This document shows positions 1 to 37,755 of a stretch of 37,755 bases of DNA, piece by piece. Made by a program: the position numbers and the translations under genes. The stretch is taken from the NCBI GenBank assembly GCA_028285065.1, contig JANQQG010000145.1, positions 1-37,755 on the forward strand. Reading direction: 5' to 3'. How positions within the stretch are numbered: the stretch's first letter is position 1; each line of letters begins with the position of its first letter. This DNA comes from Phycisphaerales bacterium. GTDB lineage: Bacteria; Planctomycetota; Phycisphaerae; Phycisphaerales; UBA1924. A model generated the notes under the pieces. That model was not told where the DNA came from. It made no database searches and worked only from the letters and a program-made list of their open reading frames with translations.

Positions 1-2
1 CG

Positions 3-1088
3 ATGTCGGCGTTCGCCCGCGCGCGAATGCGCGCGCGCCTGATCCGAGGCGCGCTGATCCGATCGGTCGCGCTCGTCGCGCTCGTGATGCTCGGCTCGAG
101 CGTTCCGCTCCATCTTGCGCAGATCGACACGATCGCCATCGATCTCTGGTCACAACTCGCGAGTTCACCCCAGCGCGGGCCGGCCTGGGCGAGCGCGTGG
201 CCGCAGGTTGTGCTCGCGATCGCAGGCGTGTGCGCATTCGTGCTGAGCGCGCCGCGCCCGACGGGGGCCGCGACCGACCCGGGCCACGGCGCCTCCGAAC
301 ACACACCCCGCAGACGCGCGACGCTGCTCGTCCTGACGTTGCTCGTCTTCGGATGCGGGGTCGTCCTCCCGCTGATCCTCTTCGGCGCGACAATACGCGA
401 CCCCAAGGCCATCCCCGCCTTCTGGCGCGACGCCTGGCCAAGCGTGACCCGATCGGCGACGGTCGCCGGCGCGGCGAGCCTGCTGACCGGGCTCGGAGCG
501 TTCACGCTCTGGCGGATTGGGGCTGGCGCCGCGTCTTTGGCGCGCGCCCGACGCCTGGCCCTGCTGGTCGCGGTGCCATTCGCGATCGCCGCCCTGCTCC
601 CCGGCGTGATGATCGGCTCGGCGATCGCGGCAGCGGACCTGCGTATCCAGGGCCTGGAAGCAGCGCCTCTCGTCGTCGCCCACGCGGCCCGCTTCGGGAT
701 CATCCCGATCCTCGTTGCCCTCTGGCTCATCCAGGACGAACCAGCGGACCGACGCCACGCCCGCCTCGAACTCGCGGGCCCCTCGTTTAGGGCGTGGATC
801 GGGTCCGATGCCGTCCACCGTGGGGGTGCGCTGATGGGCGCGATGCTCGGCGTCTTCCTGCTCTCCATCCATGAGATCGAAGCAACGGTGCTGCTCGACC
901 CGCCCGGCAGGGTCCGCCCCATCGCGCAGCAGATGCTCGAGGACCTGCACAGACTCAACGACGATCGCCTGGCCGCAGGCGTCATCACCATGCTCGGGGC
1001 CGGGGCGGTCGTGGCGCTGGTGGCGTCCCGCCTGAGCGCGCGACTGTGGTCGCGAGGAGGGGACGGTGCCGACACCCAACAGGCTTGA
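3..1088 (+). CDS. ABC transporter permease, C-terminal part (5' end probably outside the window)
   Basis: Several hydrophobic TM segments; binding-protein-dependent permease-like region (SVTRSATVAGAASLLTGLGAFTLWRIG...). Frame is open to the window edge. Confidence 0.6.
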   Translation: MSAFARARMRARLIRGALIRSVALVALVMLGSSVPLHLAQIDTIAIDLWSQLASSPQRGPAWASAWPQVVLAIAGVCAFVLSAPRPTGAATDPGHGASEHTPRRRATLLVLTLLVFGCGVVLPLILFGATIRDPKAIPAFWRDAWPSVTRSATVAGAASLLTGLGAFTLWRIGAGAASLARARRLALLVAVPFAIAALLPGVMIGSAIAAADLRIQGLEAAPLVVAHAARFGIIPILVALWLIQDEPADRRHARLELAGPSFRAWIGSDAVHRGGALMGAMLGVFLLSIHEIEATVLLDPPGRVRPIAQQMLEDLHRLNDDRLAAGVITMLGAGAVVALVASRLSARLWSRGGDGADTQQA

Positions 1089-2202
1089 TACACGCCCGTG
1101 CAACGCCCCCAAGCGGGCCCGGTACCCGCTCAAGCCGATGCGCGAGCGCAGCCGTTCGACACCACCGCCGGCCAAGGTCGCGGCGACATGCCTCGCCTGC
1201 GCGGTCCTCCTCGGGACGCCGGGCTGCGACTCGGAGCCCCCCGTGGGAGGGCCGATCGAAGTCCGCAAGACAATCGGATCGCTCGGCGACACCCCGGGAC
1301 GCTTCGTCTTCCCGCGCGCCATCGACAACGACGCCGAGGCACTCTGGGTCATCGACCGCGCAGGACGCGTCCAGCGGATCGACCCAGACAGCGGGGAAGC
1401 GACCACCATCTGGCGGATGCCCGTGATCGATCGCGGCAAGCCCGTCGGCGTCACCGTCGGACCCGACCATCGCACGACCGACCCCGACGACGTCCTCCTC
1501 TATGTCCCCGACACCCATTACCATCGCGTTGTGGTGTACGCCCCACCAACCCAGGACCGCCCCGAGGCGGAGATCGTCACGCAGTTCGGGACCTACGGCA
1601 CCGAGCCCGGCCAGTTCATCTACCCCACCGACATCGCCCTGCTGACCGATCCAGACTCGGACACTCCCACGCGCATCTACGTTTCCGAGTACGGTGGGAA
1701 TGACCGCGTGTCGGTGTTCGACGGCGAATACAACTTCATGTTCGAGTTCGGGACATTCGGTTACGCCGAGGACTCCGCCGCCGCGGAGTTCAACCGGGCG
1801 CAAGCGATGGAGTTCGTCGAGATCGAGGGGCGGAGGGAACTGCTCGTGGCGGACGATCGCAACCACCGCATCGGACGGTTCACGATCGATGGCGAGTTGA
1901 TCGGCTGGATCGGCTCGCCCGAGACTTCGCCGACGGGCGACCTCGGCAGCTTCCAGTACCCGCGCGGGATCGCGGGCTTGGGTGATGGGACCGTGCTGGT
2001 GGCCGAGTTCGGCTCGTCTCGAGTCCAGCACGTGGATGTGGCGACCGGCGAGGGGCTCGGGGCGTGGGGGCTGCCCGGGCGAGGAGAGGGTGAACTGGCG
2101 ACCCCTTGGGGCGTATCCATACTCGGCGGGCGGATGTACGTGCTGGATTCGGGCAACAACCGGATCGTCGAGGCGTCCTGCCCCAGGAGGCGCAGCCGCT
2201 GA
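1066..2202 (+). CDS. NHL-repeat (6-bladed propeller-like) putative lipoprotein
   Basis: GTG start preceded by GAGGAGG, overlapping the permease end; lipobox-like LLGTPGC; repeats such as FGTYGTEPGQFIYPTDIAL, FQYPRGIAGLGDGTVLVAEFGSSRVQ, ATPWGVSILGGRMYVLDSGNNRIV. Confidence 0.8.
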   Translation: MPTPNRLDTRPCNAPKRARYPLKPMRERSRSTPPPAKVAATCLACAVLLGTPGCDSEPPVGGPIEVRKTIGSLGDTPGRFVFPRAIDNDAEALWVIDRAGRVQRIDPDSGEATTIWRMPVIDRGKPVGVTVGPDHRTTDPDDVLLYVPDTHYHRVVVYAPPTQDRPEAEIVTQFGTYGTEPGQFIYPTDIALLTDPDSDTPTRIYVSEYGGNDRVSVFDGEYNFMFEFGTFGYAEDSAAAEFNRAQAMEFVEIEGRRELLVADDRNHRIGRFTIDGELIGWIGSPETSPTGDLGSFQYPRGIAGLGDGTVLVAEFGSSRVQHVDVATGEGLGAWGLPGRGEGELATPWGVSILGGRMYVLDSGNNRIVEASCPRRRSR

Positions 2203-5200
2203 TGTTCGAGGGCTCGACCACCACGCTTGCGCTCGTACTCGGCCCATTCGACTTTGCGCGCCCGATCTGGCTGCTCGTGATCCCCATCCTCGGCGGGTTG
2301 AGTGTCTGGATCGCCAGGCAGTCCCTCTCCGGCCTGGGAACCACCAGCCGACGCCTCGCCCTCGTGGCACGGATCGTCGTGATCACGCTCCTGGCGGCAT
2401 CACTCGCGCGCCCGAACTGGCGCAACGAGGCCGATACCGTCAGCGTCATCGCTGTCATCGATGCGTCCGCATCGATGACCACGGGCGCGCGCGGGCAAAG
2501 CGGGGTGCTCGACGGGGAGCGGTTCATCGAGGAAGCTGCGCGCATCGGCAAGGGGCGCACCGACAAACTCGGTCGCGTTACCGCCGCCGCGAAGGCCTAC
2601 TTCCAGTCGCTGCCCTCGATCATGGACGACCCGTCGTCGCGCTACGTCGGATCGATCGACGGAACGAATCTGGGTGAGGCGATCGAGTTGACCATCGCCG
2701 GATTCCCGGGCGACACCGCGAACCGCATCGTCCTGATCTCCGACGGGAACCAGACGGCCGGCGACGTGATCAGCGCCGCACGATCAGCCAAGGCGCTCGG
2801 TGTTCCGATCGACGTCTACCCACAGCGCTACGACGTGACCGAGGAGGTCATCGTCGAGCGGGTCGTCGCGCCCGCGACGGCCCGGATGAACGAGACCATC
2901 AGCGTCCAGGTCCTCGTGCGCTCCCAGTCGCCCGCGTCCGGTCGCCTGACGGTCCTGCTCAACGACGACCCGATCGACCTCGATCCGGCTTCGGAGGGCG
3001 TGTCGCGCGCCGTGGATCTGGCGACGGGCCTGAACACGTTCGCGATCCCCGTGGCGGTCCCGATCGCGGGTGCCGTGAGCCTCAGCGCCGAGTTCGTGCC
3101 CGACCCCGGGTCCGCGGACGTGATCGTCGAGAACAACGTCGCGGAGACGATCACATTCATGTCCAGCGAAGGGCGTGTGCTGATCCTCGCGAACGATGAG
3201 ATCGAGGTGCGAGAGCTGACGCGTGCCCTGGCCGAGGCGCGGATCGCGTCGGAGGTGCGCCCGCCGACCGAGGCGCCCGAATCGCTCGTCTCCATGAGCC
3301 CGTACGACGCGATCGTCATGGTCAACACGCCCGTCGACCACTTCTCACTCCAGCAGCAGCGAGACCTGTACAGCTACGTGCACGACCAGGGCGGCGGGCT
3401 GGTGATGATCGGCGGGGATGAGGCGTTCGGCGCGGGCGGGTGGATCGGTTCGCCGCTGGCGGATGCGCTGCCCGTCAAGCTGGATCCCCCGCAGCGTGAG
3501 AACATGCCGCGCGGCGCGCTCGCGCTCATCATGCACTCCTGCGAGATGCCCAAGGGCAACTTCTGGGGCAAGCAGGTGGCCAAGGCGGCGACGGACCGGC
3601 TCAGCCGCCTCGACCTCGTCGGCATGCTCGAGTACGACTACCAGCGCGGGTACGTATGGACGCTCCCGTTGCAGACCGTCGGCGATCGAGCGGCCGTCAA
3701 CCGCGCGATCAACGGGCTCGCGATGGGCGACGCCCAGACGTTCCAGCAGATGATGACCATGGCCCTCAACGGGCTGCAGAACGCCAACGCGGGCCAGAAG
3801 CATGTCATCATCATCTCGGACGGCGACCCCACGCCGCCCCCGCTCTCGCTGCTCGACCAGTACGCCGCGTCGAACATCACCGTCTCGACGGTGCTCGTCT
3901 TCCCGCACTCATTCAACAACGCGGGCACCGAGGTCCGCACCATGCGCGGCATCGCGAACCGCACCGGCGGGAACTTCTACGGCCCCATCGGCGAGGCGGA
4001 CGCGCAGAACCTGCCCTCGATCTTCATCAAGGAGGCCGTCAAGGTCACACGCCCGCTGATCTGGGAGGGCGAGCCGTTCAACCCCGCGATCACGGACTCG
4101 GCCGTCGAGTCGATGCGCGGGATCCGAGCCATCCCACAGATCACGGGCTACGTCGTCACCGCCGAGCGCGACGGGCCGGTGCGCATCGTGATGCGCGGCA
4201 TGGAAGAGGACCCGATCCTGGCGCAATGGCAGTTCGGCCTCGGACGCTCGCTCTGCTTCATGTCCGACGCGTCGACGAGATGGGCACAGCAGTGGACCGG
4301 CTGGGGCCAGTACCGCGCGTTCTGGGAGCAGCAGATCCGCTGGGCGATGCGCCCGAGCGGCTCGGCCGACATGCGCGTCGTCACCGAGGACCTCGGCGAT
4401 CGCACCAAGATCGTCATCGAAGCCCTCGACCCCGGCTCCGGCGAACGACTCAACTTCCTCCGGCTCGCGGGTCGCGTCACGGGACCCGACGGGAGCGCCC
4501 AAGACCTCGCGCCCATCCAGGTCGGACCCGGTCGGTACGAGGCGATCTTCGACTCCGCCTCGCGCGGCTCGTACGTCATGAACTTCCGCTACCGCTCGCC
4601 CACTCAGGGTGAGGACGCCGGCCCGATGGAGGGAACCGTCCAGGCAGCCTTCACGCGCCCGTTCGCGGACGAGTACAGGGCCCTGACGGACAACGCGGCC
4701 CTGCTCCAGGAAGTCGCACGCATCACCGGCGGGAACGTCCTCGACGGCGACCCGCGAAACGCAAACCTGTGGCGACGCGATGGGCTGGACATGCCCGTGG
4801 CGCTCACGCCCATCTGGCTCCCGCTGACGATCATCGGCGTGGGGCTGTTCCTCACCGACGTCGCCGTTCGGCGCGTGCGGATCGACCTGCTCGCGATCCT
4901 GGGGGCGTTCAAGCTCGGCGAGGCGCGCAAGAAGGCCGGTGAGTCGATGGCGTCGCTCCGCGAGGCTCGCGAGCGGGCACGCGAGTCGATGACTGGCGAC
5001 GGCGCACAGCAGGGCGCTCAGCCCAACGCCGAGCAGAAACAAGCCGCCCCGAAGACGGCGCAGAAGACCAGCAAGGTCAAGTTCGAGGCGACCCCGCAGG
5101 AGCTGGCGCGTCAGCGCGGCAAGCCCGCGCCGCTGGTCGACCTCACCCAGGACGCACCCAAACCAGCCGATAGTAAGAGCAAGCCCGGTCCTGACGCGGG

Positions 5201-5279
5201 CGCCGATGGCGAAGGCGGGATGAGCCGCCTGCTCAAGGCCAAGAAGCGCGCGCAAGACGAGATGCAGGACGAGGACTAG
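2202..5279 (+). CDS. Large VWA-domain membrane protein (glutamine amidotransferase-like/VWA family)
   Basis: ATG at 2202 overlaps the upstream TGA (2200-2202). N-terminal TMs, VWA with DASAS MIDAS, second VWA-like region (HVIIISDGDPTPPP), C-terminal TM and charged tail. The ORF track start at 2106 is probably too long. Confidence 0.85.
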   Translation: MFEGSTTTLALVLGPFDFARPIWLLVIPILGGLSVWIARQSLSGLGTTSRRLALVARIVVITLLAASLARPNWRNEADTVSVIAVIDASASMTTGARGQSGVLDGERFIEEAARIGKGRTDKLGRVTAAAKAYFQSLPSIMDDPSSRYVGSIDGTNLGEAIELTIAGFPGDTANRIVLISDGNQTAGDVISAARSAKALGVPIDVYPQRYDVTEEVIVERVVAPATARMNETISVQVLVRSQSPASGRLTVLLNDDPIDLDPASEGVSRAVDLATGLNTFAIPVAVPIAGAVSLSAEFVPDPGSADVIVENNVAETITFMSSEGRVLILANDEIEVRELTRALAEARIASEVRPPTEAPESLVSMSPYDAIVMVNTPVDHFSLQQQRDLYSYVHDQGGGLVMIGGDEAFGAGGWIGSPLADALPVKLDPPQRENMPRGALALIMHSCEMPKGNFWGKQVAKAATDRLSRLDLVGMLEYDYQRGYVWTLPLQTVGDRAAVNRAINGLAMGDAQTFQQMMTMALNGLQNANAGQKHVIIISDGDPTPPPLSLLDQYAASNITVSTVLVFPHSFNNAGTEVRTMRGIANRTGGNFYGPIGEADAQNLPSIFIKEAVKVTRPLIWEGEPFNPAITDSAVESMRGIRAIPQITGYVVTAERDGPVRIVMRGMEEDPILAQWQFGLGRSLCFMSDASTRWAQQWTGWGQYRAFWEQQIRWAMRPSGSADMRVVTEDLGDRTKIVIEALDPGSGERLNFLRLAGRVTGPDGSAQDLAPIQVGPGRYEAIFDSASRGSYVMNFRYRSPTQGEDAGPMEGTVQAAFTRPFADEYRALTDNAALLQEVARITGGNVLDGDPRNANLWRRDGLDMPVALTPIWLPLTIIGVGLFLTDVAVRRVRIDLLAILGAFKLGEARKKAGESMASLREARERARESMTGDGAQQGAQPNAEQKQAAPKTAQKTSKVKFEATPQELARQRGKPAPLVDLTQDAPKPADSKSKPGPDAGADGEGGMSRLLKAKKRAQDEMQDED

Positions 5280-5327
5280 ACAAGCACACCCGGCGTACCC
5301 GTGCGCCGCTGAACCGGAGCCCGAATC

Positions 5328-6392
5328 ATGGCGATGCCCGACAACGACCAGCCTTCCAACGAGCCCTTCGGCGAGGCACACACCGAAGCAGAGGTCAAGC
5401 GCAAGTGCGAGGAGTTCCGCGACACCTTCGCGGCCCTGCGCAGCGAGGTCGGCAAGGTGATGGTCGGACACACCGACGTCATCGATGCCGTGCTCATCAG
5501 CCTCTTCGCCGGCGGCAACGTGCTGCTCGAGGGCGTGCCGGGTCTCGGCAAGACACTCCTGGTGCGCACGCTCGCGCAGACGCTCCACCTCCCCTTCAGC
5601 CGCATCCAGTTCACGCCCGACCTGATGCCCGCGGACATCATCGGGACGAACGTGGTGATGGAGGACCCCGACTCCGGGCGCAGGTACTTCGAGTTCCAGA
5701 AGGGCCCGCTCTTCGCCCAGATCATCCTCGCGGACGAGATCAACCGCGCAACGCCCAAGACGCAATCGGCGCTGCTCGAGGCGATGCAGGAACGGAGCGT
5801 CACCGTCGGCGGCGAGACGCACGTGCTCGACAAGCCGTACTTCGTGCTCGCGACGCAGAACCCGATCGAGCAGGAGGGCACGTACCCGCTCCCCGAAGCG
5901 CAGATGGACCGGTTCATCTTCAAGATCAACGTCGGCTACTCGCAGCTCGACGACCTGATGACCATCCTCGATCGCACCACCGGCGGGCACACGCCCGAGC
6001 CGAACGCGATCCTCGACGGCCCGAAGATCCTCGCGGCCCAGCGCCTGATCCGCGATGCCGTCGTCGCCCCACACGTCAAGGAGTACGCCGCCCGGCTCGT
6101 GCTCGCGACGCACCCGGACGGTCGCTTCGCGCCGCCGATCACGAACAAGTACGTGCGTTGCGGCGCCAGCCCGCGCGGCGCACAGGCGCTGATCCTGGGC
6201 GCGAAGGTCAAGGCCGTGACCGACGGGCGGTTCCACGTCGCGAACCGGGACATCCAGGAGATCGCGACGCTCGCGCTGCGCCACCGCTTGATCCTGAACT
6301 TCGAGGCCGAGGCGGACCGCGTCAGCGCCGACGACGTCGCGCTCGACATCATCAAGAACACGGCGACCGATCCGGTCGCGGCAGGAGCGTGA
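5328..6392 (+). CDS. moxR: MoxR-family AAA+ ATPase
   Basis: Walker A-like GVPGLGKT, RIQFTPDLMPADIIGT, LADEINRATPKTQSALLEAMQE, ATQNPIEQEGTYPLPEAQMDRF. Confidence 0.95.
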   Translation: MAMPDNDQPSNEPFGEAHTEAEVKRKCEEFRDTFAALRSEVGKVMVGHTDVIDAVLISLFAGGNVLLEGVPGLGKTLLVRTLAQTLHLPFSRIQFTPDLMPADIIGTNVVMEDPDSGRRYFEFQKGPLFAQIILADEINRATPKTQSALLEAMQERSVTVGGETHVLDKPYFVLATQNPIEQEGTYPLPEAQMDRFIFKINVGYSQLDDLMTILDRTTGGHTPEPNAILDGPKILAAQRLIRDAVVAPHVKEYAARLVLATHPDGRFAPPITNKYVRCGASPRGAQALILGAKVKAVTDGRFHVANRDIQEIATLALRHRLILNFEAEADRVSADDVALDIIKNTATDPVAAGA

Positions 6393-6396
6393 CACG

Positions 6397-6516
6397 ATGA
6401 GACGCGCACGACTGACCACGACACCGACACTTGCGCTCGGCGCGATCATGGTTGTCGCGTGCGCATCCGCGGAAGTGCGGCAGAACCAGCCCGAACCCTG
6501 TGCCCCGGAACCCTGA
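6397..6516 (+). CDS. 39-aa putative lipoprotein (not in ORF track)
   Basis: MRRARLTTTPTLALGAIMVVACASAEVRQNQPEPCAPEP*. Positively charged N-terminus, hydrophobic stretch, lipobox VVAC; 4-nt gap after moxR; TGA immediately precedes the next ATG (6517). Confidence 0.55.
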   Translation: MRRARLTTTPTLALGAIMVVACASAEVRQNQPEPCAPEP

Positions 6517-7440
6517 ATGCTCCGCACGCCCCCAGCCAAGCGTCCGAAGGACCTGACCGAGCTCATCGACTCGAAGCTCATGGCGCGCCTGAGCCAGCTC
6601 GATGTCGCCAGCCGCAAGGTCTTCACCGGCAAGCTCAAGGGTGAGCGGCGCTCCAAGAAGCGCGGCGAGAGCGTCGAGTTCGCGGATCACCGCCCGTACG
6701 TCGTCGGCGACGACATGCGCCACGTCGACTGGAACCTCTACGGGCGCCTCGACATGCTCTTCATCAAGCTCTTCATGGAAGAGGAAGACCTGTCGCTGCA
6801 CATCGTCCTCGACACCAGCGAGTCCGGCGACTGCGGACAGCCCAACAAGTTCCTGTTCATGCAGCGCCTGGCCGCCAGCCTCGGCTACATCGGACTGGTC
6901 AACCTCAACCGCGTCGCGGTCACGGCCGTCGGCCAGGGCGAAGGCGGGATCAACGGGCGCTTGCAGGACCTGCGAGGGCGTCGACGCGTGACCGACCTCG
7001 GCGCCTTCCTGTGCAGCCAAGAACCGATCGGCGTCGCGAGCTTCAACGAAGCCGCACGCCGGATCGCCCTGACCCGTCGCGGCAAGGGCGTGATGGTGCT
7101 GCTGAGCGACATGTTCCACAAGGAGGGGTACGAGGACGCGCTGCGCCTGCTCGTCGGGCACGGGTACGACCTGTTCGTCATCCAGTGCCTGAGCCCCCAG
7201 GAGGTTGATCCTCCACTCGGCGGCGACCTGCGCCTCAAGGACGTCGAGGACGCGGACACGGCCGAGGTGACCATCAGCGCGCCGCTGCTCAAGCGCTACA
7301 AGGCGAACCTCAACGCCTACATCGACCGCCTGCACGAGTTCTGCGTCCGGCGCGACATCATCCACATGACGGTCAAGACCGACACGCCGATGGATGAGCT
7401 GGTCCTCGACTACCTGCGCAGGAGGGGGCTGCTGCGATGA
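6517..7440 (+). CDS. DUF58 domain-containing protein
   Basis: GERRSKKRGESVEFADHRPYVVGDDMRHVDWNLYGRLDMLFIKLFMEEEDLSLHIVLDTS is typical of DUF58. Confidence 0.93.
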   Translation: MLRTPPAKRPKDLTELIDSKLMARLSQLDVASRKVFTGKLKGERRSKKRGESVEFADHRPYVVGDDMRHVDWNLYGRLDMLFIKLFMEEEDLSLHIVLDTSESGDCGQPNKFLFMQRLAASLGYIGLVNLNRVAVTAVGQGEGGINGRLQDLRGRRRVTDLGAFLCSQEPIGVASFNEAARRIALTRRGKGVMVLLSDMFHKEGYEDALRLLVGHGYDLFVIQCLSPQEVDPPLGGDLRLKDVEDADTAEVTISAPLLKRYKANLNAYIDRLHEFCVRRDIIHMTVKTDTPMDELVLDYLRRRGLLR

Positions 7441-7471
7441 GCGCCGGTCTCACCAACCTGGAGCCCACACC

Positions 7472-9601
7472 ATGAGCTGGCTCACACCGGGGCTCGCCGG
7501 CATCGTCGCGGCCATCGCCGTGCCCTCGCTGGTCATCCTCTACTTCCTCAAGCTCCGCCGGCGCGACCTCGAGGTCTCGACGACGCTGCTGTGGAAGAAG
7601 GCCATCCAGGACCTGCAGGCCAACGCGCCCTTCCAGAAGCTCCGACGCAACATCCTGCTCCTGCTCCAACTCCTCGTCCTCGGCGCGATCATCTTCGCGC
7701 TCGCGCAGCCGGTCCTCGACAACCAGGTCGTCGACGGCGCGCGCCACGTCATCCTGATCGACCGCTCCGCATCCATGTCCGCCGACGACGGTGGGGAGGG
7801 CGATGAGATCCGGCTCGAGCGCGCCAAGCGCGTCGCCATCGAGCAGATCGTCGAGTCGCTGAAGACGCCGAACGTCTTCGGCACCGGCGGGGACGAGGCG
7901 ATGGTCATCGCCTTCGATTCGGCCGCCGAGGTCCGCGTCAACTTCACCAGCGACAAGGCCGCGCTCATCCGCGCCATCGAGTCCATCGAACCGACGGACT
8001 CGACGAGCAGCCTCAACACGGCCTTCAAGCTCGCCAAGGCCTTCACCGGCACCCGCAAGTTCGAGGACCAGGTCCAGGAGAACGTCGGCTTCGTCCCGAC
8101 GGTCACGGCCACGCTGCACGTGATCTCCGACGGGCGCATCCCGGACGCCACGCGAGTCGAGGACCAGCGCGAGGACGAGGTCCTGTACTACGCCGTCGGT
8201 GAAGAGGACACGCCGAACGTCGGGATCACGTCCGTGCGTGCCGAGCGCGACTTCGAGAACCGCTCGAAGCTGGCGATCTTCGTGGGCCTGCAGTCGACCG
8301 CCACCGAGGCGCGGGGCGTCGACGTCGTCCTGACGATCGACGGGACCAGCCGTTCCGTGCGGCGCATCGAGGTCCCGCCGGCGACGCGCGAGGAAGCCGC
8401 GACCGAGGACGGGGCCGAAGGCTCCGACACGAGCGTGAGCATCGAGCCCGGTATCAGCGGCGTGGTCTTCAACGTCGACCGCCCGCAGGCCGGCGTCGCC
8501 ACCGTCCAGCTCAACCACACCGGGAGCACCGCACGAGCCGACGCGCTCGAGGCCGACGACACGGCCTACCTCGTCGTCCCGCCCTCCAAGCGCCTCAATA
8601 TGGTCCTCGCGACCGCCGGCAACCTCTATCTCGCCGACGCGCTCCGCGCTCTGCGTCCGGCGAACCTCGACGTCGTCCGGCCGGCGGACTTCCAGTCTCT
8701 GCTCGACACCGGTCGGCTCGCGCAGTACGACGTGATCGTCCTCGACGGCTTCTTGCCATTGATCCAGCCCGGCCCGCCCGCGGAAGGCGAAGAGCCCGGC
8801 GAGCCCCTTCCGGGCCTTCCGCCCGGGCGTGTGCTCGCGCTCGGGGTCGTCCCTCAGCCGCCGATGGGCGTGATCGACAACGGCGAGGGCGGCGCGGCGT
8901 TGTTCGTCGAGTGGGAGCGTGATCACCCGGCCCTGCGCCTCGCGGGGCTGAGCAGCATCGAGATGAGCCGATCGCGCAAGATCGAGGTCGCCAAGGCAAC
9001 GCCCGTGCGTGTGATCGCGCGGACGAACAACGGGCCCGGGATCTTCGAGGCCGCCGACGCGAGAACGCGCGCGATCGTGACCACGTTCGACCCGCTCAAC
9101 TCCGACTGGCCCTTCGAGCCCGGCTTCGTCCTCTTCCTCGGCGAGGCCGCCAACACGCTCGCGTCGGAGGGTGACGCCTCGATCGCGGCCCTTGTCAAGA
9201 CCGGCGAGACGATCAACCAGCGCCTGCCCGAAGACGCCACCGACGTCACCATGACGCGCCCGGACGGATCCGAGGAGGACCTCATCGCGGCCGCCGACGG
9301 CTCGGTCGTCTACGGGCCCGTCGAGTCGACCGGCCTGTACAGCTTCTCCTGGAAGGGCTCGGCCGGGCCCAGCGACCAGGAAATCGACGGACGCATCGTC
9401 CGCAGCGTTGCGGCAAACCTTGCGAGCGCCGACGAGTCGTTGATCTCGACGGAACCAACGCTCCCCCTGGCCGGGCGCATCGTCGCGACCGAGAACGACG
9501 AGCGTGCCGGCAAGATGGAACTCTGGCCCTGGCTGCTCATCGGCGCGCTGGCGATCATCATGCTCGAGTGGTTCGTCTACAACCGCAAGGTGCACGTGTA
9601 G
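7472..9601 (+). CDS. BatA-like N-terminal domain plus VWA membrane protein
   Basis: MSWLTPGLAGIVAAIAVPSLVILYFLKLRRRDLEVSTTLLWKKAIQDLQANAPFQKLRRNILLLLQLLVL (BatA N-terminus); MIDAS DRSAS; C-terminal TM. Start chosen at the ATG at 7472. Confidence 0.88.
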   Translation: MSWLTPGLAGIVAAIAVPSLVILYFLKLRRRDLEVSTTLLWKKAIQDLQANAPFQKLRRNILLLLQLLVLGAIIFALAQPVLDNQVVDGARHVILIDRSASMSADDGGEGDEIRLERAKRVAIEQIVESLKTPNVFGTGGDEAMVIAFDSAAEVRVNFTSDKAALIRAIESIEPTDSTSSLNTAFKLAKAFTGTRKFEDQVQENVGFVPTVTATLHVISDGRIPDATRVEDQREDEVLYYAVGEEDTPNVGITSVRAERDFENRSKLAIFVGLQSTATEARGVDVVLTIDGTSRSVRRIEVPPATREEAATEDGAEGSDTSVSIEPGISGVVFNVDRPQAGVATVQLNHTGSTARADALEADDTAYLVVPPSKRLNMVLATAGNLYLADALRALRPANLDVVRPADFQSLLDTGRLAQYDVIVLDGFLPLIQPGPPAEGEEPGEPLPGLPPGRVLALGVVPQPPMGVIDNGEGGAALFVEWERDHPALRLAGLSSIEMSRSRKIEVAKATPVRVIARTNNGPGIFEAADARTRAIVTTFDPLNSDWPFEPGFVLFLGEAANTLASEGDASIAALVKTGETINQRLPEDATDVTMTRPDGSEEDLIAAADGSVVYGPVESTGLYSFSWKGSAGPSDQEIDGRIVRSVAANLASADESLISTEPTLPLAGRIVATENDERAGKMELWPWLLIGALAIIMLEWFVYNRKVHV

Positions 9602-9648
9602 GGCAGAGACTCGCGAGGCTCCGTGTCCTCCCCGCTACAGATCCGCAC

Positions 9649-10302
9649 TCACTCGACGACCATCACCTCGTCCAACCCCTTGCGCTCGAGCTGAGGGACC
9701 ACGCAGTCGTCCGCCGGGTACCCCACCGGGATCAGCAAGAACGGACGCTCGTGGTCGGGCCGACCGAGCACCTCGGTCAGGAACTTCATCGGGCTCGGCG
9801 TGTGCGTCAGCGTCGCGAGGCCAGCGTGGTGCAGGGCCGCGAGGAGCATGCCGGTCGCCAGGCCGACGGACTCGTTGAGGTAGTACACCTGCCCGCCCTC
9901 GTCGGTCTTCGCGAGCTTGAAGACGACGATCAGCCAAGGCGCGATCTCGAGGAACGGCTTGTGCTCGTCCGTCCCGAACGGGCGCAGGTCCTCGAGCCAC
10001 TCCTCGCTCGCGCGACGGGTGTAGAACTCGTGCTCCTCCTGCTCCGCGGCCTGGCGGATCTTGCTCTTCACCTCCGCGCTCTGCACGCAGACAAACCGCC
10101 AGGGCTGCTTGTGGGCGCCCGAGGGAGCCGTGCTGGCCGCCCGGACGCACCACTCGATCGTCTCGCGTGAGACCGGCCGGTCGCTGAACATGCGCACGGT
10201 CCGGCGCTTGTCCATAGTGTCGAAGAACGCCCGAGCGGCCTCTTCGGGGCCGACGCCGGGGTCGTAGCGGTCCAGGGGGATCATCGGCATCTCGGTCGAC
10301 AT
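9649..10302 (-). CDS. Nitroreductase family protein
   Basis: RRTVRMFSDRPVSRETIEWCVRAASTAPSGAHKQPWRFVCVQ; SD GGAAGGA before the ATG at 10302. Confidence 0.92.
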   Translation of the reverse strand: MSTEMPMIPLDRYDPGVGPEEAARAFFDTMDKRRTVRMFSDRPVSRETIEWCVRAASTAPSGAHKQPWRFVCVQSAEVKSKIRQAAEQEEHEFYTRRASEEWLEDLRPFGTDEHKPFLEIAPWLIVVFKLAKTDEGGQVYYLNESVGLATGMLLAALHHAGLATLTHTPSPMKFLTEVLGRPDHERPFLLIPVGYPADDCVVPQLERKGLDEVMVVE

Positions 10303-10422
10303 CGCTCGGCGTCCTTCCGCGTCGCCCGCCACCCCAGCCCCGACCTACCCAGGGGCCCCACCGTCCGCCGCTCCCACGCGAGCGGTTCCAGCCGACCCCA
10401 CTGTGGTGCCGATAGTCCCCCA

Positions 10423-13233
10423 ATGGCACGCGCCATGCAACGCCTGCTCTGCGCCCTGGCCGCCCTGACCGCGACCGGCGCGATCGCTGCCTGCCCCGCT
10501 CTCGCCCAGCCAACGGACCTGAACGCCCGCCCGTCCACGGCCAAGCGCGTGGTCCACGTCTTCGACTTCGAGGAAGGGGACTTCAACCCCGAGCCGGTCC
10601 CCCGCTACTGGTACCGCGCCCAGAACGACCCCGAGGTCAGCCTCCGCCCCGGCTTCCCGCTCTTCAACCGGGCCGTCATGGACGGGACCCACAGCTTCAG
10701 CGGGAAGACCAGCGTGCTGCTCCCGACGGCCGGGGGCTCGACCTCCCTGCGTCTCCAGCCGGGGATCATCCCGGTCCTCCCCGGTGCGGACTACGTGATC
10801 TCCTCGCGCGTGCGCGCGGTTGGGCTGATCCACTCACGAGCGTTCCTGCGCGCACGCTTCCTCGATGAGCGTCGGCGCGTGATCCCCGGATCCGAGCGCC
10901 ACTCCGCCCCGATCGGCGCAAGCGTCGAATGGACCGAAGCGGTCGTCCAACTCCAGGGCCTGCCGAACGCGAGCTTCCTCGAGATCGACCTCGAACTGCT
11001 CCAGCCCGAGCAGTTCCTCCCGGCCCCGCCACTGCCCGAGCGCGACGTGGTGTGGCCCCAGGACTACCGCGCACGAGCGTGGTTCGACGACGTCAGCGTG
11101 TTCCAGGCACCGCGCGTCACGGTGCGGACCGACGAGGCCACCGGCGTGGTTGTCGGCCCGACGCCACCCGAACTGCTGGTGACGGTCCGCGACATGGTCG
11201 GCGAGCGCCTCACCGCCAGGCTGCGCGTCGAAGACGTCGCCGGTCGGGTGATCTTCGAGCAGGTCTTCCCCGCTGATCCGTCGGGGCGCGAAATGGCACG
11301 CCCGATCCCCCTGACCAAGCACGGGTGGTACCGCGCCATGCTCCAGGTCGATGGACCCGGGGGGCCCGTCGGCTGGTCGGAGATGCACATGCTCTGGCTG
11401 CCCGAGCCGGATCCGACGTCGCCCCCGTTCCGCGATCCGCCGAGCCCCGACCGCCGGCGCTTCGGGTTGCTCATCGAGAACGCGCCGACCGATCGTCTCG
11501 ACACGCTCCCGGCGCTGTACGACCGCTCCGGCGTGGGCGCGCTCACGCTCGACGCCTACGGACCCGAGGTCGGCCCGGCAACGATCGACGCCGACTTCGC
11601 GCAACGCCGCCCCGTCATCGACGCGCTGCTCGCACGCAACGCCGAGCTCACACTCGCGCTGACAGGCGTGCCCGATGCGCTCGCGGCCCGCCACCACCTC
11701 GATCCCGACGACCCGCTGCAGCTCGCAGAGCTCGACCCCGCGCTCTGGACGCCCCACCTGCTCCCAACGCTCGACCTGTTCGGCCAACGCATCACGCACT
11801 GGCAGCTCGGGCCCTCGGGATCGGACGCCGCGTTCTGGAGCGATGACCTCACCGGCGCGATCGACGCACTGGCCGACCCCATCCGGCGTCTGGTACCCGG
11901 CCCGACGATCAACGTGCCCTGGCGCGCCGAGTTCCCGCCTCCCGAGCACCCGGCGCGCACGAGCGACGGCTCCACGGCGCGCACCAGCGTGCTCGCGGCT
12001 ACGCCCGTCGGCTTCGGGCCCGATGCGATGGCGACGATCGTCTCCGGCTGGGAGTCCGAGGCGCCCGACCTCGCAATCGGCATCGAGTTGCCCGACGGCG
12101 CGGAGGTTGGGCACGTCACGCGCATCATCCACCTCGCCCAGAACGCCATCAGCGCCTGGGCCGCCGGCTCCGAAGACGAGGGCACGCCCCCGTCGATGGC
12201 GATCGCGACCCCATGGGCCTGGCCCAAGCGCCCGGGCCAGTCCGCGGCCCCCGCACCGGAGCTCGGTGTGTGGCGCACGCTCGTCGAGCGCCTCGGCGGG
12301 CGTCGTGCCGTAGCAACCGTCCCCGCAAGCCCCGGCGTGCGCGCCTACGTGCTGGCGGAGCCATCGAGCGACGGGACCTACTTCCCGCGCGGCGCGCTCG
12401 TCGCGTGGAACGAGTCGGCACTCGAGGACGACGCAACGCTCACCATCCACCCGAGCCGTGACGCGCCGCTCGAACTGGTCGATCTCTTCGGCAATCGCAC
12501 ACTGCTCGCCCCCGCCGGCCAGACCGAGCCCGTCACGATCACGACCGGCCCGGAGCCCGTCTTCGTCGAGGGCGTCGACCCGTACCTGGCCGCCTTCATC
12601 GCGGCATTCCGGATCGAACCCGAGTTCGTCCCGTCGCTGATCATCGAGCACCGGCGCAGCCTGGTGATCGCCAACCCCTGGCCGGTGCGCATCACGGGCA
12701 AGCTCCAGATCGTCGAGCCCGGCCCCGAGGCCGACTGGCCCGGTTGGACGTTCTCACCCAAGGCGGTCCAGCCGTTCAGCCTCGGCCCCGGACAGAGCGC
12801 AACGCTTCCCCTGTCGTTCGCGTTCGGCCCCGGCGAGGAAGCCGGCCCGCGCGAGATCGTCAGCGTGGTCCGTCTCACCGCGGACCGCCCGTACCCACCG
12901 ATCCGGATCGCGACTCGAATCGAGATCGGCCTGCGCGACCTCGAGGTGGCGACGGACGTACGCCTCGCGCCCACGCCTTCTGGCCCGGACGTGGTCGTTG
13001 CCGTCCGTGTCACCAACGTCGGCAACACGCCGCGCACGATCGTCCTGCGAGCCGCGGCCCCCGGTCAGCCCTCCCAGCAGATCCCCATCAGCAACCTCGC
13101 CCCCCATGTGCCAACGACGCGCCAGTTCGTCTTCCCCGGCGCGGCCGCCACGCTCTCGGGGCGCAGGGTGCGGATCGGCCTCGACGACGTGGATTCGCCG
13201 GGACGCCTGAACACCTCCGTGATCGTGCCATAG
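10423..13233 (+). CDS. Secreted 936-aa protein: jelly-roll/CBM-like N-terminus, possible glycoside-hydrolase-like barrel, C-terminal beta (NEW3/CARDB-like) region
   Basis: Signal peptide (LLCALAALTATGAIAACPALAQ). VVHVFDFEEGDFNPEPVPRYW...AWFDDVSVF resembles CBM-like domains; VVVAVRVTNVGNTPRTIVLRAAAPG resembles CARDB/NEW3. Confidence 0.7.
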   Translation: MARAMQRLLCALAALTATGAIAACPALAQPTDLNARPSTAKRVVHVFDFEEGDFNPEPVPRYWYRAQNDPEVSLRPGFPLFNRAVMDGTHSFSGKTSVLLPTAGGSTSLRLQPGIIPVLPGADYVISSRVRAVGLIHSRAFLRARFLDERRRVIPGSERHSAPIGASVEWTEAVVQLQGLPNASFLEIDLELLQPEQFLPAPPLPERDVVWPQDYRARAWFDDVSVFQAPRVTVRTDEATGVVVGPTPPELLVTVRDMVGERLTARLRVEDVAGRVIFEQVFPADPSGREMARPIPLTKHGWYRAMLQVDGPGGPVGWSEMHMLWLPEPDPTSPPFRDPPSPDRRRFGLLIENAPTDRLDTLPALYDRSGVGALTLDAYGPEVGPATIDADFAQRRPVIDALLARNAELTLALTGVPDALAARHHLDPDDPLQLAELDPALWTPHLLPTLDLFGQRITHWQLGPSGSDAAFWSDDLTGAIDALADPIRRLVPGPTINVPWRAEFPPPEHPARTSDGSTARTSVLAATPVGFGPDAMATIVSGWESEAPDLAIGIELPDGAEVGHVTRIIHLAQNAISAWAAGSEDEGTPPSMAIATPWAWPKRPGQSAAPAPELGVWRTLVERLGGRRAVATVPASPGVRAYVLAEPSSDGTYFPRGALVAWNESALEDDATLTIHPSRDAPLELVDLFGNRTLLAPAGQTEPVTITTGPEPVFVEGVDPYLAAFIAAFRIEPEFVPSLIIEHRRSLVIANPWPVRITGKLQIVEPGPEADWPGWTFSPKAVQPFSLGPGQSATLPLSFAFGPGEEAGPREIVSVVRLTADRPYPPIRIATRIEIGLRDLEVATDVRLAPTPSGPDVVVAVRVTNVGNTPRTIVLRAAAPGQPSQQIPISNLAPHVPTTRQFVFPGAAATLSGRRVRIGLDDVDSPGRLNTSVIVP

Positions 13234-13242
13234 CGACCGGTC

Positions 13243-14100
13243 TCAGGCGGGTCGGAGGATGTACACGCCGTAGCCACCGCGTGGGTCGACGTCCTCTCCG
13301 AACTCATCGACGACGCTGTCGAGACGCATCGCGGAGTCATCGATGAGCGCCATCCACTGCCAGACGTCGTACGTGCGCAGCACGTAGCTGCTGACCATCT
13401 CCTCGACGCCGCCGGGGCGCGTGATGGTGAAGTGGCTGATGACGCGCTCGCCTCGCTCGCGCCCAGCGATGTTCGCATCCGGCGGGAGGTACTGGACGAC
13501 CTGCTTGACGTGGAGCGATCCGCGGCGTGCCTCCCAGACGTCCTCGGACGGGAAGACGACTCCCGGATCCTCGAGGCTCACACCCAGTGCGTACACCCCG
13601 CCCTCGCGCAGCACGCTCGCCATGGACGCCAGGTGCGCCAGCATCGCTTCGTCCGTCTCGAGGTGGCGCACCGTGTTGATCAGGTTGAATGCGAACGACC
13701 AGCCCTTCCAACCCTTCCCCCCCGACGCCTTGACGTCGGCCGGCGCAAAGTCGGTCATGTCCCCCTCGACGAGCGTCGCCTCGAGCCCGAGCCGCTCCAC
13801 GCGCTCACGCGCGTACGCGACCATCGCAGGGTTCAGGTCGATACCGCCGACGCGCCGGCCGCGTGATGCCGCGACCCGCAGGTACCGACCCGAGCCGAAA
13901 CCGGGCTCGAACCACGACTCGGCCTCGCGCGTGCGCGGGCGCACGAAACGGGCGGCGATCCGCTCGAGCCCGTCCACCTCGTGCGCCGTCCGCGGCGTAT
14001 GGATGACGTCGTACACCACCGGCTCGTCGTAGAACTCGACGGGCTTCGGATGCGACGCGTCAGCGCCGGTGCTCGAGTTGGCCCTGGTACCCTTGGACAC
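13243..14100 (-). CDS. Class I SAM-dependent methyltransferase
   Basis: FEPGFGSGRYLRVAASRGRRVGGIDLNPAMVAYARERVERLGLEATLVEGDMTDF; GTG start at 14100. Confidence 0.88.
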   Translation of the reverse strand: MSKGTRANSSTGADASHPKPVEFYDEPVVYDVIHTPRTAHEVDGLERIAARFVRPRTREAESWFEPGFGSGRYLRVAASRGRRVGGIDLNPAMVAYARERVERLGLEATLVEGDMTDFAPADVKASGGKGWKGWSFAFNLINTVRHLETDEAMLAHLASMASVLREGGVYALGVSLEDPGVVFPSEDVWEARRGSLHVKQVVQYLPPDANIAGRERGERVISHFTITRPGGVEEMVSSYVLRTYDVWQWMALIDDSAMRLDSVVDEFGEDVDPRGGYGVYILRPA

Positions 14101-14136
14101 GCAACGAGCCTACGCCCAAGCCGGAGGACGGACCCC

Positions 14137-14661
14137 ATGACCCGCCAGGAAACCCTCGCAAACGCCGTCATGGCGACCATGCCGCTCTTTACCCGCTTCC
14201 TCGCCGGCTTCACCGACAACAACCGCACGCACCAGGAGCCAGGCATGCCCGGGCACGCGGCCTGGCAGTGCGGACACTGCGCACTGACCATGCACCACCT
14301 GGGCGCGGTGCTCGACGACGGGGCGTTCCCCCCCGAGGACGACTTCTACCCGCGCGAGGTCGACCACGGCGACATTCACAAGTTCGCCCACATGATGGTC
14401 CGCAAGGACTCCGTCCCTGTTGATGACCCGAACCTCTACCCGACGATGGACCGGGCACAGGCAATCTTCGAGCGCGCGTGCGAGCGACTCGCCGCGGCAG
14501 CACGCAACGCGAGCGATGCCCGCCTCGACGAAGAGATGGACTGGGGTGGAACGATGTTTGCGCGCCACCTGCTCGTGCACCGCGTCTGCTTCCACAACGC
14601 CTGCCACGCCGGCCAACTCACCGACCTTCGCCGGATGATGGGCATCCCCCCGATCCTCTGA
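14137..14661 (+). CDS. DinB-like family protein
   Basis: His motifs in HAAWQCGHCALTMHHLG and HLLVHRVCFHNACHAGQLTDLRRMMG; SD CCGGAGGAC before the ATG at 14137. Confidence 0.7.
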   Translation: MTRQETLANAVMATMPLFTRFLAGFTDNNRTHQEPGMPGHAAWQCGHCALTMHHLGAVLDDGAFPPEDDFYPREVDHGDIHKFAHMMVRKDSVPVDDPNLYPTMDRAQAIFERACERLAAAARNASDARLDEEMDWGGTMFARHLLVHRVCFHNACHAGQLTDLRRMMGIPPIL

Positions 14662-14701
14662 CCCCCCGGTTCCCCACCACCCACACAACAACCGACCCTC
14701 T

Positions 14702-14844
14702 GTTCCGATGCCCCGTTGGGCGCCCTGTACACACAGGAGGGGGGTTCGTGCGAAAACGCGGAACGGGGCGCGAACCACGCTCGTATGGAAAGAAGACCCA
14801 CCACGAGCGCCGCCTTGCCATTCTCCTCGGCGAGGCGGCGTTTT
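14702..14844 (+). ncRNA. Candidate structured RNA or structured 3'UTR ending in an intrinsic terminator
   Basis: 8-bp pairing 14710-14717/14762-14769 (GCCCCGTT/AACGGGGC), hairpin CCTGT-ACAC-ACAGG inside it, 7-bp CGCTCGT/ACGAGCG (14778-14784/14803-14809), then the terminator. Confidence 0.3.
14808..14844 (+). terminator. Rho-independent terminator
   Basis: CGCCGCCT (14808-14815) / AGGCGGCG (14833-14840) followed by TTTT. Confidence 0.75.
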
Positions 14845-14865
14845 CATTCTGGGTAGGCTGGCGTC

Positions 14866-15360
14866 ATGGCACAGTCAGACCCGCTCACGATTCTGCTCAC
14901 ACACGACGCCTGGGCCACACGCAACTGCCTCGATGCGTGCGCCGCGCTCTCCGACGAGCAGTTCAACCAGCCCTTCGAGATGGGCTGCGGCTCCCTGCAC
15001 GACACGCTCACGCACATCCTCGGCGCCAAGCGCGGCTGGACCGACATGCTCGTCGGACGCGAGCCGCGCGTGCGCCTCGAGGAAGGCACGCGCACGTGCG
15101 GGGAGCTGATCGAGATGAGCGAGGGGATCGACCGCGAGTTCGATGAGGCCGTGCGCGCACACCCCGTCGATGGGGTCGCCAGCGCCGAGCGAGGCGGGCG
15201 CAGCTACTCCTTCATGCGCGGCGGCGTCGCAACGCACGTGACCACCCACGCCATGCACCACCGTGCCCAGTGCCTCAACATGCTCCGCCAGCTCGGCGTG
15301 GACCCACTCCCGCCCGTCAGCGTGCTCGAATGGATGCTGATCGTGGATCCGGTGGGTTAG
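14866..15360 (+). CDS. DinB family protein
   Basis: HDAWATRNCLDACAALSDEQFNQPFEMGCGSLHDTLTHILGAKRGWTDMLVG...HVTTHAMHHRAQCLNMLRQLGV; conserved His triad pattern. Confidence 0.9.
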   Translation: MAQSDPLTILLTHDAWATRNCLDACAALSDEQFNQPFEMGCGSLHDTLTHILGAKRGWTDMLVGREPRVRLEEGTRTCGELIEMSEGIDREFDEAVRAHPVDGVASAERGGRSYSFMRGGVATHVTTHAMHHRAQCLNMLRQLGVDPLPPVSVLEWMLIVDPVG

Positions 15361-15391
15361 GGCGCGAGCCACGATCCCAGACGGGCACGCA

Positions 15392-16258
15392 ATGTCAGAC
15401 GACCTCCAGATCGCAATCTGGGACAACGACGCCGAGCGGGTGCGATCACTGCTCGCGGCCGGCGCCGGTCTCGCCAGCATCGATGAAGAGGGTGCATTCG
15501 CCGAAGTCATGTCCGCCGAGATCGCCACACTGCTCATCGCGCACGGTGCCGATGTCAACACCCCCCACAGCGACGGCTGCACGCCGCTGATCTGCGCTGC
15601 GTGTAACGGCGCGCCCGATGTAGTGCGTGTCCTGCTCAAGCACGGAGCCGACCTCCACTATCAATACGACAGAGGCTTCACCGTGCTCATGGCGGCCGCG
15701 GGCGGGAATGACACGACCCCCGAGTGCATTCAACTGTTGCTCGACGCCGGTGCCGATCCCAAGGCGGTCTCGCTGCTCGGATGGAACGCACTGCATGCGA
15801 GTGTGGACGTATCGCGCGGCGGGGCATCGGACTGGGACGCCTTCCCGACCAACCGGCGGGCGGTCATGCGTCTTCTGGTCGAAGCCGGCACCGATCTCGA
15901 GCAGCGCAACCTGCGAGGGCTGACACCGCTCGCACGGGCCGTCATTGACGGCTCCCCCTTCGAGGCGCACGCCCTGCTCGAGCTCGGCGCCGACGCCACC
16001 GTCCGAGTCGAGGACTGCGGGCACGTCCTAATGCCGCCCGGCGGGACCCTGCTCATGTTCGATTACTACGACGAGGAGACACCAGGGCTCTTCCGCGCCC
16101 TCCTCGCGGCCGGGGCCGACCCGCGCGCACGATCGACACGCGGGCTCACAGCGCTCGGCCTGGCGTCCCGAGAAGAACGCGGTGACAACCCGCACGCCCG
16201 CGACTGCGCAGCGATCCTGCGAGAGGCGCTGGGGGACGCGCCCGGATCACTCGACTGA
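15392..16258 (+). CDS. Ankyrin-repeat protein
   Basis: Repeated ankyrin units: DGCTPLICAACNGAPDVVRVLLKHGADL, RGFTVLMAAAGGNDTTPECIQLLLDAGADP, RGLTPLARAVIDGSPFEAHALLELGADA. Confidence 0.93.
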   Translation: MSDDLQIAIWDNDAERVRSLLAAGAGLASIDEEGAFAEVMSAEIATLLIAHGADVNTPHSDGCTPLICAACNGAPDVVRVLLKHGADLHYQYDRGFTVLMAAAGGNDTTPECIQLLLDAGADPKAVSLLGWNALHASVDVSRGGASDWDAFPTNRRAVMRLLVEAGTDLEQRNLRGLTPLARAVIDGSPFEAHALLELGADATVRVEDCGHVLMPPGGTLLMFDYYDEETPGLFRALLAAGADPRARSTRGLTALGLASREERGDNPHARDCAAILREALGDAPGSLD

Positions 16259-17050
16259 CGCCGCCTCCGGGAACAGCTCTCCCAGCAGCGCCTTCCAGCT
16301 CGACTCGAGCTTGGCGACCTCGGCGGCATCGATGCCGTAGGTCCCGAGCCAGAGCGTCGCCTCGCGCTTGCCGGTCCCGTCACACGCGTCATCGACGCGC
16401 ATGCGGAAGAAGGCGTTGTTCAGGTTCGTCGCGGTGCCCGCGAAGTCGCGCCCGGCGTTCGTGTACTCGACGATTCCCTCGAGCTCCTGCCCGGTCGCCA
16501 TGGTCACGCTGTACGCGTCGCCCTCCTTCAAGCCCGAGGGCATCTCGCCCTTCGAGTCCACCGCCCCCATCAGACGATCCCACGCCTCCGCGAAGGCCGC
16601 GTCGCTCCCGATCGGATGCACGGCCCACACGACCCGCCGCTCCGTCCCCTCGTGGAACTTCATGTAGTGGCGCAGCGCTCGGCACTCGGTGTTCCACCCG
16701 CGCGTGGTCGAGTCGTAGATCCCGTCCCACTCCGGCCCATCGGGGATCTCAGACTGGATGACCTTGAAGATCGTCTCGCCCTTGTCGGCGCGGAGCTCGA
16801 ACGTCATCGTGCCGTAGCCCTCGGCGTGGGCGCTGTAGCGCTCCATCGGCTTCCACTCGGTGATCGTGGACGCTCCGCCGAAGTCGCCCCACCACATGGA
16901 GACGGTCCCGCCCTTGCCCTCGGCGTCCGGCGGGACGACCTCGGCCCGCATGGGGAACCAGCGCTCGAGCCCCTCGCCGGTGGCGACTGCATCCCAGACG
17001 CGCTCGATCGGCGCCTCGATCCGGTACTCCTGTTCGATGGGCTTGCGCAT
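16247..17050 (-). CDS. SRPBCC (AHSA1-like) domain protein
   Basis: EQEYRIEAPIERVWDAVATGEGLERWFPMRAEV...GGTVSMWWG; SD AAGGAG before the ATG; coupled to the upstream regulator. Confidence 0.85.
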   Translation of the reverse strand: MRKPIEQEYRIEAPIERVWDAVATGEGLERWFPMRAEVVPPDAEGKGGTVSMWWGDFGGASTITEWKPMERYSAHAEGYGTMTFELRADKGETIFKVIQSEIPDGPEWDGIYDSTTRGWNTECRALRHYMKFHEGTERRVVWAVHPIGSDAAFAEAWDRLMGAVDSKGEMPSGLKEGDAYSVTMATGQELEGIVEYTNAGRDFAGTATNLNNAFFRMRVDDACDGTGKREATLWLGTYGIDAAEVAKLESSWKALLGELFPEAASVE

Positions 17051-17053
17051 GGT

Positions 17054-17758
17054 CTACTCCTTCTTCGGTGTGCTGGCGTTGGAATCGGACTTCGCCGCCG
17101 CATGCTCCCTCGCCTCGCGGTCGGCCTCGTCCTCGGTCTTCGTGATTGCCGGGTGCATCCCCACCACCACCTTGAACACCCGCCCCCGCTTCGCCTCGTC
17201 ATCGTGATGCTCGGCCGCAAGGCGCGCCGCCTCGCGCGCCAGGTCCTCTGCGAACTTCTTCATCGCAGCCGGCGACGCGAAGCGCACGTCCATGTCGATG
17301 CCAAAGGTCGCGAGCCGCTGGTCCACGCTGTCGGCGCGCCGGCGCAGGGTGGCGAGGTCGCTCAGCACGCGCCCGAACGTGCGCACCAGCGTGGTCCACG
17401 CGAAGCGGTCCTGCGCACGCTTCTTGTCCTCGAGCGTCGGACGTGCGCCGGGCCCCGCCGACGATGGCGGCGCAATGACGAACTCCGCGGCAACCGGGCG
17501 GACGATCCGCTCCATGCAGTTGCCCTTCTTCCGCTCCTCGACCAACTCGACCAGCCCACGTCGCTCGAGCTCGCGCAGGTGGTAGTTGACCTTCTGACGA
17601 GGAAGCCCCACCCGACGCGCCACCCCCGCGGCCGAATCCGCGCCGTCCTCACCCTCCCCGAGCGCCCCCACGATGCGGAGCCGCTCCGGGCTCAGCAAGG
17701 CCGCGGCACGCGCGGGGTCGTCCACCAACTCAACCGGCATTCGCAGGGCGGCTCCCAT
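17054..17758 (-). CDS. ArsR-type winged-helix transcriptional regulator
   Basis: ALLSPERLRIVGALGEGEDGADSAAGVARRVGLPRQKVNYHLRELERRGLVELVEERKKGNCMERIVR. ATG at 17758 preferred to the track's TTG at 17794. Confidence 0.85.
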   Translation of the reverse strand: MGAALRMPVELVDDPARAAALLSPERLRIVGALGEGEDGADSAAGVARRVGLPRQKVNYHLRELERRGLVELVEERKKGNCMERIVRPVAAEFVIAPPSSAGPGARPTLEDKKRAQDRFAWTTLVRTFGRVLSDLATLRRRADSVDQRLATFGIDMDVRFASPAAMKKFAEDLAREAARLAAEHHDDEAKRGRVFKVVVGMHPAITKTEDEADREAREHAAAKSDSNASTPKKE

Positions 17759-17765
17759 GGAGCCC

Positions 17766-17794
17766 AGCGTACTACCGACAAGAACTCTTGTCAA
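17766..17794 (-). promoter_or_regulatory. Sigma70-type promoter of the ArsR/SRPBCC operon
   Basis: TTGACA (17794-17789), 17-bp spacer, TACGCT (17771-17766), then 7 nt to the ATG at 17758. Confidence 0.65.
17777..17792. promoter_or_regulatory. Probable ArsR-type operator palindrome
   Basis: GACAAGA-AC-TCTTGTC, a perfect 7-bp inverted repeat overlapping the -35 and spacer of the regulator promoter. Confidence 0.65.
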
Positions 17795-17880
17795 GGAGGA
17801 AAAAGAAATCGGCTGTCAGCCCCAGAACAGTGATCCAGGGCCTGCAAGGCGGGGTACAACGAGCAACCGGGAGGCTTCCC

Positions 17881-19020
17881 ATGACCCCGACACGCTGGTT
17901 CTGCCTCGCACTCGCCACCCTCGGGCTCTTCACCGCCGCCGTCGCTGAGGCCTGCCTCTGGGACCGCGACACCCTCCGCGAGGAGATCGCCGGACGACCC
18001 GCGATCCACCTCGTCCTGATCGGGTGGGTCGACCAGTACCCGCCCCGCTACTACGAGAGGCGCCTCGAGCGCGTCCGGACCGAGGTCGAGCGCGATCCCA
18101 CGGACCTGTCGCTCTTCGACGATGCCGCGGTCGCGTGCGACCGGCTCGGGCGCTGCGACGAGGCGATCGACTGGATGGCCCGCAAGCGCGGCGCGCTCGA
18201 CGCGTCCACCGAGCGCAACGAAACCCACGAGTACCGCTACCTCGCCAACCTCGGCACGTTCCACGCCCACCGCTGGCTGGGCGCCGGCGCTTCACGCGAC
18301 GACCTCACCGACCTCCGCAGGGCCCGCGACCTCATCGCCCAGGCCATCGAGCTCAACCCCGACGCGCACTTCGGGCGCGAGTGGATCCAGCTCGAACTCC
18401 TCGAGTGGCTCCTCGACGAGGATCCGAAAGCGAGCAGGCTGTTCACGGCATCCCATCCGGGTGCGCTCATGCGAGGCGACGAACGGATCGACCCCGATCG
18501 GGCCGTCGATGCGCTCAGCGGGATCATCACGCTCGGTGCGGCCTGGCGCAGCCCGGATGTTCACCTCGCCCTCGGCCAGGCGCTCGACGCCGCCGGTGAG
18601 GCACACCTCGCCTACCTCGCGAAACTGCGCGTCCAGGAGCTCCTCGACGATGGCGCCACGTGGATCAGGGAAGACGACGAGAAAGGGACCCGCGCAGACA
18701 CGCTCAAGTGGCTCGGCGGCATGGTCGAGCACCCCGAGACCTACCCCGACTATTTCGCAGATGCGCGTGCTCGAGCCGACAGGCGCAACGCCGCCCGCCA
18801 GGCGTTCCTCCTCAACCGACTCAATGAGGGGCTGCACCCCGATACACACGAGTCGTTCTGGGATGGATACGACGATCCTCATGTCATCGGGGCGCCGGAC
18901 CCCGGAGGCACCGAGCGCGGCCTCACGATGGGCGTGCTCATCGGCGCGATCGTGGCGGCATGCGTGAGCGGGTTCGTGGGCCTGATCCTGTTCCGATGGC
19001 GTCGCACCGCCGGCGCGTAG
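17881..19020 (+). CDS. Exported, C-terminally membrane-anchored protein with possible TPR-like region
   Basis: Signal peptide WFCLALATLGLFTAAVAEA; DLSLFDDAAVACDRLGRCDEAIDWMARKRGAL resembles TPR; C-terminal TM GVLIGAIVAACVSGFVGLILFRWRR; SD GGGAGG before the ATG at 17881. Confidence 0.6.
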   Translation: MTPTRWFCLALATLGLFTAAVAEACLWDRDTLREEIAGRPAIHLVLIGWVDQYPPRYYERRLERVRTEVERDPTDLSLFDDAAVACDRLGRCDEAIDWMARKRGALDASTERNETHEYRYLANLGTFHAHRWLGAGASRDDLTDLRRARDLIAQAIELNPDAHFGREWIQLELLEWLLDEDPKASRLFTASHPGALMRGDERIDPDRAVDALSGIITLGAAWRSPDVHLALGQALDAAGEAHLAYLAKLRVQELLDDGATWIREDDEKGTRADTLKWLGGMVEHPETYPDYFADARARADRRNAARQAFLLNRLNEGLHPDTHESFWDGYDDPHVIGAPDPGGTERGLTMGVLIGAIVAACVSGFVGLILFRWRRTAGA

Positions 19021-19030
19021 ACTGGCGCCC

Positions 19031-19537
19031 ATGCCCAGCACACCCAGCCAGTCCGACCCGCTGCTCATCCAGCTCTCGCACGATCGCTGGGCGACGGCCC
19101 AGACGATCGACGCCTGCCGTGCGCTGAGCGACGACCAACTCCACCAGCGCTTCGACATCGGGCTCGGCTCGCTGCACGACACGCTCCTGCACATCACCAT
19201 CGCCACACGCATCTGGACCGACCTGCTCAACGGGCAGCCGCTCGGCCCCTACCCGGAAGACGAGCAGCGCCACAGCGCCGATGGGCTCTCGTCGATGCAC
19301 GAGACGGCCAGCGACGCCCTGCGCGACGCCGTCGTGGGCCAGCCACTCGACGAGGTCTTCTCGCGTGAGGCGGGCGGCCGGACCTACGTGATGACGCGCG
19401 GCGCGATCCTGACGCACGTGACGACCCATGCCGTGCACCACCGCGCCCAATGCGTCAACATCCTGCGCCGCCTGGGCGTAGGCGAGCTGCCCAAGACCTC
19501 GGTGTCCGGATGGTCGTTCACGGATCAGCCGTCCTAG
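19031..19537 (+). CDS. DinB family protein, paralogue of 14866-15360
   Basis: HDRWATAQTIDACRALSDDQLHQRFDIGLGSLHDTLLHI...HVTTHAVHHRAQCVNILRRLGV. Confidence 0.9.
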   Translation: MPSTPSQSDPLLIQLSHDRWATAQTIDACRALSDDQLHQRFDIGLGSLHDTLLHITIATRIWTDLLNGQPLGPYPEDEQRHSADGLSSMHETASDALRDAVVGQPLDEVFSREAGGRTYVMTRGAILTHVTTHAVHHRAQCVNILRRLGVGELPKTSVSGWSFTDQPS

Positions 19538-19586
19538 GCCGTTCCCCCCCCGCCTCGCTTCACCCTCATACACTGACGTCTGACAT

Positions 19587-19677
19587 CGCTCGGGGCGCCC
19601 CGCGGCCGCACGTGTCGCCGCCAGGGCTGAGACGCACCCGTTGAACCTGAACCGGTTCGGACCGGCGGAGGGAAGCG
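19587..19677 (+). ncRNA. TPP riboswitch (THI element)
   Basis: cgctCGGGGCGCC...GGGCTGAGAcgcACCCGTTGAACCTGAACCGGTTCGGACCGGCGGAGGGAAGcg, all conserved THI-box blocks in order, directly upstream of thiC. Possible -10 TACACT at 19569. Confidence 0.95.
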
Positions 19678-19679
19678 CA

Positions 19680-21734
19680 ATGACCACGAACAACAACACG
19701 CAGAACGCAACTCACCCGTACCCCAAGGTGCGCCCGGAGCACCTCTACGGGTCCACCAGCCCCGCCAACAAGCAGCACACGCTGACCGGTGTGCCTGCTG
19801 GCGCCACCGAACCGGCGACGCCGGCGCTCGACGAGCGCTTCGGCGCGCCGCTCCACGGCGCACACAACCCCGCCACCAGCCGCGACGGCACCACGCCCGG
19901 CTCCTTCGCGCTCGCCCCCGACATCGGCGGCCCGCGCATGTTCACCAGCCCCGACACGCCGGGCATGCCCGCGCCATCAACCAAGACCGCGTGGGACTTC
20001 CTCCCCGAGGGCTGGGCCGTCGAGGTCATGCCCGACTCCTGCTGCACCAAGGCCGCCGCCCGCGCCTGGTCGGCCGGCTCCGGCGAAGCGATCTTCACCG
20101 ACGCCCTGGGCATCACCCGGCGCGTCACCTGCCCGACGGACTTCTCACCGATCACGCAGCTCGAGTCCGCGCGCCTCGGCATCATCACGCCCGAGATGCA
20201 GCGCGTCGCCGAACGCGAGCCGCACCTGAGCGCACTCCAGATCCGTGACGAGATCGCGGCCGGTCGGTTGATCATCCCCGCCAACCGCAACCACCTGGAC
20301 AAGCAGCTCGACCCCATGGCCATCGGACGCGCGAGCCGCACCAAGGTCAACGCGAATATGGGCGCAAGCCCCGTCTCGTCATCCACAGACGAAGAAGTCG
20401 AGAAGCTCCAGTGGGCCGAACGCTGGGGCGCCGACACCGTCATGGACCTCTCCACCGGCGGCGACCTCGACGCCACGCGTGAGGCCATCCTCGGCGCATC
20501 GACCGTCCCCATCGGCACCGTCCCGATCTACTCCATGATCATCGGGCGCAAGCTCGAGGACCTCGACGAACAGACCATCCGCGACACGCTCGAGCACCAG
20601 GCACGCCAGGGCGTGGACTACTTCACGATCCACGCCGGCGTGCGCCGCGCACACCTGCCGCTCGTCAAGAAGCGCCTCATCGGGATCGTCAGCCGCGGCG
20701 GGTCGCTGCTGGCCAAGTGGATGCTCACGCACGGGCGCGAGAACATCATGTACGACATGTGGGACGAGATCTGCAAGATCATGCGCGCCCACGACGTCTC
20801 CTTCTCCATCGGTGACGGCCTCCGCCCCGGCGGGCTCGCCGATGCCACCGACAACGCACAGCTCGCAGAACTCGAGACCATCGGCGAGCTCACCGAGCGC
20901 GCCTGGCGTCACGGCGTCCAGGTCATGGTCGAAGGACCCGGCCACGTCCCGCTCGATCAGGTCGAGTTCAACATGAAGCTCCAGCGCACGCTCTGCCACG
21001 GCGCGCCGTTCTACGTCCTTGGCCCGCTCGTCACCGACGTCTTCCCCGGCTACGACCACATCACCAGCGCCATCGGCGCAACGAACGCGGCCTACCACGG
21101 TGCCGCGATGCTGTGCTACGTCACGCCGAAGGAGCACGTGGGCCTCCCGAAGAAGGGCGACGTGAAGGAAGGGTGCATCGCGTACCGGATCGCCGCGCAT
21201 GCCGCGGACGTTGCGCTGGGCATCCCGCACACGCGCAACTGGGACGACAGCCTGACCAAGGCGCGTGCCGCACTGAACTGGAAGGGCCACTTCGACCTCG
21301 CCTTCGACGAGGACACGGCCCGCGCATACCACGACGAGGACCTCGACGTGGACACCGACTTCTGCGCCATGTGCGGGCACGACTGGTGCTCCGTCCGAAT
21401 CTCCAAGGAGATCCAGGACTTCGCCAGCGGCAAGGACGACGCCTTCCAACGCGTCGGCAAAGACGGCAAGATCGGCGGCGTCGTCAAGTCCGACGCCCTC
21501 ACCCCCGAGCAGCAAGAGATCCTCGAACGCCGCGGGTACCTCAACCCGGACGAGATCCACGCGCTAGCCGCGAAGACGAAGGCAGCAGTGACCGGCGAGG
21601 CGGGCGAGAAGGCCTCATGCCACTCAGACTACGTCGAGGACGAGACGGCCGCCCGGGAGCGCCAGGAGGAGGTGCTGGTGCAGCTCAACACTGCTCCGGC
21701 GCACAACCTGGCGAGTGAGGATCGGGTGGTGTGA
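19680..21734 (+). CDS. thiC: Phosphomethylpyrimidine synthase ThiC
   Basis: [79 protein letters not shown], and Fe-S motif CAMCGHDWC. Confidence 0.98.
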
Positions 21735-21850
21735 GCGTTCCGCCGTCCGCACCGTCTGGAACTCGGCGAGGTCGCCGAGCCGGATGAGCATCGCACCGAG
21801 GGCACCCCAGCCCCCTGCAATCGCCACCCCAAAACCCCCAACAACCCACC

Positions 21851-22051
21851 ATGTGGACCCTGATCAAGATCCTGTTGGCGATCGTGTTTCCGCCGCTGAG
21901 TGTGCTGCTGCATCGCGGGCTGGGGCTGGACTTCCTGCTGGACCTGATCCTGACGATCCTGCTCTACCTGCCGGGGCAGGTCCACGCGATCTGGTTGCTG
22001 ATCGCGCGACCGCGCCAGCCGCAGGTCGTGCTGCACGTCGCGCCCGCCTAG
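21851..22051 (+). CDS. YqaE/Pmp3 family membrane protein
   Basis: MWTLIKILLAIVFPPLSVLLHRGLGLDFLLDLILTILLYLPGQVHAIWLLI. Confidence 0.88.
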   Translation: MWTLIKILLAIVFPPLSVLLHRGLGLDFLLDLILTILLYLPGQVHAIWLLIARPRQPQVVLHVAPA

Positions 22052-22150
22052 GCACCATCGAGCACGCAGACGCCTGAACACCCGCACGCACCGCTGTTCA
22101 GCCGGGCGCGATGACGCCCTGCGCGCCGCCGATTCAGGCATACTGGCGGC

Positions 22151-22309
22151 ATGCCAAAAATCGTCCTCATCATCATCGCGATCCTGCTCCCACCCCTGGC
22201 CGTCGCCCTCGACAAGGGCATCGGCAAGGACTTCGTGATCAACATCATCCTGTGGCTGCTGTTCTACGTCCCGGGGCTGGTCCACGCGCTCTGGCTGCTG
22301 CTGAAGTAG
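22151..22309 (+). CDS. YqaE/Pmp3 family membrane protein, 52 aa (not in ORF track)
   Basis: MPKIVLIIIAILLPPLAVALDKGIGKDFVINIILWLLFYVPGLVHALWLLLK*, same family as the preceding gene. Confidence 0.9.
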   Translation: MPKIVLIIIAILLPPLAVALDKGIGKDFVINIILWLLFYVPGLVHALWLLLK

Positions 22310-22487
22310 ACCCCCGCGCCCACACCCAGACCACCCACCCCAGCCCGGGTGAATCTCCGCACCTGACGCCCTCCGTGCGCGCATCGACGCACGGATCCCA
22401 GCTCCACCCTTGCATCGCGACCCTCTTCCGTTAGGGTTGTGGTCGTCCTGCGTGCAGGACGCGCGCAGGAGGGAACGGAGGTGGGTC

Positions 22488-23144
22488 ATGTCGCAGGTCT
22501 TCGTCAACGCGGCCGTCCGCGGGGTCATCGAGCGTGTTCGCGAGGGTGTCGATCGCGTCGCGGAGATCACGCGCCGCGTGCTGTGGCCGGTCCTGGCACG
22601 CGGGACGACCCAAGCGGAGGTGCTCCGCGTGTTGCGCCGAGCCGTGCGTCTGCAGCGAACGGTGGCAATCAAAATCTTCGGGATCGTGGTCGAGATCGAG
22701 CCGCACCGGATCTTCCAGCAACTCGACGCCAGCTACCTGATCGAGAGCTATCAGGTCGCCGGACCCGGCGGCGGCGTGTGGGGCGCGGCCGCCGCCAAAT
22801 CGCGCGCCGGCATCGTCCCGCCAGCGCCAAACGACTGCTTCCCGCTCCAGCCGAAGATCCAGGGGCGCACGCAGGGCTGGCGCCACGTTCCGATGGAACG
22901 CATCGAGGCGATCGAGCTGCTGGACCGCAAGTTCAAGGCGCGCCCCGGCTACAACCCCAACTCCACGCGACGCATGGGGCGCACAGAGGTGCAGGTCCGC
23001 GACGCGCCCGCTCCCGCCCCCTCGGGCGGCGCACAGTCGTCAGCCGCGCCCGAGTCCGCCATCGAACGACGCAGACGCCTCGTCGCTTCGCTGCACTTCG
23101 ACGTCGCTCAGGAGCGAGCGGCACGCCGCCAGCAAGCGGGCTGA
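22488..23144 (+). CDS. Conserved-looking hypothetical protein
   Basis: Long ORF with SD ACGGAGGTG before the ATG at 22488; no family recognised. Confidence 0.6.
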   Translation: MSQVFVNAAVRGVIERVREGVDRVAEITRRVLWPVLARGTTQAEVLRVLRRAVRLQRTVAIKIFGIVVEIEPHRIFQQLDASYLIESYQVAGPGGGVWGAAAAKSRAGIVPPAPNDCFPLQPKIQGRTQGWRHVPMERIEAIELLDRKFKARPGYNPNSTRRMGRTEVQVRDAPAPAPSGGAQSSAAPESAIERRRRLVASLHFDVAQERAARRQQAG

Positions 23145-23199
23145 CGGCGCACCGGCGCCCTCATGTGCGTTCATACCGGGTCAGGTCTCGGTTGTCTGG

Positions 23200-23415
23200 T
23201 TACAGCGGGAGCACCCCGAGGCGATCGAGGAACCGTGCGGCCTCCTCGATCTCCTTCCGCGTGAAATGCACGAACACCTCGGGCTGGCCCTCGTGGCCCA
23301 TCAGCTGCGCAGGATGCACCTTGAACGACGCTTCGCCGAGCTCGGTCAGAGCCTCGAAGATGGCGTCGACTGCGTCCATCAGGCGGTCAGGCGGGATCGT
23401 TTCGTAGGCGCTCAT
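23200..23415 (-). CDS. Small hypothetical protein (71 aa)
   Basis: MSAYETIPPDRLMDAVDAIFEALTELGEASFKVHPAQLMGHEGQPEVFVHFTRKEIEEAARFLDRLGVLPL; SD GAAGGGA before the ATG at 23415. Confidence 0.65.
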   Translation of the reverse strand: MSAYETIPPDRLMDAVDAIFEALTELGEASFKVHPAQLMGHEGQPEVFVHFTRKEIEEAARFLDRLGVLPL

Positions 23416-23839
23416 GGCATCCGTCCCTTCGCCCCGCTTTCTCGGGGCATCGGCGTGCGCGGTCCATCCCCATCCGTCGTTCGGCATCAGGGGCCTCGCG
23501 ACTGCAACTCTGCGTTCTTTGCCATTGAGGCTGAACAGCACGCTCGCACAAGCTGAACAAATCCGCCCCCGGTTCCATTCCCATCTGTCCCTTCGACACC
23601 CCCACCCCGGTGGATGCCCGACACGACCCTCCCGGCGCACATCGTTGCGCGTACCCCCCCAATATCCCCTCTAGCGCTCTGCAAACGCGATGGGCATTCC
23701 CGGACCCGACCCTCGACCACGCCCCTGCCCGAATCGGTGTGCATCTGCACGCCGCCTGGCCCGATACCCGTAATGGGGAGCCGTCGGTGCGGGCGCATGG
23801 CGCGCGCGCAACGGACGCTCCAGCCGATCGGAGGGCGTC

Positions 23840-24619
23840 ATGCCCCACGCACCGGAGCCGTGGCCATCCAATGAGCTCGAGAGCCTCCTGCAGGCCGCCG
23901 CGCGCAACCCCGACATGCAAGCGGGCTTCGCGCGCGCACTGCTGACCTCCAAGCTCTACGTCATCCCCTCGGGTGACACCGACCTCCCAGAGGGCGAGTC
24001 GCTGACCACCGAGGAGACGGCCGTCGCGCTCAGACAGATCGAGATGGACGGGCGGCGCGGGATCGCGGCGTTCACATCCGAGGTCGCCGCCTCGGCCGCA
24101 CTCGACGACGAGGGCCAGTGGCTGGCGCTCGAGGCAACAGACCTCTTCGACGCCGTCCGCCCGGAATCGGTCTTCCTCAACCCGTTCGGCCCCGCCGGCT
24201 GCCTGCTCAGCCCCGAGATCGTGGACCGTCTGATGAAGGTCGTCGGCATCGCCGACGCCGAGCCGCGCGCCGTCGCCAAGAGCGTCCAGCTCGATCCCGG
24301 CACGGAAGTAGAACTCGCCCAGCTCGAGCCGCGCCCCGAGGACCTGATGCAGGCGCTCGTCGAGGCGATCTCGCCTGACGAGCGTGCAACGGCCGCCTAC
24401 ATGGCGCAGATCGCCATCGCCGAGACCCAGAGCGGCCCGCACCCGCTGATCGGGATCGTCTTCGACGGACCGATCAAGGAGCTGCAAGGCCTGGTCACGC
24501 CCGCGATGAGCGCCTGGTCGGAGCGCCACAACACGCCGGTTGATCTCGTGGACCTCAGCCACGACTCCGAGCCGGCGCTGTTCCTCAAGCGCAAGACGAT
24601 GCCGTTCTACGAGCGGTAA
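23840..24619 (+). CDS. SseB family protein (enhanced serine sensitivity type)
   Basis: SseB N-terminal features (SKLYVIPSG...RRGIAAFTSEVAAS...VFLNPFGPAGCLLSPEIVDRL) and SseB-like C-terminal region; SD GGAGGG. Confidence 0.82.
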   Translation: MPHAPEPWPSNELESLLQAAARNPDMQAGFARALLTSKLYVIPSGDTDLPEGESLTTEETAVALRQIEMDGRRGIAAFTSEVAASAALDDEGQWLALEATDLFDAVRPESVFLNPFGPAGCLLSPEIVDRLMKVVGIADAEPRAVAKSVQLDPGTEVELAQLEPRPEDLMQALVEAISPDERATAAYMAQIAIAETQSGPHPLIGIVFDGPIKELQGLVTPAMSAWSERHNTPVDLVDLSHDSEPALFLKRKTMPFYER

Positions 24620-25491
24620 GTCTCTTCGTTCAGCGGCTTCTCGTCGCGCGCCAGCACCCACGACTTTGGCAGCTTGAACCACTCGGGGTGCAGGGTCAGC
24701 AGCACAGCGAGCGTCACGCTCAGTCCGCGCAGCAGGTTCGCAACGCCCCCGCCCACGGCCCCGTCAGCCAGGTCCCACACACCCCACGCACCGTTCATGA
24801 AGATGTGCAGGAAGATCGGGACCCAGAGGTTGTGACGCCAACGGACCGCGGTCCACGCGAACCAGAAGCCGCCAACGCCGGTGACAAGAACCGTCGGGAT
24901 CCCCCCGGGGAAGCCGTCAGCGTTCCACGGCACATGCGCGAGCCCGAAGATCAGCGCCGACGGAAGCGCGACGGACCACAAGCCCGTCCGGCCGACCCAG
25001 ATGCACACCAGGCAGAGCAGCCCGCGGAAGAAGAACTCCTCGTTGATGCCTGGCACGACGGCTCCGGAGATGACCGGACTGAGCGCATCCGACGCGTCCA
25101 TGCTGAAGTCCGCCTGCCCCTTGGCCGCGATCGCGCCCCCGATGAGCATCGGGAGCACGCTGACGAACGCGATAAACAGGCCCTTCGCGAAGGGGGCCAC
25201 GCCCCCACCGAGCCCGAGCGCTCGGAGCGCACGCCCGGGTCGCCCGTGCGTCACGACGAGCGCGCCAACGAGGCTCACGATGACGAGGATCAGCGGCGCA
25301 TCGAGGTTCCGCACGTCGGACGCAACGCCCTGACGCGCCATCCACTCGTGGAAGTCCACATACCAGCCGACCTCACGGCGCAAGCGCACGCCGAAGAACG
25401 CGACCAGCCCGATCCCCCATGCCCAGGCGACCACGCTCGCACGCACTCGCGTTGCTCCATGATCCGAACCGACCGCCGATGAACTCCCCAC
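24607..25491 (-). CDS. CPBP family intramembrane metalloprotease
   Basis: PGINEEFFFRGLLCL and FGLAHVPW motifs with multiple TMs; GTG start after SD GGAAGGAG. Confidence 0.9.
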   Translation of the reverse strand: MGSSSAVGSDHGATRVRASVVAWAWGIGLVAFFGVRLRREVGWYVDFHEWMARQGVASDVRNLDAPLILVIVSLVGALVVTHGRPGRALRALGLGGGVAPFAKGLFIAFVSVLPMLIGGAIAAKGQADFSMDASDALSPVISGAVVPGINEEFFFRGLLCLVCIWVGRTGLWSVALPSALIFGLAHVPWNADGFPGGIPTVLVTGVGGFWFAWTAVRWRHNLWVPIFLHIFMNGAWGVWDLADGAVGGGVANLLRGLSVTLAVLLTLHPEWFKLPKSWVLARDEKPLNEETYRS

Positions 25492-25506
25492 GCGCCACTC
25501 CTTCCG

Positions 25507-26766
25507 CTACGCGCCCGCCGCCGGCTTTGCCTTCGTCCGTGCGTCCCCGCCGACCGTCCCATCGCGCGACAGCAGCACGGCCACCCAGCGCGTCGACTCG
25601 AAGTTCGACAGCACGATCAGCAGCACCACCGTCATCGGCACGCACAAGAACGCCCCTGCAACGCCCCAGAGCAGACTCCACGCAACCAGCGCGACGATCA
25701 CGACCAACGGGCTCATGTTCAGCGACCGGCTCATCAGGTGCGGCTCGACGACGTTGGCCACGAACAACTGGATGGCTGTCACGCCGATCCCGACGATCCA
25801 GAACTCGCGCAGGCCATCGAACTGCAACAGCGCAAGCAGCGTCGGAAGCGCGGTCGCGACGAGTGAGCCGATGTTCGGGATGAAGTTGAGGATGAAGATG
25901 AGCAGCGCCCAGAACTCGGCGAAGTCCAGCCCGATCACGCGCATGATGATGTACGCGGGCACCGCCGTCAGCGCACTGACCAGCGTCTTCATCCCCAGGT
26001 ACACGCCCACGTCATGGCTGATCTGCTCGAGCACGCGCGAGACGTCGGCGCGACGGCGCCCATCACCGAAGATCGCGCGCAGCTTCGCCGGGAAGACCTT
26101 CCGCTCGAGCAGCAGGAAGAACACGTAGATCACGACGAGGGCGCCGTTGCCGAGCGTCTCGGCCATCCCGCCGGCCACGCTCCTGACCAGTCTGGCGAAG
26201 TCGATACGCTCGATCAGACCCAGCTCCGGCGCAGGCTCCTCCCGATCGCCCTCCCCCGTGGGCAAAGCCGCCGGGTCGGTGACATCGGGATCGGGCGCCT
26301 CATCCTGCGGAGTCGTGTCACCGATTGGAATCCCCCGCTCGCCCAACCACGACTTGGCCGCGTCGTACCTGGCAAGAAGCCGGTCGTTGTACTCGGGCGC
26401 CTTCTCCGCGACCTGAGCCGCGTTGTCGGCGACGACGAACGAGACCAACGCGACGATCGCCGCGATCAGCAACGTGGAGAGCCCCAGCGACAGCGTCCCG
26501 CGGAGCCACTCCGGCATCGCCCGCGCGAACAGCCGCTGACGACGCCAGAACCGATCCAGCGCATTGAGCACGGCAAATGCGAAGATCGCAAGCACCGCCG
26601 GCACCAGGAACGCCTCGCCAACTCGCAGCGACCAGATCGCGGCAATCGAGATGACGATCCACGCCGCCCCCTCGACGACCTGACGCGTCCCCTCCCAGTG
26701 CAGCGGACCCGGTCCCGCACTGCCCGACCCGGGCTCCGCGTCGCGTTGGCTCGCGTCCTTCCCCAT
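25507..26766 (-). CDS. AI-2E family transporter
   Basis: Multi-TM protein with ILNFIPNIGSLVATALPTLLALLQ and NVVEPHLMSRSLNMSPLVVIVALVAWSLLWGVAGAFLCVPM. Start ambiguous (26790, 26775 or 26766). Confidence 0.92.
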   Translation of the reverse strand: MGKDASQRDAEPGSGSAGPGPLHWEGTRQVVEGAAWIVISIAAIWSLRVGEAFLVPAVLAIFAFAVLNALDRFWRRQRLFARAMPEWLRGTLSLGLSTLLIAAIVALVSFVVADNAAQVAEKAPEYNDRLLARYDAAKSWLGERGIPIGDTTPQDEAPDPDVTDPAALPTGEGDREEPAPELGLIERIDFARLVRSVAGGMAETLGNGALVVIYVFFLLLERKVFPAKLRAIFGDGRRRADVSRVLEQISHDVGVYLGMKTLVSALTAVPAYIIMRVIGLDFAEFWALLIFILNFIPNIGSLVATALPTLLALLQFDGLREFWIVGIGVTAIQLFVANVVEPHLMSRSLNMSPLVVIVALVAWSLLWGVAGAFLCVPMTVVLLIVLSNFESTRWVAVLLSRDGTVGGDARTKAKPAAGA

Positions 26767-26842
26767 CAGGGCCATGCTACCGACGCGCAAAGTGTCGCGC
26801 CGTCCCTTCCATCGACGCCCAGAGGTGGGAGAATCCCGCCCG

Positions 26843-27205
26843 ATGGACGACGCCTGCCCAACCTGCGGACGCTGGCCCCCGCGCGCCCGCCTCCAGTCGC
26901 CAGCCGACTACCTCGCCCTGTGCGCACACCTTGGCGCGCTCGCGGAGCAGGACCTGCTCGACATTGTCGATGGGACGTGCCCCCTCGTCGAGTTGCCGGC
27001 GATCGCCCGCACCGGGAGCTGGCCGGCCGACACGATCACCCACCGCATGCGCTGCACGCGGTGCCAGCGCGAGCTGCTGCTCGTCGCCGACACACTCCAC
27101 GGCAGCGCCAGCTGGACCACCGCGCACGCAACACCCCCCGCCGATGCAGACCCTGCACCGGCGGAGGGTGGCAGTCCAGCCAACGCTCAGCGTCGGACGA
27201 CGTAG
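26843..27205 (+). CDS. Small protein with CxxC pairs (zinc-ribbon-like)
   Basis: CPTCGRWPP and MRCTRCQREL; ORF follows GGTGGGAGAAT; 3' end overlaps the next gene. Confidence 0.5.
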   Translation: MDDACPTCGRWPPRARLQSPADYLALCAHLGALAEQDLLDIVDGTCPLVELPAIARTGSWPADTITHRMRCTRCQRELLLVADTLHGSASWTTAHATPPADADPAPAEGGSPANAQRRTT

Positions 27206-28260
27206 TAGTGGTTCATCGCGTCGTGAGGCAGGTCGTGGATCTCGACCTCACCGAAGCCCGCCTCGCCGAGCATGCGCTGGGCGAGCTCACGACCCCAGGC
27301 CGCACCGAGCCCCGCGCCGCCGCCCGCGAGCGAGACGCTCATGCAGTGCATGCAAGAGATCGTGTACGTGAACGGGCCCATCGGCGCGTCGATGTTGCAG
27401 TGCACGCAGCTCGAGCCCGCGATCTCCTGCATCAGATAGACGCCGTCGGGCCGGAGCGCACGCCGGATGTTGGCAAGCACCCTGTCCGGCACGACCTGAT
27501 CGTGGATCGCGTCGAACGTCGTGATCAGGTCGTAGGACGCTTCGTCATCGACCGCCGCGGCATCGACGACGTCGAACGTCACGTTGCGTAGCCCGCGCTC
27601 GCGCACAACGTCCCGCGCCATCCCGACCGCCTCCTCCGAGAAGTCCACGCCCCGGAAGCGGCTCTTGGGGTACAACTCCGCGAGATGGATCATCGCGCGC
27701 CCCGCGCCGCAGCCGACGTCCATCACGTCGATGCCCGACTCGAGCCGCTCGATCAGCCCCGGCACGACCGGCAAGATGTGCTCCTCGAGCGCGGCGACCA
27801 CGGTCTGCCCGCTCTCCTCGGCCATGACCTCGTGGAATCTGTCGTAGGCGCTGTACGGCACACCCTGCCCGTGCCCGAACGCCGCGACCACCTCCGACTC
27901 GACCGACGCCAGCACGGGGATGAACTGTGCAACGACACTGAGGTTCGTCGGAGCAGCGCTGCGAGTCAGCATCGCGGCATGCTCCTCGGGCAGCCAATAC
28001 GCGCCCGTGGTGTGGTCGTGCTCGACGATCCGGCCCGTCGTCATCGCGCCGAGCCACTCGCGCACGTACCGCTCGTTCAGGCCCGACTCCTCGGCGATCT
28101 GCTGGCTCGTCCCGCCCGCAGGCATCCGGTGCATCGAGTCGAACAGGCCCGTTCGGTGTCCGATCGAGATCATCAGGGTCAGGGCGGCGTCGTTGTAAAT
28201 GCCGGCCAGTCGCTCACCAAACTGCTCGATCCTGCTCGGCTCGGTCGTCAAAGCGCTCAT
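27187..28260 (-). CDS. Class I SAM-dependent methyltransferase with N-terminal winged helix
   Basis: TSQQIAEESGLNERYVREWLGAMTTGRIVEHD (wHTH-like) and VMDVGCGAGRAMIHLAELYPKSRFRGVDFSEEAV. Confidence 0.92.
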   Translation of the reverse strand: MSALTTEPSRIEQFGERLAGIYNDAALTLMISIGHRTGLFDSMHRMPAGGTSQQIAEESGLNERYVREWLGAMTTGRIVEHDHTTGAYWLPEEHAAMLTRSAAPTNLSVVAQFIPVLASVESEVVAAFGHGQGVPYSAYDRFHEVMAEESGQTVVAALEEHILPVVPGLIERLESGIDVMDVGCGAGRAMIHLAELYPKSRFRGVDFSEEAVGMARDVVRERGLRNVTFDVVDAAAVDDEASYDLITTFDAIHDQVVPDRVLANIRRALRPDGVYLMQEIAGSSCVHCNIDAPMGPFTYTISCMHCMSVSLAGGGAGLGAAWGRELAQRMLGEAGFGEVEIHDLPHDAMNHYYVVRR

Positions 28261-28479
28261 CTGGGCGTCCTCACTTGGGTGGGTGGGGTTGAGGGGGTTG
28301 TCAGGGCGGCGGCCGGACCCTCGCCGGGCCGCACGCCCTCACGGACCAAGGCGAGGGACGCCGGGAGACCATGACACCGGTGCGGGACTTTTTCTGCGAC
28401 GATGTGCGTTGAATCCCCCGGAGGGTGGGACCGAAGCACAGGATCCACCGGTTTCCGAGCCGGAGAGAAGGAGCCAGCC

Positions 28480-28764
28480 ATGGCACGAGCCATCTTCAAC
28501 GGGGCCGTGATCGCCGAGTCGGACGACACGGTCGTGGTCGAGAACAACCACTACTTCCCCGCCGAGTCGCTCAACCGCGACTACTTCCAGGACTCGGAGG
28601 TCACCTCGAACTGCCCCTGGAAGGGGATGGCCAGCTACTACGACGTCGTCGTGGACGGGCAGACAGCGGACTACGCCGCCTGGTACTACCCCGACCCCAA
28701 AGAGGCCGCGATGGAGATCAAGGACCGCGTCGCCTTCTGGCGAGGCGTCACCGTCGAAGCCTGA
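28480..28764 (+). CDS. DUF427 domain-containing protein
   Basis: ARAIFNGAVIAESDDTVVVENNHYFPAESLNRDYFQDSEVTSNCPWKGMASYYDVVVDGQ. Confidence 0.93.
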   Translation: MARAIFNGAVIAESDDTVVVENNHYFPAESLNRDYFQDSEVTSNCPWKGMASYYDVVVDGQTADYAAWYYPDPKEAAMEIKDRVAFWRGVTVEA

Positions 28765-28864
28765 CCCCCCGACCCCCGCCACACCCCGCGTTCTCATCGA
28801 GCACGCCCTCGCCGCGCCCCTGGTACCCTGCGTCTTGTCACAACGCTCACACGGAGGTGAAGCG

Positions 28865-29716
28865 ATGAAGACGAGCCTGGCGCTGTGGTGTCTCGGTGTC
28901 CTGGGGTTTGGCGCCCTCGTGGCGGCCTCGGGGGGCGTGGGCGACCGCGCGACCGGTGAGGCGTCCAGCGACCCGAGCGGTGTGCAGACCCGTGAGGTCG
29001 CCTACGAGCACGACGGTGTTGCGCTCCGTGGCTTCCTCGCCACCCCGAAGAGTACCATCGGCAAACGCAACAGCGACGCCAGGCTCCCCGGCGTCGTCAT
29101 CGTCCACGCATGGCGCGGGCACTCCGACTACGCCAGACGACGCGCCGAGATGCTCGCCGAGCTCGGCTATGCAGCCTTCGCCCTCGACATGTACGGCGAC
29201 GGCGTCTACGCCGAGACCACCGACGAAGCTCGCCGGCGCGCCATGACCTTCTACAACGACCGCGACCTCATGCGCACGCGCTTCAATGCGGGCCTCGACG
29301 CCATGCTCGCGCAGGACGAGATCGACCCCGCCCGCACCGGCGCCATCGGCTACTGCTTCGGCGGCACCGTCGTTCTCGAAGCGGCACGCACCGGTTCCGC
29401 GATCGGCGTCGACCTGGACTGCGTCGTCGGCTTCCACGCCGGGCTCGCCTTCGATGACGCGCCGGATGACGTTGGCGCGAGCGTGTTGGTATGCAACGGG
29501 TACGCCGACCGGGTGGTGCCGCCGGAGCAGCGCCAGGCCTTCATGGACGAGATGCAGGGCTCGGGCGTGGACTTCGTCTTCATCGAGTACGCCGACGCCG
29601 TGCACGCCTTCACGGATCCGGGCAACGCCGACCGGTACGACGAACGCGCCGACCGGCGCTCATGGGTACACATGCAACAGTTCCTGCTCGAGCACCTGGA
29701 CGTCCGATCCGAGTAG
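28865..29716 (+). CDS. Dienelactone hydrolase family protein (exported)
   Basis: PGVVIVHAWRGHSDYARRRAEMLAELGYAAFALDMYGDG and GAIGYCFGGTVVLEAARTG; N-terminal signal; SD ACGGAGGTG. Confidence 0.92.
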   Translation: MKTSLALWCLGVLGFGALVAASGGVGDRATGEASSDPSGVQTREVAYEHDGVALRGFLATPKSTIGKRNSDARLPGVVIVHAWRGHSDYARRRAEMLAELGYAAFALDMYGDGVYAETTDEARRRAMTFYNDRDLMRTRFNAGLDAMLAQDEIDPARTGAIGYCFGGTVVLEAARTGSAIGVDLDCVVGFHAGLAFDDAPDDVGASVLVCNGYADRVVPPEQRQAFMDEMQGSGVDFVFIEYADAVHAFTDPGNADRYDERADRRSWVHMQQFLLEHLDVRSE

Positions 29717-29742
29717 AACGGCGCATCGACTATCCTGAAGCC

Positions 29743-30186
29743 ATGACCACACCCACCCGCGACGGCGTCGTCGTCTCCATCGGACGCACCAAGTACCGAA
29801 CCGAGATCCGCACCGGTGTCCACCTCGTCGTCGCCGACGAGCCCGCCTCCTACGGCGGCGCCGACGACGGACCAAGCCCCTACGAACTCCTGCTCGCCAG
29901 CATCGGCTCATGCAAGGCGATGACGCTGCGCATGTACGCCGATCGCAAGGGCTGGCCACTCGAAGAGGTCCACTGCGTGCTCCGCCACGACCACCGCCAC
30001 GCAGAAGACTGCGAGGACTGCGAGTCCCCGAACGCCAAGCTCCCGCACATCGACGTCGAACTCCAACTGGTCGGCGACCTCGATGATGCACAACGCGCCC
30101 GCCTGGCCGAGATCGCGGACCGCTGCCCCGTGCACCGCACGATCACCAGCGACGTGCGGTTCACGACGCAAGTCGTCACCGAGTAG
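29743..30186 (+). CDS. OsmC family protein
   Basis: YRTEIRTGVHLVVADEPASYGGADDGPSPYELLLASIGSCKAMTLRMYADRKGWPLEEV. Confidence 0.92.
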   Translation: MTTPTRDGVVVSIGRTKYRTEIRTGVHLVVADEPASYGGADDGPSPYELLLASIGSCKAMTLRMYADRKGWPLEEVHCVLRHDHRHAEDCEDCESPNAKLPHIDVELQLVGDLDDAQRARLAEIADRCPVHRTITSDVRFTTQVVTE

Positions 30187-31072
30187 CGCGTCGCCACGAG
30201 CGCCGAAATCGCTTGGCGAGCACCCGGGGTCGATCCGCCAACAGACGCTCGCCGATCGGCCACGCCTCGCCGATCGCCGCCGCCGCCTTGGACGCGCAAG
30301 CCTCCGCGAGGTGATCGCGCGCCTCCGAGGGACCGACACTGCACTCGCCAACAACGGTGCGCGCGATCGCGCTCAGATCACGCGCAAGGCCCAAGAGGTC
30401 GCTGCACCGCTTGGCGTCGCGGCATCGCCTCTTGATCGAACACCCGCGCAGCCCCTCGAGCGCCTCGAGCTGACCGCGATGGTCCTTGACGCGCTTGCGC
30501 CACTCGTGCAGGTTCTCCGGACTCGGGTCGGCCTTGGCGGCGCGCATCGCACGACGGGCTCGACGATACGTCCGCACAAGGCCGGGCCCGATCAGCCCGA
30601 ACCCGGGTTTGCGGAACGGCATCGACTTGAACAGCCCCCGCCCCGCCTCGAGCATCTCGATCACACGCGCGTCAGCCCTCGGATCGCTCGCGTGCTCGAC
30701 CTCCTCATCGCACTGCCGACTGAACCACTGGCGAACCGGTGTCAACGCGGCACGGTCCGGCTCCTCCATTCCCGCGAGCACGGAATCGAGGACTTCCAGA
30801 CGCGCCTCCGCGTCGCGCGCAGGCGAGAGGATCCGTGCGGCATCGCGCAGCGTCGTGTTGACCTGCACGTACCACTCCCGCCCCGCGGCCGGCCGGACCA
30901 GCCGCGCGATCGCTCGCGCCTTGCGCGCACCCTTTCGTGCGTCGTGGATGATCTCGTGGTCGGCGTGCGCATCGCCCTCACGCAGGCGCTCGATCGAGCG
31001 CCCGACCTGCTCACGCCCGAGCCCGCGGACGAGCGAGCGGGCACTGGCGCCTTGCTTGAGCGTGAAAGACAT
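30176..31072 (-). CDS. CHAD domain-containing protein
   Basis: EIIHDARKGARKARAIARLVRP and NLHEWRKRVKDHRGQLEAL are CHAD histidine/basic motifs. Confidence 0.9.
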   Translation of the reverse strand: MSFTLKQGASARSLVRGLGREQVGRSIERLREGDAHADHEIIHDARKGARKARAIARLVRPAAGREWYVQVNTTLRDAARILSPARDAEARLEVLDSVLAGMEEPDRAALTPVRQWFSRQCDEEVEHASDPRADARVIEMLEAGRGLFKSMPFRKPGFGLIGPGLVRTYRRARRAMRAAKADPSPENLHEWRKRVKDHRGQLEALEGLRGCSIKRRCRDAKRCSDLLGLARDLSAIARTVVGECSVGPSEARDHLAEACASKAAAAIGEAWPIGERLLADRPRVLAKRFRRSWRRATR

Positions 31073-31112
31073 GACGCGCTTCCTCGTTCAACGATACGGA
31101 GGCTGCCGCCCA

Positions 31113-31595
31113 ATGCACGACGCCCACGACCCCCGCCGCCGCCATGCGACAGCCGACCCGGTCCCGGGCCTCGTCGCCCATGGAGGTGTCCACCCGCTTC
31201 CCGCGACCACCCCCCCAGCCAAGCGATCCGAAAGCCGGTATCGGTTCGGATACCGAATCCGCCTCGACGTCCCTGCGAGCCTGGGTTGCGACGTGCGGAT
31301 CACCGGACGCTCGTGGACGATCATCGACGCCGAAGCCAACCGGCGGGACGTCACCGGACGCGGCGTGGTCGGTCGTGAGCCCGACATCGGACCCGGCGAT
31401 CACTTCACGTACGAAAGCTCCGTCGAGCTTCCAACGCCCTGGGGGACCATGGAGGGATGGCTCGAATGTGAGGTTGCCGGTCGGGTGATCCGTGTCCCTG
31501 TGGCCCGCTTCGTGCTCGGCTCCGACCCCCGATCCGAGGTGTGTCCGAGGGACGGTGAATCGACTGCGGCCCGCGGCACGACTACATTCGGATGA
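31113..31595 (+). CDS. apaG: ApaG domain protein
   Basis: YRFGYRIRLDVPASLGCDVRITGRSWTIIDAEANRRDVTGRGVVGREPDIGPGDHFTYESSVELPTPWGTMEGWLEC. In-frame ATG at 31071 is an alternative start. Confidence 0.85.
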   Translation: MHDAHDPRRRHATADPVPGLVAHGGVHPLPATTPPAKRSESRYRFGYRIRLDVPASLGCDVRITGRSWTIIDAEANRRDVTGRGVVGREPDIGPGDHFTYESSVELPTPWGTMEGWLECEVAGRVIRVPVARFVLGSDPRSEVCPRDGESTAARGTTTFG

Positions 31596-32662
31596 TGCCC
31601 GCGACGCAGCAGATGACCTCCCAACTCCTCGACGCCAGCCGAGCGGGGTATGCGGCCCTGGCCGCCGAGCGACTGCTGGAGGAGCATCCGGACCTCGGCA
31701 CACGCTTCGGCCCACGCTCGTTCAACGCCTGGCGCGAGAACTTCGCGGGACGGCTCAGCGAGCTGAGCACGAGCGTGCTGACCAACGACCCCGAGTTGTT
31801 CGCGGATCAGGTCGCGTGGGCGAAGGTCGCATTCGTTGCCCGCCGCGCCCCTGTCGGTGATCTCGAGATCAGCCTCCGCTGCCTCGGCTCCGTGCTCGAG
31901 CGTGAACTCCCGCCCGACGCGTGGCGCGACGTCGCGGCCTGCATCGAGCGTGCGCTCGAGCGCCTCGCGAATGCACCCGAGGAAGTCCCCTCCTCGCTGA
32001 GCGCAAGCACGCCGCACGGCAAGCTCGCCGCCCGGTACGTGCACGCCCTGCTCGAAGGCGACCGTCGGCGCGCAACCCAGATCGTGGTCGAGGCGGTGGA
32101 TCGCAACGAAGTCGACGCCCGCTCGGCATACCTCGACGTCCTCGTGCCCGCCCAGCACGAACTCGGACGCATGTGGCACATGAACGAGATCAGCATCGCC
32201 GAAGAGCACTTCGTGACCTCGACGACGCTCCGCGTCATGGCCCTGCTGGCTCAACGCATGCCAGTCGGCGAGCCGAACACCAAGACGCTCGTCGTCTGCT
32301 CCGTCGCGGGTGACACGCACGCGATCGGTGTCAGGCTCGTCGCCGACTTCTTCGAGGCCGACGGCTGGCGCGTCATCGACCTCGGCGCGGACGTGCCCCG
32401 CGAAGACGTCGTCGCGGCCGCGCTCGCGTTCAGCGCCGATCTCGTTGCGCTCGCAGCCACCCTCGGCTCACACCGACGCACCGCGAGCGAGACCATCGCG
32501 CTCGTCCGCAAGGACTCCCCCTCGACGAAGGTCCTCGTGGGAGGCCAGGCCTTCGCGGGCGAGAACGACGTGTGGAAGCAGGTCGGCGCCGATGCCTGCG
32601 CAGGATCACCGGACGACGCAATCCGCATCGGACGCGAGCTCGTCGGGCTGACGAGCGCCTGA
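31595..32662 (+). CDS. Cobalamin-binding protein with CarH-like Wx9EH motif
   Basis: B12-binding: LGRMWHMNEISIAEEHF (W-x9-EH), GDTHAIG (DxHxxG), LVGGQAF. In-frame ATG at 31592 also possible. Confidence 0.9.
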   Translation: MPATQQMTSQLLDASRAGYAALAAERLLEEHPDLGTRFGPRSFNAWRENFAGRLSELSTSVLTNDPELFADQVAWAKVAFVARRAPVGDLEISLRCLGSVLERELPPDAWRDVAACIERALERLANAPEEVPSSLSASTPHGKLAARYVHALLEGDRRRATQIVVEAVDRNEVDARSAYLDVLVPAQHELGRMWHMNEISIAEEHFVTSTTLRVMALLAQRMPVGEPNTKTLVVCSVAGDTHAIGVRLVADFFEADGWRVIDLGADVPREDVVAAALAFSADLVALAATLGSHRRTASETIALVRKDSPSTKVLVGGQAFAGENDVWKQVGADACAGSPDDAIRIGRELVGLTSA

Positions 32663-32682
32663 CCGACCAAGCTGCAATCAAG

Positions 32683-32967
32683 TCAGTTGATGCGGTTCTC
32701 GACCACCAGCAGGTGGTACCCGAACTGCGTCTTGACCGGGTCGGAGACCTCGCCGACCGGCAGATCACCGAAGACCACGGCGTCGAACTCGGGCACCATC
32801 CGGCCCTGATCGAACTCGCCCAGCGAGCCGCCGTCCTGGCCCGACGGGCAAGACGAGTGCTCCTTGGCGAGCTCGGCGAAGCTGCTCCCGTTCTCGATCT
32901 GCTGCTTGAGCTCCATGGCCTTGGCTTCGGAGTCGACAAGGATGTGGCTGGCGGTGGCGCGGGGCAT
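32683..32967 (-). CDS. Parvulin-type peptidylprolyl isomerase
   Basis: ASHILVDSEAKAMELKQQIENGSSFAELAKEHSSCPSGQDGGSLGEFDQGRMVPEFDAVVFGDLPVGEVSDPVKTQFGYHLLVVENR; SD GAAGGAGG. Confidence 0.95.
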   Translation of the reverse strand: MPRATASHILVDSEAKAMELKQQIENGSSFAELAKEHSSCPSGQDGGSLGEFDQGRMVPEFDAVVFGDLPVGEVSDPVKTQFGYHLLVVENRIN

Positions 32968-33019
32968 TGGGGCCTCCTTCGGCGCGGGTGAGTCGGACCG
33001 GTGTCTTGGACCGGCGACT

Positions 33020-33883
33020 CTAGCTCCCACCGCCCTCGCGGAACAGCCGACGGACCAGCCGGTCACGCAGACGTCGTGGCAGACGCCCGAAGACCCACGC
33101 CAACGCCCGCGCGTCACGACCGACGAGCGTCCGGGTGCGAGCCCGGCGAGCCGTCAGCAGGCGGGCGATCACCCGCCCAACATGATCGGGATCGACCCCC
33201 GCAGCCCCGCTTCTGGCCGCCTGTCGCCCGAGTTCCTCGAGTGCCGCCCGGTACCTGTCGGCTCGATCCGCCGGCGCGCCCGCCAGGCGTTCCTCGCCCG
33301 CCCCGATCGACTTGTCCCAGATCGGTGTCCGCACAGCCCCGGGCTCGACGATCACCGCATCGAGCCCGAACGGGCTCACCTCCGCCCGCAGCGCATCGGT
33401 GATCGCTCCCAACGCGAACTTGCTCGCGGAGTACGGCCCCATGAACGGGAGCGTCACGCGCCCCGACACCGATCCGACGTTCACCACGCGCACCGGCGCA
33501 CCACCAACGCGCAGCCCCTCATGCAACAAGGGCAAGCACGCGTACGTCACACGCACGGCGCCAAGCACGTTGACGTCGAACTGCGCCTCCCAGCCATCCG
33601 CCTCGAGCGCCTCGACCGGCCCGGCGACGACGATCCCCGCGTTGTTGACCAGCCCACCAAGCGCCTCGCGACCGCTCAGCGCCGCCTCGATCGACTCTTG
33701 CTTGGTCACGTCGAGCGTTACGGGCTCGAGGTTGCCCGTCGCGCTTGCGCGCAGGGACTCGGCATCTTCCTCGCGCCGCACGCCCGCGAGAACCGCGAGC
33801 CCACGCCGATCGAGCTCGAGCGCGGTGCTCCGCCCGATGCCCGTCGAGGCGCCGGTGACGAGGATGGGAGCGCGTCGCTGCAT
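33020..33883 (-). CDS. SDR family oxidoreductase
   Basis: LVTGASTGIGRSTALEL, LVNNAGIV, SVSGRVTLPFMGPYSASKFAL. Confidence 0.94.
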   Translation of the reverse strand: MQRRAPILVTGASTGIGRSTALELDRRGLAVLAGVRREEDAESLRASATGNLEPVTLDVTKQESIEAALSGREALGGLVNNAGIVVAGPVEALEADGWEAQFDVNVLGAVRVTYACLPLLHEGLRVGGAPVRVVNVGSVSGRVTLPFMGPYSASKFALGAITDALRAEVSPFGLDAVIVEPGAVRTPIWDKSIGAGEERLAGAPADRADRYRAALEELGRQAARSGAAGVDPDHVGRVIARLLTARRARTRTLVGRDARALAWVFGRLPRRLRDRLVRRLFREGGGS

Positions 33884-33940
33884 CGGGGCACGGTACACCC
33901 GGCTCCGACATGCCGCGAATCGCCGTGGTCGGACCGACCC

Positions 33941-34495
33941 CTAAGGCTTGAGCAGCTTGCCGTCCGCGTCGGTCCCGCCAACGAGCTTCCCATCCTCGAC
34001 GAACGCGCCCTCGATCCGTCCGACGCGGATGAGCGCGGTCGCGGGCGAGTCGTCCGCGAGGAACTCCCATGTCGTCGTGTCGAAGCGCCACCCGTGCGTC
34101 CCCGCGCCGGCCGCCGGACCATCGATCCTCACCGTCGCGAGGTCGTTGAAGGGGTTGGTCGGGATCGACGCCAGGTACGGGCCGAAGATCGCGCCCGCGC
34201 CCGAATCACCGAACTCGGTCGTGTTCTGTGTCAGACGCCGCGAGAAGTCGGTCCCGCTCGTGTCGATCAAGCCATTCTTGTCGTGCGCCGGGGACCTCCC
34301 CGGATGCTCGGCGCTGTACCGGAAGATCGCCTCAGTCACCGTCCGCAGGTCCGCCTTCACCGACGCGACACGCGACCTCGCCGCGGCCCGCGTCACGCGC
34401 GGCACCGCGATCGCGCTGATCACGCCGATGATCGCGACCACGATGATCAACTCGACCATGCTGAAGGCGCGGAGATGGCGTCGGCCGATCGACAC
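33941..34495 (-). CDS. Type IV pilin-like/T2SS-type pseudopilin
   Basis: GTG start; RRHLRAFSMVELIIVVAIIGVISAIAVPRVTRAAARSRVASVKADLRTVTEAI is a prepilin N-terminus (class III leader-like). Confidence 0.8.
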   Translation of the reverse strand: MSIGRRHLRAFSMVELIIVVAIIGVISAIAVPRVTRAAARSRVASVKADLRTVTEAIFRYSAEHPGRSPAHDKNGLIDTSGTDFSRRLTQNTTEFGDSGAGAIFGPYLASIPTNPFNDLATVRIDGPAAGAGTHGWRFDTTTWEFLADDSPATALIRVGRIEGAFVEDGKLVGGTDADGKLLKP

Positions 34496-34566
34496 GTCGG
34501 GCTGCTCCCTTGCGGCGCGGGTATCTCCTCGCCGAACCCACAGATCGGTGCCCCCGCCACGACTTC

Positions 34567-34917
34567 TTATTCGATCGGAAGAGAACCCCTCATCCAGGGC
34601 ACACCCGCCGTCACGGACAGCACACGCGCGGGGTTCTCGGACGCCGCTCGTGGACTGGCAGGCGAACGCCGCCCAGCGCCGCGGACCCCGGCGAGCCGTC
34701 GGGCCGGAACAGCGCACGCTCGGAATCGAACCACCCCCCGTCGTGCCCGCGCCGGCAGATGCCCGTCGATCCGGATCCCGGCCAGCCGAGGCGCCGCGAT
34801 CGCAAGGACCACACCCATGATGGTCAGGACGACCACGACTTCGATCGAGCCGAAGCCGCGACCGTGGCGGCAAGGGGCTCTCGCTGAACCGCGTTCTTCC
34901 CCGACCCGGAAGTAGAC
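34567..34917 (-). pseudogene. Degenerate or very short second pseudopilin
   Basis: HGRGFGSIEVVVVLTIMGVVLAIAAPRLAG (prepilin signature). The open frame back to TGA (34920-34918) has no ATG/GTG/TTG upstream of the GF site; downstream similarity seems split between frames. Confidence 0.5.
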
Positions 34918-34939
34918 TCAGAGGGGAAGGGAGTCCCCC

Positions 34940-36454
34940 ATGAATGCGCCCGGGTTCGACATGAGTTTCTCGTTTGGCGGTCCGGGTCGCTCTCCTGTCC
35001 GGCGCGATCCGACCTCTCCCATGGTGATCGCACTGGTCGCCGACTTCTCCGGGCGCGCCTCGCGCAGCCAGGTGGGATCGCCCGACGAGATCGCCGCGAG
35101 ACGCCCGCTCCGCTGCGATGTCGACAACCTCGATGCGCACATGGAGCGCCTCAGCGTGCACATCACCCTCGGCCAGGGCGCCGGCGCCGACGAGATCCGC
35201 CCGACCGAACTCGACGCCCTCCACCCCGACGAACTCTGGCGCACCCTCTCTGTCTTCGACGCGATGCGCACCCTCCGCAAGCGCCTGACAGATCCGGCGA
35301 CCTCCCACGAGGCCTGCCAGGAGGTCCGAGCCTGGGCCGGCGAGGCCGCGCCCGACACCGACGGAGCACCCAAACCGGAGCCCGCTTCGCCCGCGGACGA
35401 CTTCGAACGCCTCCTCGGCGCCGAGGCGCCCGGGCCGAGCGCTGGCGCGATGCGTCCGGACGTCGACGCGTTCGTCCGAGCGCTGGTCGGCCCTCACGTC
35501 GTGGAGAGTGCCGATCCCGATGCCGCACGCCTGACGCAGGTCGTCGATCAATCGATCACGGAGGCGATGCGCCGGGTCCTGCGCGATCCCGGTTTCCGCG
35601 CCACCGAACGCGCCTGGCGCAGCGCACAACACCTGATCACGACGCTCGAGACAGACGAGACGTCGCTGCGCGTCCTGCTCGTCGACATCAGCGCACACGA
35701 GCTCGAGGCCGACCTGCGCGCGCACGCCGACGACCCGGCGCGCTCCGGCATCGCGCGCCTGCTCCGTTCGATCGCGCAGCAGGGTGACCCCGTCTCGATG
35801 CTCGCCCTTGACCGTGTGTTCGGCGCATCAGCCGGCGATGCCGCAATGTGCGCACGACTTGGCGCGATCGCGGCGGAAGCCGGAGCCGCGCTGCTGGCGG
35901 GCGCGAGCTTGGCGCTCGCGGGTTGCCCGTCGCTCCGCGATGCGCCCGACCCGATCGACTGGCAACCCGGTGTCGCGGGTACGGACGAGGACCAGGCCGC
36001 CTGGGGCGAGCTGCGCTCGATGGCGTGCGCCACCTCGATCTGCCTCGCCTGCCCGAGGTTCATGCTCCGCGCGCCCTACGGCCCCTCGGACCCGATCGAT
36101 GCCTTCGACTTCGACGAGGTCCCGAGCCTCGACGACCATACGGGGTACCTCTGGGCGCCCGGCTCGCTGCTGTGCGCGCAACTGCTCGGCGAGGCGTACT
36201 CGAGCAGCGAAGGGCGGGGATTCGCACCGGGCGCCGGCGAGGTCGGCTCGCTCCCGATGCACAGCGTGCGCGAGATGGGCGAGTCCGCAATGAAGCCGTG
36301 CGCCGAGGCGTGGCTGACCGACCGAGCCGCCGATCGCATGGCCGACGCCGGCCTCTGCCCGTGTCTCTCGATCAAGGGGCGCACCGGCGTCCGCGTCGCG
36401 TCGATGCGATCGATGGCCGTGGCAGACGGGCGATTGCTCGGACCGTGGGGCTAA
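34940..36454 (+). CDS. Single-chain TssB-TssC-like (T6SS-type contractile sheath) protein
   Basis: TssB-like N-terminus (PMVIALVADFSGRAS...RRPLRCDVDNLDAHMERLSVHITL...LHPDELWRTLSVFDAMRTLRKRL) and TssC-like C-terminus (VVDQSITEAMRRVLRDPGFRATERAWRSAQHLITT...CPRFMLRAPYGPSDPIDAFDFDEV...YLWAPGSLLCAQLL). Confidence 0.75.
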   Translation: MNAPGFDMSFSFGGPGRSPVRRDPTSPMVIALVADFSGRASRSQVGSPDEIAARRPLRCDVDNLDAHMERLSVHITLGQGAGADEIRPTELDALHPDELWRTLSVFDAMRTLRKRLTDPATSHEACQEVRAWAGEAAPDTDGAPKPEPASPADDFERLLGAEAPGPSAGAMRPDVDAFVRALVGPHVVESADPDAARLTQVVDQSITEAMRRVLRDPGFRATERAWRSAQHLITTLETDETSLRVLLVDISAHELEADLRAHADDPARSGIARLLRSIAQQGDPVSMLALDRVFGASAGDAAMCARLGAIAAEAGAALLAGASLALAGCPSLRDAPDPIDWQPGVAGTDEDQAAWGELRSMACATSICLACPRFMLRAPYGPSDPIDAFDFDEVPSLDDHTGYLWAPGSLLCAQLLGEAYSSSEGRGFAPGAGEVGSLPMHSVREMGESAMKPCAEAWLTDRAADRMADAGLCPCLSIKGRTGVRVASMRSMAVADGRLLGPWG

Positions 36455-36464
36455 GTCAGATGGA

Positions 36465-37694
36465 CTACGGCTTGGAGGCGTCGCTGGTGGACTTGTCCGA
36501 CTCGGGCGCGTCCCACGTCGCCGGCTTGTCGAGGTTCGGCATCATGAGCGACATGGTCGCCATCGCAGTCCCGTAGTTCGCCGATCGCTCGAACACACGA
36601 TCGTTCCAGGTCCCGTTGTCCTCACGGATCTTCTCGAGCGTCTCGCGCATCATCTTCCGGTACACGTTCCGCTCGGGGTTCGGGAGCTGCTCGATCGCCT
36701 GGGCGGCGTAGTAGTGGGCCCAGAAGAAGTAGTACGGCGCAACCCCGTACGGCGCGACGTGCGTCCCGTGCTGACGACGACGCTTCTCGAGCTCGTCCCA
36801 GTGCAGGAAGAAGGCATCCACGGCGCCGCGGATCCGCGACTCGTCGGCGCGACCGGCGAGGTGCAGCGTCGTCTCACAGACCAACATCCGGCCCATCGCG
36901 CCGGGCACGCCGCCGCCACGACCGCCGGCCGAACCCGAGTACACAAACTCGCCGGCGTTGTCGCGTCGCGCCGACTCGATGAAATCCAGCGCTCGCGTCA
37001 CGACGTCGTCGTCGACGGTGTAGCCCGCGGCCTTGGCCTCGAACAGCGCCTGCAGCGCCGAGCCGGTCATGAAGCTCGAAGGCGAGCCAACCTTGTCGCG
37101 CCCGGCCGGGCGGGCGTAGTTCCAGCCGCCCACACGCGGGATCTCGACCTTCTGAAGCGCATCGACGTACCACTCGGCCGCCTTCTGAACCTCGTCCTTC
37201 ATCCCCGCAGGCACGACGTCGCTGTTCTGGAGCTTGATCAGGAACGTCGCGGCGTAGATGTACCCCCACGCGCGCACGTCGTACGTCCCGTCGTAATCCT
37301 CTTCGGACATCAGCGGGTGCTCGATCGATTTGGTCACGAACCCGACCGCGCGCTTGACGGCCTCACGCCGGTCCGTGTCCTGGTCGTACCCCGGAGCCTG
37401 GATCATCGCCAGCGCACAGATCGACGTCCCGCCAACGCGATAGCCGATCGGGATCTCGGGCCGCCCGGAATCACCCCGGACCCGGTAGACGCCCTCGTAG
37501 GGCCACTCGCCCCGGTCGGGCCCCTCCTCCATCTTCACCAGGGCCTCGATCCCAGTGCTGACCCACTCCTCGAAGTCCGGCTGGATCGCCGCCGTCCCGG
37601 CGTCGGCCACGCAGGCCGCCGAGCAAGGGAGGGCAAGGCCCATCAGGCCCGCCAGGCCCAGGCAACGGATCGTGGTCTTGGTCGTTCGGCTCAT
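36465..37694 (-). CDS. Secreted prenyltransferase/squalene oxidase-repeat (alpha/alpha toroid) protein
   Basis: Signal peptide; helical repeats such as ALAMIQAPGYDQDTDRREAVKRAVGFVTKSI and GSALQALFEAKAAGYTVDDDVVTRALDFIESARRDNAGEFVYS; SD AGGAG upstream. Confidence 0.75.
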   Translation of the reverse strand: MSRTTKTTIRCLGLAGLMGLALPCSAACVADAGTAAIQPDFEEWVSTGIEALVKMEEGPDRGEWPYEGVYRVRGDSGRPEIPIGYRVGGTSICALAMIQAPGYDQDTDRREAVKRAVGFVTKSIEHPLMSEEDYDGTYDVRAWGYIYAATFLIKLQNSDVVPAGMKDEVQKAAEWYVDALQKVEIPRVGGWNYARPAGRDKVGSPSSFMTGSALQALFEAKAAGYTVDDDVVTRALDFIESARRDNAGEFVYSGSAGGRGGGVPGAMGRMLVCETTLHLAGRADESRIRGAVDAFFLHWDELEKRRRQHGTHVAPYGVAPYYFFWAHYYAAQAIEQLPNPERNVYRKMMRETLEKIREDNGTWNDRVFERSANYGTAMATMSLMMPNLDKPATWDAPESDKSTSDASKP

Positions 37695-37755
37695 GGATGG
37701 TGGCTCCTGATTGGTCGATGGATGCAGCGGCCCCGGGTGCTCGACCGTACCGTTG

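Follow-up and report, generated by a model that had tools for sequence, protein, structure and literature searches.

A single-chain TssB-TssC fusion from a Phycisphaerales bacterium is a short relative of TssCL that lacks the connectors of the sheath mesh

By the usual account, the sheath of the type VI secretion system (T6SS) has just two components, TssB and TssC. Contig JANQQG010000145.1 of a Phycisphaerales bacterium, analysed here over a stretch of 37,755 nucleotides (the window), encodes a single polypeptide that an initial annotation had read as an orphan TssB-TssC-like sheath protein, either a minimal sheath or a scaffold derived from a contractile system. Can one chain take the place of the two sheath subunits, and if not, what might it do beside them?

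The open reading frame (ORF) encodes 504 residues, starts with ATG and occupies positions 34940-36454 of the plus strand including the stop codon (34940-36451 without it), with a codon-position GC of 0.73/0.56/0.85 that resembles real genes nearby. Both the linker DTDGAPKPEPASPADD and the motif PRFMLRAPYG are found in it, as earlier described. The features of the locus are:

34920..34933, plus strand: possible ribosome-binding site, the purine-rich sequence agaggggaagggag directly upstream of the ATG
34940..36454, plus strand: TssB-TssC fusion ORF, 504 aa plus stop (Pfam, family profile, AlphaFold, Foldseek)
35018..35338, plus strand: TssB/VipA-like core at about residues 27-133, lacking the N-terminal arm of TssB (Pfam PF05591 and family profile)
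35351..35449, plus strand: acidic/Pro linker, disordered, residues 138-170, containing DDFERLLG at 152-159 (AlphaFold pLDDT <50)
35462..35500, plus strand: helix RPDVDAFVRALVG, aligned with an N-terminal helix of TssC (profile alignment to 5urw; helix 175-186 in the model)
35537..36412, plus strand: TssC/VipB N-terminal domain PF05943, residues 200-491, with PRFMLRAPYG at 372-381 (Pfam and profile)

A 683-aa ORF upstream of the fusion (32864-34915, plus strand) was taken as spurious; it has no family match and overlaps SDR and pilin-like genes on the minus strand. Two pilin-like genes are present on that strand, both directed away from the fusion: one at 33941-34489 of the window with an N-terminal methylation motif (PF07963), the other at about 34567-34836, which looks truncated.

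The TssC-like half is recognised by Pfam as PF05943, the VipB N domain, with E=3.4e-34 and 118.7 bits over residues 200-491 (cut-off 27), and a family profile made from 75 fusion relatives matches solved TssC chains at up to E=2e-81, ending at about residue 370 of TssC. The NCBIfam equivalog model for TssC, TIGR03355, is matched at profile positions 52-340 of 473 only, with 114.2 bits against a cut-off of 271.5. The STRENGTHENING TssB half reaches E=4.6e-15 when the family profile is compared with solved TssB chains, although the window protein alone gives a PF05591 (VipA) match below the 24-bit Pfam cut-off (16.6 bits, E=0.007, residues 27-118); the relatives L079 and L113 exceed this cut-off unaided, with 54.5 and 53.1 bits, respectively. 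Profile matches were found for both halves, and the TssB-like reading holds at the level of the family while remaining sub-threshold for the single sequence in Pfam. A single polypeptide uniting the cores of TssB and TssC is real, and it is, as had been proposed, shorter than TssB plus TssC and derived from a contractile sheath.

Structure prediction by AlphaFold with the family alignment, run as a single chain, yielded one confident fold with a pLDDT of 89.5 and a pTM of 0.89, in which the linker alone is disordered. Structural similarity search against the PDB using Foldseek showed that the significant matches, the top nine, are all TssC chains of T6SS sheaths. Profile alignment to M. xanthus TssC (PDB 5urw) pairs the helix RPDVDAFVRALVG with RGVQAFITEML; on the basis of the published sheath architecture (PMC5807055), we propose this helix as the equivalent of the outer-layer donor helix.

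The published sheath is layered into three domains. C-terminal strands of TssC and the N-terminal strand of TssB form the handshake mesh on the inside (domain 1), a shared sheet forms the middle layer (domain 2), and a helical bundle lies on the outside (domain 3; PMC5807055). The handshake strand is supplied by the TssB arm (R-x-PRV-x-I), which also binds TagJ in P. aeruginosa (PMC4239648). The window protein terminates 13 residues past the TssC N domain; canonical TssCs in the retrieved loci run 123-133 residues beyond it. No Pfam match was found on the window protein for PF18945, the C-terminal handshake domain of TssC that Pfam describes as gpW/gp25-like, and a model of such domains from canonical TssCs (VipB_2) matched none of 147 fusion ORFs. 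Moreover, the R-x-PRV-x-I arm was found at the fused module in 0 of 100 distinct fusions; of 11 canonical TssB ORFs, 10 carry it and the eleventh is cut by a contig or locus end. Judged from their sequences, all complete members of the fusion family lack both inter-subunit connectors, namely the N-terminal arm of TssB and the PF18945 domain of TssC. The retained TssB core and TssC N domain would correspond to sheath domains 2 and 3, the middle and outer layers, as assigned by homology and not by coordinate superposition, and they are predicted to fold together.

Besides the fusion, a tblastn panel matched no T6SS gene within the window, in agreement with the initial annotation. By position, the gene is an orphan. 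At the genome level this description fails. Targeted searches of the assembly located a canonical T6SS, with a tssA-tssB-tssC-hcp-tagJ-tssE-tssF-tssG-clpV cluster on contig C256, tssK and a tssM-like gene on contig C140, and vgrG on contig C248; hcp, tssK, vgrG and clpV are thus all encoded on other contigs, and the fusion is unlinked to the T6SS cluster.

Conservation of the fusion among 150 related genomes is partial: a TssC-like match occurs in 33 and the fusion in 15, and most relatives lack it. All 15 fusion-bearing genomes are T6SS-positive (Fisher p=6e-12; the genomes are related and the trials not independent), 14 of them with a canonical TssC and the remaining one, G113, with TssF at a contig start, TssK and VgrG. 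A sample of 393 planctomycete genomes gave the same picture, with the fusion in 26, every one of which also has a canonical TssC (26/26, Fisher p=5e-20; again kin genomes, not independent trials). Because 56 of the 82 TssC-positive genomes in this sample have no fusion, the gene is dispensable. Two genomes with weak fusion-like matches (G161 and G459) were excluded from the counts.

A genome scan with a closer subset of the family alignment returned 172 encoding places, 80 of which were kept; these include Planctomycetota, Pseudomonadota, Desulfosarcina, Nitrospira, Verrucomicrobiota and Myxococcota, and the fused module occurs in no fewer than six phyla. Among 40 fusion genomes across phyla, PF18945 was found in 38 and TssK in one more (39/40 with T6SS genes); the last, of 2.8 Mb, had none of the three T6SS families tested. 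The family tracks T6SS presence and is probably an accessory of the sheath, not the sheath itself.

Among the 42 loci that span at least 19 kb, 25 have other T6SS core genes beside the fusion and 17 have none. On plasmids of Parasedimentitalea and Qingshengfaniella, the fusion is located within a complete T6SS operon, flanked by an “ion transporter” gene and vgrG; in Eleftheria it comes after tssK, and several planctomycete copies are 4-17 kb away from tssC. The gene family near the fusion in most loci is vgrG (27 loci). The “ion transporter” gene adjoins the fusion in the roseobacterial operons (L173:13063-13917 and L174:13129-14010) and is also near it in L120; relatives of this gene are near the fusion in 15 loci, one of them verrucomicrobial.

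Phylogenetic analysis of the TssC domain placed the fusions apart from canonical TssC, a group that includes the second TssCs, with a support of 100/100; six split or end-truncated fusions were treated as fusions, not as canonical proteins, in the trees. Along the fusion tree, the T6SS class changes 3 times, compared to 12 changes expected from shuffled labels. So few changes indicate that the fusion follows its T6SS type even if unlinked, to which the phylogeny of the organisms may contribute.

The closest described relative of the window protein is TssCL of roseobacters, which was reported in 2022 in Front Microbiol, in Alphaproteobacteria only, as a protein with two VipA domains and one VipB domain whose function is not known (PMC9515649). 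We found no later paper using this name in the open-licence literature. Similar to the window protein, TssCL contains a module in which a divergent VipA-like domain precedes PF05943, and occurs in genomes with separate tssB and tssC. Compared to TssCL, the window protein is a bare module: the roseobacterial proteins retrieved here consist, in order, of a full-length canonical TssB (E=1.2e-60 in Pfam for L173), a long acidic repeat tether, the fused module and a C-terminal tail with LL motifs, and the second full-length VipA is seen only in these forms. The arm of this additional TssB, SQKFIARNRAPRVQIEYDVELYGAEK, hardly varies across nine roseobacterial sequences, and in one species the domain is 93% identical to the TssB of the cluster itself; these features are consistent with lattice competence. 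In the TssC-domain tree, the roseobacterial long forms sit within the clade of the other fusions, and the module of TssCL is not restricted to Alphaproteobacteria. The window protein can be classed, from these comparisons, as a short, seemingly mesh-incompetent TssCL relative in a widespread, functionally uncharacterised T6SS-associated family.

The annotated roseobacterial protein has no TssB domain because its RefSeq start is placed too far downstream: the fused gene (L173:13907-17653 and L174:13979-17641) is annotated from a point beyond an in-frame full-length TssB domain. In Pseudophaeobacter leonis (L141:7872-11734), the long form is present as two abutting ORFs, TssB plus tether and then the fused module, which may be two separate genes or the result of a frameshift or of an assembly error.

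Canonical TssB/VipA and TssC/VipB share with the fusion the TssB core, the TssC N domain and the motifs PRxxxRxPYG and FxFEE, whereas the fusion differs in being one chain, in having neither the TagJ-binding, handshake-forming arm nor PF18945, and in belonging to a separate clade. The tandem second TssC of some planctomycetes and one gammaproteobacterial MAG is also a PF05943 protein of T6SS-bearing genomes; unlike the fusion, it has no TssB part and clusters with canonical TssC. Four such divergent copies lie in tandem with tssC (L080:2216-3799, L081:2403-4019, L082:1092-2609 and L104:2060-3538), and the two tested retain PF18945 in addition to PF05943.

We consider it probable that the fusion serves the T6SS as an accessory protein: a mimic of the TssB-TssC sheath protomer, in one chain and without the handshake, that docks on the sheath or on its subunits. 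Since the outer-layer surfaces are kept and the connectors lost, it would dock without being woven into the contractile mesh; homology and the comparison with TssCL suggest docking on the sheath, at its end, base or surface, or on free TssB or TssC. Once docked, the fusion might modulate how the canonical sheath, whose genes lie on another contig, is assembled, how long or stable it becomes, or how ClpV recycles it; assembly, end-capping and ClpV recycling are all possible roles. TssCL of roseobacters has this module joined through the tether to a complete TssB with its arm, and this TssB would anchor the module in the sheath lattice. A broader version, which we advance tentatively as a plausible reading, holds that the family is a widespread T6SS component whose arm-stripped protomer mimic binds the sheath or ClpV and sets sheath assembly, stop or recycling, TssCL being a derived, sheath-tethered form and not a recent roseobacterial invention.

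The linker brings ClpV into consideration more directly. ClpV is recruited by N-terminal helices of TssC, with motifs of the LLDEII type as the binding motif in V. cholerae (PMC4239648, PMC5048182). The linkers of the fusions are similar to the TssC helices of their respective genomes: DDFERLLG of the window protein, which is of the EFxxLL class, resembles SEFEKLLD at the TssC N-terminus of its own genome, GNLLDQVLEETQ of G280 resembles its own KSLLEKIIEEG, and AGLLDQVLDAS of Desulfosarcina its own KSLLDQIISEG. Over 50 genomes with one T6SS class, the match gave an AUC of 0.83 (p=1.7e-4); it does not hold after correction for ancestry, which leaves only 2-3 independent contrasts on the fusion tree, and we therefore rejected this covariation, significant as it is naively, as proof of ClpV binding. 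Acidic C-terminal tails that end in MDxELAALLxxL-like motifs, present several times over in some proteins, occur in about 40 of 100 fusions (e.g. L041, L079, L109 and L173), and within fusion-bearing loci the tail motif is nearly confined to fusions. The link to ClpV through these motifs is no more than suggestive.

A ClpV client, adaptor or decoy would use the linker, and the xDLxxLL tail in about 40% of members, to present a helix like the N-terminus of TssC, and would recruit or titrate ClpV or another reader and tune recycling without docking on the lattice. The known recruitment of ClpV by such helices, the linker resemblance and the fusion-specific tails agree with this reading, which we nevertheless regard as doubtful, given the loss of the match on ancestry correction, the mere 30 of 59 linkers that outscore shuffled ones, and the report that the P. 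aeruginosa helix of the EFxxLL class is not required for ClpV1 binding (PMC4239648). An adapter at the sheath end or baseplate is unlikely: as a specialised unit of the first or last ring, for which TssE supplies the gp25-like domain in trans, the fusion would mark the junction of sheath and baseplate or of sheath and cap. The gpW/gp25-like nature of the absent PF18945, the membership of TssE in GPW_gp25 and the frequent nearness of vgrG fit such a unit, but a gene absent from most T6SS genomes is not a required ring, and the nearness of vgrG may reflect operon order only. That the sheath fold has been repurposed for a task outside the T6SS might be read from the unlinked position of the fusion in the genome of the window and in 17 of 42 loci; its near-absolute co-occurrence with the T6SS and its location in T6SS operons of several phyla make this very improbable. 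A minimal or second contractile sheath, in which the fusion alone polymerises around a tube, is scarcely credible even though both halves of the protomer are present, as both mesh connectors are gone in every complete member, the same genome encodes a canonical sheath, and the tblastn panel found no second hcp or baseplate set nearby in the window. Between the two functions initially suggested for this protein, a scaffold or accessory role is likelier than a minimal sheath.

That a fused protomer unable to join the mesh is conserved across at least six phyla, often beside normal sheath genes, suggests an overlooked accessory layer of sheath control, an oversight probably due to annotation of these genes as “sheath large subunit”. 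Counts of T6SSs should not treat them as additional copies of tssC.

Two minor observations concern the genomes themselves. The record RHKP01000008.1 (L107), titled “Cyanobacteria bacterium CYA”, encodes a fusion whose sequence is that of L037, a locus of a genome (G032) from the family of the window; the identical fusion indicates that the title is probably wrong. In addition, ClpV starts with MAEISLK or MADISLK, with an uncharged residue 6, in the T6SS clusters of G084, G032, G067 and G023 (L186, L188, L191 and L192, respectively), despite a TssC of the EFxxLL type and the presence of TagJ, a mix of the two T6SS classes distinguished previously (PMC4239648).
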